Part shown: one piece after another, positions 1 to 64,000 of the stretch | Layout of the letters: each line of letters opens with the position of its first letter | Numbering within the stretch: the stretch's first letter is position 1 | Assembly (NCBI RefSeq): GCF_000176855.2 | Contig: NC_015138.1 | Coordinates: 1,984,001 to 2,048,000 of the forward strand | Direction: 5' to 3' | DNA: 64,000 bases | Origin: Paracidovorax avenae ATCC 19860 | GTDB taxonomy: Bacteria; Pseudomonadota; Gammaproteobacteria; Burkholderiales; Burkholderiaceae_C | The notes under the pieces: model-generated | What the model saw: the letters and a program-made list of their open reading frames with translations, nothing else | Told to the model about the DNA's origin: nothing | Databases searched by the model: none | Translations under genes and position numbers: made by a program

Positions 1-632
1 CCGGAGCGTGCGCGGATGCGCTGCTCGCGCGCCACCAGCTTGCCCGCGACCAGCGCGAACAGGTAGCAGGGCTTCTTGTGCGGATCGACCCACTTGGCGA
101 AGTGCCGGCCATCGTCCAGCCCGCCCTGGTCCACCAGGTTGCCGTTGGACAGCAGCACCGGGTACTCGGCCTTGTCGGCGCGCAGCGTGACGGTGTAGCT
201 CGCCATCACGTCCGGGCGGTCGAGGAAGTAGGTGATGCGGCGGAAGCCCTCGGCCTCGCACTGCGTGAAGAACGTGCCCTGGCTCACGTAGAGCCCCGAC
301 AGCTGCGTGTTCTTGGCGGGGCAGCAGGTGGTGAAGATCTCCAGATCGAAGGGCTCTTCGCCTTCGGGGAGGTTCTCCAGCACCAGATGGGCGCCTTCGA
401 GCTTGAAGGACGTGCCCGCCCCGTTGACCAGCACCCGCGCGAGGTTCAGATCCTCGCCGTCCAGGCGCAGGGGGCCCGGCGGCACGTCGGCGTTGCGGCG
501 CACGCGCAGGCGGCTGAGCACGCGGGTCTTGGCGGGGTCCAGGTCGAACGTGAGGTCCACGCTGTCGATCCAGAACGCGGGGGCGATGTAGTCGGCACGG
601 TGGATGGCCGTGGCGGGTTGTCCTTCACGCAT
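1..632 (-). CDS. pepN: Aminopeptidase N, N-terminal part (cut by window edge)
   Basis: The frame opens at ATG 632 and runs off the left edge, giving about 210 residues. They match the N-terminal beta-domain of M1-family aminopeptidase N: an early RADY segment, then QCEAEGFRRITYFLDRPDV near residues 120-140 and a NGN segment near 165. The family is a zinc metallopeptidase that removes N-terminal residues from cytoplasmic peptides. The catalytic GAMEN and HEXXH motifs lie outside the window, so activity cannot be judged. It lies 60 bases downstream of the DUF4276 gene on the same strand and could be read from the prfB transcript. A GGAG ribosome-binding site lies 11 bases before the start. Confidence 0.9.
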   Translation of the reverse strand, partial: MREGQPATAIHRADYIAPAFWIDSVDLTFDLDPAKTRVLSRLRVRRNADVPPGPLRLDGEDLNLARVLVNGAGTSFKLEGAHLVLENLPEGEEPFDLEIFTTCCPAKNTQLSGLYVSQGTFFTQCEAEGFRRITYFLDRPDVMASYTVTLRADKAEYPVLLSNGNLVDQGGLDDGRHFAKWVDPHKKPCYLFALVAGKLVAREQRIRARS

Positions 633-692
633 GGGGCGTAGTCTCCAAATAGGGCACGAGCCGTTTCACGGCAAGCGTGCGGGAAGTAAGGG

Positions 693-1286
693 TCATTGGA
701 CGAGATTCAGTACTGCGCGGTCGAGGCGCTGGAAGCTCGGCGAATGCTGCGCGAGGTGCGTCAGGTTCAGCTGGGACGCTATTTTTGCCTGATGCGTGGT
801 GGGTTTGTAGGCCATGCCCTTGGGTTGGGCGGCGGAAAGCCAGCCTTTGGCGTCTCTTACACCCTCAGGATCGGTCGGGAAGGCGGCCTCGGACGAGATG
901 GCCGGCAGGGCCAGGCGTGTGGTCGCCTCATCGCACAGGAACAGCGATTCGAACTCCTTGACGATAAAACAGGCCTCGAAAGGATGATCAGCTCGGATGT
1001 CATGCGCCATGGCCTTGAGGTTCCGCTCTTCATGCTCCGCGTCGATGCACCACTCGCAATCGAAATCCAGAACGCACAGCACGGCCGCATCTTCCAGAAT
1101 GGCTGCTTCGAAAAACCGGGCGAAATTGGCCTTCACCCTGGGCAGTTCGCCCCGGCGCTGCGGTTTCAATACCTGTACGTCATAACGTCCATGGTGTTCA
1201 AGGATGCGCCGCAGCAGTACGGGGACTGCGCGCTCGTCGCCTTCGCCTTCCACGATGGGCAGCAGCCTTTGGCGGATCGCGGTCAT
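693..1286 (-). CDS. DUF4276 TOPRIM-like protein, partner of the upstream ATPase
   Basis: A 197-residue protein that matches the DUF4276 pattern. An acidic VEGEGDE motif (E13, E15, E18) is followed by a strand ending in LDFD (D74, D76), a KEFES segment (E111, E113) and a C-terminal YKPTTHQAK...SFQRL block. The early glutamate plus DxD arrangement resembles TOPRIM nucleases and primases, so a metal-dependent nuclease role is plausible but inferred. Its ATG overlaps the stop of the ATPase gene (ATGA, 1283-1286), which implies translational coupling and a joint function. Base composition is lower in GC than the flanking genes. Comparable ATPase/TOPRIM pairs (PARIS, AbiL, OLD-related) are anti-phage systems. 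Confidence 0.85.
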   Translation of the reverse strand: MTAIRQRLLPIVEGEGDERAVPVLLRRILEHHGRYDVQVLKPQRRGELPRVKANFARFFEAAILEDAAVLCVLDFDCEWCIDAEHEERNLKAMAHDIRADHPFEACFIVKEFESLFLCDEATTRLALPAISSEAAFPTDPEGVRDAKGWLSAAQPKGMAYKPTTHQAKIASQLNLTHLAQHSPSFQRLDRAVLNLVQ

Positions 1287-2512
1287 GGAGCTTCTTCCGG
1301 CTGAAGGCCTTCAGCCGCCATGAACTCGCCCAGCGTCATGAGGCCGCGTTGTACGGCCTCCCGCTGCGACGCCTTGATAGGGGCGATGTGCGTGACGCCG
1401 TCTTGCATGGTGACGATGCGGATGTTGTCTGGTTCAAAATGCTCAATCAATTGCGGACTGTGTGTGGTGACGACGATCTGCGTCAGTTCCGCCACCTCCT
1501 TGAAGGCTTCGGCGAGCATGGAAAGAACAGCCGGATGCACAGTCTGCTCGGGTTCCTCTATCACGATCAGTGAGGGCGTGGGCGCCTGATAAAGCGAGAG
1601 CAGGATGCCAAAGACTCGCAGCGTGCCGTCGGAGAGCTGAGCCGGATCGAATTGCCGCTCCGTTTCCCCGTTCTTGCCGAAGCGAAAAAAGGGGATGAGG
1701 TAGCTACCCACGGGCGTGACCGCCACATCCCTGAAATCGGGCAGCACTACGCGCATCATTTCGTAGATGCGCTCCAGCATCTGGCGACCTTCTTCCGTGC
1801 GTTGTGCGGATCGGATGACGGAGACCCAGTTGCTGCCGTCTTCGCGCAGGCTCGTGTCTGCGTGCAGAGTGGTGACTTGCCGCAGGATGTTGGGATAGAG
1901 CGAGGAAAATCTCCAGCGCAGGATGTGCCGCTCCAGCGGCTTTCCCAACTCATCGAGGCCGAACATCCTGGTCTCTTCCAGCAGGGCGCCTAGCGCCAAG
2001 CGCTGCTGATCTTCGATTGTGATGGGGGTATTGGGGGAGATGTTCTTCCTCAGGATCTGTCCCGCCCCATCCCGGGTGAAACCAAGTTCGTACACTTCCC
2101 AGTCCCATACCTGCTGCGAATCGTCCTGCGGGAAGAGTTCTTCGTGGTGGTAGGTTGCATCCTCGCTGGCCACACGGTAGTTACCATCGGCGGCGCTGTC
2201 GATTTTCAGTACATAGTGCGCGTGCCGATTCGCGTTCTTCCTGAAAGACTGCGTGGCATGGATACCAATTTCCACCAAACCGGGTATGTCCGCTTCTCCG
2301 CTGTGCTGTCGCAGGCGACCAATGCCGCCGCGCGCTGCGACAGCATGGTCCAATCCGTCGCGCACGGCATCGCGCAGGAACTCCAGCGTGCGCACGAAGT
2401 TGGTCTTGCCCGTCGCGTTTGGCCCCACGAGCACCGTCACGCCAGGAGACAGGGCTACGCCCACGTCTTCCAGACTGAAACAATGGCGTGCCTCCACGCG
2501 AGTCAACTTCAT
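1283..2512 (-). CDS. SMC/OLD-like AAA (ABC-type) ATPase, AAA_21/AAA_15 class
   Basis: A 409-residue ATPase. Walker A is GPNATGKT (residues 30-37), the ABC signature-like LSDGT is at 293-297, Walker B LIVIEEPE at 315-322, and an H-loop TTHSP at 349-353. The region between Walker A and the signature is a helical insert without a coiled-coil hook, as in single-chain AAA_21 proteins. I start at ATG 2512: the match to the family begins there, and GAGG, overlapping the prfB stop, is the ribosome-binding site. The start lies only 7 bases beyond the prfB stop, so the pair appears inserted into, and read from, the prfB transcript. Probable defence sensor or motor; function not shown. Confidence 0.87.
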   Translation of the reverse strand: MKLTRVEARHCFSLEDVGVALSPGVTVLVGPNATGKTNFVRTLEFLRDAVRDGLDHAVAARGGIGRLRQHSGEADIPGLVEIGIHATQSFRKNANRHAHYVLKIDSAADGNYRVASEDATYHHEELFPQDDSQQVWDWEVYELGFTRDGAGQILRKNISPNTPITIEDQQRLALGALLEETRMFGLDELGKPLERHILRWRFSSLYPNILRQVTTLHADTSLREDGSNWVSVIRSAQRTEEGRQMLERIYEMMRVVLPDFRDVAVTPVGSYLIPFFRFGKNGETERQFDPAQLSDGTLRVFGILLSLYQAPTPSLIVIEEPEQTVHPAVLSMLAEAFKEVAELTQIVVTTHSPQLIEHFEPDNIRIVTMQDGVTHIAPIKASQREAVQRGLMTLGEFMAAEGLQPEEAP

Positions 2513-2519
2513 GCTGGCC

Positions 2520-3624
2520 TCAAACGCCCTGCTTGAGGGAGGCTTCGATGAACACGTCGAGGTCGCCGTCCAGCACCTTCTGGGTGGCGGAGACTTCGAC
2601 GTTGGTGCGCAGGTCCTTGATGCGGCTGTTGTCGAGCACGTAGCTGCGGATCTGGTGGCCCCAGCCCACGTCGGTCTTCGTGTCTTCCAGCTTCTGCTGC
2701 TCTTCCATGCGCTTGCGCATCTCGAAGTCGTAGAGGCGCGAGCGCAGGCGCTGCCAGGCAACATCGCGGTTGCTGTGCTGGCTGCGGCCGTCCTGGCACT
2801 GCACGACGATGCCGGTCGGGATGTGCGTGAGGCGCACGGCCGAATCGGTCTTGTTGATGTGCTGCCCGCCCGCGCCCGATGCGCGGAAGGTGTCGGTGCG
2901 CACGTCGGCCGGGTTGATGTTGATCTCGATCGAGTCGTCGATCTCGGGATAGACGAAGAGCGATGCGAAGCTCGTGTGGCGGCCGCCGGACGAATCGAAC
3001 GGGCTCTTGCGCACGAGGCGGTGCACGCCGGTCTCGGTGCGCAGCAGGCCGTAGGCGTACTCGCCCTCGATCTTGATTGTGGCGCTCTTGATGCCGGCGA
3101 CGTCGCCCGGTGTCTCGTCTTCCACCGTCGCCTTGAAGCCCTTGCGCTCGGCGTACTTGAGGTACTGGCGCAGCAGCATGCCGGCCCAGTCGCAGGCCTC
3201 GGTGCCGCCGGCGCCGGCCTGGATATCGACGAAGCAGTTCAGCGGATCGGCCTCGTTGCTGAACATGCGGCGGAATTCCAGCTCCTCGATGAGCGGGCGC
3301 AGCTTGGCCGTTTCGGCCTCGATGGTGAGCAGGCCGGCCTCGTCGCCTTCTTCCTTGCTCATCTCATAGAGCTCGGCGTTGTCCGCAAGCTCGCGTGTGA
3401 GCTTGTCGAGCGTGACCACGACGGCGGAGAGGGACTTCTGTTCCTTGCCCAGTTCCTGGGCCTTCTTCGGGTCGTTCCAGACGGACGGGTCTTCCAGCGA
3501 GGCGTTTACCGTGCGCAGGCGTTCGAACTTGGCATCGAAGTCAAAGATACCTCCGTAACTCTTGCGTGCGCTGCGAGAGGTCTTCGAGGGTGGTGCCGAT
3601 GAGGTTGATGCGTTCTGCGTCCAT
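2520..3624 (-). CDS. prfB: Peptide chain release factor 2, with programmed +1 frameshift
   Basis: RF2 terminates translation at UAA and UGA. The reading frame starts at ATG 3624, meets an in-frame TGA (3541-3543) as codon 28, and continues in the +1 frame with GAC (3540-3542), giving 367 residues, close to the 365 of E. coli RF2. The codon-recognition SPF motif (KSPFDSSGG) and the catalytic GGQ motif ([11 protein letters not shown]) are both present. The interrupted frame is autoregulatory, not a defect. Downstream on the same strand the ATPase/DUF4276 pair begins 7 bases after the stop. Upstream is an unrelated hydrolase gene. Confidence 0.97.
3540..3555 (-). promoter_or_regulatory. prfB +1 frameshift signal
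   Basis: On the minus strand the order is an internal Shine-Dalgarno-like CGGAGG (3550-3555), three bases TAT, then the slippery CTT followed by TGA C. This is the arrangement of E. coli prfB (AGGGGG, UAU, CUU, UGA C). When RF2 is scarce the ribosome slips forward one base at CUU and makes full-length RF2; when RF2 is plentiful it stops at the UGA. Confidence 0.96.
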
Positions 3625-3747
3625 GGTGCTGTCCTGTCTTGCGGTTCGTTGGTGTAACCGGCGATTTTCTCATGGGCGCGGGGCCGGGCCTCCAATGTCC
3701 CTTCGCACTCCCTCGCCGCGCATCGCGGGGCAGGGCAGGGTTGGGCG

Positions 3748-4674
3748 TCAGGCCTGCAGGAAGTCCTCGATGAGCCGCGCCACCACGGCCGGCTGGTCGT
3801 GGTGCAGCATGTGGCCGGCATCCTGCACCACCGCGGTGCGGCAGTCGCGCACGTGCTCCAGCCGCCGGTGGTATTCCTCGAGCGAATAGCGGCCCTTCCA
3901 CCACTGGCCCATGCTGTCGTCGCTCGCCTCCACCGCCAGGACGGGGGCGGAGATGCCGGCATACAGGGCCAGGGCTTCTTCCACCCGGTAGAGCAGGGGG
4001 TTGACGACCTTGTGGGCGGCATCGCCCAGGATGCGCCACCCGCCGGCGCCGTCCGGCTCCGCCCACTCGCGCGCCAGCCATTGCGCCTGGTCGCGGCCGA
4101 GACGCGGATTGGTCTTCATGAGGCGGCCCGCGACGGCCTCTGCGCTCTCGTAGCGCTTGAGCTCCATGCCGCCGGCCTCCAGCGTGCGCAGTTCGTCCAG
4201 CCATTGGGCGTAGCGCGCGGGCGCCTGCGCGGGCTCGGTAGCGGGCAGGCCGAAGCCTTCCAGGTTGACCAGGCGCCGGATGCGGCCGGGCCGCACGCCG
4301 GCATAGGCCATCGCCACGTTGCCGCCCATGCTGTGGCCGACGAGGTCCACCGGGCCGTCGGGCGCATAGTGGTCCAGCAGCCGGTCCAGGTCGGCGAGGT
4401 AATCGGCGAAGGCGTAGTGGTCGCATCGTCCGGGCGGCATGCTATGCCCGAAGCCGCGCCAGTCGGGCGCGATGATGCGCCGCGCGCTCGCGAATTCCGC
4501 GCCGAAGGCATCGACCACGAACTGGTAGGACGCGCCCACGTCCATCCAGCCGTGCACCATCACCAGCGGCGGCGCCGTCGCCGCGGTATCTGCAGCCTCC
4601 CACAGCCGGACGTGGTACTGGAGGGTGCGGATGGGCAACCGTTCGCTGCGCGAGGTTCGGAGGGGCTGGTACAT
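3748..4674 (-). CDS. Alpha/beta-hydrolase fold protein
   Basis: A 308-residue cytoplasmic hydrolase. The oxyanion region is MVHGWMD, the nucleophile elbow GHSMGG carries the serine, an acidic residue follows in VLAVEASDD, and the catalytic histidine is in [11 protein letters not shown] near the C-terminus. The arrangement is that of the epoxide hydrolase/haloperoxidase-like subgroup; substrate cannot be read from the sequence. It is the last gene of a minus-strand run with the Nei-type glycosylase upstream. The start at 4674 gives the expected short N-terminus before the first beta strand. Confidence 0.85.
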
Positions 4675-4735
4675 GCCCGGATTATTGGCATGCCGGGCGG
4701 GCGCGGCAGTCAAGGCTGGGACAAGGCGCGGCACC

Positions 4736-5485
4736 CTAAGTCGGGCCGAACAGTTCCTGGCAGCGTTCGCAGTAGTAGGCGATGCGCGCGGTGCGCCCCA
4801 GCTTGCGCTTTTCGAAGGGTATGTGGCAGCGCGGGCATTCGGACTGGCGGTGGGCCAGCCAGTGGCGCCGCAGCACGCCCTGGCGCTTCCACTCCAGGAA
4901 CTCGAACGCATAGTCCCGCGCCTGCGCCACGAGCTCGCGCAGGCGCGCGGCGGGCAGGGCGCCCACGGGCGAGCACGGATGCACGCGGATGCGGAAGAGC
5001 ACCTCGTTCTTGATGATGTTGCCCACGCCCGCGAACACGTCCTGGTCGAGCAGCGCGTCGCAGGCGAGAAGCTCGGGACGGGCCCGCAGGCGCCTGCGGG
5101 CGAGCGCCGGGTCCCAGGCGTCGGACATGACGTCCGCGCGCCAGTCGTAGGCATCGTCCAGCGGCCCCTCGACCGGCCGGACCGAGCACGCATAGAAGTC
5201 GATCGCATGCCCGCCCTCGAATCCCAGGCTGAGCCGGGCGGGAGTGTCCTTTGGATCATCGATGCGGAAGGAGCCGAAGAGCAGGAAATGCACGCGCACC
5301 GTGCAGCCGCTGTCCAGCTCGAGCAGGAAGTGCTTGCCCCAGGTGCGCACGGAGACGACGCGGCGCCCGGTCAGGGCCGCCATATCGATAGCGGTGGTGT
5401 TGCCCGACGCCCGCTCGATCCTGCGGCCCTCGGCGAGCGGGCGGGCGGCTTCCTTGAGCAGGACGAGGGACGGGCCTTCGGGCAT
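4736..5485 (-). CDS. nei: Endonuclease VIII-like DNA glycosylase/AP lyase (Fpg/Nei family)
   Basis: A 249-residue base-excision repair enzyme. The invariant N-terminus MPEG provides the catalytic proline and glutamate after Met removal. A GKHFLLE strand carries the conserved lysine, the GVGNIIKNE helix-two-turn-helix is at about 150-165, and a C-terminal four-cysteine zinc finger (CPRC...CERC) is at 215-242. The family excises oxidised pyrimidines and cuts the resulting abasic site. The start is fixed because the family must begin with Met-Pro-Glu. The precise Nei subtype is uncertain. Confidence 0.9.
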   Translation of the reverse strand: MPEGPSLVLLKEAARPLAEGRRIERASGNTTAIDMAALTGRRVVSVRTWGKHFLLELDSGCTVRVHFLLFGSFRIDDPKDTPARLSLGFEGGHAIDFYACSVRPVEGPLDDAYDWRADVMSDAWDPALARRRLRARPELLACDALLDQDVFAGVGNIIKNEVLFRIRVHPCSPVGALPAARLRELVAQARDYAFEFLEWKRQGVLRRHWLAHRQSECPRCHIPFEKRKLGRTARIAYYCERCQELFGPT

Positions 5486-5557
5486 GGGGCGGTCTGCGGC
5501 GTTCGTGAAAATCCATTATTCTCCCCAGCCACTTTCGCAGCTTGTAGGCCTTATTCC

Positions 5558-6619
5558 ATGCAAAAAGTCACGTTGGGCGCGAGCGCGCTCCAGGTCTCCC
5601 CGATCTGCCTCGGGACCATGACCTTCGGCGAGCAGGTGGGCGAAGCCGACGCCCATGCCATCCTCGACCGCTCGCTGGCGGCCGGCATCGACTTCATCGA
5701 CACGGCCGAGATGTACGCCGTGCCGGCGCGCGCCGAAACCTACGGCGCCACCGAGTCCATCATCGGCCGCTGGTTCGCGAAGAACCCGGGCGCCCGCGGC
5801 AAGGTCGTGCTCGCCACCAAGGTGGCCGGCCCTTCGCGCGGCATGCCCTGGGTGCGCGAGGGCAAGGGGATGACGGCGGCCGACATCCAGGCCTCCTGCG
5901 AGGGCAGCCTGCGCCGCCTGCAGACCGACGTGATCGATCTCTACCAGATCCACTGGCCCGAGCGCCACGTGCCCGCCTTCGGCACCCTGTACTACGACCC
6001 GCAGAAGGAAACCTCCACGACGCCCATCCGCGAGCAGCTCGAAGCCCTCGCGAAGCTGGTGCAGGCCGGCAAGGTGCGCTATGTGGGCCTGTCCAACGAG
6101 ACGCCTTATGGCGTGCACGAATTCGTGCGGCTGGCCGAGGAGCACGGCCTGCCGCGCGTGGCGACGGTGCAGAACCCGTACTGCCTGATCAACCGCACCT
6201 GGGACAACGCGATGGACGAAACCTGCCATCGCCTGGGCGTGTCGCTGCTGGCCTATTCGCCGCTGGGCTTCGGCCTGCTGACCGGCAAGTACGACCAGCA
6301 CGCGCCGACCGACCCGGGCGCACCGCAGGGCGCGCGCATCGCCCGCTACGAGTCGGTGCGCAAGCAGCGATGGGGCCGGCCCGAAGCGCTGGCCGCCGCG
6401 CGCCGCTACAACCAGCTCGCCCGCGACAACGGCCTGACGCCCACGCAGATGGCGCTGGCCTTCTGCTACCGCAACTGGCGGGTGGCCAGCACCATCATCG
6501 GCGTGACTTCCCTGGCCCAGCTGGAGGAGGACATCGCCGCCTGGAACACGCAGCTTTCGCCCGAACTGCTGGCGGCCATCGACGCGATCCGCTGGGACAT
6601 CCGGGACCCGGCGCTGTGA
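5558..6619 (+). CDS. Aldo/keto reductase, Tas-like
   Basis: A 353-residue NADPH-dependent oxidoreductase of the AKR family, in the subgroup of E. coli Tas (insert around residues 65-80 and the IHWPER motif). The catalytic tetrad is visible: Asp and Tyr in FIDTAEMY, Lys in LATKVAG, His in YQIHWPE. Cofactor-binding residues lie in the C-terminal GVTSLAQLEE segment. The family reduces aldehydes or ketones; the physiological substrate is unknown. Its stop overlaps the GTG start of the next gene, so the two are co-translated. Confidence 0.9.
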   Translation: MQKVTLGASALQVSPICLGTMTFGEQVGEADAHAILDRSLAAGIDFIDTAEMYAVPARAETYGATESIIGRWFAKNPGARGKVVLATKVAGPSRGMPWVREGKGMTAADIQASCEGSLRRLQTDVIDLYQIHWPERHVPAFGTLYYDPQKETSTTPIREQLEALAKLVQAGKVRYVGLSNETPYGVHEFVRLAEEHGLPRVATVQNPYCLINRTWDNAMDETCHRLGVSLLAYSPLGFGLLTGKYDQHAPTDPGAPQGARIARYESVRKQRWGRPEALAAARRYNQLARDNGLTPTQMALAFCYRNWRVASTIIGVTSLAQLEEDIAAWNTQLSPELLAAIDAIRWDIRDPAL

Positions 6620-7119
6620 GCCGCAAGGACCGGGCCGGCGCCCACGTCAGCGAAACGCCGGCCACGCAGTTCCTGCGCCGCCACGGGGTGGCGTTCACCG
6701 AGCATCCCTACGAATACGTGGAGCATGGGGGCACGGCCGAGTCGGCGCGGCAACTGGGGCTGGACGAGCACATGGTCGTCAAGACGCTGGTGATGCAGGA
6801 CCAGGATGCCCGCCCGCTGATCGTGCTCATGCACGGCGACCGCAAGGTCTCCACCAAGAACCTGGCCCGCCAGATCGGCGCCAAGTCGGTGGAGCCTTGC
6901 AAGCCCGAGGTGGCGAACCGCCACAGCGGCTACCTCGTCGGCGGCACCTCGCCCTTCGGCACGCGGCGCGAGATGCCGGTGTACGTGGAGGAGACCATCC
7001 TGGCGCTCCCGCGCATCGCGATCAACGGCGGGCGCCGGGGCTTCCTGGTGCAGCTCGATCCCGCGGTCTGCGTGCAGGCCCTGGGCGCCCGGGCCGTGCA
7101 GTGCGCGCTGGCAGAATAG
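6616..7119 (+). CDS. ybaK: Cys-tRNA(Pro)/aminoacyl-tRNA deacylase, YbaK/EbsC type
   Basis: A 167-residue member of the YbaK/ProX editing family, which hydrolyses mischarged Cys-tRNA(Pro) in trans. The catalytic lysine sits in VVKTLVM (about residue 55); GGTSPFG and a glycine-rich C-terminal loop (INGGRRG) are family features. I take GTG 6616, overlapping the upstream TGA (GTGA), since no ATG lies before the conserved domain. Co-translated with the aldo/keto reductase; the functional link between them is not obvious. Confidence 0.87.
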
Positions 7120-7174
7120 CCGGCCCGTGCGCGGCGGCCGACGCCGCGCTCCGCTCCACCACAAGGACACGATC

Positions 7175-7807
7175 TTGACCGCCGTCTATTCCCTCCTGGC
7201 CACGCTCGCCGCCTACCTGCTGGGTTCGCTCTCCTTCGCCGTCATCGTGAGCCGCGCGATGGGGCTCAGTGATCCGCGCACCTACGGAAGCAAGAACCCG
7301 GGCGCCACCAACGTGCTGCGCTCGGGCAGCAAGGCGGCCGCGGTGGTGACGCTGCTGTTCGACGCACTCAAGGGGTGGCTGCCGGTGGTGCTGGCCCAGG
7401 CGTTCGGCCCGCGCTACGGGCTGGGGGACGGCACGGTCGCGCTCGTGGGGCTGGCCGCCTTCCTCGGCCATCTCTGGCCGGTGTTCTTCCGCTTCGAGGG
7501 GGGCAAGGGCGTCGCCACGGCCCTGGGCGTGCTGATGGGCGTGAGCGTCTGGCTGGGCCTGGCCACGCTGCTCACCTGGATCATCATCGCGTTCTTCTTC
7601 CGCTATTCGTCCCTGGCCTCGCTGGTCGCGGCGGTCTTCGCGCCGCTCTACTACGTGCTCGGCGGCGGCGTGGCCTGGTATGCCGAGCCACCGGTGGGCG
7701 TGGCCATCACCGCCATGTCGGCACTGCTCGTCTGGCGCCACCGCGAGAACATCCGCCGCCTTGTCGCCGGCACCGAATCGCGCCTGGGCAGCAAGGGCAA
7801 GTCCTGA
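7175..7807 (+). CDS. plsY: Acyl-phosphate:glycerol-3-phosphate acyltransferase
   Basis: PlsY is an inner-membrane enzyme that transfers acyl groups from acyl-phosphate to glycerol-3-phosphate, the first step of phospholipid synthesis. The 210-residue protein has about five membrane segments and the three family motifs: GSLSFAVI near the N-terminus, [11 protein letters not shown], and the FEGGKGVAT loop. The start is TTG 7175, supported by AAGGA at 7163-7167 and by the position of the first membrane helix. It is convergent with the next gene, their stop codons adjacent. Confidence 0.94.
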
Positions 7808-8857
7808 TCAGCGGGGGGCGCCGGGCGCGCCCACCAGGCCGGCGATGCCCCGGTACTGGCGGGCGGCATAGAGGCCCAGGCGCACCAGCAGGCGGTGGTC
7901 CAGTTCCACCTGCACGGCCGAGCGTGCCAGCGCCGACTGGATGCGCGGGCGCCCGGTGGCCGTCTGGTGCAGCGCGGGCTGGCGCCTCTGCTCCCCCTCG
8001 CGGTCTATCACGCTGGCCACCAGCGGTGAATTGATCTTCTCGCTGCGGCGCAGCACCAGCGCGGTCTCGCCATTGTCCAGCCGCACGAACGTGCCCGGCG
8101 GGCACAGCCCGACCGAGCGCACCAGCGCATACGTGACCTCGTCGCGGCGCTCGTCGTCGTGGCCCACGATGGCGCGCACCGAATCCGTGGCACTGCGCCC
8201 CGCCCGGGACTTGCGGGGGCTGATCATGGCCGCGTAGCGGTCGATCGTGCCCAGGATGCGGGTGAGCCGCCGCGCCGCCGGCAGGGTGGCGAGCGCGCGC
8301 ACATCGCCCTCGGCGAGCGGCGCATGGTGGTGGCCCACCACTTCGAGCCACAGCGCGTCGCCGACGCCCAACTGCTCCAGCAGGATCCGGCTGTGCCGGG
8401 GGTGTTCGTCGATGGCTTTCTGCTGGGTGGACGAAGGGCGCTCCCGCTGGTTGGCCAGTTCGTCCTGCAGGGCCGTCATGCCGATGTTCATCGTCATCGC
8501 CGCGCGCACCAGGCTGTCGCGTTCGGCGGGCGGCAGCTGCAGCTCGTGCGCGAGGATGTGGCAGAGCGTGCCGCACACCAGCGCGTGCGAGGCGCTGTAG
8601 CCCACGCTGGACGTGGCCGCGAGCTGGAACATCAGGTACAGCGCCGCGTCCGTGTCGTGCGCGACGAGGTCCTGCAGCCAGGCGTCGCACTGGCGCATCT
8701 TGGCGGGGAAGCCCACCACGCTGCCGGGCCGGGAGAGCAGGACGGACAGCGCCGATTCCAGGTCGGACCACAGGCCGAGCAGGTCTTCGTATTCGCTGTC
8801 GGGGCCCTCCGCATGGAGCGCCGCGGGGCGGGATGACGAGGGCGGGGGGAAGGGCAT
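7808..8857 (-). CDS. HD-GYP-like protein with degenerate active site
   Basis: A 349-residue protein whose residues 75-220 follow the HD-GYP (c-di-GMP phosphodiesterase) helical pattern, with HPRHSRILL at 152-160 and a histidine pair at GHHHAP (175-180). Where the metal-binding HDxGK should stand it reads TMNIGMT (122-128), and no clear GYP triad follows. It is therefore probably catalytically dead, acting as a c-di-GMP-linked sensor or scaffold if anything. The C-terminal 110 residues match nothing I recognise. It is followed on the same strand by nothing and preceded by the retropepsin-like gene. Confidence 0.65.
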   Translation of the reverse strand: MPFPPPSSSRPAALHAEGPDSEYEDLLGLWSDLESALSVLLSRPGSVVGFPAKMRQCDAWLQDLVAHDTDAALYLMFQLAATSSVGYSASHALVCGTLCHILAHELQLPPAERDSLVRAAMTMNIGMTALQDELANQRERPSSTQQKAIDEHPRHSRILLEQLGVGDALWLEVVGHHHAPLAEGDVRALATLPAARRLTRILGTIDRYAAMISPRKSRAGRSATDSVRAIVGHDDERRDEVTYALVRSVGLCPPGTFVRLDNGETALVLRRSEKINSPLVASVIDREGEQRRQPALHQTATGRPRIQSALARSAVQVELDHRLLVRLGLYAARQYRGIAGLVGAPGAPR

Positions 8858-8871
8858 CGCGTCGACAGGCC

Positions 8872-9597
8872 CTAGTGCCGCTTTTCCAGCACCAGCCGGT
8901 CACCCGACCGGTTCATCTGGAATTCGTTGAGGGCGCTGTTGCCCAGCAGTACATAGGGCATGCCCTGCGGCGTGACGATGGCGTCCACGCCGAACAGCTC
9001 CACGTCGCCCAGCCGGAGGGAGTCGAGCCGCAGGCGCCAGCCGCGGGCCGTGCCGTTGGCGGTGCCTACCGTCACGGGCTGGCCGCTGCGGTAGTCCAGG
9101 CCCAGGCGATCGGCATCGGGCTGGCCGATGGCCACCATGCTCGCGCCCGTGTCCACGAGGTATTGCATGCTGCGGCCGTTGACCGTGCCGGTGCCCGAGA
9201 AATGCCCGCGGCCGTCGGCGATGAGCACCACGGTGCGCCCCGTGCCCGCGCCCCGGCTGCCCACGCTCACCGGCGCCTCGCCCAGCCGCACGGTGCGGCG
9301 TCCAGCGGAGGTTTCCAGCACGGCATCGTCGGGGCCGACGGACACCACCTTCACGCCGCCGAGCGATTCCCCCGCGGCCAGCGCGCGGGGCGCGCCGCCA
9401 TCGACCACCAGCAGCGCCTTGGCGCCCAGGATGCCCGTGAGCGCGATCGACTGGGATGCCGCCGGAAGCGGCGCGAGCCATGCCAGCGCACAGGCGGCGC
9501 ACGCCGCCCGCACCATGCGCGGCGCCAGGGCCTGGGTCTGGGTCTGGGTCTGGGCGTCGGGAAGGGGGGGCATGGCGGTGTGGGCGGGCGCTGGCAA
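8872..9597 (-). CDS. Retropepsin-like aspartic protease (TIGR02281 type)
   Basis: Up to 241 residues, exported or membrane-anchored. A hydrophobic signal segment (ACALAWLAPLPAASQ) is followed by a domain with the catalytic VDTGAS motif at about residue 150 and the LLGNSALNEF closing motif typical of clan AA single-domain proteases. The family is usually found as a periplasmic or membrane protein in proteobacteria; substrates are unknown. The start is uncertain: ATG 9516 places the signal peptide at the N-terminus, while ATG 9597 adds 27 residues including a Gln-Thr repeat encoded by a hexanucleotide repeat. Confidence 0.8.
   Translation of the reverse strand: MPAPAHTAMPPLPDAQTQTQTQALAPRMVRAACAACALAWLAPLPAASQSIALTGILGAKALLVVDGGAPRALAAGESLGGVKVVSVGPDDAVLETSAGRRTVRLGEAPVSVGSRGAGTGRTVVLIADGRGHFSGTGTVNGRSMQYLVDTGASMVAIGQPDADRLGLDYRSGQPVTVGTANGTARGWRLRLDSLRLGDVELFGVDAIVTPQGMPYVLLGNSALNEFQMNRSGDRLVLEKRH
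9532..9554. repeat. CTGGGT hexanucleotide tandem repeat
   Basis: Just under four copies of CTGGGT in a row. On the minus strand they encode alternating Gln and Thr before the signal peptide of the retropepsin-like gene. Copy-number changes would keep frame, so this is not an on/off switch, but it could alter the leader length if the upstream start is used. Confidence 0.7.
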
Positions 9598-9601
9598 CCC
9601 G

Positions 9602-10087
9602 TCAGTCGCGGAAGTTGTCGAAGGACAGCGGCACGTCGGTGATGTCCTTGCGGATCAGTGCCATCACGGCCTGCAGGTCGTCGCGCTTGGCGCCGGTCAC
9701 GCGCACTTTCTCTTCCTGGATCGCGGCCTGCACCTTGATCTTGCTCTCCTTGACGAGCTTCTGGATCTTCTTGGCCAGCTCGCTCTCGATGCCGTTGCGC
9801 ACCTTGATGACCTGCTTGACCTTGTCGCCGCCGATCTTCTGCACGTCGCCCTTGTCGAGGAAGCGGACGTCCACGTTGCGCTTGGTGAGCTTGTTGCGCA
9901 GGATGTCCTCGACCTGCTGCAACTGGAACTCGGCATCGCCGAAGAGGGTGATTTCCTTGTCCTTGATCTCGATCGCGGCGGAGGTGCCCTTGAAATCGAA
10001 GCGGGTGCCGATTTCCTTGGCCGAGTTCTCCACGGCGTTCTTCACTTCCACGAGGTTGGCTTCACAGACGGTATCAAAAGAAGGCAT
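9602..10087 (-). CDS. yajQ: YajQ-family nucleotide-binding protein
   Basis: A 161-residue protein covering the whole YajQ family: start MPSFD, the conserved FDFKGT segment near residue 30, and the C-terminal end PLSFDNFRD. YajQ homologues in Xanthomonas and Pseudomonas bind c-di-GMP and influence transcription and virulence; here this is inferred by family. Divergent from murB, with 66 bases between the starts. Confidence 0.95.
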
Positions 10088-10153
10088 GGCTTCGCTCTCG
10101 GTATCTCGGGTGGGGGGCCTCGCCGGCGAGGCCCGAATGCGACAATCCGGTGG

Positions 10154-11227
10154 ATGTTAGTCGAGAAAAACGTCCCCCTGCAGGCCTGCAACACCTTCGG
10201 CATCGTGGCGCGCGCCCATACGCTGGTGCGCGCGCGCTCGGCCGACGACGTGCGGGCGCTGCTCGCCGATCCGCAGCTCGGTGCCGGCCCCCTGTTCGTG
10301 CTGGGCGGGGGCAGCAACATCGTGCTCACGGGCGACGTGAAGCCCGTCGTGCTCAAGATGGAGATTCCGGGCATCCGGCTGGTCGAGGAAACCCCGCGCG
10401 CCTGGATCGTGGAGGCCGGCGCGGGCGTGCGCTGGCACGACGCGGTCGCCTGGACGCTCGAGCACGGCTTTCCCGGGCTGGAGAACCTGGCCCTCATCCC
10501 CGGCACCGTGGGGGCCGCTCCCGTGCAGAACATCGGCGCGTACGGCGTCGAGCTGCAGGACCGTTTCGACTCGCTGGACGCCATCGACCTCGCCACGGGG
10601 CGCTCGTTCTCGCTGGACTCGGCCCAGTGCGCCTTCGGCTACCGGGATTCCGTCTTCAAGCACGCACCCGCCGGCACCGGTGCCGACACCGGCCTGCCCC
10701 GGGGGATGGGCCTGGCGGGCCGTGCGGTCATCACCCATGTCCGCTTCCGCCTGCCCAAGCCCTGGAGGCCGGAGCTGGGCTACCTCGACCTGGAGCGCAA
10801 GCGCCAGGAGGCAGGCGTGGAGCAGCCCACGGCCCGCCAGATCTTCGACTGGGTGTGCGAGGTGCGCCGCGCCAAGCTGCCCGATCCCGCCGTGCTCGGC
10901 AATGCGGGCAGCTTCTTCAAGAACCCGACCGTGACGCCCGAGCAGTGCTCGGACATCATCGCGCGCGACCCGAAGATCGTGCACTACCCGATGCCGGACG
11001 GCACCATCAAGCTCGCGGCCGGCTGGCTCATCGATGCCTGCGGCTGGAAGGGCAAGACGGTGGGCAAGGCCGGGGTGTACGAGAAGCAGGCCCTGGTGCT
11101 GGTCAACCGGGGCCGCGGCGGCGACAGTGTCACGGGCGGCGAGGTGATGACGCTCGCCAGGGCCATCCAGACGAGCGTCTATGAGCGCTTCGGCATCCGG
11201 CTCGAGCCCGAGCCCGTGGTGGTCTGA
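10154..11227 (+). CDS. murB: UDP-N-acetylenolpyruvoylglucosamine reductase
   Basis: MurB reduces the enolpyruvyl group of UDP-GlcNAc-enolpyruvate to UDP-MurNAc in peptidoglycan precursor synthesis, using FAD and NADPH. The 357-residue protein shows NTFGI at the N-terminus, the FAD-binding [23 protein letters not shown], the FGYRDSVFK segment, and the catalytic serine in NAGSFFKNP. This is the long type I (E. coli-like) form. The start is ATG 10154. It is convergent with argG across a terminator. Confidence 0.96.
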
Positions 11228-11257
11228 GCCAGCCGCAAGGTCCGTGCCGCCGGGCGT

Positions 11258-11293
11258 AAAAAAAAACCGCCCGGCCTCGCGGCGGAGCGGTTT
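11258..11293 (-). terminator. Rho-independent terminator of argG
   Basis: Read on the minus strand: AACCGC, an interior GC-rich segment, then GCGGTT running into a stretch of nine T residues (A run at 11258-11266 on the plus strand). It sits about 40 bases past the argG stop. Confidence 0.75.
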
Positions 11294-11333
11294 CTGCGGG
11301 AGCGGGCCTGCCGCGGACGGCAGGGCCGCTGCG

Positions 11334-12734
<1,401 letters not shown>

Positions 12735-13052
12735 TCAGCCGAAATGGCAGATGTAATGGTAGGCCTCGGTCACGCGGATCTCGAACTTCGAGTTGCCGGG
12801 CACGCTGAACTTCTCGCCCTCGCCGGACTTCACCCACGCGTCGGTGCCGTCCAGCTTGTATTCGCAGGCGCCGCCCACGCATTCCATGATCTCCGGCGCG
12901 CCCGTGTTGAAGGTGAGGGTGGCGGGCAGGATCACGCCGACCGACTTCTTCGTGCCGTCGGGGAAGGTGATGCCGTGGCTCACGCACTTGCCGTCGAAGT
13001 ACACGTTGGCTCGGGTGGTGACGGACACGCCGTCGATCTTTTCGGTCGTCAT
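12735..13052 (-). CDS. ppnP: Pyrimidine/purine nucleoside phosphorylase (DUF1255)
   Basis: A 105-residue single-domain cupin of the PpnP (YaiE) family. Recognisable segments are the TRANVYFDGK stretch, the SHGITFPDGTKKSVGVILP strand pair, EIMECVGG and the C-terminal FEIRVTEAYHYICHF. The family phosphorolyses several nucleosides. Length equals the family norm of about 95-105 residues. Upstream of argG on the same strand; no metabolic reason for the pairing is evident. Confidence 0.93.
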   Translation of the reverse strand: MTTEKIDGVSVTTRANVYFDGKCVSHGITFPDGTKKSVGVILPATLTFNTGAPEIMECVGGACEYKLDGTDAWVKSGEGEKFSVPGNSKFEIRVTEAYHYICHFG

Positions 13053-13177
13053 GGATGCGCTGTTCTCTGAAAGGGGGAAGGAAGAGGGCGGAAGCCGAAG
13101 ATTCTAGAGCGTGTCCGGCCGCGTCCTACACGGCATGCCCCGGCAGGGCCCCGCAGGCCGCCCGCGGCCCGGGCATG

Positions 13178-13199
13178 AAAAAGGAGCCCGGAGGCTCCT
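13178..13199 (-). terminator. Rho-independent terminator after the glycine-zipper gene
   Basis: On the minus strand AGGAGCC, loop TCCG, GGCTCCT, then a T run. It lies about 50 bases past the stop at 13248. The remainder of 13053-13247 shows no gene. Confidence 0.8.
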
Positions 13200-13247
13200 C
13201 GTCGCGGTGCGGCGCGTGGCATGGTATGGCATGCCGTGCGCGCCGGC

Positions 13248-13901
13248 TCAGCGCCAGTAGGGATCGGGCGGCGGGCCGTAGGGCCGCCCGTAGGCGTCGC
13301 GGTACTCGATGACCGTGGCGGCCGGGGGCGTCACGTAGGCCGGCGGGCCGGGCTGCGTGGACACGACCACGCCGGGCTGCACATAGGTCGTCGTGGTGCT
13401 GCTGTACACCGGCGCGCGCTGCGGTGCGCTCGCCAGGGGCTGGACGCTCAGCGGAATCCAGGCGCCCGGATCGTGCTGGGTGCGCGTGGTGTACTGGCGG
13501 CCTGCATATTCATACAGCACGTCGTAGCCCACCACGCGGTTTTCATAGTGCGTCTGGTTGGAGCAGCGCGTGACGTTCTGGTACTCGGGGCGGCTGCCCT
13601 CGATGTTGTTGCCCAGTATCGCGCCGCCGATCAGGCCCAGGGCGGTGGCGGCGACCCGGCCGCCACCATGGCCTATGGCATTGCCGGCGGCACCGCCGGC
13701 GACCGCGCCCAGCACGGCGCCGGCCCCCGTGGGGCGGGATTCTGAATAGATGGTCTCGTTGCCGCACACCTGCTGCGGGATGGCGACCTGCTGGGTGACC
13801 GGCGTCGCGGAGAGCACCCGGCCCTGTTCCTGGGCGCTCGCGTTCGTGGCTGCGGCGGTCGCCATGGCGGCGAGGGCGGTCCAGGCGATGATCTTTTTCA
13901 T
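13248..13901 (-). CDS. Exported glycine-zipper 2TM-type protein
   Basis: A 217-residue protein beginning MKKIIAW with a clear signal peptide ending near NASAQ. A glycine-zipper stretch (GAGAVLGAVAGGAAGNAIG through GLIGGAILGNNI, about residues 60-98) follows, then a domain with two cysteines and a Pro/Tyr-rich tail ending PPDPYWR. Rickettsia 17-kDa-antigen-like glycine-zipper proteins sit in or on the outer membrane; the role here is unknown. The start at 13901 is chosen because AAAGGAG lies 9 bases upstream; an ATG 8 codons earlier has no such site. Confidence 0.85.
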   Translation of the reverse strand: MKKIIAWTALAAMATAAATNASAQEQGRVLSATPVTQQVAIPQQVCGNETIYSESRPTGAGAVLGAVAGGAAGNAIGHGGGRVAATALGLIGGAILGNNIEGSRPEYQNVTRCSNQTHYENRVVGYDVLYEYAGRQYTTRTQHDPGAWIPLSVQPLASAPQRAPVYSSTTTTYVQPGVVVSTQPGPPAYVTPPAATVIEYRDAYGRPYGPPPDPYWR

Positions 13902-14033
13902 GGAGAAGCTCCTTTCGGTCGGCATACAACGCTCCGGCCTGTAGAAAAGTTTAGGCGCCGGCCGTGAAGCCGCCGGAGGAGGGACGTAAAACTCCGTAAA
14001 GTTCGGTGTCTTTCCGGCGGAGCGGTTGCCGTG

Positions 14034-14420
14034 TCACCGCTTGGAGGCGGCTGCGAGCCGTTCGTTCCATCGGGCGTCCTGGAAGCCCACCGTCACCTCG
14101 CCGCCGGCATCACCCGTCCATTCCACCACCGGCCGCTTGATGGCGCTGGGCTGCGCCTGCAGCAACGCGGCGGCGCTGGCCGGGTCGCGCACCGCGGCCT
14201 GGGCCTGCGGGTCCAGCTTGCGCCAGGTGGTGCCCTGGCGGTTCACCAGGGGCTCCCAGCCCAGCGACGCCATCCAGGCGGCGAGGCGCTCCGCCGGAAC
14301 GCCCTGTTTCTTGAAGTCGTGGAAGCGGTACTCGACGCCGTGCTCCGTGAGCCACGTGCGGGCCTTCTTGACCGTGTCGCAGTTGGGAATGCCATAGACG
14401 ATGGGGGTGGGGGTACTCAT
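14034..14420 (-). CDS. ArsC/Spx-family thioredoxin-fold protein (YffB-like)
   Basis: A 128-residue single-domain protein with the short-fold ArsC/Spx pattern. Near the N-terminus YGIPNCDTVKKA has one cysteine in place of a CxxC pair, followed by HDFKKQG and KLDPQAQ. E. coli YffB has the same layout; arsenate reduction is not established for this subgroup. The start at 14420 gives the family N-terminus. It is divergent from folC with 47 bases between the starts. Confidence 0.87.
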   Translation of the reverse strand: MSTPTPIVYGIPNCDTVKKARTWLTEHGVEYRFHDFKKQGVPAERLAAWMASLGWEPLVNRQGTTWRKLDPQAQAAVRDPASAAALLQAQPSAIKRPVVEWTGDAGGEVTVGFQDARWNERLAAASKR

Positions 14421-14467
14421 GCGCCCGATCATCCTGCAAGCCCGCCTCGGCGACAATCGCGGGCTCT

Positions 14468-15793
14468 ATGCACACCACTTTCGACACCCTGGACGGCTGG
14501 CTGGCCCATTGCGAACGCATCCACCCGAAAACCATCGACATGGGCCTGGAGCGGGTGGGCGAGGTGGCGCGCCGGCTCGGGCTGCACTTTGCCTGCCCCG
14601 TGATCACGGTGGCCGGCACGAACGGCAAGGGCTCCACCTGCGCCATGCTGGAGGCGGTGGCGCTGCAATCGGGCTACCGCACCGGTGTCTATACCTCCCC
14701 GCACCTCGTGAAGTTCGAAGAGCGCTGCCGCATCCGCGGCGAGAGCGTCGGTGCGGACGATCTGGTGGAGCACTTCGCGGCCGTGGAGGCGGCCAGGACG
14801 CAGGACGGCGCGGAGGTGTCGCTGTCCTACTTCGAGTTCACCACGCTCGCCATCCTGCGCCTCATGAGCCAGGCGGGCCTGGACGTCGCCATCCTGGAAG
14901 TGGGCCTGGGCGGCCGGCTCGATGCCACCAACGTCGTGGATACCGATTGCGCGGTCATCACCAGCATCGACATCGACCACACGGAATTCCTGGGGCCGGA
15001 CCGCGAATCCATCGGACGGGAGAAGGCCGGCATCATGCGGCCGGGCCGCCCCGCCATCGTGAGCGACCCCATGGCACCGCAGAGCGTGCTGGACCACGCG
15101 CGCGCGCTCGGCGCCGACCTGTGGCAGTTCGGCCAGGACTTCAATTTTTCCGGCGACAAGCAGCAGTGGGCCTGGGCGGGACGGGGCCGCCGCTATGCCG
15201 GGCTGGCCTACCCGGCACTGCGGGGCGCTAATCAGCTCGTCAATGCCTCGGGTGTGCTGGCAGCGCTGGAGGCGCTGCGCGACCGGCTGCCGATCACTGC
15301 CCAGGCCGTGCGCACCGGCCTGGCCATGGTGGAGCTGCCGGGACGCTTCCAGATCGTCCCGGGCCAGCCGACGCTGGTACTGGACGTGGCCCACAACCCG
15401 CATTCGGTGGCGGCGCTCACCGCCAACCTCGACGCCATGGGCTTTTTCCCGACCACGCACGCGGTCTTCGGTGCGATGGCAGACAAGGACCTCGCTCCCA
15501 TGCTGGCCCGCATCGGCCCGCTGGTGGACCGCTGGTACTTCACCGACCTGCCGACGCCACGCGCCGAAACCGCTGCCGCCCTGCAGCAGAAGTGGAATGC
15601 CCTGCAGATCGTCGCGGGCGGGCGCCGCGAAGTGCGCACCAGCCTGCACCCGGACCCCTGGCAGGCACTGCAGGCGGCCGTGGGCGCTGCGGAGCCGACT
15701 GATAGAATCGTGGTCTTTGGCTCCTTCTATACGGTCGGCGGTGTGCTGCACCACGGAACGCCCCGCCTGCAGGCCAAGCACCTGGGCACTTGA
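14468..15793 (+). CDS. folC: Dihydrofolate synthase/folylpolyglutamate synthase
   Basis: FolC adds glutamate to dihydropteroate and to folates. The 441-residue protein has the Mur-ligase-type P-loop GTNGKGST (about 50-57), the YTSPHLV segment, GLGGRLDATNV in the central domain and the C-terminal DVAHNPHS motif carrying the carbamylated-lysine region neighbours. It heads a plus-strand run (folC, SPOR protein, cvpA, purF, metZ) characteristic of Burkholderiales, so it is probably operonic with them. Confidence 0.96.
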   Translation: MHTTFDTLDGWLAHCERIHPKTIDMGLERVGEVARRLGLHFACPVITVAGTNGKGSTCAMLEAVALQSGYRTGVYTSPHLVKFEERCRIRGESVGADDLVEHFAAVEAARTQDGAEVSLSYFEFTTLAILRLMSQAGLDVAILEVGLGGRLDATNVVDTDCAVITSIDIDHTEFLGPDRESIGREKAGIMRPGRPAIVSDPMAPQSVLDHARALGADLWQFGQDFNFSGDKQQWAWAGRGRRYAGLAYPALRGANQLVNASGVLAALEALRDRLPITAQAVRTGLAMVELPGRFQIVPGQPTLVLDVAHNPHSVAALTANLDAMGFFPTTHAVFGAMADKDLAPMLARIGPLVDRWYFTDLPTPRAETAAALQQKWNALQIVAGGRREVRTSLHPDPWQALQAAVGAAEPTDRIVVFGSFYTVGGVLHHGTPRLQAKHLGT

Positions 15794-15825
15794 GCATCCG
15801 ACAGCGCACTCCCCGCACTGCATCC

Positions 15826-16731
15826 ATGGCATTTTTCAAGTTTCGTTGGCCCGGCCGCAAGGAGCAGCCCGAGCAGCCCGCAAAGCCCGCCAAGCGGTCA
15901 CGCGGAGGCGCCGCCCAGGCCGCGGAAAGCATCGAGGCGATGCGGCGGCGCGCCCGCCATCGCCTGATCGGCGCGGCCGTCCTCGTGCTGGCCGGCATCG
16001 TGGGCTTCCCGATGCTGTTCGATACCCAGCCGCGGCCCATCCCCGTGGACATCCCGATCGACATTCCCGACCGCAACAAGGTGGCGCCCCTGGTGGTGCC
16101 CGAGGCGGCGCAGGCAGCGTCCACTCCGGCTGCCACGGGCACTGCAGCCAAGCCCCCGGCGGCTCCCCCGGCCACGGCAGGGCTGTCCGATGGCGAGGAG
16201 GTGATCCAGCCGTCGCGCAGCGCCGCTGCGCCGGCGCCCCAGGCGCCCGCTCCCGTCCCGTCACCCGCTGCGGCGCCGCGGCAGGAAACGCACCATGCCG
16301 AGAGCCGTGCCGCTGCCTCGAAGCCCGAGGCCAGGCCGGCGAAGCCCGTCCACGAGACCAAGCCAGACACCAAGCCCGCAGTGGCCGAGACGCGCCCGTC
16401 CGCGGCGTCCCCTGCTGCCGTATCCCGCGACGACGCGGCGCGCGCCCGAGCTCTTCTCGAAGGACGGGAAGGATCTGCTGCCGCGCCCAAGGGCGACGAC
16501 GGCGCGCGCCTGATCGTGCAGGTCGGTGCTTTCGCGGACGGCGACAAGGCCCGCGAAGTGCGCCAGTCGCTGGAGCGTGCGGGGCTCAAGACCTATACCC
16601 AGGTGGTGGATACCAAGGACGGCAAGCGCACGCGGGTGCGGGTCGGGCCTTTCGCCAGCAAGGCGGAGGCGGACAAGGCCGCGGCGCGCATCAAGGGCCT
16701 GGGCCTCTCGGCCTCGGTGCTTGCGCTGTAG
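15826..16731 (+). CDS. SPOR-domain inner-membrane protein (DedD-like)
   Basis: A 301-residue bitopic membrane protein. A basic cytoplasmic N-terminus is followed by one membrane helix (LIGAAVLVLAGIVGFPMLF, about 45-64), a long Pro/Ala-rich periplasmic linker and a C-terminal SPOR domain (LIVQVGAFADGDKAREVR to the end) that binds denuded glycan strands at the division septum. This is the layout of cell-division protein DedD, which lies in the same folC-cvpA neighbourhood in E. coli. ATG 15826 is preferred over a TTG at 15790 overlapping folC. Confidence 0.88.
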   Translation: MAFFKFRWPGRKEQPEQPAKPAKRSRGGAAQAAESIEAMRRRARHRLIGAAVLVLAGIVGFPMLFDTQPRPIPVDIPIDIPDRNKVAPLVVPEAAQAASTPAATGTAAKPPAAPPATAGLSDGEEVIQPSRSAAAPAPQAPAPVPSPAAAPRQETHHAESRAAASKPEARPAKPVHETKPDTKPAVAETRPSAASPAAVSRDDAARARALLEGREGSAAAPKGDDGARLIVQVGAFADGDKAREVRQSLERAGLKTYTQVVDTKDGKRTRVRVGPFASKAEADKAAARIKGLGLSASVLAL

Positions 16732-16751
16732 CCCGCGTGGAGCGGGGCGGC

Positions 16752-17240
16752 ATGGCGGCGCTGGACTGGATCTTCGTGGCGGCGTTGCTGGCCTCCCTGC
16801 TCCTGGGGGCCTGGCGCGGGCTGGTGTACGAGGTGCTTTCGCTGGCCGGCTGGGTGGTCGCTTTTTTCGTTGCGCAGTGGTGGGCGGCCGATGCGGCGGC
16901 GCTGCTGCCGATCTCGGAGTCGGCCGGCTCCATCCGCCATGCGGCGGGTTTCCTGCTGGTCTTCGTGGGCACGGTGTTCGCTTGCGGATTCGTCGCGTGG
17001 CTGGCCAAGAAGCTGATCGAGGCGGTGGGCCTGCGGCCGGCGGACCGGACGCTCGGCGCGGCGTTCGGCCTGCTGCGCGGCCTGGTGCTGCTGCTGGCCG
17101 CCACGCTCGTGGCCCTGTGGACACCGATCCACGAGGCCGTGTGGTGGAAAGAGTCCGCAACGGTCCCCATATGGACCGGGATGCTGTCGGTGCTGAAGCC
17201 GGCACTGCCGGAAACGCTCGGGCGGCACCTGCCCGGGTGA
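16752..17240 (+). CDS. cvpA: CvpA-family membrane protein
   Basis: A 162-residue protein with four predicted membrane segments and the CvpA family start (DWIFVAALLASLLLGAWRGLV). CvpA was first described in colicin V production in E. coli and contributes to envelope stress tolerance; it usually precedes purF, as here. The start is ATG 16752, 20 bases after the SPOR gene stop. Confidence 0.92.
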   Translation: MAALDWIFVAALLASLLLGAWRGLVYEVLSLAGWVVAFFVAQWWAADAAALLPISESAGSIRHAAGFLLVFVGTVFACGFVAWLAKKLIEAVGLRPADRTLGAAFGLLRGLVLLLAATLVALWTPIHEAVWWKESATVPIWTGMLSVLKPALPETLGRHLPG

Positions 17241-17340
17241 AGGTGTTTGTTTCGTGCGCGGCGGCCATCCCTGCAAAGGACGCCGCGGCGGGTTTTGGGG
17301 ATATAGCGGGCACGGCCCGCATCTGGATGGAACGCTAACT

Positions 17341-18846
17341 ATGTGTGGAATCGTCGGTGTGGTCAGCACGGCTCCCGTCAACCAGCTGATCTATGACGCC
17401 TTGCTGCTGCTGCAGCACCGGGGGCAGGATGCCGCGGGCATCGTCACGCAGCAGGAACGCAAGTTCTTCATGCACAAGGCCAAGGGCATGGTCCGCGACG
17501 TGTTCCGCACCCGCAACATGCGCGCGCTGCCCGGCACGGTGGGCCTGGGCCAGGTGCGCTATCCCACGGCCGGCAATGCCTACAGCGAGGAAGAGGCGCA
17601 GCCCTTCTACGTGAACGCGCCGTTCGGCATCGTGCTGGTGCACAACGGCAACCTCACCAATGCGCAGTCGCTGCGGGCCGAGCTGTTCTCCACCGACCAT
17701 CGCCACACCAACACCGAGAGCGATTCCGAGGTGCTGCTCAACGTGTTCGCGCACGAGCTCGAGCGCGCCACGCGCGGCGTTCCGCTGCAGGTCGAGGACG
17801 TCTTCACCGCGGTGGCCGCCGTGCACCGGCGCGTGAAGGGCTCTTATGCCGTCATCGCGCTGATCGCGGGCCATGGCCTGCTGGCGTTCCGCGATCCGCA
17901 CGGCATCCGCCCGATGTGCCTCGGCCGCAGCGCCGACGGTACCGTGATGGTGGGCAGCGAATCGGTGGCGCTCGAAGGCACCAACCACGTGTTCGAGCGC
18001 GACGTGCAACCCGGCGAGGCCGTGTTCATCACGCCCGACGGCACCGTGCATGCCCGCCAGTGCGCGCAGGCTCCGCAGCTCAACCCCTGCATCTTCGAGT
18101 TCGTTTACCTCGCACGGCCCGACTCCGTGCTGGACGGCATCTCCGTGTACCAGGCGCGGCTGAACCTCGGCGAGGCCCTGGCCAAGCGCGTGGTGTCCAC
18201 GGTGCCGCCCAGCGAGATCGACGTGATCATCCCGATCCCCGAGTCCAGCCGCCCGAGCGCCACGCAGCTCGCGCACCTGCTCGGCATCCCGTACCGCGAG
18301 GGTTTCGTCAAGAACCGCTACGTGGGCCGCACCTTCATCATGCCGGGACAGGGCGTGCGCAAGAAGTCGGTGCGCCAGAAACTCAACGTGATCGCCAGCG
18401 AATTCAAGGGCCGCAACGTGCTGCTCGTGGACGACTCCATCGTGCGCGGCACGACCTCGCGCGAGATCGTGCAGATGGCCCGCGACGCCGGCGCGCGCAA
18501 GGTGTACCTCGCCAGCGCCGCGCCGCCGGTGCGCTACCCCAACGTGTACGGCATCGACATGCCCACCAGCAACGAGCTGGTCGCCCATGGCCGCACGGTG
18601 GAAGAGATCCGCCAGGCGATCGGCTGCGACGCGCTGATCTACCAGGACGTGAACGCCATGAAGAAGGCCGTGGGTTCGCTCAACGGCAGCATCGAGGGCT
18701 TCGACGCTTCGTGCTTCGACGGTGTGTACGTCACCGGCGACATCACTGCGCAGGACATCGCCCGCCTGAACGAGGGCCGCGTCGGCAAGGAGGAGCAGGA
18801 AGAGGACACTTCCCGCCTGGCCCTGCCGAACGCCCAGGACGCCTGA
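17341..18846 (+). CDS. purF: Amidophosphoribosyltransferase
   Basis: PurF makes phosphoribosylamine from PRPP and glutamine, the first committed step of purine synthesis. It is 501 residues, starting MCGIVGV so that Cys2 is the mature N-terminal glutaminase nucleophile without a propeptide, as in E. coli. The PRPP loop VLLVDDSIVRGTT is at about 360-372, and the glutaminase motifs RYPTAG and HNGNLTNA are present. It lies about 100 bases after cvpA; I see no purine riboswitch in that gap. Confidence 0.97.
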   Translation: MCGIVGVVSTAPVNQLIYDALLLLQHRGQDAAGIVTQQERKFFMHKAKGMVRDVFRTRNMRALPGTVGLGQVRYPTAGNAYSEEEAQPFYVNAPFGIVLVHNGNLTNAQSLRAELFSTDHRHTNTESDSEVLLNVFAHELERATRGVPLQVEDVFTAVAAVHRRVKGSYAVIALIAGHGLLAFRDPHGIRPMCLGRSADGTVMVGSESVALEGTNHVFERDVQPGEAVFITPDGTVHARQCAQAPQLNPCIFEFVYLARPDSVLDGISVYQARLNLGEALAKRVVSTVPPSEIDVIIPIPESSRPSATQLAHLLGIPYREGFVKNRYVGRTFIMPGQGVRKKSVRQKLNVIASEFKGRNVLLVDDSIVRGTTSREIVQMARDAGARKVYLASAAPPVRYPNVYGIDMPTSNELVAHGRTVEEIRQAIGCDALIYQDVNAMKKAVGSLNGSIEGFDASCFDGVYVTGDITAQDIARLNEGRVGKEEQEEDTSRLALPNAQDA

Positions 18847-18857
18847 GGGGAGACGCC

Positions 18858-20093
18858 ATGGCCCATGACAGAACGAACGGCGCCGGGGGACTCCCCGAAG
18901 GCCTGCATCCCGACACGCTCGCCGTCCGGGAATCCATCCCGCGCAGCCAGTACGGCGAGCACTCCGAAGCGCTCTACCTGAGCAGCAGCTTCGTGCAGCC
19001 CGACGCGCAGACCGCCGCGCTGCGCTTCGCGGGCGAAGAGGATGGCTACACCTACACCCGCACCGGCAACCCCACGGTGACGGCCTTCGAGCGCCGGCTG
19101 GCCGCCATGGAAGGCACCGAGACGGCGATCGGCACGGCGACCGGCATGTCCGCGATCCTGCTGATGTGCCTGGCGCTGCTCAAGGCCGGCGACCACGTGG
19201 TGTGTTCGCAGTCGATGTTCGGCTCCACCATCAAGCTGATCGGCGGCGAGCTCTCGCGCTTCGGCGTCGAGACCACCTTCGTGCCGCAGACGGATGCCTC
19301 TGCCTGGAAGGCGGCCCTGCGCCCCACGACGCGCCTGATGTTCGCCGAGACGCCCACCAACCCGCTCACCGACCTGTGCGACATCGCCGCGCTGTCGGCG
19401 ATCGCGCGCGAGGCCGGCGTGCTGCTGGCCGTGGACAACTGCTTCGCGTCGCCCGCGCTGCAGCAGCCCGCGAAGTGGGGCGCGGACCTCGTCATCCATT
19501 CCGGCACCAAGTTCCTCGACGGCCAGGGCCGTGTCATGGCCGGTGCCGTGTGCGGCCCGCGCTCGCTCATCGACGACAAGCTCGGCCCCATGATCCGCAG
19601 CGCGGGCATGAACCTCTCGCCCTTCAACGCCTGGGTGGTGCTCAAGGGGCTGGAGACCCTGTCCATCCGCGTCCGCGCCCAGGCCGACAATGCCCTGCGC
19701 CTGGCCACGTGGCTTCAGTCGCACCCCGGCGTGGCGCGTGTCTATTACCCGGGCCTCGCCTCGCACCCGCAGCATGCGCTGGCGATGCGCCAGCAATCCG
19801 GCCTGGGCGGTGCGGTGCTCTCCTTCGACGTGAAGTCGCAGGAGGGTGCCGAGGCCGCGCGCCGCAGCGCCTTCCACGTGATCGACAGCACACGCGTCTG
19901 CAGCATCACCGCCAACCTGGGCGACGTGAAGACCACCGTCACCCATCCCGCGAGCACCTCGCACGGGCGCCTGACCGAGGCGCAGCGCCAGGCCGCCGGC
20001 ATCGGCCAGGGGCTGATCCGCGTGGCCGTGGGCCTGGAACACATCGAAGACCTGAAGGCCGACCTCGCGCGCGGCCTGGATACCCTGCAATGA
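18858..20093 (+). CDS. metZ: O-succinylhomoserine sulfhydrylase
   Basis: MetZ makes homocysteine from O-succinylhomoserine and sulfide, giving methionine by direct sulfhydrylation. It is a 411-residue Cys/Met-metabolism PLP enzyme: the cofactor lysine is in the [10 protein letters not shown] motif, with [10 protein letters not shown] near the N-terminus and the substrate-binding THPAST...[12 protein letters not shown]-terminus. The start at 18858 follows GAGGGGAGA. Placement directly after purF is the Burkholderiales/Pseudomonas arrangement. Confidence 0.93.
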
Positions 20094-21529
20094 GCCAAAG
20101 CCTTTCTCCCGCTTCCTCCTCCAGCGGCGCGCAGCAGCGCGTGCGCACCCGTTTCGCGCCGTCCCCCACGGGCTTCATCCACCTGGGCAACATCCGCTCG
20201 GCGCTCTATCCGTGGGCTTTCGCGCGTGCCACGGGCGGCGACTTCATCCTGCGCATCGAGGACACCGACGTGGAGCGCTCGAGCCAGGCCGCCGTGGATG
20301 TCATCCTGGAAGGCATGCAGTGGCTGGGCATGGAGCCGGACGAGGGCCCGTTCTACCAGATGCAGCGCATGGACCGCTACAAGGAAGTGCTGGCGCAGAT
20401 GCAGGCGCAGGGCCTGGTCTATCCGTGCTATATGAGCGTGGCGGAGCTCGATGCGTTGCGCGAGCGCCAGATGCAGGCCAAGCAGAAGCCGCGCTACGAC
20501 GGCACGTGGCGCCCGGAAGAGGGCAAGACCCTGCCTCCGGTGCCCGAGGGCGTGCAGCCGGTGCTGCGCTTCCGCAACCCCGTGGGCGGTGCCGTGGCGT
20601 GGGAGGACAAGGTCAAGGGCCGCATCGAGATCCAGAACGACGAGCTCGACGACCTCGTCATCGCGCGCCCCGACGGCACGCCCACGTACAACTTCTGCGT
20701 GGTGGTGGACGACATCGACATGGCCATCACCCACGTGATCCGCGGCGACGACCACGTGAACAACACGCCGCGCCAGATCAACATCTTCCGCGCGCTCGGC
20801 AAGGAGCCGCCGGTGTATGCCCACCTGCCCACGGTGCTCAACGAGCAGGGCGAGAAGATGAGCAAGCGCAATGGCGCCAAGCCCGTCACGCAATACCGCG
20901 ACGAAGGCTACCTGCCCGAAGCCATGGTGAACTACCTGGCGCGCCTGGGCTGGAGCCACGGCGACGACGAGATCTTCTCGCGCGAGCAGTTCCTGGAGTG
21001 GTTCGACCTGGACCACCTGGGCCGCAGCGCTGCGCAGTTCGACGAAGCCAAGCTACGCTGGGTGAACGCCCAGCACCTGAAGGCCATGCCCGACGAGCGA
21101 CTCGCCCAACTGGTGGCGCCGCGCCTCGCGGCCCGCGGCATCGCGCAGGCCGATCTGGAAGACGGACGCCTGCCGCGCATCTGCGCACTCTTCAAGGACC
21201 GCTGCGACACGCTGTTGGCGCTGGCCGACTGGGCCCATGTGTTCTACGGCGAGGTGACGCCCAATGAAGAGGAGCGCGCCAGGCACGTGGTCGATGCGGT
21301 GAAGCCCGCGATCGCCGCGCTGTCGGAAGCGCTCGCGCGGTGCGCCTGGGACAAGGCCAGCATCGCCGCGGCCTTCAAGGAAGTGCTCACGGCCCAAGGC
21401 CTCAAGATGCCGCAACTGGCGATGCCGGTGCGCGTGCTCACCGTGGGCACGGCGCACACGCCGTCGGTCGATGCGGTGCTCGAACTGCTCGGACGCGAAA
21501 AAATTGCAGCGAGATTGCGAACGGCCTGA
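20090..21529 (+). CDS. gltX: Glutamate--tRNA ligase
   Basis: A 479-residue class I synthetase. The HIGH-type signature is [15 protein letters not shown] (about 22-36) and the KMSKS-type signature is EKMSKRNGA (about 262-270). The length is that of a discriminating GluRS. ATG 20090 overlaps the metZ stop (ATGA), so the two are translationally coupled. The tRNA cluster just downstream contains two copies of its substrate tRNA-Glu; a tRNA promoter begins inside the gene end. Confidence 0.97.
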
Positions 21530-21544
21530 AAACCTGTCTATAAT
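21515..21544 (+). promoter_or_regulatory. Sigma-70-type promoter of the tRNA cluster
   Basis: TTGCGA (21515-21520), an 18-base spacer and a perfect TATAAT (21539-21544). It starts within the last codons of gltX and lies about 50 bases upstream of the first tRNA. Confidence 0.75.
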
Positions 21545-21596
21545 TCAAGGCTCAGGAGATGACGACGATAAATAACAATATCGACGGCATCGAAGT

Positions 21597-21672
<76 letters not shown>

Positions 21673-21704
21673 AACTGAATCAAGAACGGAAGTTCCCAGG
21701 TTTT

Positions 21705-21780
21705 GACCCTATCGTCTAGAGGCCTAGGACATCACCCTTTCACGGTGAGTACCGGGGTTCGAATCCCCGTAGGGTCGCCA
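21705..21780 (+). tRNA. tRNA-Glu(TTC), copy 1
   Basis: A 76-base cloverleaf with encoded CCA. The anticodon loop CTTTCAC, between TCACC and GGTGA, gives anticodon TTC. Confidence 0.97.
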
Positions 21781-21832
21781 AGTTCGTGGCACTTGGCTTG
21801 CATGGATGTGCAAGCGAAACAGCCGCCTGCCA

Positions 21833-21909
21833 GGAGTGGTAGTTCAGTTGGTTAGAATACCGGCCTGTCACGCCGGGGGTCGCGGGTTCGAGTCCCGTCC
21901 ACTCCGCCA
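21833..21909 (+). tRNA. tRNA-Asp(GTC), copy 1
   Basis: A 77-base cloverleaf with encoded CCA. The anticodon loop CTGTCAC, between CCGGC and GCCGG, gives anticodon GTC. Confidence 0.97.
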
Positions 21910-21982
21910 GATTCAAAGCCTTTGCAGGTGGTTCGCGCAAAGGTCGATATTTTGGTGATGCCGCAAGGCTTTGCCGGGATAC

Positions 21983-22058
<76 letters not shown>

Positions 22059-22091
22059 AACCTTTTTTGAAAACGGAAGTTCCCAGGTTTT

Positions 22092-22167
22092 GACCCTATC
22101 GTCTAGAGGCCTAGGACATCACCCTTTCACGGTGAGTACCGGGGTTCGAATCCCCGTAGGGTCGCCA
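22092..22167 (+). tRNA. tRNA-Glu(TTC), copy 2
   Basis: A 76-base cloverleaf with encoded CCA, anticodon TTC, same sequence as copy 1 by inspection. Confidence 0.97.
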
Positions 22168-22218
22168 AGTTCACGGCACTTGGCCTGCATGAGAATGCAG
22201 GTGAAACGCTGTCTGCCA

Positions 22219-22295
22219 GGAGTGGTAGTTCAGTTGGTTAGAATACCGGCCTGTCACGCCGGGGGTCGCGGGTTCGAGTCCCGTCCACTCCGCCA
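22219..22295 (+). tRNA. tRNA-Asp(GTC), copy 2
   Basis: A 77-base cloverleaf with encoded CCA, anticodon GTC, same sequence as copy 1 by inspection. Confidence 0.97.
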
Positions 22296-22333
22296 GCTCA
22301 TTCAAGCCGGTCCATTCCGCGCTTGAAAGCATG

Positions 22334-22368
22334 AAAAGCCGCAGCGAGCAATCGTTGCGGCTTTTTTT
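22334..22368 (+). terminator. Rho-independent terminator of the tRNA cluster
   Basis: AAAAGCCGCA and TGCGGCTTTTTTT form a strong stem (extended by GCGA/TCGT around a small loop) followed by a T run. It lies 40 bases past the last tRNA. Confidence 0.9.
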
Positions 22369-22382
22369 CTTGCCTCCGGTCC

Positions 22383-23624
22383 ATGCGATTTTTCCATCAC
22401 CGCGTGCCTCCGCCGATGCCGTCTTCCCTCACATCCGCTCCGCCGCCGTCCTCCGCACCATCTGCCGGGCCAGCGGCATCCGCAACATCCCGCCTGGTGT
22501 CCATCGACGCACTGCGCGGCCTGGTGATCGTCTTCATGCTGCTCGACCACGTGCGCGAGACGTTCTTCATGCACCACCAGGTCACGGACCCCATGGCGTT
22601 GGCCGACACACCGCCAGCCCTGTTCTTCAACCGTGTCCTGGCACACCTGTGCGCGCCGGTCTTCATCTTCCTCGCGGGGCTGTCCGCCTTCCTCTACGGC
22701 AGCCGCCAGCCGGACGGGCGCCGGGCCGCCACGGTGTTCCTCGTGCAGCGCGGGCTGTTCCTGGTGTTGCTGGAACTCACGGTGGTGAATTTCGCGTGGA
22801 CCTTCCAGTGGCCGCCGCAGGTGGTCTATCTGCAGGTGATCTGGGTGATCGGCCTGAGCATGCTGGCGCTGGCCCTGCTGCTGTGGCTGCCGCGCGGCGT
22901 GCTGGTGGCGGTCGGGCTGCTGCTGGTGGCGGGCCACAACCTGCTCGATGGCGTGCATTTTCCCGCGGGGCATGTGCTGCACGTGCCTTGGGCCATCCTG
23001 CACGACCGGGGATGGCTCGCCGTGGGAGACGGCCTGCGGATGCGCACGTCCTATCCGCTGCTGCCCTGGATCGGCGTGATCGCGCTGGGGTATGCCGCCG
23101 GCCCGTGGTTCACCGCCGGGGCAGATGCGGGGCAGCGGCACCGTTGCCTGGTGGCCTGGTCGGTGGGGGCACTGGCGTTGTTCTTCGCGCTGCGGTGGCT
23201 GAACGCCTATGGTGACCATCCCCGGGCGCTGGGTGCCACGCCGCTGGAAACCGTGATGGGTTTCCTGAACGTGACGAAGTACCCGCCCTCGCTGCTCTTC
23301 GTGGCGCTGACCTTGGGCCTCGGACTGGCATTGCTCGCCGCCTTCGAGCGCGTGCCGGCGCGGGCGGGGTGGCTGCGGGTGCTGGTGGCCTTCGGGGCCG
23401 CACCCATGTTCTTCTATGTGCTTCACCTGTACGTGCTGAAGGTGCTCTACCTCGGCGCGCTGGGACTCTGGGGGCCCAACCAGGGACGCTATTTCGGGTT
23501 CGACGCGGTGTGGCAGGTGTGGCTCTGCACGGCCGTGCTGGCCGCGCTGCTCTATGGGCCGGTGCGCGCGTTCGGGGCCTTCAAGGCGCGGCGAAAAGAC
23601 CTGGCCTGGCTGCGGTTCCTGTAG
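22383..23624 (+). CDS. DUF1624/heparan-alpha-glucosaminide N-acetyltransferase-like membrane protein
   Basis: A 413-residue polytopic protein with about ten hydrophobic segments. The conserved DUF1624/HGSNAT start RLVSIDALRGLVIVFMLLDHVRE is at about 38-60, including the catalytic-type Asp-His, and an LLPWIG segment lies mid-protein. Relatives transfer acyl groups across membranes or are uncharacterised (YeiB-like). The first ~35 residues are Pro/Ser/Ala-rich, so the true start may be ATG 22416. Single gene after the tRNA terminator. Confidence 0.82.
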   Translation: MRFFHHRVPPPMPSSLTSAPPPSSAPSAGPAASATSRLVSIDALRGLVIVFMLLDHVRETFFMHHQVTDPMALADTPPALFFNRVLAHLCAPVFIFLAGLSAFLYGSRQPDGRRAATVFLVQRGLFLVLLELTVVNFAWTFQWPPQVVYLQVIWVIGLSMLALALLLWLPRGVLVAVGLLLVAGHNLLDGVHFPAGHVLHVPWAILHDRGWLAVGDGLRMRTSYPLLPWIGVIALGYAAGPWFTAGADAGQRHRCLVAWSVGALALFFALRWLNAYGDHPRALGATPLETVMGFLNVTKYPPSLLFVALTLGLGLALLAAFERVPARAGWLRVLVAFGAAPMFFYVLHLYVLKVLYLGALGLWGPNQGRYFGFDAVWQVWLCTAVLAALLYGPVRAFGAFKARRKDLAWLRFL

Positions 23625-23711
23625 AGCCGGCCACGCTTTCCGCACAGGGGCATCCGCGCGCGCTCTTCGGCGAGGGCCTGCACGGGCCTTTGCTCCTGGC
23701 GACAATGCGGG

Positions 23712-24932
23712 ATGCCTTCTTCGCCTTTCCTGCGCATGGCCCTGGTGCTGGGCCTGCTTTCCGCCATCGGTCCCTTCGCGATCGACATGTATCTGCCCGC
23801 GCTGCCCGAGATCGGGCATGGCCTGGGCGCGCCGGTGGGCGCGGTGCAGTGGAGCCTGACGGCCTTCTTCCTCTCGCTCGGCGTGGGCCAGTTGCTCTAC
23901 GGCCCGCTGTCGGACATGGCCGGGCGCAAGCCACCGCTGTATTTCGGGCTGGCGCTGTTCACCGTGGCGAGCGTCGGCTGCGCGCTGGCCACCAGCATCG
24001 AAGCCCTGCTCGTGCTGCGCTTCCTGCAGGGCCTGGGCGCGGCCGCTGGCATGGTGGTGCCGCGCGCCGTGGTGCGCGACCTGCACACGGGCCACGAGGC
24101 CGCGCGGCTGATGTCGCTGCTGATGCTGGTGTTCAGCGTGTCGCCGCTGCTGGCGCCGCTGGCGGGCAGCGGCGTGATCGCCCTTGCCGGCTGGCGTGGC
24201 GTGTTCTGGGCCGTGGCCATCGCCGCGCTGGCCGGGCTGCTGCTGGTGCGCTTCGCGCTTGGCGAGACCCGGCCCGCCGCGGAGCGGACGCACAGCACCC
24301 TGGGCAGCGCGTTGCGGGGCTATGCCCTGTTGCTGCGTGACCGGCATTACCTGGGCCTGGTTTTCATCGGCGGTTGCGCGATGGCGGGTTTTTTCGTGTA
24401 CCTGGCGGGCTCGCCGTTCGTGCTCATCAACCACTATGGGCTCACGCCTACGCAGTACAGCCTGGCCTTCTCGTTCAATGCTGCGGCGTTCTTTGCCATG
24501 GCGCAGTTCAACGGCATGTTGGCCGCCCGCTTCGGGCTGGAGCCGATCGTGAAGGTGGCGGCCACGGCTTCGTCGGCGGTGATGGCCGTGATGCTGGGGT
24601 ACTACCTGCTGGGCGGTGACCGGCTCGCGGTGCTGATCGGCCTGTACTTCATGGCGAGCGCACTCATGGGACTGGTGATTCCCACGACCTCGGTGCTGGC
24701 ACTGGAGGAGCACGGCGCAATCGCGGGCACGGCCTCCGCGCTGATGGGGACGCTGCAGATGCTCACGGGCGCCGTGGCGATGGGGCTGGTGGGGCTGTTC
24801 GCCGATGGCCGGCCGCTGCCGATGGTCGCGGGGATGGCGACCGGCGCATTCCTCGGCACGGCGCTGTGCTGGACCACGCTGGGCCGCACCCGCGTGGCGC
24901 CCGGCCGGGGCCGCCGGGGAGCCCGTGCATGA
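23712..24932 (+). CDS. Bcr/CflA-type drug resistance MFS transporter
   Basis: A 406-residue inner-membrane protein with twelve predicted helices. It shows the 12-TMS drug exporter start (SAIGPFAIDMYLPALPEI, motif D1), the loop motif GPLSDMAGRKPPLYFG (motif A) and the R-rich VVPRAVVRDL after helix 4. Bcr/CflA proteins expel drugs or small metabolites with proton antiport; the substrate is unknown. The stop overlaps the start of a second MFS gene, so the two exporters are co-translated. Confidence 0.9.
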   Translation: MPSSPFLRMALVLGLLSAIGPFAIDMYLPALPEIGHGLGAPVGAVQWSLTAFFLSLGVGQLLYGPLSDMAGRKPPLYFGLALFTVASVGCALATSIEALLVLRFLQGLGAAAGMVVPRAVVRDLHTGHEAARLMSLLMLVFSVSPLLAPLAGSGVIALAGWRGVFWAVAIAALAGLLLVRFALGETRPAAERTHSTLGSALRGYALLLRDRHYLGLVFIGGCAMAGFFVYLAGSPFVLINHYGLTPTQYSLAFSFNAAAFFAMAQFNGMLAARFGLEPIVKVAATASSAVMAVMLGYYLLGGDRLAVLIGLYFMASALMGLVIPTTSVLALEEHGAIAGTASALMGTLQMLTGAVAMGLVGLFADGRPLPMVAGMATGAFLGTALCWTTLGRTRVAPGRGRRGARA

Positions 24933-26437
24933 GCGGCGCAGCACCTGGCACGACGCCCGGAGCGGGGGAGGGCGGCACCACGGGAGCCGCCGCGTCGCGG
25001 CCTGCAGGCGTGGCGGACGGACTGGAGCCGCCGGAGCGCGGGCGGGCGATGCTGGTGATCATCCTCGGCATCGCCGTCGCGGTGCTGGACGGCAGCATCA
25101 TGAACCTGGCGCTGCCCACCATCGCCCGGGAACTGCAGGCCGGCGCGCCACAGGCCATCTGGGTGGTGAACGCCTACCAGATCGCCACCCTGGGCATGCT
25201 GCTGCCGCTGGCCGCGCTCGGGGAGCGCATCGGCTACCGGCGCGTGTACCTGCTGGGCATGGGCCTGTTCGCCGTCTCGTCGCTCGGCGCCATGCTGGCG
25301 TCGTCGCTGGAGGTGCTGATCGCGGCGCGCGCCGTGCAGGGCCTGGGCGCGGCGGGGATCATGAGCGTGAACGCGGCGCTGGTGCGCATGATCTATCCGC
25401 GGGCGCGGCTGGGGCAGGGACTGGCGCTCAATTCGCTGGTCGTCGCGGCGTCATCGGTGGCCGGGCCCTCGGTGGCGGCCGCCATTCTCTCGGTGTCGTC
25501 CTGGCCGATGCTGTTCGCGATCAACCTGCCGCTGGGGCTGGCGACGCTCTGGCTCGGCCGGCGCGCGCTGCCGTTCAATCCTGCTCCGCCTGCGCACGGG
25601 GCAAAAGCGGGTGCGCGCTTTTCCGTGATCGACGTGGCGCTCAACGTACTGATGTTCGCGCTGGTGTTCATCGGCGGCGACCAGCTGGGCGTGCACGGCG
25701 GGGCGGGCGGGCTGCCGCTGGGCCCCGCGCTGACGCTGCTTGCGGGCCTGGCGGTGGGGGTGGTGTTCGTGCGCAGGCAGGTGCGGGCCGACCGCCGCGG
25801 GGAGACGCCACTCTTCCCGGTGGACCTGCTGCGCATCCCGGTGTTTTCCTTGTCGATGGGGGCATCGATCGCGGCCTTCTGTGCGCAGATGCTGGCGTTC
25901 CTCGCGCTGCCGTTCCTGCTGCTGGAAGCGCACGGCCGCTCGCATGCCGAGGCCGGCCTGCTGATCACGCCCTGGCCCCTGGCCATCGTGGCCGTCGCGC
26001 CGCTCGCCGGCCGGCTGATCGGGCGCGTGCCGGACGGCCTGCTGGGCGGCATCGGCATGGCCGTGCTGGCACTGGGGCTGGCGGCGCTGGCCGGCATGCC
26101 GCAGGATGCAGGTGCGTTCGGCGTGGTGTGGCGCATGGCGCTGTGCGGCGTGGGCTTCGCGCTGTTCCAGTCGCCCAACAACCACACCATCGTCACGTCC
26201 GCGCCGCTGCAGCGCTCGGGTGCCGCAGGCGGCATGCTGAGCACGGCCCGGCTCACGGGCCAGACATTGGGGGCCGTGCTGCTCGCGGTGATCTTCGCGA
26301 TCCAGGGCACGCATGGCGGCCATGCGGAGACGGTGGCGTTCTGGCTCGCCGCGGGCAGCGCTGTGGTGGCAGGCGTATGCAGCGTGCTGCGCCTGGGGCC
26401 GGCGAGGGCTGCCGGAGGGCGCGGCGCAGGCCACTGA
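24929..26437 (+). CDS. DHA2-type MFS exporter (EmrB/QacA-like)
   Basis: A 502-residue membrane protein with about fourteen helices, typical of DHA2. After a hydrophilic 40-residue N-terminus come AVAVLDGSIMNLALPTIA (motif D), LAALGERIGYRRVYLLG (motif A) and the GLGAAGIMSVNAALVR helix (motif C region). The family exports hydrophobic drugs or dyes. ATG 24929 overlaps the upstream stop (ATGA). No EmrA-like adaptor is nearby, so it probably works without one. Confidence 0.9.
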   Translation: MSGAAPGTTPGAGEGGTTGAAASRPAGVADGLEPPERGRAMLVIILGIAVAVLDGSIMNLALPTIARELQAGAPQAIWVVNAYQIATLGMLLPLAALGERIGYRRVYLLGMGLFAVSSLGAMLASSLEVLIAARAVQGLGAAGIMSVNAALVRMIYPRARLGQGLALNSLVVAASSVAGPSVAAAILSVSSWPMLFAINLPLGLATLWLGRRALPFNPAPPAHGAKAGARFSVIDVALNVLMFALVFIGGDQLGVHGGAGGLPLGPALTLLAGLAVGVVFVRRQVRADRRGETPLFPVDLLRIPVFSLSMGASIAAFCAQMLAFLALPFLLLEAHGRSHAEAGLLITPWPLAIVAVAPLAGRLIGRVPDGLLGGIGMAVLALGLAALAGMPQDAGAFGVVWRMALCGVGFALFQSPNNHTIVTSAPLQRSGAAGGMLSTARLTGQTLGAVLLAVIFAIQGTHGGHAETVAFWLAAGSAVVAGVCSVLRLGPARAAGGRGAGH

Positions 26438-26479
26438 CGGTGCTCGCGGCTGGTGAGGCCGCCGCTGTCATGCGCGTCT

Positions 26480-27688
26480 TCAGGTCGTGGAATCGTTGCC
26501 GGATTCGTGGTCGGAGTGGTCACCGGATTCCGGTTCGGCGCCTGCGCCCGCATTCCGGTCCGCGCCGCTGTCCCCATCGACATCGGCCGGCGGACGATAG
26601 CCCTGCAATGCTGCCACCTGACCCGCCAGGGTGCGGATGGTGATCGGTGCGCAGCCCTCCGCATGGTTGCTGATCGCGACGAACGCGTTCTGCCCCTTGC
26701 CGGTGATGCCCGCCAGCGTGCGCGCCAGCAGAGCATGCACCTCCGGCGCAGGATGGACGATGCGGTCGAACGGATTGTAGAGCGCTTCGGCCTCTTCGTA
26801 GCCGTAGGCGCCATGCACGGGGTTGAGGTTCCAGCGGCACACCAGCGGGCCCGGCCAGAGCCTGCGCAGCAGCCGCAACTGCTCTTCGAGCGGCGGCATC
26901 TTGGCATGCAGCCCCAGGCAATAGGTGGCGCCGGCCGAGAGCAGCGCTTCGGCGAACAGCGGCTCGTATTCCGGCGAAAGCCACTCCGGATCGCGCACCT
27001 CCACGGCCAGCACGCCGTCCGGTGCGGTGGGGGCGAGCGGCGGCATCGCGCGCAGCAGGGAGCCCAGTTGGGCGATGGTGCCTTCGAGGCGATGGAGCTG
27101 CGCCAGCGGCAAGGGGCTCAACTGGAACACCAGGGCCCCGATCTTGGCGCCCAGTCCTTCCAGCGCGGGCGCCACGAATTCCTGGAGTGCCAGTGCGGGG
27201 TCGAGGAAGGCCGGGTTCGGCGCGCGCCCGCGGCCGTCCTCGGCACGCACCAGCGCATCGGTGACGAGGCTGGGCGCCTTCACGATGAAGCGGAAGTCGT
27301 CGGGCACCTGCGAGGCGTAGCCCGCGTACTGGCTCACGGTGAGGGGTTTGTAGAAACCGCGGTCGATGCTCACGGTGCGCATCAGCGGGTGCCGCGCATA
27401 CGCGGCCAGTCCCTGGCGCGCCAGGGTGGATTCGGAGTGTTCGCCCTCCCAGACCAGGCCCCTCCAGCCGGGGTAGCTCCAGGAAGAGCCGCCGAGCCGC
27501 AGCTGCGGGGGCAGGGCGGCGGCCAGGGCCAGCAGGCCGGGGTCGGGCTCGATGGGGTGGACGCCACCACCAGTCCTGGGCGGGCGGCGGGGCTTGGCGG
27601 GGGCTTCCTCTGCTGCTGGAGACTGGGCCGCTGCCGCCGGTGCAGGCGGGGGAGGAAGGTCGTCGTCGCCGAAGAGGGACTCTTGCAT
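26480..27688 (-). CDS. DUF72-family protein
   Basis: A 402-residue cytoplasmic protein. After a Pro/Ala-rich leader (1-55) the DUF72 TIM-barrel-like domain shows LRLGGSSWSYPGW, IDRGFYKPLT, the FRFIVKAPS strand, VFQLSP and EVRDPEWL. The C-terminal 30 residues are acidic and low-complexity. YecE/DUF72 proteins have no agreed function. Single minus-strand gene, convergent with the MFS pair. Confidence 0.85.
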   Translation of the reverse strand: MQESLFGDDDLPPPPAPAAAAQSPAAEEAPAKPRRPPRTGGGVHPIEPDPGLLALAAALPPQLRLGGSSWSYPGWRGLVWEGEHSESTLARQGLAAYARHPLMRTVSIDRGFYKPLTVSQYAGYASQVPDDFRFIVKAPSLVTDALVRAEDGRGRAPNPAFLDPALALQEFVAPALEGLGAKIGALVFQLSPLPLAQLHRLEGTIAQLGSLLRAMPPLAPTAPDGVLAVEVRDPEWLSPEYEPLFAEALLSAGATYCLGLHAKMPPLEEQLRLLRRLWPGPLVCRWNLNPVHGAYGYEEAEALYNPFDRIVHPAPEVHALLARTLAGITGKGQNAFVAISNHAEGCAPITIRTLAGQVAALQGYRPPADVDGDSGADRNAGAGAEPESGDHSDHESGNDSTT

Positions 27689-27738
27689 GGGTGGAGTCTG
27701 CCGGAAGCACCGGCGCGGTTCAAAACGGGGATCGGTGG

Positions 27739-28470
27739 CTATCCGGGCGGCACGGTCGCGCGGCGGGGCGCAGTGCCAGGGCTGCTGTCGCCGATGGCGT
27801 CATCCTTCACGGAATCGATGACGAAGCGGTCGCGCGACCAGCGGTAGATGATGGTACGGCGGATCTGTGGCGCGCCGCCTTCAGGGCCCTCGCCGTATCG
27901 GACGAACCAGCGGGTGAGCCGCCCATGCCGCACTTCCAGGCGCGGCGTGCGGCGCTGGCCTTCATACAGGTTGCCATCCCGGTATCCGGTGTCGTCCAGT
28001 GGCAACGGGGCCAGCCCGCCGTCGGGCAGCCTGCGGAACACTTCGGTGATGTCCGCACCGCCGTTGCCCATCGCGCAGGTGGTGGCCTCCACGATGGCCT
28101 GCTCGTCGCCGTGTCCGAGCAGGTCCGCGTACTGCACCGTGATGTGCCTGATCGGATCCCTTTCGCAGAATTCTTCAGCGAGCTGCTTTCCCAACCCGCC
28201 GCGCGCGAGCAGATAGGCGCGGAAGTCCACCTTGCGGATCGCATCCGCATCCGCATGCGCGCGGGCACGGCCATGGGCCTGCGGGGAAGACGGCAGCTGG
28301 GCATGTGCCATGGTGGCGGCGAGGACCAGGGCAGCCGTTGCTGCGGCATGCCACCCGGAAGGGCGGACGGGGCGGGGCGCCGTGCGGGTTTTGCTTTCCG
28401 GTGGAATCTGGAGGGGCATGCAGGCGGCGGCGATGACGACGACGCGCCGATTCTCCTGGCATGCCTCCAT
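27739..28470 (-). CDS. Hypothetical exported protein
   Basis: Up to 243 residues, not recognised. A hydrophobic segment (AATAALVLAATMAHAQ, ending about residue 58) is a likely signal peptide with an AHA cleavage motif. The mature part has two cysteines (CERD, TTCAMG) and a charged C-terminal beta-rich stretch (TIIYRWSRDRFVIDSV). Codon use and third-position GC fit the surrounding genes, which supports a real gene. The start could be ATG 28419, giving a more usual leader length. Divergent from tex. Confidence 0.6.
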   Translation of the reverse strand: MEACQENRRVVVIAAACMPLQIPPESKTRTAPRPVRPSGWHAAATAALVLAATMAHAQLPSSPQAHGRARAHADADAIRKVDFRAYLLARGGLGKQLAEEFCERDPIRHITVQYADLLGHGDEQAIVEATTCAMGNGGADITEVFRRLPDGGLAPLPLDDTGYRDGNLYEGQRRTPRLEVRHGRLTRWFVRYGEGPEGGAPQIRRTIIYRWSRDRFVIDSVKDDAIGDSSPGTAPRRATVPPG

Positions 28471-28597
28471 CTGGGCATCGTTGCAATTGTCACGAAGTGT
28501 GGGGGTGCCGGTGACATCGGCGCCTGCGCGCCGGGCATCCGCGCCCGCTATGGCACACTCGCCCGCTTCGAGTTTTCATCGTTCGTTCGCAAGGGAT

Positions 28598-30964
<2,367 letters not shown>

Positions 30965-31015
30965 GAAACGTTTTCAGGCGTGGATAATGGGGCGAACGCC
31001 CCGCCTGCCCACGCC

Positions 31016-31843
31016 ATGGAACTCAACGCCCTGCTGGAAATCCCCGTGGCGCTGCCGAGCCATCCGCGCGCGGTGGCGCTGCTGATGGCCGAGCTGTCGC
31101 ACGCCGAGCCGAGCCTGCGGCGGCTGACGCAGATCTTCGGCACCGATCCGGCCCTCGCCGCACGCCTGCTGGAACTGGCCAACGGGCCGGAGTTCGACAT
31201 GCCGCGCGCGGTCTGCGGCGTGCCGGAAGCGCTGGCGCTGGTCGGCATTCCCCAGGTGCGTGCGCTGGTGGGCTCCGCCCCGCTGGGCACTACCTCCCGC
31301 TCGGTGCCGGGCGTGAACCTGCAGCAGTTCTGGCGCTACAGCCTCCACACGGCCAAGATGGCGCGCTCACTTGCGGGCGTGGTGCGGCACAACCCCATGG
31401 CGGGCTACACGGCCGGCCTGCTGCACGGGCTGGGCGAGCTGCTCATCCACCTGGGGCATCCGGAACGGCTGGCCTCGGTGGATTCCGTGGTCGGAACCTT
31501 CGATCCCCGCCGCGCGTCCCTGGAGCACCGCCTGCTGGGCTATGGCTTCGGCGCGGTGAGCGCGGCGATGGCGCGGCGCTGGCAGTTGCCGCAGGTGGTG
31601 GTCGATGCACTGCAGTACCAGCATGCACCCTTCGAGAACAGCGTCTATGAACCGCTGGCCGGCGTGCTGCACCTGGCCGCCTGGCGGGCCTGGGCCCGGG
31701 AAGCCGGCTGGGGGGACAAGGAACTGGCCGTGTCCTTTCCGGCGGAAGTCGGCCTGCCGCTGGGCCTGGACATCGACATGGTGCTGCAGCAGGACCCGAT
31801 CGACTGGACGGCGCCCGTGGACGCGGGCGCTTACCTGGTGTGA
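31016..31843 (+). CDS. HDOD-domain signalling protein
   Basis: A 275-residue protein consisting of one HDOD domain (LPSHPRAVALLMAEL, then DPALAARLLELAN, the FWRYSLHTAKMARSLA helix and GLLHGLGELLIHL). HDOD proteins are HD-superfamily relatives without the catalytic pair and usually act in signal transduction; no catalytic HD is visible. A GGGGC-GAAC-GCCCC hairpin (30989-31002) lies just upstream of the start. The stop overlaps the GTG of the following lipase gene. Confidence 0.87.
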   Translation: MELNALLEIPVALPSHPRAVALLMAELSHAEPSLRRLTQIFGTDPALAARLLELANGPEFDMPRAVCGVPEALALVGIPQVRALVGSAPLGTTSRSVPGVNLQQFWRYSLHTAKMARSLAGVVRHNPMAGYTAGLLHGLGELLIHLGHPERLASVDSVVGTFDPRRASLEHRLLGYGFGAVSAAMARRWQLPQVVVDALQYQHAPFENSVYEPLAGVLHLAAWRAWAREAGWGDKELAVSFPAEVGLPLGLDIDMVLQQDPIDWTAPVDAGAYLV

Positions 31844-32973
31844 CGGCGCCCCGGCCCGCTTCCGGGCGCGCGCTGCGCATCCATGCCGGCCCGGCCGCGC
31901 TGCGGCACATCGCGCGGGAGGGGCTGTCGCCCGCGGACGTGGCGGTGGTGCCCGCCGCCGCGGGAGGCCCCAAGGGGCTGGTGCTGGGGCCGATGGACCG
32001 TTTCCTTTTCGGCGACTGGCTCGCGCAAGGCACGGAGCCTGTCCACCTGGTCGGCGCGTCGATCGGCGCCTGGCGCATGGCCACGGCCTGCCTCGGGAGG
32101 CCCGTGGAGGCGTTCGAGCGGCTGGAGCACGCCTACATCCACCAGACCTACGACCTTCCGCAGGGCCGCAGGCGGCCCGATCCGGCGCATGTGAGCGAGC
32201 GGTTCGGCCAGAACTTGCAGGCCTTCTACGGCGGGCGCGTGGACGAGGTGCTGTCGCACCCGCGCTACCGGCTGCATATCGTGGCGTCCCGTGGGCGGCA
32301 TCTGCTCGCGCGGGAGCACCGCGTGGCGACGCCGCTGGGCTATCTGGGCGCCTTCGCGGCGAATGCCGTGCACCGGCGCGCACTGGGCCTGTGGCTGGAG
32401 CGGGTGGTGTTTTCGTCGCCTGGAGGGGACGGCGCTCCGGCCCCGTTGCCGTTCGAGGGGCGCGACTATCCCACGCGCCAGGTGGCGCTGGATGGCGGCA
32501 ACTTCCTGCCGGCCCTGCAGGCGAGTTGTTCGATCCCGTTCGTTCTGCAGGCCGTGCATGACATTCCCGGCGCGCCGCGCGGTGCGTACTGGGACGGCGG
32601 CATCACCGACTACCACCTGCACCTGCGCTATGCAGGCCATGGGCCGGCCCGCCGGGGAGGGGGCCTGGTGCTGTACCCGCATTTCCAGCAGCAGGTGGTG
32701 CCGGGATGGCTCGACAAGGGACTGCGTTGGCGGCACCGCGCCACGCGGGCGCTGGACGCCATGGTGCTGCTCTCGCCCGATCCGGCCTGGGTGCGCGAAG
32801 CGCTGCCCGACGGCAAGCTGCCCGACCGCCAGGACTTCCTGCGCTACGGCACCGACACGGCCGCACGGGCCCGCGCATGGAGCGCGGCGGTGGCGGCCAG
32901 CCGCCAACTCGCGGACGAGTTCGCGCGATGGCTCGCCCGGGGCTGTCCCCCGGATGCCGTCCAGCCGCTGTAG
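31840..32973 (+). CDS. Patatin-like phospholipase
   Basis: A 377-residue protein of the patatin family of lipid acyl hydrolases. It has a glycine-rich oxyanion loop (AAAGGPKG, about 40-47), the nucleophile elbow GASIG with Ser at about 72, and the catalytic aspartate in YWDGGITD (about 250). No signal peptide is seen, so it is probably cytoplasmic or peripheral. It starts at GTG 31840, overlapping the HDOD stop, which suggests co-expression. Confidence 0.85.
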   Translation: MTAPRPASGRALRIHAGPAALRHIAREGLSPADVAVVPAAAGGPKGLVLGPMDRFLFGDWLAQGTEPVHLVGASIGAWRMATACLGRPVEAFERLEHAYIHQTYDLPQGRRRPDPAHVSERFGQNLQAFYGGRVDEVLSHPRYRLHIVASRGRHLLAREHRVATPLGYLGAFAANAVHRRALGLWLERVVFSSPGGDGAPAPLPFEGRDYPTRQVALDGGNFLPALQASCSIPFVLQAVHDIPGAPRGAYWDGGITDYHLHLRYAGHGPARRGGGLVLYPHFQQQVVPGWLDKGLRWRHRATRALDAMVLLSPDPAWVREALPDGKLPDRQDFLRYGTDTAARARAWSAAVAASRQLADEFARWLARGCPPDAVQPL

Positions 32974-33001
32974 GCCGGGCTCCACCGGGGGATTGCTGCG
33001 G

Positions 33002-34138
33002 CTACATCGACGCTTCCAGCATGGCCCGGTAGTCGTCCACGCTGGCTTCGCGCGGATTGGTCTTGTGGCAGTGGTCCGCCATGGCGCCGCGGATCACGCC
33101 GTCCCATACCTCTTCTCCGACCCCCATGGCGGCCAGCCCGGTGGGCAGGCCCAGGCGCGCGCTCATGTCGCGGATCGCATCGGGAATATCGTCCGCGCTG
33201 GCCAGGCCCATGGCCTGGGCCATGCGCTCCAGCCGGCGGTCGCGGCGCACGGCCTCGTCCTGCGCATTGAAGCGCACCACCGCGGGCAGGAACACGGCAT
33301 TCAGCGTGCCGTGGTGCAGGCGCGGGTTGATGCCGCCCAGGCTGTGGCTGAGCGAGTGCACGCAGCCCAGCCCCTTCTGGAAGGCCATGGCGCCCTGCAT
33401 GCTCGCGCTCATCATGTGCAGCCGCGCATCGCGGTCCTGCCCGTCGCGCGTGGCGCGCTCGATGTGGGCCCAGCCGCGGGCCAGGCCGTCGAGCGCGATG
33501 CCGTCGGCCGGCGGGTTGAAGGCGGAGGACATGAAGGTTTCCATGCAGTGCGCGATCGCGTCCATGCCCGTGGCGGCCGTCAGGTGGGGCGGCAGGCCCA
33601 GCGTCAGGGCCGGGTCGCAGATGGCGGCCTTGGGCACCAGGTGCCAGGAGTGGAAGCCCAGCTTGCGGTGGTCGTCCACGATGAGGATGGCGCCGCGCGC
33701 CACCTCGCTGCCCGTACCTGCCGTGGTGGGAACGGCGATCAGGGGCGCCACCCGCTCCGTGATGCGGGGCGAGCCGCCCTCGATGGTCGCGTAGTGGGTG
33801 AGCGGCCCGTCGTGCGTGGCGGCGATGGCGATGCCCTTGGCGCAGTCGATGGCCGAGCCGCCGCCGACGGCGATCAGGCCGTCGCAGCCATGGGCGCGGT
33901 AGATTTCAACGGCCGCGCGCACCGCGGCTTCGGTGGGGTTGGCGGGCGTCTGGTCGAACACCGCCACCGGCAGGCCGGCGAGCGCATCCAGCGCGGGCTG
34001 CAGCACGCCGGCGGCCTTGACGCCGGGATCGGTGACCACGAGCGGGCGCGTGATGCCCGCGCGTGCGCATTCCTGGGCGAGCAGCCGCACTGCGCCGAAT
34101 TCGATCTGGATCTGGGTGATGTAGTGGATGAGGGCCAT
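33002..34138 (-). CDS. Iron-containing alcohol dehydrogenase
   Basis: A 378-residue group III alcohol dehydrogenase. It shows the NAD-binding GGGSAIDCAKG (about 92-102), PTTAGTGSEV, and metal ligands: Asp and His in GMDAIAHCMET, His in HSLSHSLGG and His in ADHCHKTNPR near the C-terminus. The family interconverts alcohols and aldehydes or related substrates; this one resembles maleylacetate reductase/1,3-propanediol dehydrogenase relatives, substrate unknown. Divergent from the hydratase-like gene with 81 bases between. Confidence 0.92.
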   Translation of the reverse strand: MALIHYITQIQIEFGAVRLLAQECARAGITRPLVVTDPGVKAAGVLQPALDALAGLPVAVFDQTPANPTEAAVRAAVEIYRAHGCDGLIAVGGGSAIDCAKGIAIAATHDGPLTHYATIEGGSPRITERVAPLIAVPTTAGTGSEVARGAILIVDDHRKLGFHSWHLVPKAAICDPALTLGLPPHLTAATGMDAIAHCMETFMSSAFNPPADGIALDGLARGWAHIERATRDGQDRDARLHMMSASMQGAMAFQKGLGCVHSLSHSLGGINPRLHHGTLNAVFLPAVVRFNAQDEAVRRDRRLERMAQAMGLASADDIPDAIRDMSARLGLPTGLAAMGVGEEVWDGVIRGAMADHCHKTNPREASVDDYRAMLEASM

Positions 34139-34219
34139 GGTGGTGATGGGAGTTGCCAGGATGCGCGCCCTGGCGCATTGGTGGTCTGATCACGACAATC
34201 TACAACCCCGGAGCTTTCC

Positions 34220-35089
34220 ATGGCCCTGCAGCAAACCCTCATCGCGGCGCTGGCCGCCGTCGCCTGCGTTACAGGAGCGCGGGCCGCGTGCCTGGACGAT
34301 GCGCAGGTGGCCGATCTCGCGGCGCACTACATGGCCCGCACGCCCGCGGCCAATCCGCCGCCCATGGACGCCGCCGATGCCGCCTGCACCCGCGGCAAGT
34401 TCAATGCGTTGCTGGAGCAGCGCCTGGGCAAGCCCGCCGGCTACAAGGCCGGCCTCACCAACCCGGCGGTGCAGCAGCGCTTCCGCACGGACCAGCCCGT
34501 CTGGGGCCGACTCTACCCGGGCATGGTGCTGCCCTCCGGCAGCACCGTGGATGCCGCCTTCGGCGCACGGCCGCTCTATGAGGCCGACATGCTGGTCCGC
34601 GTGAAGAGCGCGGCCATCAACCATGCGCGCACGCCGCTGGAGGTACTGGACGCTATCGACCAGGTGATTCCCTTCATCGAACTGCCCGATTTGCTGGTGC
34701 AGGTGCCGCCCCAGCTCGACGGAGCAGGTGTGGCGGCGATCAACGTCGGGGCGCGCCTGGGCGTGGCCGGCGCGCCCATTGCCGTGCCGGCGCTGCGGGC
34801 CGAGCGCTACGCGTTGCTCGACGCGCTGGCTGCGATGACGGTCACGCTCACCGACGGCGCGGGCGCCAGGCTCGGCGGCGGTCGCGGCAGCGACATCCTG
34901 GGGCATCCGCTGCAGGCCGTGGTGTGGCTGGCCGGTGCGCTGCAGAAGGAAGATGCCGCGCTCCAGCCAGGCGATATCGTCAGCCTGGGCTCGTTCTCCG
35001 CATTGCTGTCGCCACGGCCGGGCCTTGCGGTGACCGCTACGTTCACCGGACTGCCGGGGGCCGCGTCCGTGGAGGTGCGTTTCAAGTAA
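34220..35089 (+). CDS. Exported FAH-superfamily protein (2-keto-4-pentenoate hydratase-like)
   Basis: A 289-residue protein. The domain GYKAGLTNP...RPLYEADMLVRV...GSDILGHPLQAVVWLA...GDIVSLGSF matches the hydratase branch of the fumarylacetoacetate hydrolase superfamily, including metal-ligand acidic residues. Unlike the usual cytoplasmic enzymes it begins with a clear signal peptide (MALQQTLIAALAAVACVTGARA), so it is probably periplasmic. It stands alone, not in a meta-cleavage operon. Enzyme activity is uncertain. Confidence 0.82.
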   Translation: MALQQTLIAALAAVACVTGARAACLDDAQVADLAAHYMARTPAANPPPMDAADAACTRGKFNALLEQRLGKPAGYKAGLTNPAVQQRFRTDQPVWGRLYPGMVLPSGSTVDAAFGARPLYEADMLVRVKSAAINHARTPLEVLDAIDQVIPFIELPDLLVQVPPQLDGAGVAAINVGARLGVAGAPIAVPALRAERYALLDALAAMTVTLTDGAGARLGGGRGSDILGHPLQAVVWLAGALQKEDAALQPGDIVSLGSFSALLSPRPGLAVTATFTGLPGAASVEVRFK

Positions 35090-35219
35090 AAAAAGGCGGG
35101 CCGCGGCTGCGTCCTGCGCCCCGGTCGTGCAGTGCGCTGCAGGCGGCACCGGTTTCGGGGATGATCGGCGGATACGCCGCAGTGCGTGCTCCCTGATCGC
35201 CCCCCGTTTCGTGAATCCC

Positions 35220-36242
35220 GTGACTGCTCCAACTTTTTCGCCGCCTCCGAATTCCACACCCCAACCGCACCGTCTCACGCCGCAGATGCGTAGCGTGATC
35301 GACCGCATGCACCGCGCGCGCCGTCCGCCGCTGGAGACCCTGTCCGTGCAGGAGGCCCGTGCCGCCTACGAACTGGGTGCGGGCGTGCTCGAGATTCCCA
35401 AGCCTGCGCTGCCGCGCGTGGAGCCGCTGAGCATCCCGGCGCGCGATGGCCATGCGCTGCCGGCACGCCTGTACGCGCCGCACGCGGGGGGCGGCGCATT
35501 GCCGGTGCTGCTCTACCTGCACGGCGGTGGCTTCACCGTGGGCAGCATCGACACGCACGACACGCTGTGCCGCGAACTGGCGCGCCGTGCAGGCTGCATG
35601 GTCGTGTCGCTGGGCTACCGGCTCGCACCGGAACACCGGTTCCCCACGGCGGTGGAGGACACCTGGGATGCCCTGGCCTGGCTGGCCGCGGAGGGCCACG
35701 GCATCGGCGCCGACCCTTCGCGTATTGCAGTGGGCGGCGACAGCGCGGGCGGCACGCAGGCGGCCGTGGCGGCCCTGCAGGCGCGCGATGCCGGCCTGCC
35801 GGTGGCGCTGCAACTGCTGATCTACCCGGGTTGTGCAGCCCACCAGGACACGCCGTCGCATGCGCTCTACGCGCACGGGTTCGTGCTGGAAGAAGCGGCC
35901 ATCACCTGGTTCTTCAGCCACTACGTGACCCACGCGCAGCGCGATGACTGGCGCTTCGCTCCGCTGCATGCACCCGACGTGGACGGCGTGGCGCCCGCAT
36001 GGGTCGGCCTGGCCGAATGCGATCCGCTCGTGGACGAAGGCATTGCCTACGCCGACAGGCTGCGTGCCGCGGGCGTTGCCGTGGACCTGGAGATCTACCG
36101 CGGCGTCACCCACGAATTCATCAAGATGGGCCGCGCCATCCCCGAGGCGCGCACCGCCCACGGCCATGCCGCTGCCGCCTTGCGCGCGGCCTTCGGCCTG
36201 CCCGAACCCCTGGACGAGGAGAACCCCGATGCGACGCGCTGA
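35220..36242 (+). CDS. Alpha/beta hydrolase, hormone-sensitive-lipase type esterase
   Basis: About 340 residues. The HSL-family motif YLHGGGFTVG is at about 100-109, the nucleophile elbow GGDSAGG near 178, Asp in ECDPLVDEG and His in GVTHEFIKMG complete the triad. Such esterases act on short acyl esters. The start is uncertain: GTG 35220 or GTG 35211 precede the domain, and ATG 35286 is also possible; no strong ribosome-binding site decides it. Its stop overlaps the next gene's start region (36229-36242). Confidence 0.88.
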   Translation: MTAPTFSPPPNSTPQPHRLTPQMRSVIDRMHRARRPPLETLSVQEARAAYELGAGVLEIPKPALPRVEPLSIPARDGHALPARLYAPHAGGGALPVLLYLHGGGFTVGSIDTHDTLCRELARRAGCMVVSLGYRLAPEHRFPTAVEDTWDALAWLAAEGHGIGADPSRIAVGGDSAGGTQAAVAALQARDAGLPVALQLLIYPGCAAHQDTPSHALYAHGFVLEEAAITWFFSHYVTHAQRDDWRFAPLHAPDVDGVAPAWVGLAECDPLVDEGIAYADRLRAAGVAVDLEIYRGVTHEFIKMGRAIPEARTAHGHAAAALRAAFGLPEPLDEENPDATR

Positions 36243-37113
36243 TTTCCGCTGTACCGAACGCCTGCGCGTGCGCTGGGCCGAGGTGGACATGCAGAAGATC
36301 GTCTTCAACGGCCACTACCTGATGTACATCGACACTGCCATGTCCGCCTACTGGCGGGCCCTGGCCATGCCCTACGAGGAGGGCATGCGCTCGCTCGGCG
36401 GCGAGCTGTACGTGAAGAAGGCCACGCTGGAATACCACGGCTCCGCGCGGCTGGACGACATGCTTGACGTGGGCCTGCGCTGTGCGCGCATCGGCAACAG
36501 CTCGCTGCGCTTCGAGGCCGGCATCTTCGCGGGCGACCGCCTGCTGGTGTCGGGCGAACTGGTCTATGTGTTCGCCGACCCGGCCACGCAGACCTCGCGG
36601 CCCGTGCCCGCCGCGCTGCGCGCGCTCATCGAGGCCTACGAAGGCGGCCACGAGATGGTGGAACTGCGCACGGGTGACTGGGCCACGCTGGGGCCGGATG
36701 CGATGCGCCTGCGCATGGCCGTGTTCGTGGAGGAGCAGGGCATCGATCCGGCGCTGGAGGCCGATGCGCTCGATGCAGACGCGGTGCATGTGGTGGCCTA
36801 CAACCGCATCGGACTGCCCGTGGCCACCGGCCGGCTGCTGCAGCCCGCGCCGGGCGAGGCACGCATCGGCCGCATGGCCGTGGACCGTGCGGTGCGCGGG
36901 CAACGGTGGGGCAGGGCGGTGCTGGATGCGCTGGTCGATGCCGCGCGGGCGCGGGGCGACAGGCGGGTCACGCTGCATGCGCAGTGCACCGCCGAGAACT
37001 TCTACCGCCGTGCAGGCTTCGAGGTGGAAGGCGAGCGCTACGAGGAAGCGGGATTGCCGCATGTGGATATGGGCATCCCCCTGGATAGGGGTGACATCCC
37101 CCTGGGCGGCTGA
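36229..37113 (+). CDS. Thioesterase (4HBT)-GNAT acetyltransferase fusion protein
   Basis: A 294-residue two-domain protein. Residues 8-130 are a hot-dog 4-hydroxybenzoyl-CoA/YbgC-type thioesterase with the conserved aspartate D20 in RWAEVDMQKIVFNGHYL. Residues about 140-285 are a GNAT acetyltransferase (GRMAVDRAVRGQRWGRAVLDAL acetyl-CoA loop, FYRRAGFEV). The GNAT part resembles ElaA/YjcF-type proteins. Overlaps the esterase gene by 14 bases, so the three acyl-handling domains are co-translated. Substrates unknown. Confidence 0.87.
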   Translation: MRRADFRCTERLRVRWAEVDMQKIVFNGHYLMYIDTAMSAYWRALAMPYEEGMRSLGGELYVKKATLEYHGSARLDDMLDVGLRCARIGNSSLRFEAGIFAGDRLLVSGELVYVFADPATQTSRPVPAALRALIEAYEGGHEMVELRTGDWATLGPDAMRLRMAVFVEEQGIDPALEADALDADAVHVVAYNRIGLPVATGRLLQPAPGEARIGRMAVDRAVRGQRWGRAVLDALVDAARARGDRRVTLHAQCTAENFYRRAGFEVEGERYEEAGLPHVDMGIPLDRGDIPLGG

Positions 37114-37294
37114 AGCCGCTTCCCCCTTCTCTCGCGCTGGCGCGCGGGAAGGGGACGACGCCGGTGGCCGGGCGGAGCCCGTTCCACGGCGTCTGCTGGC
37201 CTGGCCTGCTCCGCGGCCATCTGACGGGAGAGGCCGTTGCGGTATCGGACATCTTCAAGGCGCCCGCTTAGGTAGCCTGAAGATCAGGGCAGCG
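37114..37294. other. Intergenic region with two inverted repeats
   Basis: No gene seen. It contains a GC-rich hairpin (37122-37155, CCTTCTCTCGCGC/GCGCGCGGGAAGG with imperfect pairing) and a second imperfect inverted repeat (ATCTTCAAGGC at 37251-37261 with GCCTGAAGAT at 37275-37284). The two flanking genes converge here, so these may terminate transcription from each side, although T runs are lacking. Confidence 0.5.
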
Positions 37295-38209
37295 TCAAAT
37301 ATCGTCGAGCAGGGCGTAGGGCAGGTCGCCCAGGGCGAGGGGCACGCCTTCCGGGCCGCCCACGCGCAGTGCCTCGCCGGTGGAGGCCACCTGCAGGGCC
37401 ACCAGCGCATCGAAGCCGCCGCCCGGTGCCGCGGCGGCCTGGACCACCGTGCCGCAGGGCTGCTCGGCATCGCTGGCGGCGAACACCTCGGCGCCCACGG
37501 CGATCGGCTCGGGGGCGTGGGCCAGGTAGGTGCGGCGCTTGAGCGTGCCGCGGAACTGGCTGCGCGCCACCACCTCCTGGCCGGGGTAGCAGCCCTTCTT
37601 GAAATTCACGCCGCCCACCGATTCGTAGTTGAGCATCTGCGGCACGAACAATTCGACCAGCGGTGCGGTCAGCGTGGGCACGCCACTCTGCACTTCGCCC
37701 CACTCCCAGAGGCCGGGCGCCAGGGCCGGGCCGGCCGGTGCAGGCTGGCCCGCGGGTTGCGCCAGCAGGGCACGCGGCTGCCCGGCGCCGGGATGGAGGT
37801 GCACCACGGTGCCCTGGGGGGTATCCTGCCGGCTCCAGGGCGGCAGGGCCTCGCCCGCCACCGCGGCGACGGTATCGCCGGCCAGGCCCCAGAGCGCGAA
37901 GTCGGCCGTGGCGTCGCTGAGCCGCGCCTTGGCGCGCAGCACGAACATCGACAGGCGCTTGAGCACCGTGGCGAGCACGTCGCGGCTGCAGACCAGCAGG
38001 ACCTCGGCATCGCCCGCGCGCCAGCCGATGAAGCTGGCCTGCATGCGGCCCTTGGCCGAGAGGAAGGCCGCCAGCCGCGCCTGTCCGGGCGGCAGCAGCA
38101 GGAAGTCCTGCGTGAGCTGGCCATGGAGGAATTGCGCGGCGTCTTCTCCTTGCACGCGGATCACGCCGAGCCCGTTGAGGGGGGCCAGGCCATTCAGGGG
38201 GGACGTCAT
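37295..38209 (-). CDS. ygfZ: YgfZ/GcvT-like folate-binding protein
   Basis: A 304-residue tetrahydrofolate-binding protein assisting Fe-S cluster assembly or repair (the MnmC/IscA-linked YgfZ family). The signature KGCYPGQE is at residues 205-212, with the single conserved cysteine. The N-terminal GcvT-like strand VIRVQGEDAAQFLHGQLTQDF is clear. The start at 38209 gives the standard N-terminus. Divergent from mltG, as in many proteobacteria. Confidence 0.93.
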   Translation of the reverse strand: MTSPLNGLAPLNGLGVIRVQGEDAAQFLHGQLTQDFLLLPPGQARLAAFLSAKGRMQASFIGWRAGDAEVLLVCSRDVLATVLKRLSMFVLRAKARLSDATADFALWGLAGDTVAAVAGEALPPWSRQDTPQGTVVHLHPGAGQPRALLAQPAGQPAPAGPALAPGLWEWGEVQSGVPTLTAPLVELFVPQMLNYESVGGVNFKKGCYPGQEVVARSQFRGTLKRRTYLAHAPEPIAVGAEVFAASDAEQPCGTVVQAAAAPGGGFDALVALQVASTGEALRVGGPEGVPLALGDLPYALLDDI

Positions 38210-38256
38210 GGGTGAATTATCATGCCCGGCTCTTTCCCCTCTCTCCATTCCGGTTC

Positions 38257-39291
38257 GTGCGCCGTTTCTTCCTTTTCATCGTGCTGGTGGCCTTCGCTGC
38301 CGCCGGCCTGGGTTTCTGGTGGCTCCACCATCCGCTGCCGCAGCGGGCGGCCGCGGGCGCCGCCTCGGCCGGCGGCACCCCGGGCGTGCTGGAACTCGAG
38401 ATCGAGCCCGGCACCACGCCGCGCGGTGTCGCCGTGGCCGCCGTGGAGGCCGGCGTGGATACCGATCCGCGCCTGCTCTATGCCTGGTTCCGCCTGTCGG
38501 GCAAGGACCGGCTGATCAAGGCCGGCAACTATGAGATCCCGCCGGGCACCACCCCCTTCGGCCTGCTGCAGAAACTCGTGCGCGGCGAGGAGGCACTGCG
38601 CGCCGTCACGCTCGTGGAGGGCTGGACCTTCCGCCAGTTCCGCGCCGCGCTGGACCGCGACGAGGCGCTGCGCCACGATACCCAGGGCCTGGCCGACGCC
38701 GCCATCATGGAGCGCCTGGGGCGCGCCGGGGTACCGCCGGAGGGTCGCTTCTTCCCCGACACCTACACGTTTGCCAAGGGGACGAGCGATCTCGCGGTGA
38801 TGCGGCGGGCCCTGCGCGCCATGGATCGCAGGCTGGAAGCTGCATGGGCGCAGCGCTCGGCCGACCTGCCGCTCAAGAGCGCCGACGAGGCCCTCATCCT
38901 GGCGAGCATCGTCGAGAAGGAAACCGGCCGCGCCTCCGATCGCGGCCAGATCGCCGGCGTCTTCGTCAACCGCCTGCGGGCGGGCATGATGCTGCAGACC
39001 GATCCCACGGTCATCTACGGCATGGGCGAGAAGTTCGACGGCAACCTGCGCCGCCGCGACCTGCTGGCCGATACGCCCTGGAACACCTACACCCGTGCCG
39101 GCCTGCCGCCCACGCCCATTTCGATGCCAGGCAAGGCCTCGCTCATCGCCGCCGTGCAGCCCGAGCGCACGCAGGCCCTCTATTTCGTGGCGCGGGGCGA
39201 CGGCACCAGCCACTTCAGCCCCACGCTCGACGAGCACAACCGCGCGGTGAACCGCTACCAGCGCGGCCAGCCGGCGCCCCAGGGGCAGTAA
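38257..39291 (+). CDS. mltG: Endolytic murein transglycosylase
   Basis: MltG (YceG) cuts nascent glycan strands and is thought to terminate peptidoglycan polymerisation. One N-terminal membrane helix ([17 protein letters not shown]) anchors the protein. The periplasmic part has a LysM-like segment ([11 protein letters not shown]) and the YceG domain with catalytic glutamate in ASIVEKETG, then [12 protein letters not shown] and [14 protein letters not shown] take GTG 38257; GTG 38212 would leave only two bases to the divergent ygfZ start. 344 residues. Confidence 0.92.
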
Positions 39292-39332
39292 GCCGCACCG
39301 GCAGCGCTACGCACCACAAAGGTCTTTCTTCC

Positions 39333-39998
39333 ATGCAGCGACGGGGTTGGTTCATCACATTCGAAGGCATCGACGGGGCGGGCAAGTCCTCCCATATCGA
39401 GGCCGTGGCCGAGGCGCTGAGGCGCGGGGGCCGCACGGTCACCGTGACCCGCGAGCCCGGGGGAACGCCCCTGGCCGAAACCCTGCGCGCGCTGCTGCTG
39501 AACGAGGCCATGGACGCGCTCACCGAGTCGCTGGTCGTCTTCGCCGGCCGGCGCGACCACCTGCGCTCTGTGATTGCGCCCGCGCTGGTGCGCGGCGAGG
39601 TCGTGCTGTGCGACCGCTTCACCGACGCCACCTTTGCCTACCAGGGGGCGGGGCGGGGCTTCGACCGGGCCGTGCTCGCCCAGCTCGAGCGCATCACCCA
39701 GTCGGGCCTGCAGGAAGGCTCCGATGCCATCCTCCATCCCCACCTGACGCTCTGGTTCGACCTGGCTCCGGACGTGGCCGCCGCACGGCTCGAAGGCGCG
39801 CGCGCGCCGGACCGCTTTGAGGCGCAGCCCGTGGAGTTCTTCCGGCGCGTGGCGCAGGGTTATGCGGACCGGGCGGCGGCCGACCCCGGGCGCTTCGCCC
39901 GGCTCGATGCCGACCAGCCGCGCGAAGCGGTGCGTGCCCAGCTCATGGACATCCTCCACCGGCATGGCGTGCTGGATGCGGCGCAGGAGGGCGCATGA
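39333..39998 (+). CDS. tmk: Thymidylate kinase
   Basis: Tmk phosphorylates dTMP to dTDP. It is 221 residues with P-loop [11 protein letters not shown] (10-20), the [11 protein letters not shown] motif, [12 protein letters not shown] and a LID region. Order mltG-tmk-holB-pilZ-tatD is the conserved proteobacterial arrangement. The stop overlaps the holB start by 4 bases. Confidence 0.97.
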
Positions 39999-40996
39999 GC
40001 GTGGCCGGCGTGTCCCCCTGGATTGCTGCCCAGCGCCGCAGGCTCCTGGCCCAGCGCGGCCATGCCTGGCTGCTCAGCGGGCCCTCGGGACTGGGCCAGT
40101 ACACACTCGCGCTCGAACTGGTACGCGCCTGGCTCTGCGAAGCGCCGACCGAAGACGGCGCATGCGGACACTGCGGCAGCTGCCATGCCATCGAGGTGCG
40201 CACCCATGCCGACCTCTGCGTGCTCATGCCCGAAACCGAAATGATCGGGCGCGGATGGCCGCTGCCCGAGAAGGCGCAGGCCGAGATCGACGACAAGAAG
40301 CGCAAGGCCAGCCGCGAGATCCGGGTCGAGGCGATGCGCGATGCGGTGCAGTTCGCGCAGCGCACCTCCGCGCGCGGGCGGGGCAAGGCCGTGCTCGTCT
40401 ATCCGGCCGAACAGATGAACACCGTCACCGCCAACGCCCTGCTCAAGACGCTGGAGGAGCCCGTGGGCGACGTGCGTTTCGTGCTGGCGAGCGAGGCCGC
40501 GCACCAGCTGCTGCCCACCATCCGCAGCCGCTGCCTGGGCCACACCATGCAGTGGCCCGGCGAGGAGGAGTCGCTGGCCTGGCTCGCGGGGCAGGGCGTC
40601 GCGGCCGATGCCGCCGCATCCCTGCTGCGGGCGGCCGGCGGCCGGCCCGAGGACGCTCTGGCCTTCGCCCAGGGCGGGCGCAGCCCCCAGGCCTGGTCGC
40701 AGATTCCGCGCGCGGTGGCCCGCGGCGACGCGACGGCGCTGTCGGACCTGTCGCCCGCCGATGCTGTCGATGCCCTGCAGAAGCTCTGCCACGACCTGCT
40801 CGCCCGGCGCGTGGGCGCCGCGCCACGCTACTTCGCCGAGGCCGACCTGCCGTCGCCACCCGGTGTCGGCCCGCTCACCCGCTGGGCCCGCGCGCTCGCG
40901 AAGGAGGCCCGCACCGCGGACCATCCCTTCAACCCGGGGTTGATGCTGGAGTCGCTTGTTGCCCAGGCGCGAAACGCCCTAAACTCCCGCCATTGA
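39995..40996 (+). CDS. holB: DNA polymerase III subunit delta prime
   Basis: The delta-prime subunit is part of the clamp loader. It is 333 residues with a clamp-loader AAA+ fold: P-loop-like [11 protein letters not shown] (no lysine, which is normal for this subunit), a zinc module [18 protein letters not shown], and the [17 protein letters not shown] sensor region followed by TIRSRC. Translationally coupled to tmk. Confidence 0.93.
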
Positions 40997-41015
40997 ACGA
41001 CCGGCCCGCCTCCAC

Positions 41016-41375
41016 ATGAGTACCCCTCCCAGCGCCCCCCGTCCCAGCGTCATGCAGCTGGCCATCAAGGAAAAGGCGGCACTCTACGCGGCGTACATCC
41101 CGTTCTTCTCCGAAGGCGGCATCTTCGTGCCGACCCAGCGCGAGTACCGCCTGGGCGACGACGTGTACGTGCTGCTCACGCTGCCGGAGGACACCCAGCG
41201 CTACCCCGTGGCCGGCCGCGTGGCCTGGGTCACGCCGGCGCGCGCCGCCGGCAACCGCACGCAGGGCATCGGCATCCAGTTCCCCAAGGACGACAAGTCC
41301 CGCGTGCTCAAGGCCCGGATCGAAGAGATCCTGGGCACGGCCCTGGCCTCCGAGCGGCCGACGCAGACCATCTGA
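41016..41375 (+). CDS. pilZ: PilZ-domain protein, type IV pilus-associated
   Basis: A 119-residue single PilZ domain. It has the short PilZ type of the holB-tatD locus (AAYIPFFSEGGIFVPT, VAGRVAWVTP, GIGIQF), lacking the RxxxR motif needed for c-di-GMP binding, as in Pseudomonas and Xanthomonas PilZ proteins needed for pilus assembly. 41376-41540 after it holds nothing recognisable. Confidence 0.92.
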   Translation: MSTPPSAPRPSVMQLAIKEKAALYAAYIPFFSEGGIFVPTQREYRLGDDVYVLLTLPEDTQRYPVAGRVAWVTPARAAGNRTQGIGIQFPKDDKSRVLKARIEEILGTALASERPTQTI

Positions 41376-41540
41376 GCCGTTCCGCTTCCGTCCGCGCCGC
41401 CCTGGGCGAGGCGGCCGGCGCCGCTCGTGCCGTCTCCGTGGCCCGGCGCCGACCTTGATCTCCTTCCCCGGCCGGAACCCGGCCGTGCCGCCGTTCTCCT
41501 ACGGCCGTGGCGCTCCGCGCCGCCTAACATACCTGCTGCC

Positions 41541-42350
41541 ATGTTCACCGATTCCCACTGCCACCTGAGCTTTCCCGAGCTGTCCGCGCAACTGCCCGCC
41601 ATTCGCCAGGCCATGGACGAGGCGCGTGTCACCCGCGCGCTGTGCATCTGCACCACCATGGAGGAATTCGGCGACGTGCACGCGCTCGCCCTGGCCCACG
41701 ACAACTTCTGGAGCACGGTGGGCGTGCACCCCGACAACGAGGGCGTCACCGAACCGTCGGTGCAGGACCTGCTGGACCGCGCCGCGCTGCCCCGGGTCAT
41801 CGCCATTGGCGAGACGGGGCTGGACTACTACGGCATGGAAGACCGCAAGGGCGGCCGCAGCATCGCCGACCTGGAATGGCAGCGCGAGCGCTTCCGCACC
41901 CACATCCGCGCCGCGCGGGCCTGCGGCAAGCCGCTGGTCATCCATACCCGCAGCGCCTCCGACGACACCCTGGCCATCCTGCGGGAGGAGGGCGAGGACG
42001 GCGCGGGCAACCGCGCGGGCGGCGTCTTCCACTGCTTCACCGAGACGGCCGAGGTGGCACGCGCGGCGCTGGATCTCGGCTACTACATCTCGTTCTCGGG
42101 CATCCTCACCTTCAAGAATGCCCAGCCGCTGCGCGACGTGGCGGCCTTCGTGCCGCTCGACCGCATGCTCATCGAGACCGACAGCCCCTACCTCGCGCCC
42201 GTGCCCTACCGGGGCAAGACCAACAACCCGTCCTACGTGCCCTTCGTGGCGCAGCAGATCGCGGCGCTCAGGGGGCTGGAGGCCGAGGCCGTGGGCGAGG
42301 CCACGAGCCGGAATTTCGACACGCTCTTTTTCCGAAAGGATGCTCCATGA
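41541..42350 (+). CDS. tatD: TatD-family metal-dependent hydrolase
   Basis: A 269-residue TIM-barrel nuclease of the TatD/YcfH family. The metal ligands are visible: DSHCHL at the N-terminus, GETGLDYY (Glu), VIHTRS (His), FHCFTE (His) and ETDSPYLAP (Asp). TatD proteins are 3'-5' DNA exonucleases; YcfH sits next to holB as here. Stop overlaps the ankyrin gene start (ATGA). Confidence 0.94.
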   Translation: MFTDSHCHLSFPELSAQLPAIRQAMDEARVTRALCICTTMEEFGDVHALALAHDNFWSTVGVHPDNEGVTEPSVQDLLDRAALPRVIAIGETGLDYYGMEDRKGGRSIADLEWQRERFRTHIRAARACGKPLVIHTRSASDDTLAILREEGEDGAGNRAGGVFHCFTETAEVARAALDLGYYISFSGILTFKNAQPLRDVAAFVPLDRMLIETDSPYLAPVPYRGKTNNPSYVPFVAQQIAALRGLEAEAVGEATSRNFDTLFFRKDAP

Positions 42351-43042
42351 CGCAGCTTCGCCACCTGTCGCGGCGCCTGTTCGTCTCCGCCGCGGCGCTG
42401 GCCGGCGCAGGCCTGTGCGCCGCCTGCGCGCACGCCGGTGCCTACGACGATTTCTTCACCGCCATCGTGCGCGACCAGGGCGACGACATCACCGCGCTCG
42501 TGCGGCGCGGATTCGACCCCAATACGCGCAACCCGAAGGGCGACGTCGGCCTCACGCTGGCCCTGCAGCAGGGCTCGATGAAAGCGTTCGACGCGCTCAT
42601 GGCCGCGCCCGGCATCAAGGTGGAAGCGCGCAACGCCAAGGACGAGAGCCCGCTCATGATCGCCTGCCTGCGCGGGCAGGTCGCCGCGGTGCGCGCCCTC
42701 ATCGCCAAGGATGGCGACGTCAACAAGACCGGCTGGACCCCGCTGCACTATGCCGCCTCCGGCACCACCGACCAGCAGCTGGAAATCGCCCGCCTGCTCA
42801 TCGACCAGAGCGCCTACATCGACGCCGAATCGCCCAACGGCACCACGCCGCTCATGATGGCCGTGAGCTATGGCCGGGCCGACGTGGCGCGCTTCCTGGT
42901 GGAGCAGGGCGCGGACCCCACCATCAAGAACCAGCTCGGCCTCACCGCCGCGGACTTTGCCCGGCGCGCGGCGCGCCAGGACATGGTGGACCTCGTCGCG
43001 CAGGCCCTGCAGCGCCGCCAGCCCAACCGCGGCAAGTGGTGA
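42347..43042 (+). CDS. Exported ankyrin-repeat protein
   Basis: A 231-residue protein with four to five ankyrin repeats (residues about 55-220; DESPLMIACLRGQ, GWTPLHYAAS, GTTPLMMAVSYGRADVARFLVEQGADP). The N-terminus LSRRLFVSAAALAGAG carries a twin-arginine-type motif followed by a hydrophobic stretch and a cysteine, so export, perhaps through Tat, is likely. Translationally coupled to tatD. Function and partner unknown. Confidence 0.85.
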   Translation: MTQLRHLSRRLFVSAAALAGAGLCAACAHAGAYDDFFTAIVRDQGDDITALVRRGFDPNTRNPKGDVGLTLALQQGSMKAFDALMAAPGIKVEARNAKDESPLMIACLRGQVAAVRALIAKDGDVNKTGWTPLHYAASGTTDQQLEIARLLIDQSAYIDAESPNGTTPLMMAVSYGRADVARFLVEQGADPTIKNQLGLTAADFARRAARQDMVDLVAQALQRRQPNRGKW

Positions 43043-43059
43043 ACAGGTAGCAGCGGCCC

Positions 43060-44862
43060 TCAGCCGCCCGCGAGGGCGGAGCCCTTCAGGCGCGCATAGA
43101 GGCCGCCGCGCGCCTGCAGTTCGGCGTCCGTGCCCTGTTCCACGATGCGGCCGCGCTCCATCACCACCACCCGGTCGGCGTGCTCGATGGTGGAGAGCCG
43201 GTGCGCGATCACCAGCGTGGTGCGCCCGCGCATGAGGCGCTGCAGGGCGTCCTGCACCAGTCGCTCGGATTCCGTATCGAGGGCCGACGTGGCCTCGTCC
43301 AGGATCAGGATCGGCGCATCCTTGTAGAGCGCCCGCGCGATCGCCAGGCGCTGGCGCTGGCCGCCGGAGAGCTGAATGGCGTTGTGGCCCACCAGGGTGT
43401 GCATGCCCTGGGGCATCGACGCCACGTGCGCCGACAGGTTGGCCGCCTCCAGGCAGGCCTGCACGCGCGCCTCGTCCACGTCCGCGCCCAGCGCCACGTT
43501 GGCCGCCACGGTGTCGTTGAACATCACCACGTCCTGGCTCACCATGGCGAACTGCGAGCGCAGCGCGGACAGGTTCCATTCCTCCAGGGGCCGGCCGTCG
43601 AGCAGCACGCGGCCCTCTGTGGGTTGCAGGAAGCGCGGCAGCAGGTTCACCAGCGTGGTCTTGCCGGCGCCCGAGGGGCCCACCAGCGCGACGACCTCGC
43701 CGGGCCGCACCGACAGGTGCAGCCGGTCCAGCGCCGGCGCCTGTTCGGCCCCGAAGGCCACCGTCACGCCCTCGAGCTCCAGCTCTCCCTGCGCCCGCTC
43801 CTTCGGGGCGTGCTGGCCGCCCGACTCGGCAGGCGCGCTCTCCAGCAGCACCAGGCCGCGCTCCAGCGCGGCGACGCCGCGTGTCAGCGGGTTGGCCACG
43901 TCCGCCAGGCGCCGGATGGGCGCGATCAGCATGAGCATCGCCGCCATGAAGGCCGCGAAGCCGCCCACGGTCACTTCCCGAGTCTGCCCGATGTGGCTCT
44001 GCCAGAGCGCCACGCAGATCACGGCCGACAGCGCCGCCGCGGCCAGCAGTTGCGTCAGCGGGGTCATCGCGGCCGAGGCGATCGTGGCCTTGATCGCCAG
44101 GCGACGCAGGCTCTGGCTGAGCACCCCGAAGCGGCGCGCCTGCCCGGGCTGGGCGCTGTGCAGCCGCACCATGCGGTGGGCCAGCACGTTTTCCTCCACC
44201 ACGTAGGCGAGCTGGTCCGTGGCTTCCTGGCTGCTCTTGGTGATCTGGTAGAGGCGGCGCGACAGCGTCTTCATGATCCAGGCCACGCCGGGCACCAGGA
44301 ACGCGACGATGAGCGTGAGCTGCCAGTTGAGGTAGAGCAGGTACACCAGCAGCGCCACCAGCGTGAAGCCGTCCCGCGAGATGCCCAGCAACGCCTGCAC
44401 CAGCTGCGTGGCGCCGTTCTGCACCTCGTACACCACCGTGTTCGACAGAGTGCTCGCCGACTGGCGTGAAAACAGCGCCATCTCCGCCGACAGCAGGCGC
44501 TCGAACAGCGTCTCGCGCAGCTTCAGCATGCCTTCGTTGGCGATGCGGGCCAGGGCGTACTGCCCGCCGAACTGCGCCAGCCCGCGCACGAAAAACACCC
44601 CCATGACGGCCACCGGCACCAGCCAGAGCTTGAGCGAGCCTTCCGTGAAGCCCTGGTCCAGCAGGGGCTTGAGCAGCGCGGGGATCAGCGGCTCGGTCAC
44701 CGCGGCCACCACGGTGGCCAGCACCGCCAGCGACCAGGCGAGGCGTTGCCCCCCGAAGTACGAGGACATGCGCCGCAGGCGCGCGAACAGGGAAGGGGGG
44801 GCGGATGCGGGAGCTGCGGCGGTGTCCGTCGCGGGGGCTCCCTGGGGGGCGGAGGCTTGCAT
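43060..44862 (-). CDS. msbA: Lipid A export ABC transporter (MsbA type)
   Basis: A 600-residue half-transporter: six-helix membrane domain (about 40-330) fused to one ATPase domain. Walker A GPSGAGKT is at 395-402, followed by the signature LSGGQRQRLAIARAL, Walker B ILILDEATSALD and an H-loop IAHRLST. MsbA flips lipid A-core across the inner membrane. The N-terminal tail is Ala/Pro-rich. The start at 44862 is 136 bases from the divergent tolB. Confidence 0.9.
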   Translation of the reverse strand: MQASAPQGAPATDTAAAPASAPPSLFARLRRMSSYFGGQRLAWSLAVLATVVAAVTEPLIPALLKPLLDQGFTEGSLKLWLVPVAVMGVFFVRGLAQFGGQYALARIANEGMLKLRETLFERLLSAEMALFSRQSASTLSNTVVYEVQNGATQLVQALLGISRDGFTLVALLVYLLYLNWQLTLIVAFLVPGVAWIMKTLSRRLYQITKSSQEATDQLAYVVEENVLAHRMVRLHSAQPGQARRFGVLSQSLRRLAIKATIASAAMTPLTQLLAAAALSAVICVALWQSHIGQTREVTVGGFAAFMAAMLMLIAPIRRLADVANPLTRGVAALERGLVLLESAPAESGGQHAPKERAQGELELEGVTVAFGAEQAPALDRLHLSVRPGEVVALVGPSGAGKTTLVNLLPRFLQPTEGRVLLDGRPLEEWNLSALRSQFAMVSQDVVMFNDTVAANVALGADVDEARVQACLEAANLSAHVASMPQGMHTLVGHNAIQLSGGQRQRLAIARALYKDAPILILDEATSALDTESERLVQDALQRLMRGRTTLVIAHRLSTIEHADRVVVMERGRIVEQGTDAELQARGGLYARLKGSALAGG

Positions 44863-44910
44863 GAAGGGCGGATTCTACGTAGGACCGCGCCGGCAACTTG
44901 CACAGTTTGT

Positions 44911-44931
44911 CACAGGGCTGTCCGCCCTGTG
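44911..44931. promoter_or_regulatory. Inverted repeat between msbA and tolB
   Basis: CACAGGGC, five bases, GCCCTGTG: a perfect 8-base inverted repeat in the 136-base divergent region. A TTGTCA overlaps its left end (44907-44912) and TGTAAC (44932-44937) follows, with a rather long 19-base spacing. It could be an operator for tolB or a short hairpin. Confidence 0.45.
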
Positions 44932-44998
44932 TGTAACATTCGGCCCCTGACCTTTCCGGTTTTCCTCCGGCGAATGGCCCGGTATCCCAACGCTGTCA

Positions 44999-46318
44999 AT
45001 GACTTCAGACCGCCCATCCCATCCCCTCGCCGCGGCCCTGCCGCACGTCACGCGCCGCCACGCCATCGTGGCCCTCGCCTCCGCCGCCACCGCGCTGCCT
45101 GCGCTGGCGCAGTTCCGCCTCGATATCGTGGGCGTGGGAACCACGCAGTACCCCACTGCCATCGCGCCGTTCCGCGGCGAGGCCGGCTCCCCCCAGAAGA
45201 TTTCTGCGATCATCCAGGCGGACCTGGAGCGTAGCGGCCAGTTCCGCGTCGTGGACGGGTCCGGCCCGCAGCTCGACGAGAACTCGCGCCCCGACGCTGC
45301 CCTCTGGAAGGAGAAAGGCGCCGACTCGCTCACCACGGGCAGCGTCACGCGCCTGCCGGACGGCCGCTACGACGTGCGCTTCCGGCTCTGGAATACGGTG
45401 CGCGGCGAGGACCTGGGTGGCCAGAGCTTCGTGGTCACGCAGGGCGACCTGCGCCTCGTCGCCCACCGCATCGCCGACTACGTGTACGAGAAGCTCACCG
45501 GCCAGCGCGGCATCTTCTCGACCCGCATCGCCTACGTCACCAAGGCCGGCAGCCGCTACAGCCTGTGGGTGGCGGACTCCGATGGCGAGAACGCCCAGTC
45601 GGCGCTCTCCAGCCCCGAGCCCATCATCTCGCCCGCCTGGTCGCCTTCCGGCACGCAGCTCGCCTACGTGTCGTTCGAGTCGCGCAAGCCCGTGGTGTAC
45701 GTGCACGACGTCTCGACCGGCCGGCGCCGCCTGATCGCCAACTTCCGCGGCTCCAACAGCGCGCCCGCCTGGTCGCCGGACGGCCGCACGCTCGCCGTCA
45801 CCCTGAGCCGCGACGGCAGCTCGCAGCTCTACACCATCGACGCCAACGGCGGCGAGCCGCGCCGTCTCATGCAGAGCTCGGGCATCGACACCGAGCCCAC
45901 CTATTCCAGCGACGGCCGCAGCATCTACTTCGTGAGCGACCGCGGTGGCGCCCCCCAGATCTACCGCGTGCCCGCCACGGGCGGAAGCGCCGAGCGCGTC
46001 ACCTTCACGGGCGCCTACAACATTTCTCCGAGCATCAGTCCGGACGGCAAGTGGTTGGCCTACATCTCCCGCGTAGGAGGGGCTTTCAAACTGCACGTCA
46101 TGGATCTGACGTCCGGCAGCGTGACCGCCATCACCGACACCACGGCCGACGAGAGCCCGAGCTTCGCGCCCAATGGCAAACTCATCGTCTATGCAACCCA
46201 GCAACAAGGCCGTGAAGCGCTGATGACCACCACGCTGGATGGCAAGATCAAGGCCCGCCTGGCGGGCCAGAGCGGCGACATCCGGGAGCCGGACTGGGGT
46301 CCGTTCCAGAAACAATAA
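44999..46318 (+). CDS. tolB: Tol-Pal system beta-propeller protein
   Basis: A 439-residue periplasmic protein. An N-terminal alpha/beta domain (about 40-165) is followed by a six-bladed propeller with repeated [21 protein letters not shown] motifs. TolB binds Pal and links it to TolA. The leader has a [12 protein letters not shown] segment reminiscent of a twin-arginine signal, cleaved after LAQ. The tolQRA genes that usually precede tolB are not here; msbA lies divergent. Confidence 0.95.
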
Positions 46319-46383
46319 TTTGAATCTTTTTCGTTTTTCAGACTCGACAGTAACGCCTTATCCGGACTAGGAGAACCATCCCA

Positions 46384-46929
46384 ATGATCAATCTTCCCTT
46401 CAAACGCATTTCCCTGGCCCTGACCGTCGCCGCCCTGATGGCCGGTTGCAGCTCCGGCGTGAAGCTGGAGGACGTGCCCGTCGAGAACAAGGGTGCGACC
46501 TCCACGGCGCCCAACGGTGCCAATTCCAACGGAAATTCCCAGAGCGGCGTCGCTCCCGTGGACCTGAACCAGTCGGCGCGCGACGCTGCCGGCCCGGTCG
46601 GCGTGGCCCGCATCGTGTACTTCGACTTCGACAGCTACGTCGTGAAGCCCGAATACCAGTCGCTCATCGAGCAGCACGCCCGGTTCATCAAGGCCAGCCA
46701 GGGCCGCAAGGTCATGATCGAAGGCCACACCGACGACCGTGGCGGCCGCGAATACAACCTGGCCCTCGGCCAGAAGCGTGCCGAGGCCGTGCGCCGCGCA
46801 CTGGGCCTGCTGGGCGTGCCCGATGGCCAGATGGAAGCCGTGAGCTTCGGCAAGGAAAAGCCTGCGGTGCAAGGCAACACGGAAGACGCCTTCTCGCAGA
46901 ACCGCCGCGTTGAACTGTCCTACCGTTGA
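46384..46929 (+). CDS. pal: Peptidoglycan-associated lipoprotein
   Basis: A 181-residue outer-membrane lipoprotein. The signal ends in the lipobox LMAGC (Cys about residue 22). The OmpA-like C-terminal domain with YFDFDSYVVKPEY, the peptidoglycan-binding EGHTDDRGGREYNLALGQKRA and FGKEKPA covers residues 75-181. Located 65 bases after tolB, in the conserved order tolB-pal-cpoB. Confidence 0.97.
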   Translation: MINLPFKRISLALTVAALMAGCSSGVKLEDVPVENKGATSTAPNGANSNGNSQSGVAPVDLNQSARDAAGPVGVARIVYFDFDSYVVKPEYQSLIEQHARFIKASQGRKVMIEGHTDDRGGREYNLALGQKRAEAVRRALGLLGVPDGQMEAVSFGKEKPAVQGNTEDAFSQNRRVELSYR

Positions 46930-47735
46930 TGGCCATTCCCACCGTGCAGCAGCGGACGCGTGAGCGCGTCCGCAAGGCGGCGGCGCTCGCCGCGCTGTCG
47001 CTGGCGGCCGGCTTCGGTGCCACGGCCAGCCATGCCGCGCTCTTCGAGGACGACGAGGCCCGCCGCGCCATCCTCGAATTGCGCCAGCGCGTCGATGCGC
47101 TCCAGCAGCAACTGGGCGGCGACCAGCGCCGCAGCTCGGACGAAACGTCCCAGATGCGCCGCAGCCTCATCGACCTGCAATCGCAGATCGAAACCCTGCG
47201 CTCCGAGCAGGCCAGCCTGCGCGGCCAGAACGAGCAACTGCAGCGCGACGTGGCCGACCTGCAACGCCGGCAGAAGGACATCGCCCAGGGCGTGGACGAA
47301 CGCCTCAAGCAGTTCGAGCCGGCCAAGGTGACCATGGACGGCCAGGAATTCCAGGCCGATCCTGCGGAAAAGCGCGACTTCGAAGCCGCGCTGGCCGTGT
47401 TCCGCTCGGGCAAGTTCCCTGATGCCGTGTCCGCCTTCGGCAACTTCCTGCGCCAGTACCCCCGCAGCGGCTACATGCCCTCGGCCCGGTTCTGGCTGGG
47501 CAACGCCCAGTACGCCACGCGCGACTACAAGGAAGCGATCAACAACTTCAAGGCCCTGCTGGCCGCGTCGCCCGACCATGCGCGCGCGCCGGAAGCCGCC
47601 CTGTCGATCGCCAACTGCCAGATCGAGCTGAAGGACACGCGCGCTGCGCGCAAGACGCTGGAAGACCTGCTGCGCGCCTATCCGCAGTCCGAAGCCGCTG
47701 CCGCGGCCAAGGAACGCCTCGCGCGGCTCAAGTGA
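46929..47735 (+). CDS. cpoB: Cell division coordinator CpoB (YbgF)
   Basis: A 268-residue periplasmic protein: signal peptide to about ASHA, coiled-coil region (about 45-130, QQQLGGDQRR through LQRRQKDI) that mediates trimerisation, and TPR repeats (about 145-265, FEAALAVFRSGKFPDAV, SARFWLGNAQYATRDY). CpoB coordinates PBP1B and Tol activity at division. ATG 46929 overlaps the pal stop. Confidence 0.93.
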   Translation: MAIPTVQQRTRERVRKAAALAALSLAAGFGATASHAALFEDDEARRAILELRQRVDALQQQLGGDQRRSSDETSQMRRSLIDLQSQIETLRSEQASLRGQNEQLQRDVADLQRRQKDIAQGVDERLKQFEPAKVTMDGQEFQADPAEKRDFEAALAVFRSGKFPDAVSAFGNFLRQYPRSGYMPSARFWLGNAQYATRDYKEAINNFKALLAASPDHARAPEAALSIANCQIELKDTRAARKTLEDLLRAYPQSEAAAAAKERLARLK

Positions 47736-48631
47736 GCACGCCGGTGCAGCAGCATGTGCTGGGGGAGCCGCCCGAGACGGCGCAGCCCTCCGCGCTCCCT
47801 CCCCCGGGCCCCGGCCCGGGGGAGCACAATACCTTTCCCCTCGATGCCGACCTGGCCCGCCGCTTCGCTGGCCTGGAGCGCCTCTATGGCGTGGAGGGGG
47901 CTGCCCGCATCCGCGCGGCCCATGTGGCCGTGATCGGCGTGGGCGGTGTCGGCTCCTGGGCCGTCGAGGCCCTGGCCCGCAGCGGGGTGGGGCGGCTCAC
48001 GCTCATCGACCTCGACAACGTGGCGGAATCCAACGTGAACCGCCAGATCCACGCCCTGTCCACCACCGTGGGGCAGGCCAAGGTGGAGGCCATGCGCGAC
48101 CGCATCGCGCTCATCCATCCGGGCTGCGAGGTCCACTGCATCGAGGAATTCGTCGAGCCCGGCAACTGGCCCGCCATCCTGCCCGAGGGCGTGGATGCGG
48201 TGATCGACGCGTGCGACCAGGTCCACGCCAAGACCGCCATGGCCGCCTGGGCCCTGAGGCTGCGCCGCGGCCACCACCGCTTCATCAGCGTGGGTGCGGC
48301 GGGCGGCAAGCGCCTGGCCCACAAGGTGGACATCGACGATCTGTCCCGGACCACGCACGACCCCTTGCTGGCGCAGCTGCGCTATCGCCTGCGCAAGCAG
48401 CACGGCGCCGCACGCGAGGGGCGCCGCATCGGCATCACCTGCGTGTTCAGCCGCGAGGCCGTGGCCCCGCCGCATGCTTCCTGCGCGATGGAGACTGGTG
48501 CCGACGGCACCCTGAATTGCCACGGCTACGGCTCGGTGGTGTCGGTTACCGCCACCTTCGGCCAGTGTGCCGCCGGCTGGGTGCTCGACCGGCTCGCGGA
48601 ATCTGGTTCGGGCCCCAAAGTGGCGCTATAA
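47732..48631 (+). CDS. tcdA: tRNA threonylcarbamoyladenosine dehydratase
   Basis: TcdA (CsdL) is an E1-like enzyme that cyclises t6A37 of tRNAs to ct6A. It is 299 residues with nucleotide-binding GVGGVGSWAVEALARSGVG (about 70-88), LIDLDNVAESNVNRQ and the DACDQVHAKTA region. The first ~45 residues are a low-complexity Pro-rich extension. GTG 47732 overlaps the cpoB stop. Its stop codon lies within the presumed -10 element of the tRNA-Lys gene. Confidence 0.93.
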   Translation: MSTPVQQHVLGEPPETAQPSALPPPGPGPGEHNTFPLDADLARRFAGLERLYGVEGAARIRAAHVAVIGVGGVGSWAVEALARSGVGRLTLIDLDNVAESNVNRQIHALSTTVGQAKVEAMRDRIALIHPGCEVHCIEEFVEPGNWPAILPEGVDAVIDACDQVHAKTAMAAWALRLRRGHHRFISVGAAGGKRLAHKVDIDDLSRTTHDPLLAQLRYRLRKQHGAAREGRRIGITCVFSREAVAPPHASCAMETGADGTLNCHGYGSVVSVTATFGQCAAGWVLDRLAESGSGPKVAL

Positions 48632-48632
48632 T
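48627..48632 (+). promoter_or_regulatory. -10 element for tRNA-Lys
   Basis: Perfect TATAAT overlapping the tcdA stop, about 45 bases before the tRNA. The -35 is weak (TGGTTC at 48604-48609, 17-base spacing). Confidence 0.5.
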
Positions 48633-48676
48633 TTGAGTCTTTGCTGTTGCGGCTTCCGGGCCGTGGCAGCAATGTT

Positions 48677-48752
48677 GGGACGTTAGCTCAGTTGGTAGAG
48701 CAGCGGACTTTTAATCCGTTGGTCACAAGTTCGAATCTTGTACGTCCTACCA
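48677..48752 (+). tRNA. tRNA-Lys(TTT)
   Basis: A 76-base cloverleaf with encoded CCA; anticodon loop CTTTTAA, anticodon TTT. The acceptor stem is GGGACGT/ACGTCCT. It marks the left edge of the AT-rich acquired patch. Confidence 0.97.
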
Positions 48753-48764
48753 GGAAAATCCAGG

Positions 48765-48798
48765 AAACCCTGCTATGCACAACGTAGCAGGGTTTTTT
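48765..48798 (+). terminator. Rho-independent terminator after tRNA-Lys
   Basis: AAACCCTGCTA, nine-base loop, TAGCAGGGTTTTTT: eleven-base stem with a T run, 13 bases past the tRNA. Confidence 0.93.
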
Positions 48799-49171
48799 CT
48801 GTTGCTGGTAGCAATCCATCGGCAATTTTTTAAAGCGTGGCGTCGGGGTAGGGCCCAAGCGCCCAAAAGACATCACGTGGCCTCAGTCAAGGGGATCTTT
48901 TGCGTGGGACATCGGTCATGTCCACGAGGGACTCCAAGGAAACCACGGACGACCCATCCCGCCGAGGCAACAAGAATCCAACCAACGACAAGTCCTCTGA
49001 CGAGGAACTGGCTAGCCTCTCAACCTCGCTGAAGGCGGCTCGCTATCTGACATTCGTCGCATCAATCGCAAGCTCCGAGCTCAAAACGAGTCTATCCACC
49101 ACCCCTGTCTTCAGGGCGTCGCCCATCAACCACATTCCGCCAACGTTAACCCTGATGGCAGCGTAGTCTGC
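48799..49171. other. Gap with no confident gene
   Basis: An 82-codon open frame (ATG 48918 to 49166, plus strand) is hydrophilic at its start (Asp, Lys, Ser-rich) and has no good ribosome-binding site or recognisable domain. It may be the 5' remnant of a gene broken by the insertion-sequence fragment that follows. I do not call it a gene. Confidence 0.4.
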
Positions 49172-49243
49172 TACACGGACCGGGGCTCGCAATACGTCAA
49201 CATCCGCTACACCGAGCAGTTGGCCGATGCAGGCATAGAGTGA
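49172..49243 (+). pseudogene. IS3-family transposase OrfB fragment
   Basis: About 23 codons reading YTDRGSQYVNIRYTEQLADAGIE, the conserved DRGSQY segment of the IS3-type rve integrase core, then an immediate stop. Nothing of the rest of OrfB is recognisable on either side. 49244-49390 downstream holds no gene that I recognise. Confidence 0.75.
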
Positions 49244-49390
49244 CCTGCCCCCTCCTTGCTGGACCAGCGTGGCCAGCGTGAGGCGTTCTTCGGGCTGTAA
49301 ATGCGTGTATCCAAGTTCAGGTGTAGCACATCAGGTTTGAGACCGCCCACTTCAGGTCTGGGATCGCCGAGGTTGATTGTAACGGCTTCA

Positions 49391-51106
49391 CTAATTAAAA
49401 AACCGTGATTTTATAAATGTGCTTGCGGATTTTTTGGCCCGAGCAGCATATTCATTTGGAGTGGTTCTTAAAGATATTCCTGGCTGATCTATTTTGTACT
49501 CGCCTATGGTGGTTATATAGTCCGCTTCATCAAAATCTATACCGTTTTTTGGAAGCCAGTCCAGTGATTTTAACCACTCATGGAGGACTGATAAGTCGTT
49601 GAACTCCGACATGCCCACGTCAAAGATATTTCTATTTATTATGGGAATTTCAGAATTAAGTGATTCTATGCCAGAGTAGCCTTCAATCAATACCAATCCA
49701 ACTACATGCCACTCCCCATTTTTAGGGGCCGGAATTTCATGGCTGAATATTTTTTCCAGAAAATAATTAAGGTTGTTTTTGAAGAATATCAATGCGCTTG
49801 TGCATTGCGAAACTTTTTTCCTGCACTCATTTGCTCTATTTAATATCTCTCGCACGTCACCAGGTTGAATCATCCAGCGCAATTCTCCAATTAAAATTGT
49901 TGAGCTGACCTCGTCGACTATTAGCAAATCTAACTCACGTTTCTTGCTGCCAAAAGAAATTATGCAATTGGTTTTTAAATATCTCCATTTATTTTGAAAA
50001 TCTTTTTTTATCGAAGCGGTCATCGCTGATTCAAAGGCTTTGCTTTGATCATCAAAATTTTTTGCATCTACGCGAGCCTGCAGAGAAAGGAGGTTTCGCC
50101 TGTGATTGCTAAGCATGAAGAGCAGGGTGGGTAAAAGATAAAATTCACCAATAGGAATTATAGGCTGCAAAGCCGGATCCGGAAATTTTGTGTTATTTCC
50201 AAATGTCAAAAACTTTATAAATTTCAATATTATTGAATTGTCCAGCTGCGTCATGCTGGAAATATCGCGCAAAAGATCGGCTTTACTTATTTTTAAAACC
50301 AAACTTTCTAAGCCGCCGCCTTTTAATCCTACTTTGGAGGCCCAGAATTGAATAACTATAAAATGATAAATGCAGCGAATATGAAGAGCGTTAATCAGTA
50401 GCTCAGTATTTTTAATTCCTCCCCAATCGAAAATCCAATCAGGCGGCAATATGCCCCCTTCGCTTGCTAAACTCAGGCTAAGACCATAAGCATACCCAGG
50501 ATGAAAATCATAAGAAATCAATAATTTCTTATAAGAGACTTTTTTAATTATTAGGTCTACCGTTGGCGGATGATCCCCTTTCATCCAAGATAACAGTCTT
50601 GGGATGAAAGTTATGCCTTCAATACCATGGCTTAATAGCTCAAATGCGGCGTACCTGGCTTCTACATCGGGCTGGTGCAGTACCTTAATGTTTGTTCCAT
50701 TGCAATTTAAACTGACGGATTTGCCACGGAAAGATCCAAAAATTTTCTGTGCCGTTGCGTAGACCTCGCCAGCATTTAAAAGCTCATGGGACCGAAGATA
50801 TGAGGGAGCGTCTACTTTTCGAGGGCATAATTGATTTTTGTCGTCGTTGTATTGTTCTCTTACTCTCGATATTGCATTTCGGAGCGCGTAAATATCTCTA
50901 CCTCCAAAGCTGGAGAATTTCATTAACTGTTGCGGAGTTTCTACCTGCATCAGACTTAATCTTAGTCGATCTTCGTAGCAAGTTAGAAGGTGCCAAAGCG
51001 AAGAGCTGTAGCGGGTTGAAGGAAAATCAGTAGATTGAAAAATCGTGTCAATCGAATTTTCAGCTTGCTCAATTATTTGTAGGTCGTTCAATACATCATT
51101 TTTCAT
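49391..51106 (-). CDS. Orphan protein with PD-(D/E)XK nuclease-like C-terminus
   Basis: A 571-residue protein I do not recognise by family. Its base composition is strikingly AT-rich (roughly 35-40 % GC against 65-70 % around it). Residues 1-340 are alpha-rich with no known motif. Residues 350-445 fit a PD-(D/E)XK nuclease core: E359 in AFESAM, D393 in the strand ELDLLIVD, then E408-x-R410 in TILIGELRW, where Lys is replaced by Arg, followed by a helix. No signal peptide or membrane segment. A GGAG site lies 6 bases before ATG 51106. Context (tRNA-linked, insertion-sequence debris) suggests an acquired accessory or defence gene; function unknown. Confidence 0.75.
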   Translation of the reverse strand: MKNDVLNDLQIIEQAENSIDTIFQSTDFPSTRYSSSLWHLLTCYEDRLRLSLMQVETPQQLMKFSSFGGRDIYALRNAISRVREQYNDDKNQLCPRKVDAPSYLRSHELLNAGEVYATAQKIFGSFRGKSVSLNCNGTNIKVLHQPDVEARYAAFELLSHGIEGITFIPRLLSWMKGDHPPTVDLIIKKVSYKKLLISYDFHPGYAYGLSLSLASEGGILPPDWIFDWGGIKNTELLINALHIRCIYHFIVIQFWASKVGLKGGGLESLVLKISKADLLRDISSMTQLDNSIILKFIKFLTFGNNTKFPDPALQPIIPIGEFYLLPTLLFMLSNHRRNLLSLQARVDAKNFDDQSKAFESAMTASIKKDFQNKWRYLKTNCIISFGSKKRELDLLIVDEVSSTILIGELRWMIQPGDVREILNRANECRKKVSQCTSALIFFKNNLNYFLEKIFSHEIPAPKNGEWHVVGLVLIEGYSGIESLNSEIPIINRNIFDVGMSEFNDLSVLHEWLKSLDWLPKNGIDFDEADYITTIGEYKIDQPGISLRTTPNEYAARAKKSASTFIKSRFFN

Positions 51107-51566
51107 TGGTGGCTCCAGAATTTCCGCTGAGTTATTTTTTGATCTAGATCGGCACTTAAATGGGAACGCTTTCAGTAACGGTGCTTGTTTGCTCTATGCC
51201 GTCCATATGAATAATCTCACCCAAAGCAAAAGCTAACAAAATGATTGCATCGATAAAAACCCGCCGGTTCGATACCATAATCTGCTGTGATATACTTAGG
51301 GAATTTCTGCACGAATTGCACCGGACTTTGGTGACCTGCTTCCCAAGTGTTCGAATTCCAGCGCGAACCACAAGAAATCAACGACATACAAGCTATAAAA
51401 AGACTGATAGGGGCCGCAGCGGTGGTTCATGATATTTCGTTTCGATTCGTGCAGAGGTTCCCTAGCTGGACTAAAGCCAGAAGCGCAACACATGTGTTGT
51501 GAATGAACGAGAGTAGCATGCTGCGAACTACGGATGCGTAACTCCCGGTAGGCAGCCAGCGGAGAT
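51107..51566. other. AT-rich gap upstream of the orphan gene
   Basis: No convincing gene. A short minus-strand frame (51156-51371) contains a hydrophobic stretch FIDAIILLAFALGEII and could encode a small membrane protein just upstream of the orphan gene, but no ribosome-binding site supports it. The promoter of the orphan gene should lie here. Confidence 0.4.
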
Positions 51567-51700
51567 CTAAGCCCAGGCATAGCGGGGTCGGCCGTTGAAC
51601 TCATCGACGATGGCATCGAGCTGGGCCTTGCTGTAGCCCGAGAGGGTCGTGCTGACGTGCTCCCCGATAGCCGTATCACCCGAATGGAAGTGAGGTCCGT
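51567..51700 (-). pseudogene. Transposase C-terminal fragment, probably IS30-like
   Basis: On the minus strand a frame ends LSGYSKAQLDAIVDEFNGRPRYAWA and a stop at 51567. The LSxYSxxxLDAIxxxxNxRPR pattern is that of the C-terminal part of IS30-type transposases. Upstream codons no longer match. Composition is back to GC-rich. Confidence 0.5.
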
Positions 51701-51720
51701 CAACTCGGAGAATGACGGAC

Positions 51721-51977
51721 ATGAGGAAGAGTCGATTCACTGCAGCAGCAGATCATCGGTTTCCTGAAGCAGGCTGAGGCGGGCTTGGCGGTCAAGGAGG
51801 TCTGCCGGCAGAGCGGCTTCAGCGAGCCCACGTTCTACAAGTGGCGTGCCAAGTAAGGCGGCATGGATGCCGAGGAAAGCGCGGCGCCTGAAGGAGCTGG
51901 AGGTCGAGAATGCCCGGCTCAAGAAGCTGCTGGCTGAGGCCCACCTGGATCTCGAAGCCCAACTGGAGTCCTGTTGA
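51721..51977 (+). pseudogene. IS3-family OrfA, decayed by frameshifts and a stop
   Basis: It starts ATGAGGAAGAGTCG (MRKSRFT), the OrfA helix-turn-helix start. A one-base insertion follows (ACTGCAGCAG for ACTGAGCAG). In the shifted frame it reads IIGFLKQAEAGLAVKEVCR, then SGFSEPTFYKWRAK, a TAA where TAC is expected, and after a further inserted A the leucine-zipper part LKELEVENARLKKLL. No OrfB follows. An inactive relic with at least two frameshifts and one nonsense change. Confidence 0.88.
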
Positions 51978-52256
51978 AGATCTGTTCTGTTCAGGCTGCC
52001 ACCATAACGTGAGCGCGTTTCGCATCTTCAAGCGCACTTCTTCCAAAGGACGCAGGTCTGTCGTTAGCCACGACTCCACGGGGCCAGTTAATCGTCAACC
52101 CGTGCAATTCCATAAGGAGTGCGCGCGCCTCATGCGACCGGGCGCCTTGCTTGAAGCTGTTTCTCGCTGCTTTTGCGCGTCCCTCGTCCGATCAAGGCTG
52201 CCTTGGCATTACTTACCATGAAGCCGTTTTCCCTGGCGCGCTTCTAGAATGGGCCG
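51978..52256. other. Right border of the acquired patch, no gene seen
   Basis: Mixed composition, no recognisable coding region or insertion-sequence end. GC-rich core sequence resumes at about 52240. Confidence 0.5.
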
Positions 52257-52691
52257 ATGCCCACATCCGTCGCCCTTGAACGCTTCATGCATGCCCAGGA
52301 GCCTGTCTGGAGCCGGGTATCGTCCGAACTGAAAGCAGGGAGTAAGCGCTCCCACTGGATGTGGTTCATCTTTCCCCAGGTCCACGGCCTGGGCCGCAGC
52401 GGCATGGCCCAACGCTACGCCATCCAGTCCCGGGCGGAGGCCGCGGCCTACCTGGACCATCCCGTGCTCGGCGAGCGCCTGCGCGAGGCCTGCCGCGTCC
52501 TGCTCGGCCTGGACGAGGGCCTGTCCGCCCATGGGATCTTCGGTTCCCCGGACGACATCAAGCTCCGCTCCAGCATGACGCTGTTCGCCGAGGTGGCCGG
52601 GCCGGGCAGCTGTTTCGATGCCGTGCTGGCCCGGTACTTCGGTGGCGGCAAGGATGCGCGCACGCTGGATCTGCTCGGCCCAAGTGCCTGA
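52257..52691 (+). CDS. DUF1810 protein
   Basis: A 144-residue cytoplasmic protein matching DUF1810 over its whole length: ALERFMHAQEP at the start, SHWMWFIFPQVHGLGRS, QRYAIQSRAEAAAYLDHPVLG, and the C-terminal SMTLFA and FDAVLARYFGG. The family is related to NADAR-type ADP-ribose-linked folds; function unknown. First intact core gene to the right of the patch. Confidence 0.93.
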   Translation: MPTSVALERFMHAQEPVWSRVSSELKAGSKRSHWMWFIFPQVHGLGRSGMAQRYAIQSRAEAAAYLDHPVLGERLREACRVLLGLDEGLSAHGIFGSPDDIKLRSSMTLFAEVAGPGSCFDAVLARYFGGGKDARTLDLLGPSA

Positions 52692-52772
52692 CGCCGCAAC
52701 GGCGTCAGGCGTCATTGCCGGAAGGCTGCCCCAGCAGGCGCGGAGCCCGGGTGGCCCCGGGGGCCGTCCTGC

Positions 52773-53912
52773 TCACAGGCTCTTCAGCGGCACCACGTCC
52801 TTGCCCTTGAAGGTGTACACCGTCACCGCCGACGACTTCAGGTCGTGCTTCGCGTCGTACGAGAACTCGCCCGTCACGCCGGCGTATTTGCCGTTGGCGA
52901 TCGCCTGGGCGATCTTCTTCGTGTCAGTGGTGGACTGGGCGGATTCCATGGCGTTGGCCAGCAGGTGCATGCCGTCGTAGAAGGCCGCGGCGTAGGTGAG
53001 CGGGTCGCGCTTGTATTCGGCGCGGTAGCGCTCGGCGAATTTCTGGCCCTTGTCGCTCTTGTCCAGCATCGAGCCACCCTGGGTGCAGAAGACGTTCAGG
53101 TCGCCCGTGAGCTGCGCGAGGTTGGCGGTTTCGGTAGAGCAGATGCCGTCGCCGCCGAGCAGGGGACCGGTGATGCCGAAGGCGCGCATCTGCTTGAGCA
53201 GGGGGCCGCCCTGGGGCGAATAGCCGCCGTAGAACACGGCCTCGGCCTTGGCGCCGCGGATGTTGGTCAGGATGGCGCTGAAATCCGTGGCCTTGTCGGT
53301 GGTGAATTCGGTGGCCACGACCTGCAGGCCCAGGCGCTTGGCTTGCGCCGTGAATTCGCGGGCGACGCCCTGGCCGTAGGCGGTGCGGTCGTCGATCACG
53401 GCCACCGTCTTGAGCTTCAGGTCCTGCGCCGCGTAGGTGGCCATCTTGGTGCCCAGCTGGTTGTCGCTGGCGCCGATGCGAAACAGCGTGCCGTAGCCGA
53501 GTTCGGTGATCTTCGGGTTGGAGGCCACGGTGAGCGTGAGGATGTCGGAGTCGTTCAGCACCCGTGCGGCGGGCACCGTGACGCCCGAGTTGTAGGGGCC
53601 GAGCACGAAGCGGATCTTCTTGTCGGCCAGGGTCTGGGCGACCTGCACGCCCTGCTTGGGGTCGGCCACGTCGTCGTTGATGTCCAGTTCGAACACCACG
53701 GGCTTGCCGGCCACCTTGACGCCCTTGGCGTTCAGTTCCTTGATGGCGAGCAGGGCGCCGTCGCGGTTGTCTCCTCCGTTGGCCGCCTGCGGGCCCGTCA
53801 CGGGGCTCATGAAGCCGATGCGGACACGTTCCTGTGCCTGGGCATGGGCGGCCGCGCAGGCCAGTCCCAGGGCCATCGCGGTCAGGCGGAATATCGTTTG
53901 GGTCTTGCTCAT
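52773..53912 (-). CDS. Branched-chain amino-acid ABC transporter substrate-binding protein
   Basis: A 379-residue periplasmic Leu/Ile/Val-type (LivJ family) binding protein. The signal peptide ends near AAAHAQAQ, then VRIGFMSPVTGPQAANGGDNRDGALLAIKELNA begins the first lobe, with the ligand region VLGPYNSGVTVPAA. Start at 53912 because AAGGA lies 8 bases upstream; ATG 53918 is too close to it. No permease or ATPase genes are adjacent, so it is a stand-alone binding-protein gene. Confidence 0.93.
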   Translation of the reverse strand: MSKTQTIFRLTAMALGLACAAAHAQAQERVRIGFMSPVTGPQAANGGDNRDGALLAIKELNAKGVKVAGKPVVFELDINDDVADPKQGVQVAQTLADKKIRFVLGPYNSGVTVPAARVLNDSDILTLTVASNPKITELGYGTLFRIGASDNQLGTKMATYAAQDLKLKTVAVIDDRTAYGQGVAREFTAQAKRLGLQVVATEFTTDKATDFSAILTNIRGAKAEAVFYGGYSPQGGPLLKQMRAFGITGPLLGGDGICSTETANLAQLTGDLNVFCTQGGSMLDKSDKGQKFAERYRAEYKRDPLTYAAAFYDGMHLLANAMESAQSTTDTKKIAQAIANGKYAGVTGEFSYDAKHDLKSSAVTVYTFKGKDVVPLKSL

Positions 53913-54087
53913 TGGCATGTTCCTTGTGATGCAGGGATGGGGCACGACGATCGGATGGGCCTGGTGCCCCGGCAGGCGGGAAGGGCCCGCCTGGCTCGTG
54001 GCTGGGCGGACCGGCAAAAACCCCCGATTGTGCGCACGCTTTCGGTGCGTTGACGCGCAGTGCCCGCCGAAAGCGGGGTGGTGCAGA

Positions 54088-55026
54088 TCACACGGCGATG
54101 CCGAGCGACCGGATGGCGACCCGCGCGGCCGCGAGGTCCCAGGCGGCCGTGCCCACGCTCTTGAAGACCGCCGGGCGGCTGCGGTCGGGCCCGGCCGCGA
54201 TCAGCGACGCGAGCGGACGGACACTGCTCCAGTCCACCTGCGCGCGGATCAGGTCGCCGGCCTCGTGCCGGGCGCCCGCGGGGTCGTCGGCGTACAGGTC
54301 GCTGCCCTGTAGGGTGGTGGCACCGATCTCGGCCATGCCGGGCCGGAAGGCTCCGACCCCGATGACCACGCGCCCGGCACGGGCCGGCTCGTCGTAGATG
54401 GGATCCGTGGCGGTGGTGAGCGCGATGACCACATCGACCGACTCCTGAATGGCCCCGGGGCAGGATTGGACGGCGGAGGGTGCTGCGGACTGCGCGCAGA
54501 AAGCCTGCGCTGCCACGGGCGTCCGGCCGCGCACGAGCACCGTGCAGGCGGGATGCAGTTCCCGTATCGCCTGGAGGTGGTGCCGGGCCTGCACGCCCGT
54601 GCCGATGAGCAGCACCTGCCGTGGCGCATGCCCCAGCAGCCGGCCCAGCGCCACCATCGAGACGGCCGCCGTGCGGCGGCCCGTGAGTTCCGGGCCATGG
54701 AGTTGGCACAGCGGCCGGCCGGACGGCGCATCGCACACCGTGACGATGCCGTGCAGTGTCGGCAACTGCCGGGCGGCGTTGCCCGGCTGCACGGTGACCA
54801 GCTTGTGGATGCCCAGGTCGTGCGCCACCGCCGGCATGCTGAGCATCACGCCGCCCTGGCCCAGCGGCAGCGCCAGGCGTTCCGGGCTGGTGATCTCGCC
54901 GCGGTGGAGTTCGATGGCGGCGGCCTCGATGGCCGGCACCAGCGCTGCGAATGGCAGGGCGTGGGCCGTGGCGGCTTGGTCACAGGCGTGCAAGGCCGCG
55001 GCCTGAGCGGGAAGAGCGGAGGTCAT
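54088..55026 (-). CDS. Ornithine cyclodeaminase/mu-crystallin family protein
   Basis: A 312-residue NAD(P)-dependent enzyme. The Rossmann loop LLIGTGVQARHHLQAI is at about 127-142, followed by VLVRGRTP and the ALTTATDPIYD segment; the conserved VGVGAFRPGMAEI matches delta-1-pyrroline-2-carboxylate reductase relatives. Members either deaminate ornithine to proline or reduce cyclic imino acids; I cannot decide which. Located between the binding-protein gene and the SOS-boxed gene on the same strand. Confidence 0.85.
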   Translation of the reverse strand: MTSALPAQAAALHACDQAATAHALPFAALVPAIEAAAIELHRGEITSPERLALPLGQGGVMLSMPAVAHDLGIHKLVTVQPGNAARQLPTLHGIVTVCDAPSGRPLCQLHGPELTGRRTAAVSMVALGRLLGHAPRQVLLIGTGVQARHHLQAIRELHPACTVLVRGRTPVAAQAFCAQSAAPSAVQSCPGAIQESVDVVIALTTATDPIYDEPARAGRVVIGVGAFRPGMAEIGATTLQGSDLYADDPAGARHEAGDLIRAQVDWSSVRPLASLIAAGPDRSRPAVFKSVGTAAWDLAAARVAIRSLGIAV

Positions 55027-55095
55027 GTCGTGGCTCCGGTAGGAGGGGACGGAGCCCGGCATTGTCCCCCCGCACGGTGGGAGCCCCGCGGACCG

Positions 55096-55404
55096 TCAGG
55101 CCATGCGCACCTCGAAATACGCTCCTTCCGACTCCCCCAGGCCCTGCATGCCGGCGGTGCGCGCAGCCGCCGCCGCACGGGCCCAGCGGTTGATGGTGGC
55201 CATCGAGTCCATGCCCTCGGGGGCTTCGTCGCCATCCTGCAGGCATTGCACCGCGGCGAGCGATCCGGCCACGCCTTCCGGGCCGCCGAGCTGGCGCTCC
55301 AGCACCCGGGCGTAGCGGGCTTCGGCGGCGGTGCGCTCGCGCTGCGGCAGTTCGGGGAAATCGCACAGGGCGACGGTATAGGCGAGGGTGGCGGTTTCGG
55401 ACAT
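55096..55404 (-). CDS. Hypothetical 102-residue protein behind a LexA box
   Basis: Not recognised. It is a small cytoplasmic alpha-rich protein (MSETATLAYTVALCDFPELP, then Arg/Ala-rich helices, QCLQDGDEAPEGMDSMATINRWARAAAAARTAG and a C-terminal GAYFEVRMA strand), without signal peptide or known motif. AGGAGA precedes ATG 55404. A near-perfect LexA operator (55430-55445) lies 25 bases upstream, so DNA damage should induce it. Homology to known SOS proteins such as SulA, YebG or DinI is not evident. Confidence 0.75.
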   Translation of the reverse strand: MSETATLAYTVALCDFPELPQRERTAAEARYARVLERQLGGPEGVAGSLAAVQCLQDGDEAPEGMDSMATINRWARAAAAARTAGMQGLGESEGAYFEVRMA

Positions 55405-55429
55405 GCCGTTTCTCCTGAAGTAGCAATGA

Positions 55430-55445
55430 CTGTATGAATATACAG
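55430..55445 (-). promoter_or_regulatory. LexA (SOS) box
   Basis: CTGTATGAATATACAG, which fits CTG-N10-CAG and is close to the E. coli consensus (CTGTATATATATACAG). Read on the minus strand, CTGTATATTCATACAG, it contains a TATATT that could be the -10 element, so bound LexA would block transcription of the 102-residue gene. Confidence 0.85.
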
Positions 55446-55486
55446 CCATTACCATGCAGGTGGGAAGGGACGTTCCCGAAAACGCA

Positions 55487-56353
55487 TCAGTGCGCGGGCG
55501 CTGGCGAGGGCAGCAGCCGCATGCCGGTGCGACGCTCCACCTCCTGCAGGGTGATCGGCGGGCCTGCGGTGGCATCGGACGCGTTCTGCTGCCAGTGCGC
55601 CCACGAGCGCCCGGTCTCGGCGTCGTACACCAGTTTGAACAGGTGCGATGGCACGGCCACCTGTCCGGAACCGATGGCTTTGGCGCCTGGCTCGAAGACC
55701 GGGCCGGTGATGACATACACGTCGCCGCGCGCGCGCATCGCGTAGCGGCGCGTGTCCTCCTCGATGCGGGCCCAGGGGCCGCTGTTCTGCTTCGGGTCCT
55801 GCGGCACCATGTTGGCGAGGCTGAAGGACTGCGCCATGGCTTCGGGCGTGCCCATGTCGCCCGCGGGCGCCATGTGTCCGCGGGCATAGCCCGAGCCGCG
55901 GTAGTCCTCGAGTTCGGCGCGCTCGCCGCGCGGCAGCCGCGCATCCGCATAGAAGTGGTCGGTGCGGTGCTGTTGCCGGGCCTGCTGCAGGATCTGGCGA
56001 TTGAGCCGCTCGGCCACATACACGGGGGTGCGCGTGTTGCCGCTGTGCAGCACCGCGAAGGCATCGAAGCACAGCTCGCGCAGCCTGGGGGCGTCGGGTG
56101 TGAGCGGCGGCACGCCGCCCGCGAAATGCTGCCGGCATTCCGTGAACTGGCCGGCACGCGTGGGTTGGGCGGCGCTGCCGGACCAGGGGCCCTGCGTGGG
56201 GTGGACGCCGCAGCTCGTAACCTGCAGGCCTACGACCGCGGAGGTGAACAGGGAGACCAGCAGCCGGCGCATGCGGCCGGAGGACCGGTGCAGGAGGGCG
56301 ATGGACGGGGACCGGGAGGATTTCTTTCTGCGCGATTGCTTCTGCTGGGCCAT
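55487..56353 (-). CDS. DNA/RNA non-specific endonuclease (NUC/NucA family), probable lipoprotein
   Basis: A sugar-non-specific beta-beta-alpha-metal nuclease: the catalytic region YARGHMAPAGDM (DRGH-type motif with Ala for the usual Asp, His as base) and SFSLANMVPQ with the metal-binding Asn. An N-terminal hydrophobic stretch RRLLVSLFTSAVVGLQVTSCG ends in a lipobox-like VTSC, suggesting a secreted lipoprotein. The start is uncertain: ATG 56353 gives 288 residues, ATG 56272 places the signal at the very N-terminus. Upstream of the LexA box on the same strand. Confidence 0.8.
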   Translation of the reverse strand: MAQQKQSRRKKSSRSPSIALLHRSSGRMRRLLVSLFTSAVVGLQVTSCGVHPTQGPWSGSAAQPTRAGQFTECRQHFAGGVPPLTPDAPRLRELCFDAFAVLHSGNTRTPVYVAERLNRQILQQARQQHRTDHFYADARLPRGERAELEDYRGSGYARGHMAPAGDMGTPEAMAQSFSLANMVPQDPKQNSGPWARIEEDTRRYAMRARGDVYVITGPVFEPGAKAIGSGQVAVPSHLFKLVYDAETGRSWAHWQQNASDATAGPPITLQEVERRTGMRLLPSPAPAH

Positions 56354-56514
56354 CCCTGGATTAGAACCCGCGCGGGCGCCCCGCCGGGGCTTGCGCACGC
56401 AACAGATGCTGCCGGCCGTGTCCGTCCTGACCGGCCAATGCTGCGTTGTCCGACGCGCCGGCCCGCCGGCACGCCCTAAGGTCGGTGCATCGATCGCACA
56501 CCAGGAGCCTTCCC

Positions 56515-56808
56515 ATGATCACCACCGAACCCACGATGACCAACCTGTTCCTGCAACTGGGCCTGGAGGAGAGCCCGGACGCCATCACCCGCTTCATCCA
56601 CACCCACCAGCTCGGCGCCGGAGTGCAGGTGGCCGATGCGCCGTTCTGGAACGATGCGCAGCGCCAGTTCCTGGCGGAGCAGCTCAAGGCCGATGCGCCC
56701 TGGGCCATGGTGGTGGACCAGTTCAACGAGGCGCTGCACGCCGATGCGGTCGAGCGGCGCACCGAAGCGGAAGTGCCGGGCACCGCCGAGGCCGTGCCCT
56801 CGCGCTGA
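56515..56808 (+). CDS. DUF2789 protein
   Basis: A 97-residue protein matching DUF2789: MTNLFLQLGLEESPDAITRFIHTHQ, then ADAPFWNDAQRQFLAEQL, and WAMVVDQFNEAL. The structure of a Pseudomonas relative is helical; function unknown. AGGAG precedes ATG 56515. Confidence 0.9.
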   Translation: MITTEPTMTNLFLQLGLEESPDAITRFIHTHQLGAGVQVADAPFWNDAQRQFLAEQLKADAPWAMVVDQFNEALHADAVERRTEAEVPGTAEAVPSR

Positions 56809-56906
56809 TCGCCACGCCGCCGGAGTACCGGTCCCCCTTCCATGCGCTGCGCATCTGGAGAGAATGTGCAGGCAATCTTGCGGACGAGGGACATGGAGGG
56901 ACGGCG

Positions 56907-57959
56907 ATGAGGGATGGTGGGAATAATGGCCGCGATGGCCAGGAAGCTGCGCAGCCCGGTGGCTGGTCAGGCATTGCCGCGCTGGAAGGCGCGTGGTCGC
57001 GCATGGCGCGGGCGCGCCTGGGGCATGCGCCGGAGGTACCGATGCGGCAATGGCGCGAGGACCATTGGGTGCTGCATGCCCTGGGCATCGGGATCGAACC
57101 GTTCCATGCCTGGTTCGGCCGGACCGATGCAACGGACTTCCCCGCCTTCGCGCGGTGGCTGCAGGAAACCGCGGGGGATCCGCCTGCGGACCGGCTGGCG
57201 CGGCTCGAGACCGTGCTGGCAGGACTGCCCCTGCCGCCCGACGCGCAGCGGCTGATCGCTGAGGTGGACCGCATGGAGCCGGTGTTGTCCGGGGAGGACC
57301 TGGCTTTCTGGGATGCGCAGGGCTATGTGGTGCTGCACGACGCCGCGCCGCCGGACGATGTCGCTGCCGCGGCCAGGGCCATCTGGGAGTTCATCGGCGC
57401 ACAGCCGGAGGATTCCGCCACCTGGTATCCCTTCAACGACCACGGCATCATGGTGCAGCTCTTCCAGCACGAGGCCCTGGAGCGCAACCGGCGCAACCTG
57501 CGCATCCACAAGGCATTCGCCCAGCTGTGGGGCACGGCGGACCTGTGGTGCACCACCGACCGCGTGGGGTTCAACGCGCCGGAGACGCCAGCGCACCGCT
57601 TCCGCGGCCCGCACCTGCACTGGGACGTCAGCCTGCGGATGCCAGTTCCCTTCGGGACCCAGGGCATCCTGTACCTGGCGGACACCCGGGCGGAGCAGGG
57701 GGCGTTCACCCTCGTGCCCGGCTTCCACCAGCGGCTCGGGGCATGGCTGGACGGGCTGCCGGGGGGACCGGCCTCCGCGCGCACGCAGGACCTCCAGGCA
57801 CTGGGCGCGGTGCCCATCGCAGGGCGTGCCGGCGATCTCATCATCTGGCACCACGCCCTGCCGCATGGCAGCCGGCCCAATACGGCTGACCGGCCCCGGC
57901 TGGTGCAGTACATGAACTTCTTTCCCGCCGAAGCGCCCGCACAGGACGAGTGGATCTGA
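56907..57959 (+). CDS. Phytanoyl-CoA dioxygenase (PhyH)-like protein
   Basis: A 350-residue non-haem Fe(II)/2-oxoglutarate oxygenase of the PhyH fold. Metal ligands are seen as HLHWDVSL (His-x-Asp, about 233-240) and a distal His in WHHALPHGSRPN. The N-terminal ~110 residues (ALEGAWSRMARARLGHAP) are extra and unrecognised. GGAGG sits 7 bases before ATG 56907. Substrate unknown; such enzymes hydroxylate small metabolites. Confidence 0.82.
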   Translation: MRDGGNNGRDGQEAAQPGGWSGIAALEGAWSRMARARLGHAPEVPMRQWREDHWVLHALGIGIEPFHAWFGRTDATDFPAFARWLQETAGDPPADRLARLETVLAGLPLPPDAQRLIAEVDRMEPVLSGEDLAFWDAQGYVVLHDAAPPDDVAAAARAIWEFIGAQPEDSATWYPFNDHGIMVQLFQHEALERNRRNLRIHKAFAQLWGTADLWCTTDRVGFNAPETPAHRFRGPHLHWDVSLRMPVPFGTQGILYLADTRAEQGAFTLVPGFHQRLGAWLDGLPGGPASARTQDLQALGAVPIAGRAGDLIIWHHALPHGSRPNTADRPRLVQYMNFFPAEAPAQDEWI

Positions 57960-58078
57960 GCGGCGTTGCGGTGCATCGGGGCATTGCGCGACCCGCTCGC
58001 ATGGCCTTGTCCGACGCGGGGCGCGGGGCACGGCGGGTTACCTTGGGAGTCTCATAAACCGTCGATGGAGAAGATCCC

Positions 58079-58213
58079 ATGAATGCACCACGCAACTCGG
58101 CTGGCGCCGTTCCCACGTCCTCGAGCCGCAACCGCTACGCCAGTGCCCGCACCCTGTGGGTGGCCGGCATCGCTTTGGCGGTCATTCTCTTCGTATTCAT
58201 GATCCCCTGGTAA
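58079..58213 (+). CDS. Small single-pass membrane protein
   Basis: 44 residues, beginning MNAPRNSAGAVP with a basic Ser/Arg-rich N-terminus (SSSRNRYASARTL) followed by one hydrophobic helix (WVAGIALAVILFVFMIPW) to the C-terminus. GGAGAAG lies 6 bases before the ATG. The basic N-terminus and C-terminal helix suggest an N-in inner-membrane protein. No family recognised. Confidence 0.55.
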   Translation: MNAPRNSAGAVPTSSSRNRYASARTLWVAGIALAVILFVFMIPW

Positions 58214-58341
58214 TCGCCCCCCGGGTACAACCGGCATGGGAGGCCCGGGCAGGGTGGAGCGCGATGGCAGCTCCGTCTGTCCGGGCCGACGGCGGACGCC
58301 GGCGATGGTCGCCAGGCGCCGCACCATGTCGGGAGGGACCC

Positions 58342-59355
58342 ATGTCGAAATCTCTGTTTTACGTATTCGGCCGGCGCTGCGCGCAGGCCTTGGGCTGGCT
58401 CGCGCTGGCGGTCGCGCTGCCGGTGGCTGCACAGGTCACTCCGGGAGAAACCTATACCGGGCGCGGCACGAACTATGGTTACAGCGGCGGCGGCAATTGC
58501 AGCCTGCCGTTTCCGGAGCAGGTGTTGACCGTGGCCATCAACGATGCCGACTACCAGGGGTCGCAGGCATGCGGCGCCTACCTCGAGGTGCTGAATCCCG
58601 CGACGTCGAAGAAGGTGGTGGTGCGCGTGGACAATCGCTGTCCCGATTGCCCGCCGCGCGGGCTGGACCTGGCCATACCGGCCTTCGCGCAGATCGCCCC
58701 GCTGGAAGCGGGCATCGTCTCGCTGCGCTGGCGCTACGTCTCGGGCCCCGATGCGCAGGCGTCCGTCGTTTTCAAGGAAGGCTCCAGCGCTTCGTGGAGT
58801 GCCCTGCAGGTGCGCAACCAGCGCAATGCAGTCGCTTCGCTCGCCTATCGCACGACCGGTTCGGGCGGCACCTATGTGCCCCTGGAGCGGCAGATGTACA
58901 ACTACTTCCTCGCGCCCGGCGGCATGGGGCCGGGGCCTTTCGACCTGAAGATCACCGATGTGTTCGGCCAGGTGCTGGAAGTGTCCGGAGTGCCGCTGAG
59001 CGTGGGGCCCGAGCTTCCGCTGGGCGTGCAGTTCCCCGCGGTGCTGCCCGCACCCGGCTCGGCCTGGTCCGTGCCGGATGACACGCCACCTGCACCCGCC
59101 ACCGGCCCGGTCACCTACGCCACCAGTGTCAACAGTGACTGGGGCCAGGGCTATTGCCTGAACGTGATGGTGACCAACCCCAATGCCGGTCCGGTGGACT
59201 GGGCCGTGCGCATCCCCGTGGCGGGGACGGTCTATAACGCCTGGGACTCCCAGGTGACGCAGGCAGGCAACGAGCTTCTGGCCCAGGGCGCGGCCTGGAA
59301 CCGCACCCTGCAGCCCGGCGCCAGCGTGCAGTTCGGCTTCTGCGCCAACCGCTGA
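58342..59355 (+). CDS. Secreted bacterial expansin with C-terminal cellulose-binding module (CBM2)
   Basis: A 337-residue exported protein: signal peptide to about AAQ (30). Expansin domain D1 (double-psi beta-barrel, about 35-130) carries the conserved aspartate D109 in RGLDLAIPAF, without the GH45 catalytic base. D2 (CBM63, about 135-225) shows SWSALQVRNQRN and LKITDVFGQ. A Pro/Ala linker follows, then a CBM2 (about 255-335) with C272-C334 and surface Trp residues (DWGQGYCLNVMVTN, AWNRTLQPGASVQFGFC). Expansins loosen plant cell walls without hydrolysis; this architecture occurs in plant-pathogenic bacteria. GGGAGGG precedes ATG 58342. Confidence 0.9.
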   Translation: MSKSLFYVFGRRCAQALGWLALAVALPVAAQVTPGETYTGRGTNYGYSGGGNCSLPFPEQVLTVAINDADYQGSQACGAYLEVLNPATSKKVVVRVDNRCPDCPPRGLDLAIPAFAQIAPLEAGIVSLRWRYVSGPDAQASVVFKEGSSASWSALQVRNQRNAVASLAYRTTGSGGTYVPLERQMYNYFLAPGGMGPGPFDLKITDVFGQVLEVSGVPLSVGPELPLGVQFPAVLPAPGSAWSVPDDTPPAPATGPVTYATSVNSDWGQGYCLNVMVTNPNAGPVDWAVRIPVAGTVYNAWDSQVTQAGNELLAQGAAWNRTLQPGASVQFGFCANR

Positions 59356-59481
59356 GCGTTGTCCGGCCCCGGCCTGTTTCCCGGCGGTGACGGATGCTTC
59401 CGGCGCTGGCATGCTGTCCGACAGGTCCGGGGCGCCCGCGCTTCTATGGTGGTACTTCCGCAACCGCCTGGAGCCTTCGCC

Positions 59482-59796
59482 ATGCAGACATCGACCGACA
59501 CCCGGAGCAACCGGGACAACCGCCGCGGGTGGTGGATGGCCGTCGCCACGGCAGCCATTGTGCTGGCGGCCGTGATCGCGTTCAACCTGCTGGGGCCGAA
59601 GAATCCCGCGCGTCCGCCCGGCGATGGACATAAGACCCCGGCCTCGCAAGGGGCGGCCCAGAGCGGCGGGCCGGCGCCGGACGGTTCCGTGCAGGGCGCG
59701 GCACCGCAGCGATCGGATACCCCGACACCTTCCGGCCGGGAGGGCGTGGGCGCCCCGGCGGGGGCCGTGCCGGCAGAGGCCGCCGCTTCGCGGTGA
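59482..59796 (+). CDS. Hypothetical small membrane protein
   Basis: 104 residues: a hydrophilic start, one membrane helix (WWMAVATAAIVLAAVIAFNLLG, about 17-38) and a Pro/Gly/Ala-rich tail of about 65 residues that would lie in the periplasm. No known domain. Starts 126 bases after the expansin gene; partnership with it is not implied by the sequence. Confidence 0.55.
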   Translation: MQTSTDTRSNRDNRRGWWMAVATAAIVLAAVIAFNLLGPKNPARPPGDGHKTPASQGAAQSGGPAPDGSVQGAAPQRSDTPTPSGREGVGAPAGAVPAEAAASR

Positions 59797-59815
59797 ACAG
59801 GGAGCGGCCCGGCCG

Positions 59816-61423
59816 CTATTCCGGCGGGTCTCGGTGGCCGGCGCCGGACGGGTTGTCGCCGGGCGGTGGACCGTTCGCCACCACGATCCTGTCACGGCCC
59901 TGCTGCTTGGCCTCGTAGAGGGCTGTGTCGGCGCGGCCCAGCAGTTCTTCCGGCGTTTCAGGTTCTTGCCCCGGGCTGCAGGCGACACCTCCGCTCACGG
60001 TGACGTGGCCGAAGGGACTGCCAGGGTGCGGCAGGCGCAGGGCGATGACCGCGGAACGGGCGGCCTGGGCCACCTGCAGGGCGCCCGGCGCATCGGTTTC
60101 CGGCAGGACGATGGCGAATTCCTCGCCGCCATAGCGGGCGATGAAGTCCCCGGGCCGGCGGATCGATCCAGCCAGTGCGTTCGCCACACGGCGCAGGCAT
60201 TCGTCCCCCTCCGGGTGCCCCAGGGCGTCGTTGTAGCGCTTGAAGAAATCGACATCGAACATCACCACCGAGACAGGCCGCTGGTACCGCCGGCACTGCG
60301 CCATCACTTCGCGGATGCGCCGGTCGTAGGCGCGCCGGTTGTGCACCCCGGTGAGTCCGTCGTGCTCCGCCATGTGCTCCATGCGCGCGTGTGCTTCGAC
60401 CAGCGCCTCGTGGGTCGTGCGCAGCCGGAGATCGGCGTCGCGCCGCAACTTCACGGTGCGGATCAGGTAGGCGCCTGCAGGGCCGATTACGGCGAGCAGC
60501 AGCAGGATGCCTGCGATCTGCACGGCCGTGGCCCTGCGCCACTCCGTGAAGATTTCATCCTCGGACAGCGCCACGGCCACGGCGAGGGGGACATTGCGCG
60601 CGTGCTCGAAACTGACGAGACGCACCACGCCGTCGATGGGCGACGGCATGATGGCGAGTCCCGAGCGGGACTGCAGGAACTGCTGCAGTTGCGAGGCCGG
60701 GAGCGTGCGGCCCAGGTCCTCCACGCGAAAGGGCTCGCGCGTCAGCACCGTGCCGTCCGCCCGCAGCAGTGCGATGGCGCCCTTGTGTCCCACGTCGAAG
60801 CCCTGCAGCACCTGCTGCACATGCCGGACACGGAGCGTGGCAAGCACCACGCCCGCGAATCCGCCCTGCGCATCGTTGATGCGGCGGGACAGCGGGATGA
60901 CCCATTCCCCGGTTGTCCGGCTCTTCAGGGGCCTGCTGACGTAGGTCAGGGTGCTGGGATTGTCGCGGTGGTGGACGAAGTATTCGCGGTCCGCGTTATT
61001 GGCGGCCGGAGGCGGTATCGGCAGACTGTGCACCAGCCATTCGCCATTTTTTCCGAAAACGAACAGCCCATGCAGGTGTTCCGCCAGGGACACCTGGTTG
61101 ACCAGCACGGGCTGCAGAGCGTCCAGTTGCTCGGGAGACAGCTCGTCCCGCTCCAGTTCGTACTCGATGGAGACCAGCGCGCGGCCCACCTCCGTGGCGA
61201 GTCCGTCCATTTGCTGCGCCACCGCCCGCGACAGGTTCTGGGCGAAGACCTGCGCCTGCTGCCATTCGGCCTGCCGGGCGCGCCAGGCCAGCCACACGTT
61301 CGAGCCGATCAGCAGCAAGGCCACCAGGACGACGAAGCCGATGGCGAGGGGCAGGGAGCGGTCCGGTCCGGATCCCTGCGATGGAGCGGAAGGCAACGAC
61401 GGTTCCGGGGGAGTGCTGGACAT
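59816..61423 (-). CDS. Diguanylate cyclase with periplasmic sensor (dCache-like) domain
   Basis: A 535-residue inner-membrane protein. Helix 1 (27-48), a periplasmic dCache-type sensor (about 50-300, EYFVHHRDNPSTLTYVSRPLKSRTTGEWVIPLSRR), helix 2 (about 302-323), and a cytoplasmic GGDEF domain with GGEEF at 432-436 and the inhibitory I-site RPGD at 423-426. It makes c-di-GMP with product feedback and senses an external ligand. Ligand unknown. Single gene, convergent with the small membrane protein. Confidence 0.93.
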   Translation of the reverse strand: MSSTPPEPSLPSAPSQGSGPDRSLPLAIGFVVLVALLLIGSNVWLAWRARQAEWQQAQVFAQNLSRAVAQQMDGLATEVGRALVSIEYELERDELSPEQLDALQPVLVNQVSLAEHLHGLFVFGKNGEWLVHSLPIPPPAANNADREYFVHHRDNPSTLTYVSRPLKSRTTGEWVIPLSRRINDAQGGFAGVVLATLRVRHVQQVLQGFDVGHKGAIALLRADGTVLTREPFRVEDLGRTLPASQLQQFLQSRSGLAIMPSPIDGVVRLVSFEHARNVPLAVAVALSEDEIFTEWRRATAVQIAGILLLLAVIGPAGAYLIRTVKLRRDADLRLRTTHEALVEAHARMEHMAEHDGLTGVHNRRAYDRRIREVMAQCRRYQRPVSVVMFDVDFFKRYNDALGHPEGDECLRRVANALAGSIRRPGDFIARYGGEEFAIVLPETDAPGALQVAQAARSAVIALRLPHPGSPFGHVTVSGGVACSPGQEPETPEELLGRADTALYEAKQQGRDRIVVANGPPPGDNPSGAGHRDPPE

Positions 61424-61468
61424 GGGCGGGCGGGGCGCTGGCGGGATCTGGGCTGTGTCTGGCCATTC

Positions 61469-62365
61469 TCACACTGCCGGGCGACACTCCATCACCCTGC
61501 GATAGAGCTCCCGGGCAGCGACGGACAGTTCCCGGTCGCGGCGGCGCACCAGGAAGATCTGGCGCGTCAGCGCCGGCAGCGACAGCGGCCGGGTCACGAG
61601 GCCGGGCTGCGAGAAATGGAAGAGCGTGAGCGTGGGCACCACGCTGATGCCGATGCCCGCGCGCACCATGCCCATGACGGTGGCGAGTTGCTCGACCTCC
61701 ATCAGCGTGTTCATGGCGTGGGGATGGATGGCGGCCTCCAGGTACTGCCGCACGCTGCTGGTGCGCGCAAGGTGCACGAAAGGCCAGGGCGCGAGGTCCT
61801 GCACCTGCAGGCCGCCGCGGGGACGGCGTTTCGCGAGCGGGTGGTCGGCGCGGCACACGAGATGGAAGCCGTCGCTGCAGAACGGCTCGGCCTGCAGGAA
61901 CGGTGTATCGGCGCGGATGGCTGCCAGCGCGAAGTCCGCGCGGCCCGACGCCACACGCTCGATGCAGGGCTCGGACAGTACATCGGCGATGTCGAGTTCG
62001 ATACGGGGGTGGTCGGCCCGGAAGCCGGCCAGGATCCCGGGCAGCCAGCCTGCGGCCAGCGAGGGCAGCAGCGCCAGGGACACCCGGCCGCGCCGCAACT
62101 GCGCCGCATCGCGGGCCATGCCGATCGCGCTGTCGATCTCCGCGCGCAGGCGCCGCGCGGACTCGAGGAACTGCAGGCCTTCCGGCGTCAGCTCCACATG
62201 GCGGGTGCTGCGGTCGAACAGGCGCAGCCCGAGACCTTCCTCCAGCGAGCGCACGAGGGCGCTGAACGCCGGCTGTGACAGATGGCACAGGCCCGCTGCG
62301 CGCGTGAAGCTGCGCTCCTGCGCCAGGGCCAGGAACGCATCGATGTGGCGACTGGAAAGATGCAT
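61469..62365 (-). CDS. LysR-type transcriptional regulator
   Basis: A 298-residue regulator with N-terminal winged helix-turn-helix (HIDAFLALAQERSFTRAAGLCHLSQPAFSALVRSLEEGLG) and a periplasmic-binding-like effector domain. The start at 62365 gives the usual LysR N-terminus. It is divergent from the AtuA-type operon, which it probably controls; the 136-base gap holds GGAT-GA-ATCC (62427-62436), a candidate half-site. Confidence 0.92.
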   Translation of the reverse strand: MHLSSRHIDAFLALAQERSFTRAAGLCHLSQPAFSALVRSLEEGLGLRLFDRSTRHVELTPEGLQFLESARRLRAEIDSAIGMARDAAQLRRGRVSLALLPSLAAGWLPGILAGFRADHPRIELDIADVLSEPCIERVASGRADFALAAIRADTPFLQAEPFCSDGFHLVCRADHPLAKRRPRGGLQVQDLAPWPFVHLARTSSVRQYLEAAIHPHAMNTLMEVEQLATVMGMVRAGIGISVVPTLTLFHFSQPGLVTRPLSLPALTRQIFLVRRRDRELSVAARELYRRVMECRPAV

Positions 62366-62426
62366 GGGTGGGGCAGGGCGGCGTGGCGTGCCGTAGCGGA
62401 TGCGGTCGGTGATTGATCGGAAAAAC

Positions 62427-62436
62427 GGATGAATCC
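62427..62436. promoter_or_regulatory. Palindrome between LysR gene and AtuA-type gene
   Basis: GGATGAATCC, a 10-base palindrome in the divergent promoter region, a possible LysR binding site. Confidence 0.3.
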
Positions 62437-62501
62437 ATCTTAACAATCTATTTCACGAAACAAGCCGCGGCGCCTACATTGGGCCCAGGAGACCACAACG
62501 C

Positions 62502-63854
62502 ATGGCGAATGGAGACATCTTGCGCATCGGCTGCGCGGCCGGCTTTTCGGGCGACCGCACCGACGCGGCACTGCCCGTGGTGCGGGCGCTGATCGGCAGT
62601 GGCGGCCCGGCCGTGCTCATTTTCGAGACGCTCGCGGAGCGCACGCTGGCCCTCGCGCAACTGGCTCGCCGGACGGATCCGCAGGCCGGCTTCGAGCCGC
62701 TGCTCGACGAACTGCTGCGCCCGGTGCTCGCGCTCTGCCTGGAGCACGGCATCCGCATCGTGAGCAATTTCGGCGCCGCGAATCCGGAGGGCGCCGCGCG
62801 CCGCATCCACCAACTCGCCGCGGAACTCGGCCTGCGGCGCCCGCGCGTGGCCGTGGTGCAGGGCGACGACCTGAGCGGCCCCGGCTACCAGCCGCTGCTG
62901 TCCGGCGCCCTGGGTGCCGCGCTGCGGGCCGAGCCGGTGGTGAGCGCCAATGCCTACATCGGCGCAGAGCCGATTGCCGGGGCGCTGCGCGATGGGGCCG
63001 ACATCGTGGTGTGCGGGCGGGTGGCGGATCCTTCGCTCGTCGTCGGGCCCGCCCTGGCGCATTTCGGCTGGAGGCTGGACGACTGGAATCGCCTGGCCCG
63101 CGCCACCATGGCCGGGCACCTGCTCGAATGTGGCGCGCAGGTCACTGGCGGATATTTCGCCGATCCGGGCTACAAGGACGTGCCCGGCATGGCGCAGCTG
63201 GGCTATCCCATCGCCGAGATCGATGCCGACGGCCACTGCACGCTGTCCAAGCCGGAGGGCACGGGCGGGCGCATCGACGAGCGCACGGTGAAGGAGCAGT
63301 TGCTGTACGAACTGCACGATCCGGCGGCCTATCTCACCCCCGACGTGGTGGCGGACATCACCGCCGCCACGGTGCAAGAGATCGCTCCGGGCCGCGTGCG
63401 GCTCGAGGGCGTGCGCGGGCATCCGCGGCCGGCGGCCCTGAAGGTGAATGTGTGCTTCGAGGCCGGCTGGTTCGCCGAGGGCGAGATCTCCTACGCCGGC
63501 CCCCGGGCCGAGGCGCGGGCGCGGCTGGCGGGCGAGACATTGCGCGAGCGCCTGGCCGGCGTCGCGCCGCTGCGCCTGGACCTCATCGGCGTGACCAGCG
63601 TGTTCGGGGACGACGCCAGCCGCTGGCTGGACCTGGCACCCCAGGGTGACGCCCGCGATGTTCGCCTGCGCGCAGCGCTGCAGCACCGCGACCATGCTGC
63701 GGCCCGGCAACTGGTGCGGGAGGTCACGGCCCTGTATTGCTGCGGCCCGGCGGGCGGCGGTGGCGTGCGCACCGCCATGCGGCCGCGCCTGGGCATGGTG
63801 TCGTGCCTGGTGCCGCGCGAGTCGGTGCCGACGGGGCACCGCTTCCTGGATTGA
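62502..63854 (+). CDS. Acyclic-terpene-utilisation AtuA-like protein (DUF1446)
   Basis: A 450-residue protein of the DUF1446/AtuA family: LRIGCAAGFSGDRTDAALP at the start, VSNFGAANPEGAARRIHQLA, SANAYIGAEPIAGALRDGADIVVCGRVADPSL, and CCGPAGGGGVRTAMRPRLG at the end. In Pseudomonas the family belongs to citronellol/acyclic-terpene catabolism; in most bacteria the substrate is unknown. Followed 13 bases later by its usual small partner, and divergent from the LysR regulator. Confidence 0.88.
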   Translation: MANGDILRIGCAAGFSGDRTDAALPVVRALIGSGGPAVLIFETLAERTLALAQLARRTDPQAGFEPLLDELLRPVLALCLEHGIRIVSNFGAANPEGAARRIHQLAAELGLRRPRVAVVQGDDLSGPGYQPLLSGALGAALRAEPVVSANAYIGAEPIAGALRDGADIVVCGRVADPSLVVGPALAHFGWRLDDWNRLARATMAGHLLECGAQVTGGYFADPGYKDVPGMAQLGYPIAEIDADGHCTLSKPEGTGGRIDERTVKEQLLYELHDPAAYLTPDVVADITAATVQEIAPGRVRLEGVRGHPRPAALKVNVCFEAGWFAEGEISYAGPRAEARARLAGETLRERLAGVAPLRLDLIGVTSVFGDDASRWLDLAPQGDARDVRLRAALQHRDHAAARQLVREVTALYCCGPAGGGGVRTAMRPRLGMVSCLVPRESVPTGHRFLD

Positions 63855-63867
63855 AAGGACGGACGCG

Positions 63868-64000
63868 ATGGATATTCCGCATTCGGCCGCCCCGGCGGCC
63901 TCCGGCGAGCACATCGCCGTGCCGCTCTACCGGCTCGCGCACGGGCGCACGGGCGACAAGGGCAACCGCTCGAACATCAGCGTGATCGCCTGGCATCCTG
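63868..64000 (+). CDS. AtuA-associated ferredoxin-fold protein, N-terminal part (cut by window edge)
   Basis: AAAGGA precedes ATG 63868. 44 residues are visible, ending RTGDKGNRSNISVIAWHP; the RxGDKGNxxNI motif is that of the small ferredoxin-fold partner always found beside DUF1446 proteins. The gene continues beyond the window. Confidence 0.8.
   Translation, partial: MDIPHSAAPAASGEHIAVPLYRLAHGRTGDKGNRSNISVIAWHP

Follow-up and report, generated by a model that had tools for sequence, protein, structure and literature searches.

We analysed a 64,000-nt stretch of the Paracidovorax avenae ATCC 19860 genome (contig NC_015138.1; hereafter the window), in which two genes, encoding an ATPase and a DUF4276 protein, lie between prfB and pepN. 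The coordinates confirmed the arrangement described by the original prediction, namely a coupled pair that is joined by an ATGA overlap and begins 7 nt after the prfB stop codon. The features of the locus are as follows:

3..632, minus strand: pepN, 5' part
633..692, minus strand: spacer of 60 nt from the DUF4276 gene to pepN
693..1286, minus strand: HEC-01B-type DUF4276 protein, 197 aa plus stop, a predicted TOPRIM-like nuclease
1283..1286, minus strand: ATGA overlap of the ATPase stop and the DUF4276 start, read from the sequence
1283..2512, minus strand: HEC-01A-type ATPase ORF, 409 aa plus stop
2513..2519, minus strand: spacer of 7 nt from the prfB stop to the ATPase ATG, read from the sequence
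2520..3470, minus strand: prfB, 3' part, with its stop at 2520-2522; the constant neighbour of the pair
3540..3556, minus strand: prfB RF2-type programmed +1 frameshift site, GGAGGTATCTTTGAC, read in the sequence

The names prfB and pepN are those of the original prediction and are consistent with the sequences; the motif at 3540..3556 is that of the RF2 frameshift. prfB is autoregulated through the RF2 frameshift, and the pair lies downstream of this autoregulated gene, in which the frameshift sequence is retained. The lower GC content claimed for the pair held up, at 60% and 61% in its two genes versus 65% and 69% in the adjoining parts of prfB and pepN; the corresponding GC3 values were 73% and 72% versus 92% and 93%. 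A short inverted repeat, GCCGTGAAACGGC, lies in the window's pepN leader (633-692). An Rfam scan of window positions 1-5000 gave no match, and a promoter scan found 0 sites, which is uninformative because shuffled sequences gave 0.5.

Pfam assigned AAA_21 to the ATPase (1e-32) and DUF4276 to its partner (7.8e-17), both above the curated cut-offs, while in NCBIfam the ATPase had sub-threshold matches alone and the partner had no match. The ATPase is of the SMC/Rad50 type with intact motifs: the residues of Walker A (G30, N32, G35, K36), the signature (S294, D295, G296), Walker B (E319, E320) and the H-loop (H351) were invariant in 39 aligned ATPases, in agreement with the complete motif set first proposed. 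Its structure model contains long beta strands at residues 79-147. The TOPRIM-like acidic layout proposed for the partner (E13, D74, D76) was likewise invariant in 25 aligned DUF4276 proteins, together with E111, E113 and K147, and the predicted structure suggests an OLD-like TOPRIM fold. A sequence search of solved structures with the DUF4276 profile returned no match.

Relation to HEC-01 and other ATPase systems

The best PADLOC match of the ATPase was the HEC-01A model PDLC04178 (1.5e-103), first among the 142 families listed, and that of the DUF4276 protein was the HEC-01B model PDLC04196 (1.8e-45), with 8 out of 8 matched families being HEC-01B. The two genes are adjacent through the ATGA overlap and stand in A-B order. 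The pair is a member of HEC-01 (Hma-embedded candidate 01 in PADLOC-DB), ordinary in kind, and represents a divergent branch anchored behind prfB; the same models fit a Paracidovorax oryzae pair far better (2.9e-179 and 2.1e-82). The suggestion that the pair might be a separate, new type was rejected because HEC-01 models fit both genes best. Embedding in a host system such as Hma, which is how HEC candidates were found and named, was not seen here, the pair lying between prfB and pepN.

The ATPase also matched the AriA, AbiLi, MADS and PtuA models in PADLOC with weaker E-values. PARIS likewise combines an ATPase with a TOPRIM-type partner, and the window ATPase matched AriA models at 3.9e-32, a match that ranked after eight HEC-01A models. 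The PARIS partner AriB is a DUF4435 protein that cuts tRNA, whereas Pfam found DUF4276 and no DUF4435 in the second gene of the window, as originally claimed, and PADLOC gave HEC-01B only; by its second gene, the pair is therefore not PARIS. AriA and AriB chains were absent from the structure matches listed, which excludes nothing. OLD and Gabija GajA share with the pair a related ATPase (GajA, 3.8e-15 in PADLOC) and a TOPRIM fold with an acidic catalytic layout, which the DUF4276 protein is predicted to adopt, but they carry ATPase and TOPRIM in one chain (6p74 has both), in contrast to the two ORFs of the window. The second gene of AbiL is of the RloB/AbiLii type, and neither Pfam nor PADLOC found such a gene in the window pair, although the ATPase matched AbiLi at 7.5e-24 (PADLOC). 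In Septu and retron PtuA systems, the partner PtuB is an HNH nuclease according to structure titles, whereas the partner here is a DUF4276 protein.

Excerpts of PMC12988326 describe several Hma-embedded candidates, including HEC-06, as antiviral in a 2024 preprint; excerpts of PMC12724379 list HEC-01 in a Desulfovibrio strain, and those of PMC10855318 count HECs among the systems with mechanism unknown. Our literature search found no published mechanism for HEC-01, and a search on the term DUF4276 found no paper. Beyond the known HEC-01 candidate, what this analysis adds is the prfB address and the evolution of the pair.

Distribution and the prfB address

Within the genus, the pair was present between prfB and pepN in 7 out of 17 genomes. 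In all seven, the spacer between prfB and the ATPase gene was 7 or 8 nt, and the arithmetic of the ATGA overlap was identical in 6 out of 6 occupied genomes other than the window's own. Nine out of 17 genomes had a bare prfB-pepN gap of 25-34 nt, and the remaining one (L049, 5098-6282) had an unrelated 395-aa ORF there, with no Pfam or PADLOC match. The pepN leader at occupied sites is longer than, and different from, the gap at bare sites.

The small size, overlap and patchy occurrence of the two genes would also suit a toxin-antitoxin-like selfish pair without an antiviral role, and the Pfam note on AAA_21 names the AbiEii toxin. We regard this as very unlikely, given an SMC-type ATPase with all its catalytic residues and the matches to HEC-01 profiles, features that are not known to be typical of small antitoxins.

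We then surveyed one genome from each of 60 other genera, taken from the genera listed and having sufficient contig around the site. The pair was absent at prfB in 60 out of 60. The prfB-pepN interval was shorter than 250 nt in 40 genomes, 546-718 nt in 16 (15 of these with an ORF resembling a HAD phosphatase) and 1797 nt in one, and three had no pepN match. This survey did not support the idea that the prfB-pepN interval is a general hotspot for cargo.

In a sample of the family, a DUF4276 relative was found in 11 out of 299 genomes, including the window's own; prfB lay directly upstream in six of the 11, and the other five had no prfB within about 300 bases upstream. Among named genomes, we collected 69 DUF4276 loci, 16 of them directly behind prfB; this set is non-exhaustive because one short pattern was used, and a few loci were too near a contig end to judge prfB. 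An adjacent ATPase was found in 66 out of 71 DUF4276 loci (the window and L005 counted), and three of the five loci without one lay within 260 bases of the sequence end. The 18 prfB-linked rows (the 16 loci, the window and L005) formed one clade in both the ATPase tree (65 rows) and the DUF4276 tree (62 rows). The one other row inside this clade was L066, a metagenome contig whose upstream gene is ABC-F-like. In 17 out of 18 rows, the ATPase gene lay on the prfB strand and began 7-34 nt past the prfB stop; L065 had a distance of about 161 nt. The gene downstream of the prfB-linked pair varied: it was pepN in some rows, HAD-like in others and Wadjet JetA in one Sulfuricellaceae genome. Thus prfB is the constant neighbour. 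In that Sulfuricellaceae genome (L069, 4814-8927), two small ORFs resembling an MNT/HEPN toxin-antitoxin pair also lie downstream.

Other HEC-01 lineages were found at places other than prfB. In P. oryzae (L124, 3667-6576), a distant HEC-01 pair follows a GTPase gene resembling ychF at a distance of about 20 nt, which is another translation-linked address; an HEC-01 pair behind a ychF-like gene was not seen in the other loci tested. Relatives occurred in one phage record and three plasmid records. The phage relative (MT835995.1, 22298-22834, from human fecal samples) has 29.5% identity and lies near the record end; 4 and 74 pattern matches in viral contigs yielded no confirmed relative. A PADLOC scan of neighbours at non-prfB HEC-01 loci covered 120 out of 289 ORFs, some possibly out of frame, from 43 out of 47 loci, and gave, for each of the 25 families listed out of 81, no more than two members. 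The defence-island context of the wider HEC-01 family is therefore weak in this sample.

Exchange between species and selection

We compared the divergence of the module with that of its flanks in ten genome pairs, with five p-values each, uncorrected and non-independent. Between L047 and L048, the module differed at 37 out of 1873 sites versus 81 out of 1587 in the flanks (p = 4.4e-7), with the high-identity tract close to the module ends. In the L043-L045 comparison, ATPase residues 81-320 differed at 11 out of 720 sites versus 87 out of 1575 in the flanks (p = 3.3e-6), and the DUF4276 gene differed at 111 out of 590. In the L045-L046 comparison, ATPase residues 1-240 differed at 293 out of 702 sites, the flanks at 84 out of 1575 and the DUF4276 gene at 32 out of 590. 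Tests were non-significant for ATPase residues 81-320 between the window and L044 (p = 0.11), for the DUF4276 gene between L043 and L044 (p = 0.078) and for ATPase residues 1-240 between L043 and L045 (p = 0.31). Relative to its flanks, the module was thus more divergent in some comparisons and less so in others, the pattern that exchange between species would produce, and these comparisons rejected strict vertical descent in the genus. The codon bias of prfB may explain part of the higher synonymous divergence of the module; it cannot account for the pairs whose flanks are more divergent than the module.

The L045-L046 ATPases have 28-71% protein identity up to residue 275, 76% up to residue 320 and 86-93% thereafter. 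The stretch of lowest identity (81-180) maps, in the structure model, to the beta strands at 79-147 and the part that follows. From these alignments, one ATPase allele appears to have had its first ~275 residues replaced, with the nuclease gene at flank divergence; the simplest reading would be gene conversion that swapped the putative sensing part of the ATPase and spared its nuclease-side end and the nuclease. It is the combination of a fixed address with a swapped ATPase arm that makes the prfB-anchored branch interesting.

Monophyly of Comamonadaceae in the ATPase tree (a constraint on 14 rows, three of which lacked a family name and were placed by their prfB) was not rejected (p-AU 0.286), so there may have been deep vertical descent with losses. 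Together with the single clade in both trees and the L047-L048 tract near the module ends, this fits an address that has no functional meaning, in which the pair inserted behind prfB once, long ago in Betaproteobacteria, and was then lost and regained through recombination in the conserved flanks. We consider this probable; it concerns the address alone and overlaps with our preferred explanation of the pair. Nothing stands directly against it, but the lack of other notable cargo at the site in the 60 genera needs explaining.

Where defined, dN/dS was 0.05-0.17 for the ATPase, and it was 0.06-0.10 for the DUF4276 partner; the second gene gave 0.54 between L047 and L048, from very few changes. 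These ratios suggest that selection on both genes has been mostly purifying across the pairs compared. The original prediction had held that a core-gene-like pattern would argue against defence: presence in all relatives with normal composition was not found (7 out of 17 genomes, low GC), but purifying selection on both genes was, in most of the pairs compared.

A cellular role would also be consistent with the fixed address and the mostly purifying selection, and the few relatives in phages and plasmids and the weak defence-island context speak against a defence reading. The pair could be a quality-control or stress module, not primarily antiviral, that stays behind prfB because it works with RF2 or on stalled translation, where it might, for instance, cut tRNA or mRNA. 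All clade rows but one lie behind prfB, 17 out of 18 at 7-34 nt and on the same strand, prfB carries the frameshift site, and the ATPase dN/dS is low wherever computable (0.05-0.17). However, the pair is missing in 10 out of 17 genomes of the genus and at prfB in all 60 other genera sampled, other HEC-01 lineages are sited elsewhere, and the ATPase arm has been replaced between species, all of which make such a module unlikely.

Predicted function and significance

The pair has overlapping, co-inherited genes, occurs patchily at one address and has exchanged the whole module or parts of the ATPase between species; its likeliest predicted function is ATPase-gated nuclease defence. We assign a probability of about 0.68 to the reading that it belongs to the candidate defence system HEC-01, as a branch anchored at prfB, and acts in this way. 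The ATPase and the DUF4276 protein would act as a complex. The ATPase would sense damaged nucleic acid or some product of the phage, and its variable arm of beta strands at about residues 80-180 is the probable sensing part. ATP binding or hydrolysis would then release or activate a metal-dependent nuclease with the predicted residues E13, D17, D74, D76, E111, E113 and K147, which would cut DNA or RNA and end the infection, possibly by halting the cell. The pair is probably co-transcribed with prfB, because it lies 7 nt behind prfB and no promoter-like site was found, and it probably spreads through homologous recombination that spans prfB and the gene that follows.

It is distinctly unlikely, in our view, that the prfB address itself is functional, such that this branch, translated from the RF2 operon, would sense disturbances of translation during an infection or act on them. 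If true, the release-factor operon would double as a defence sensor, and an ATPase arm swapped between species would alter recognition.

Because its address is a housekeeping one, this defence-like branch would be missed by searches confined to defence islands. It supplies close natural alleles in which the ATPase arm differs and the nuclease hardly does, as well as bare sites. These alleles would allow testing of what sets phage specificity and of whether coupling to the RF2 operon matters.
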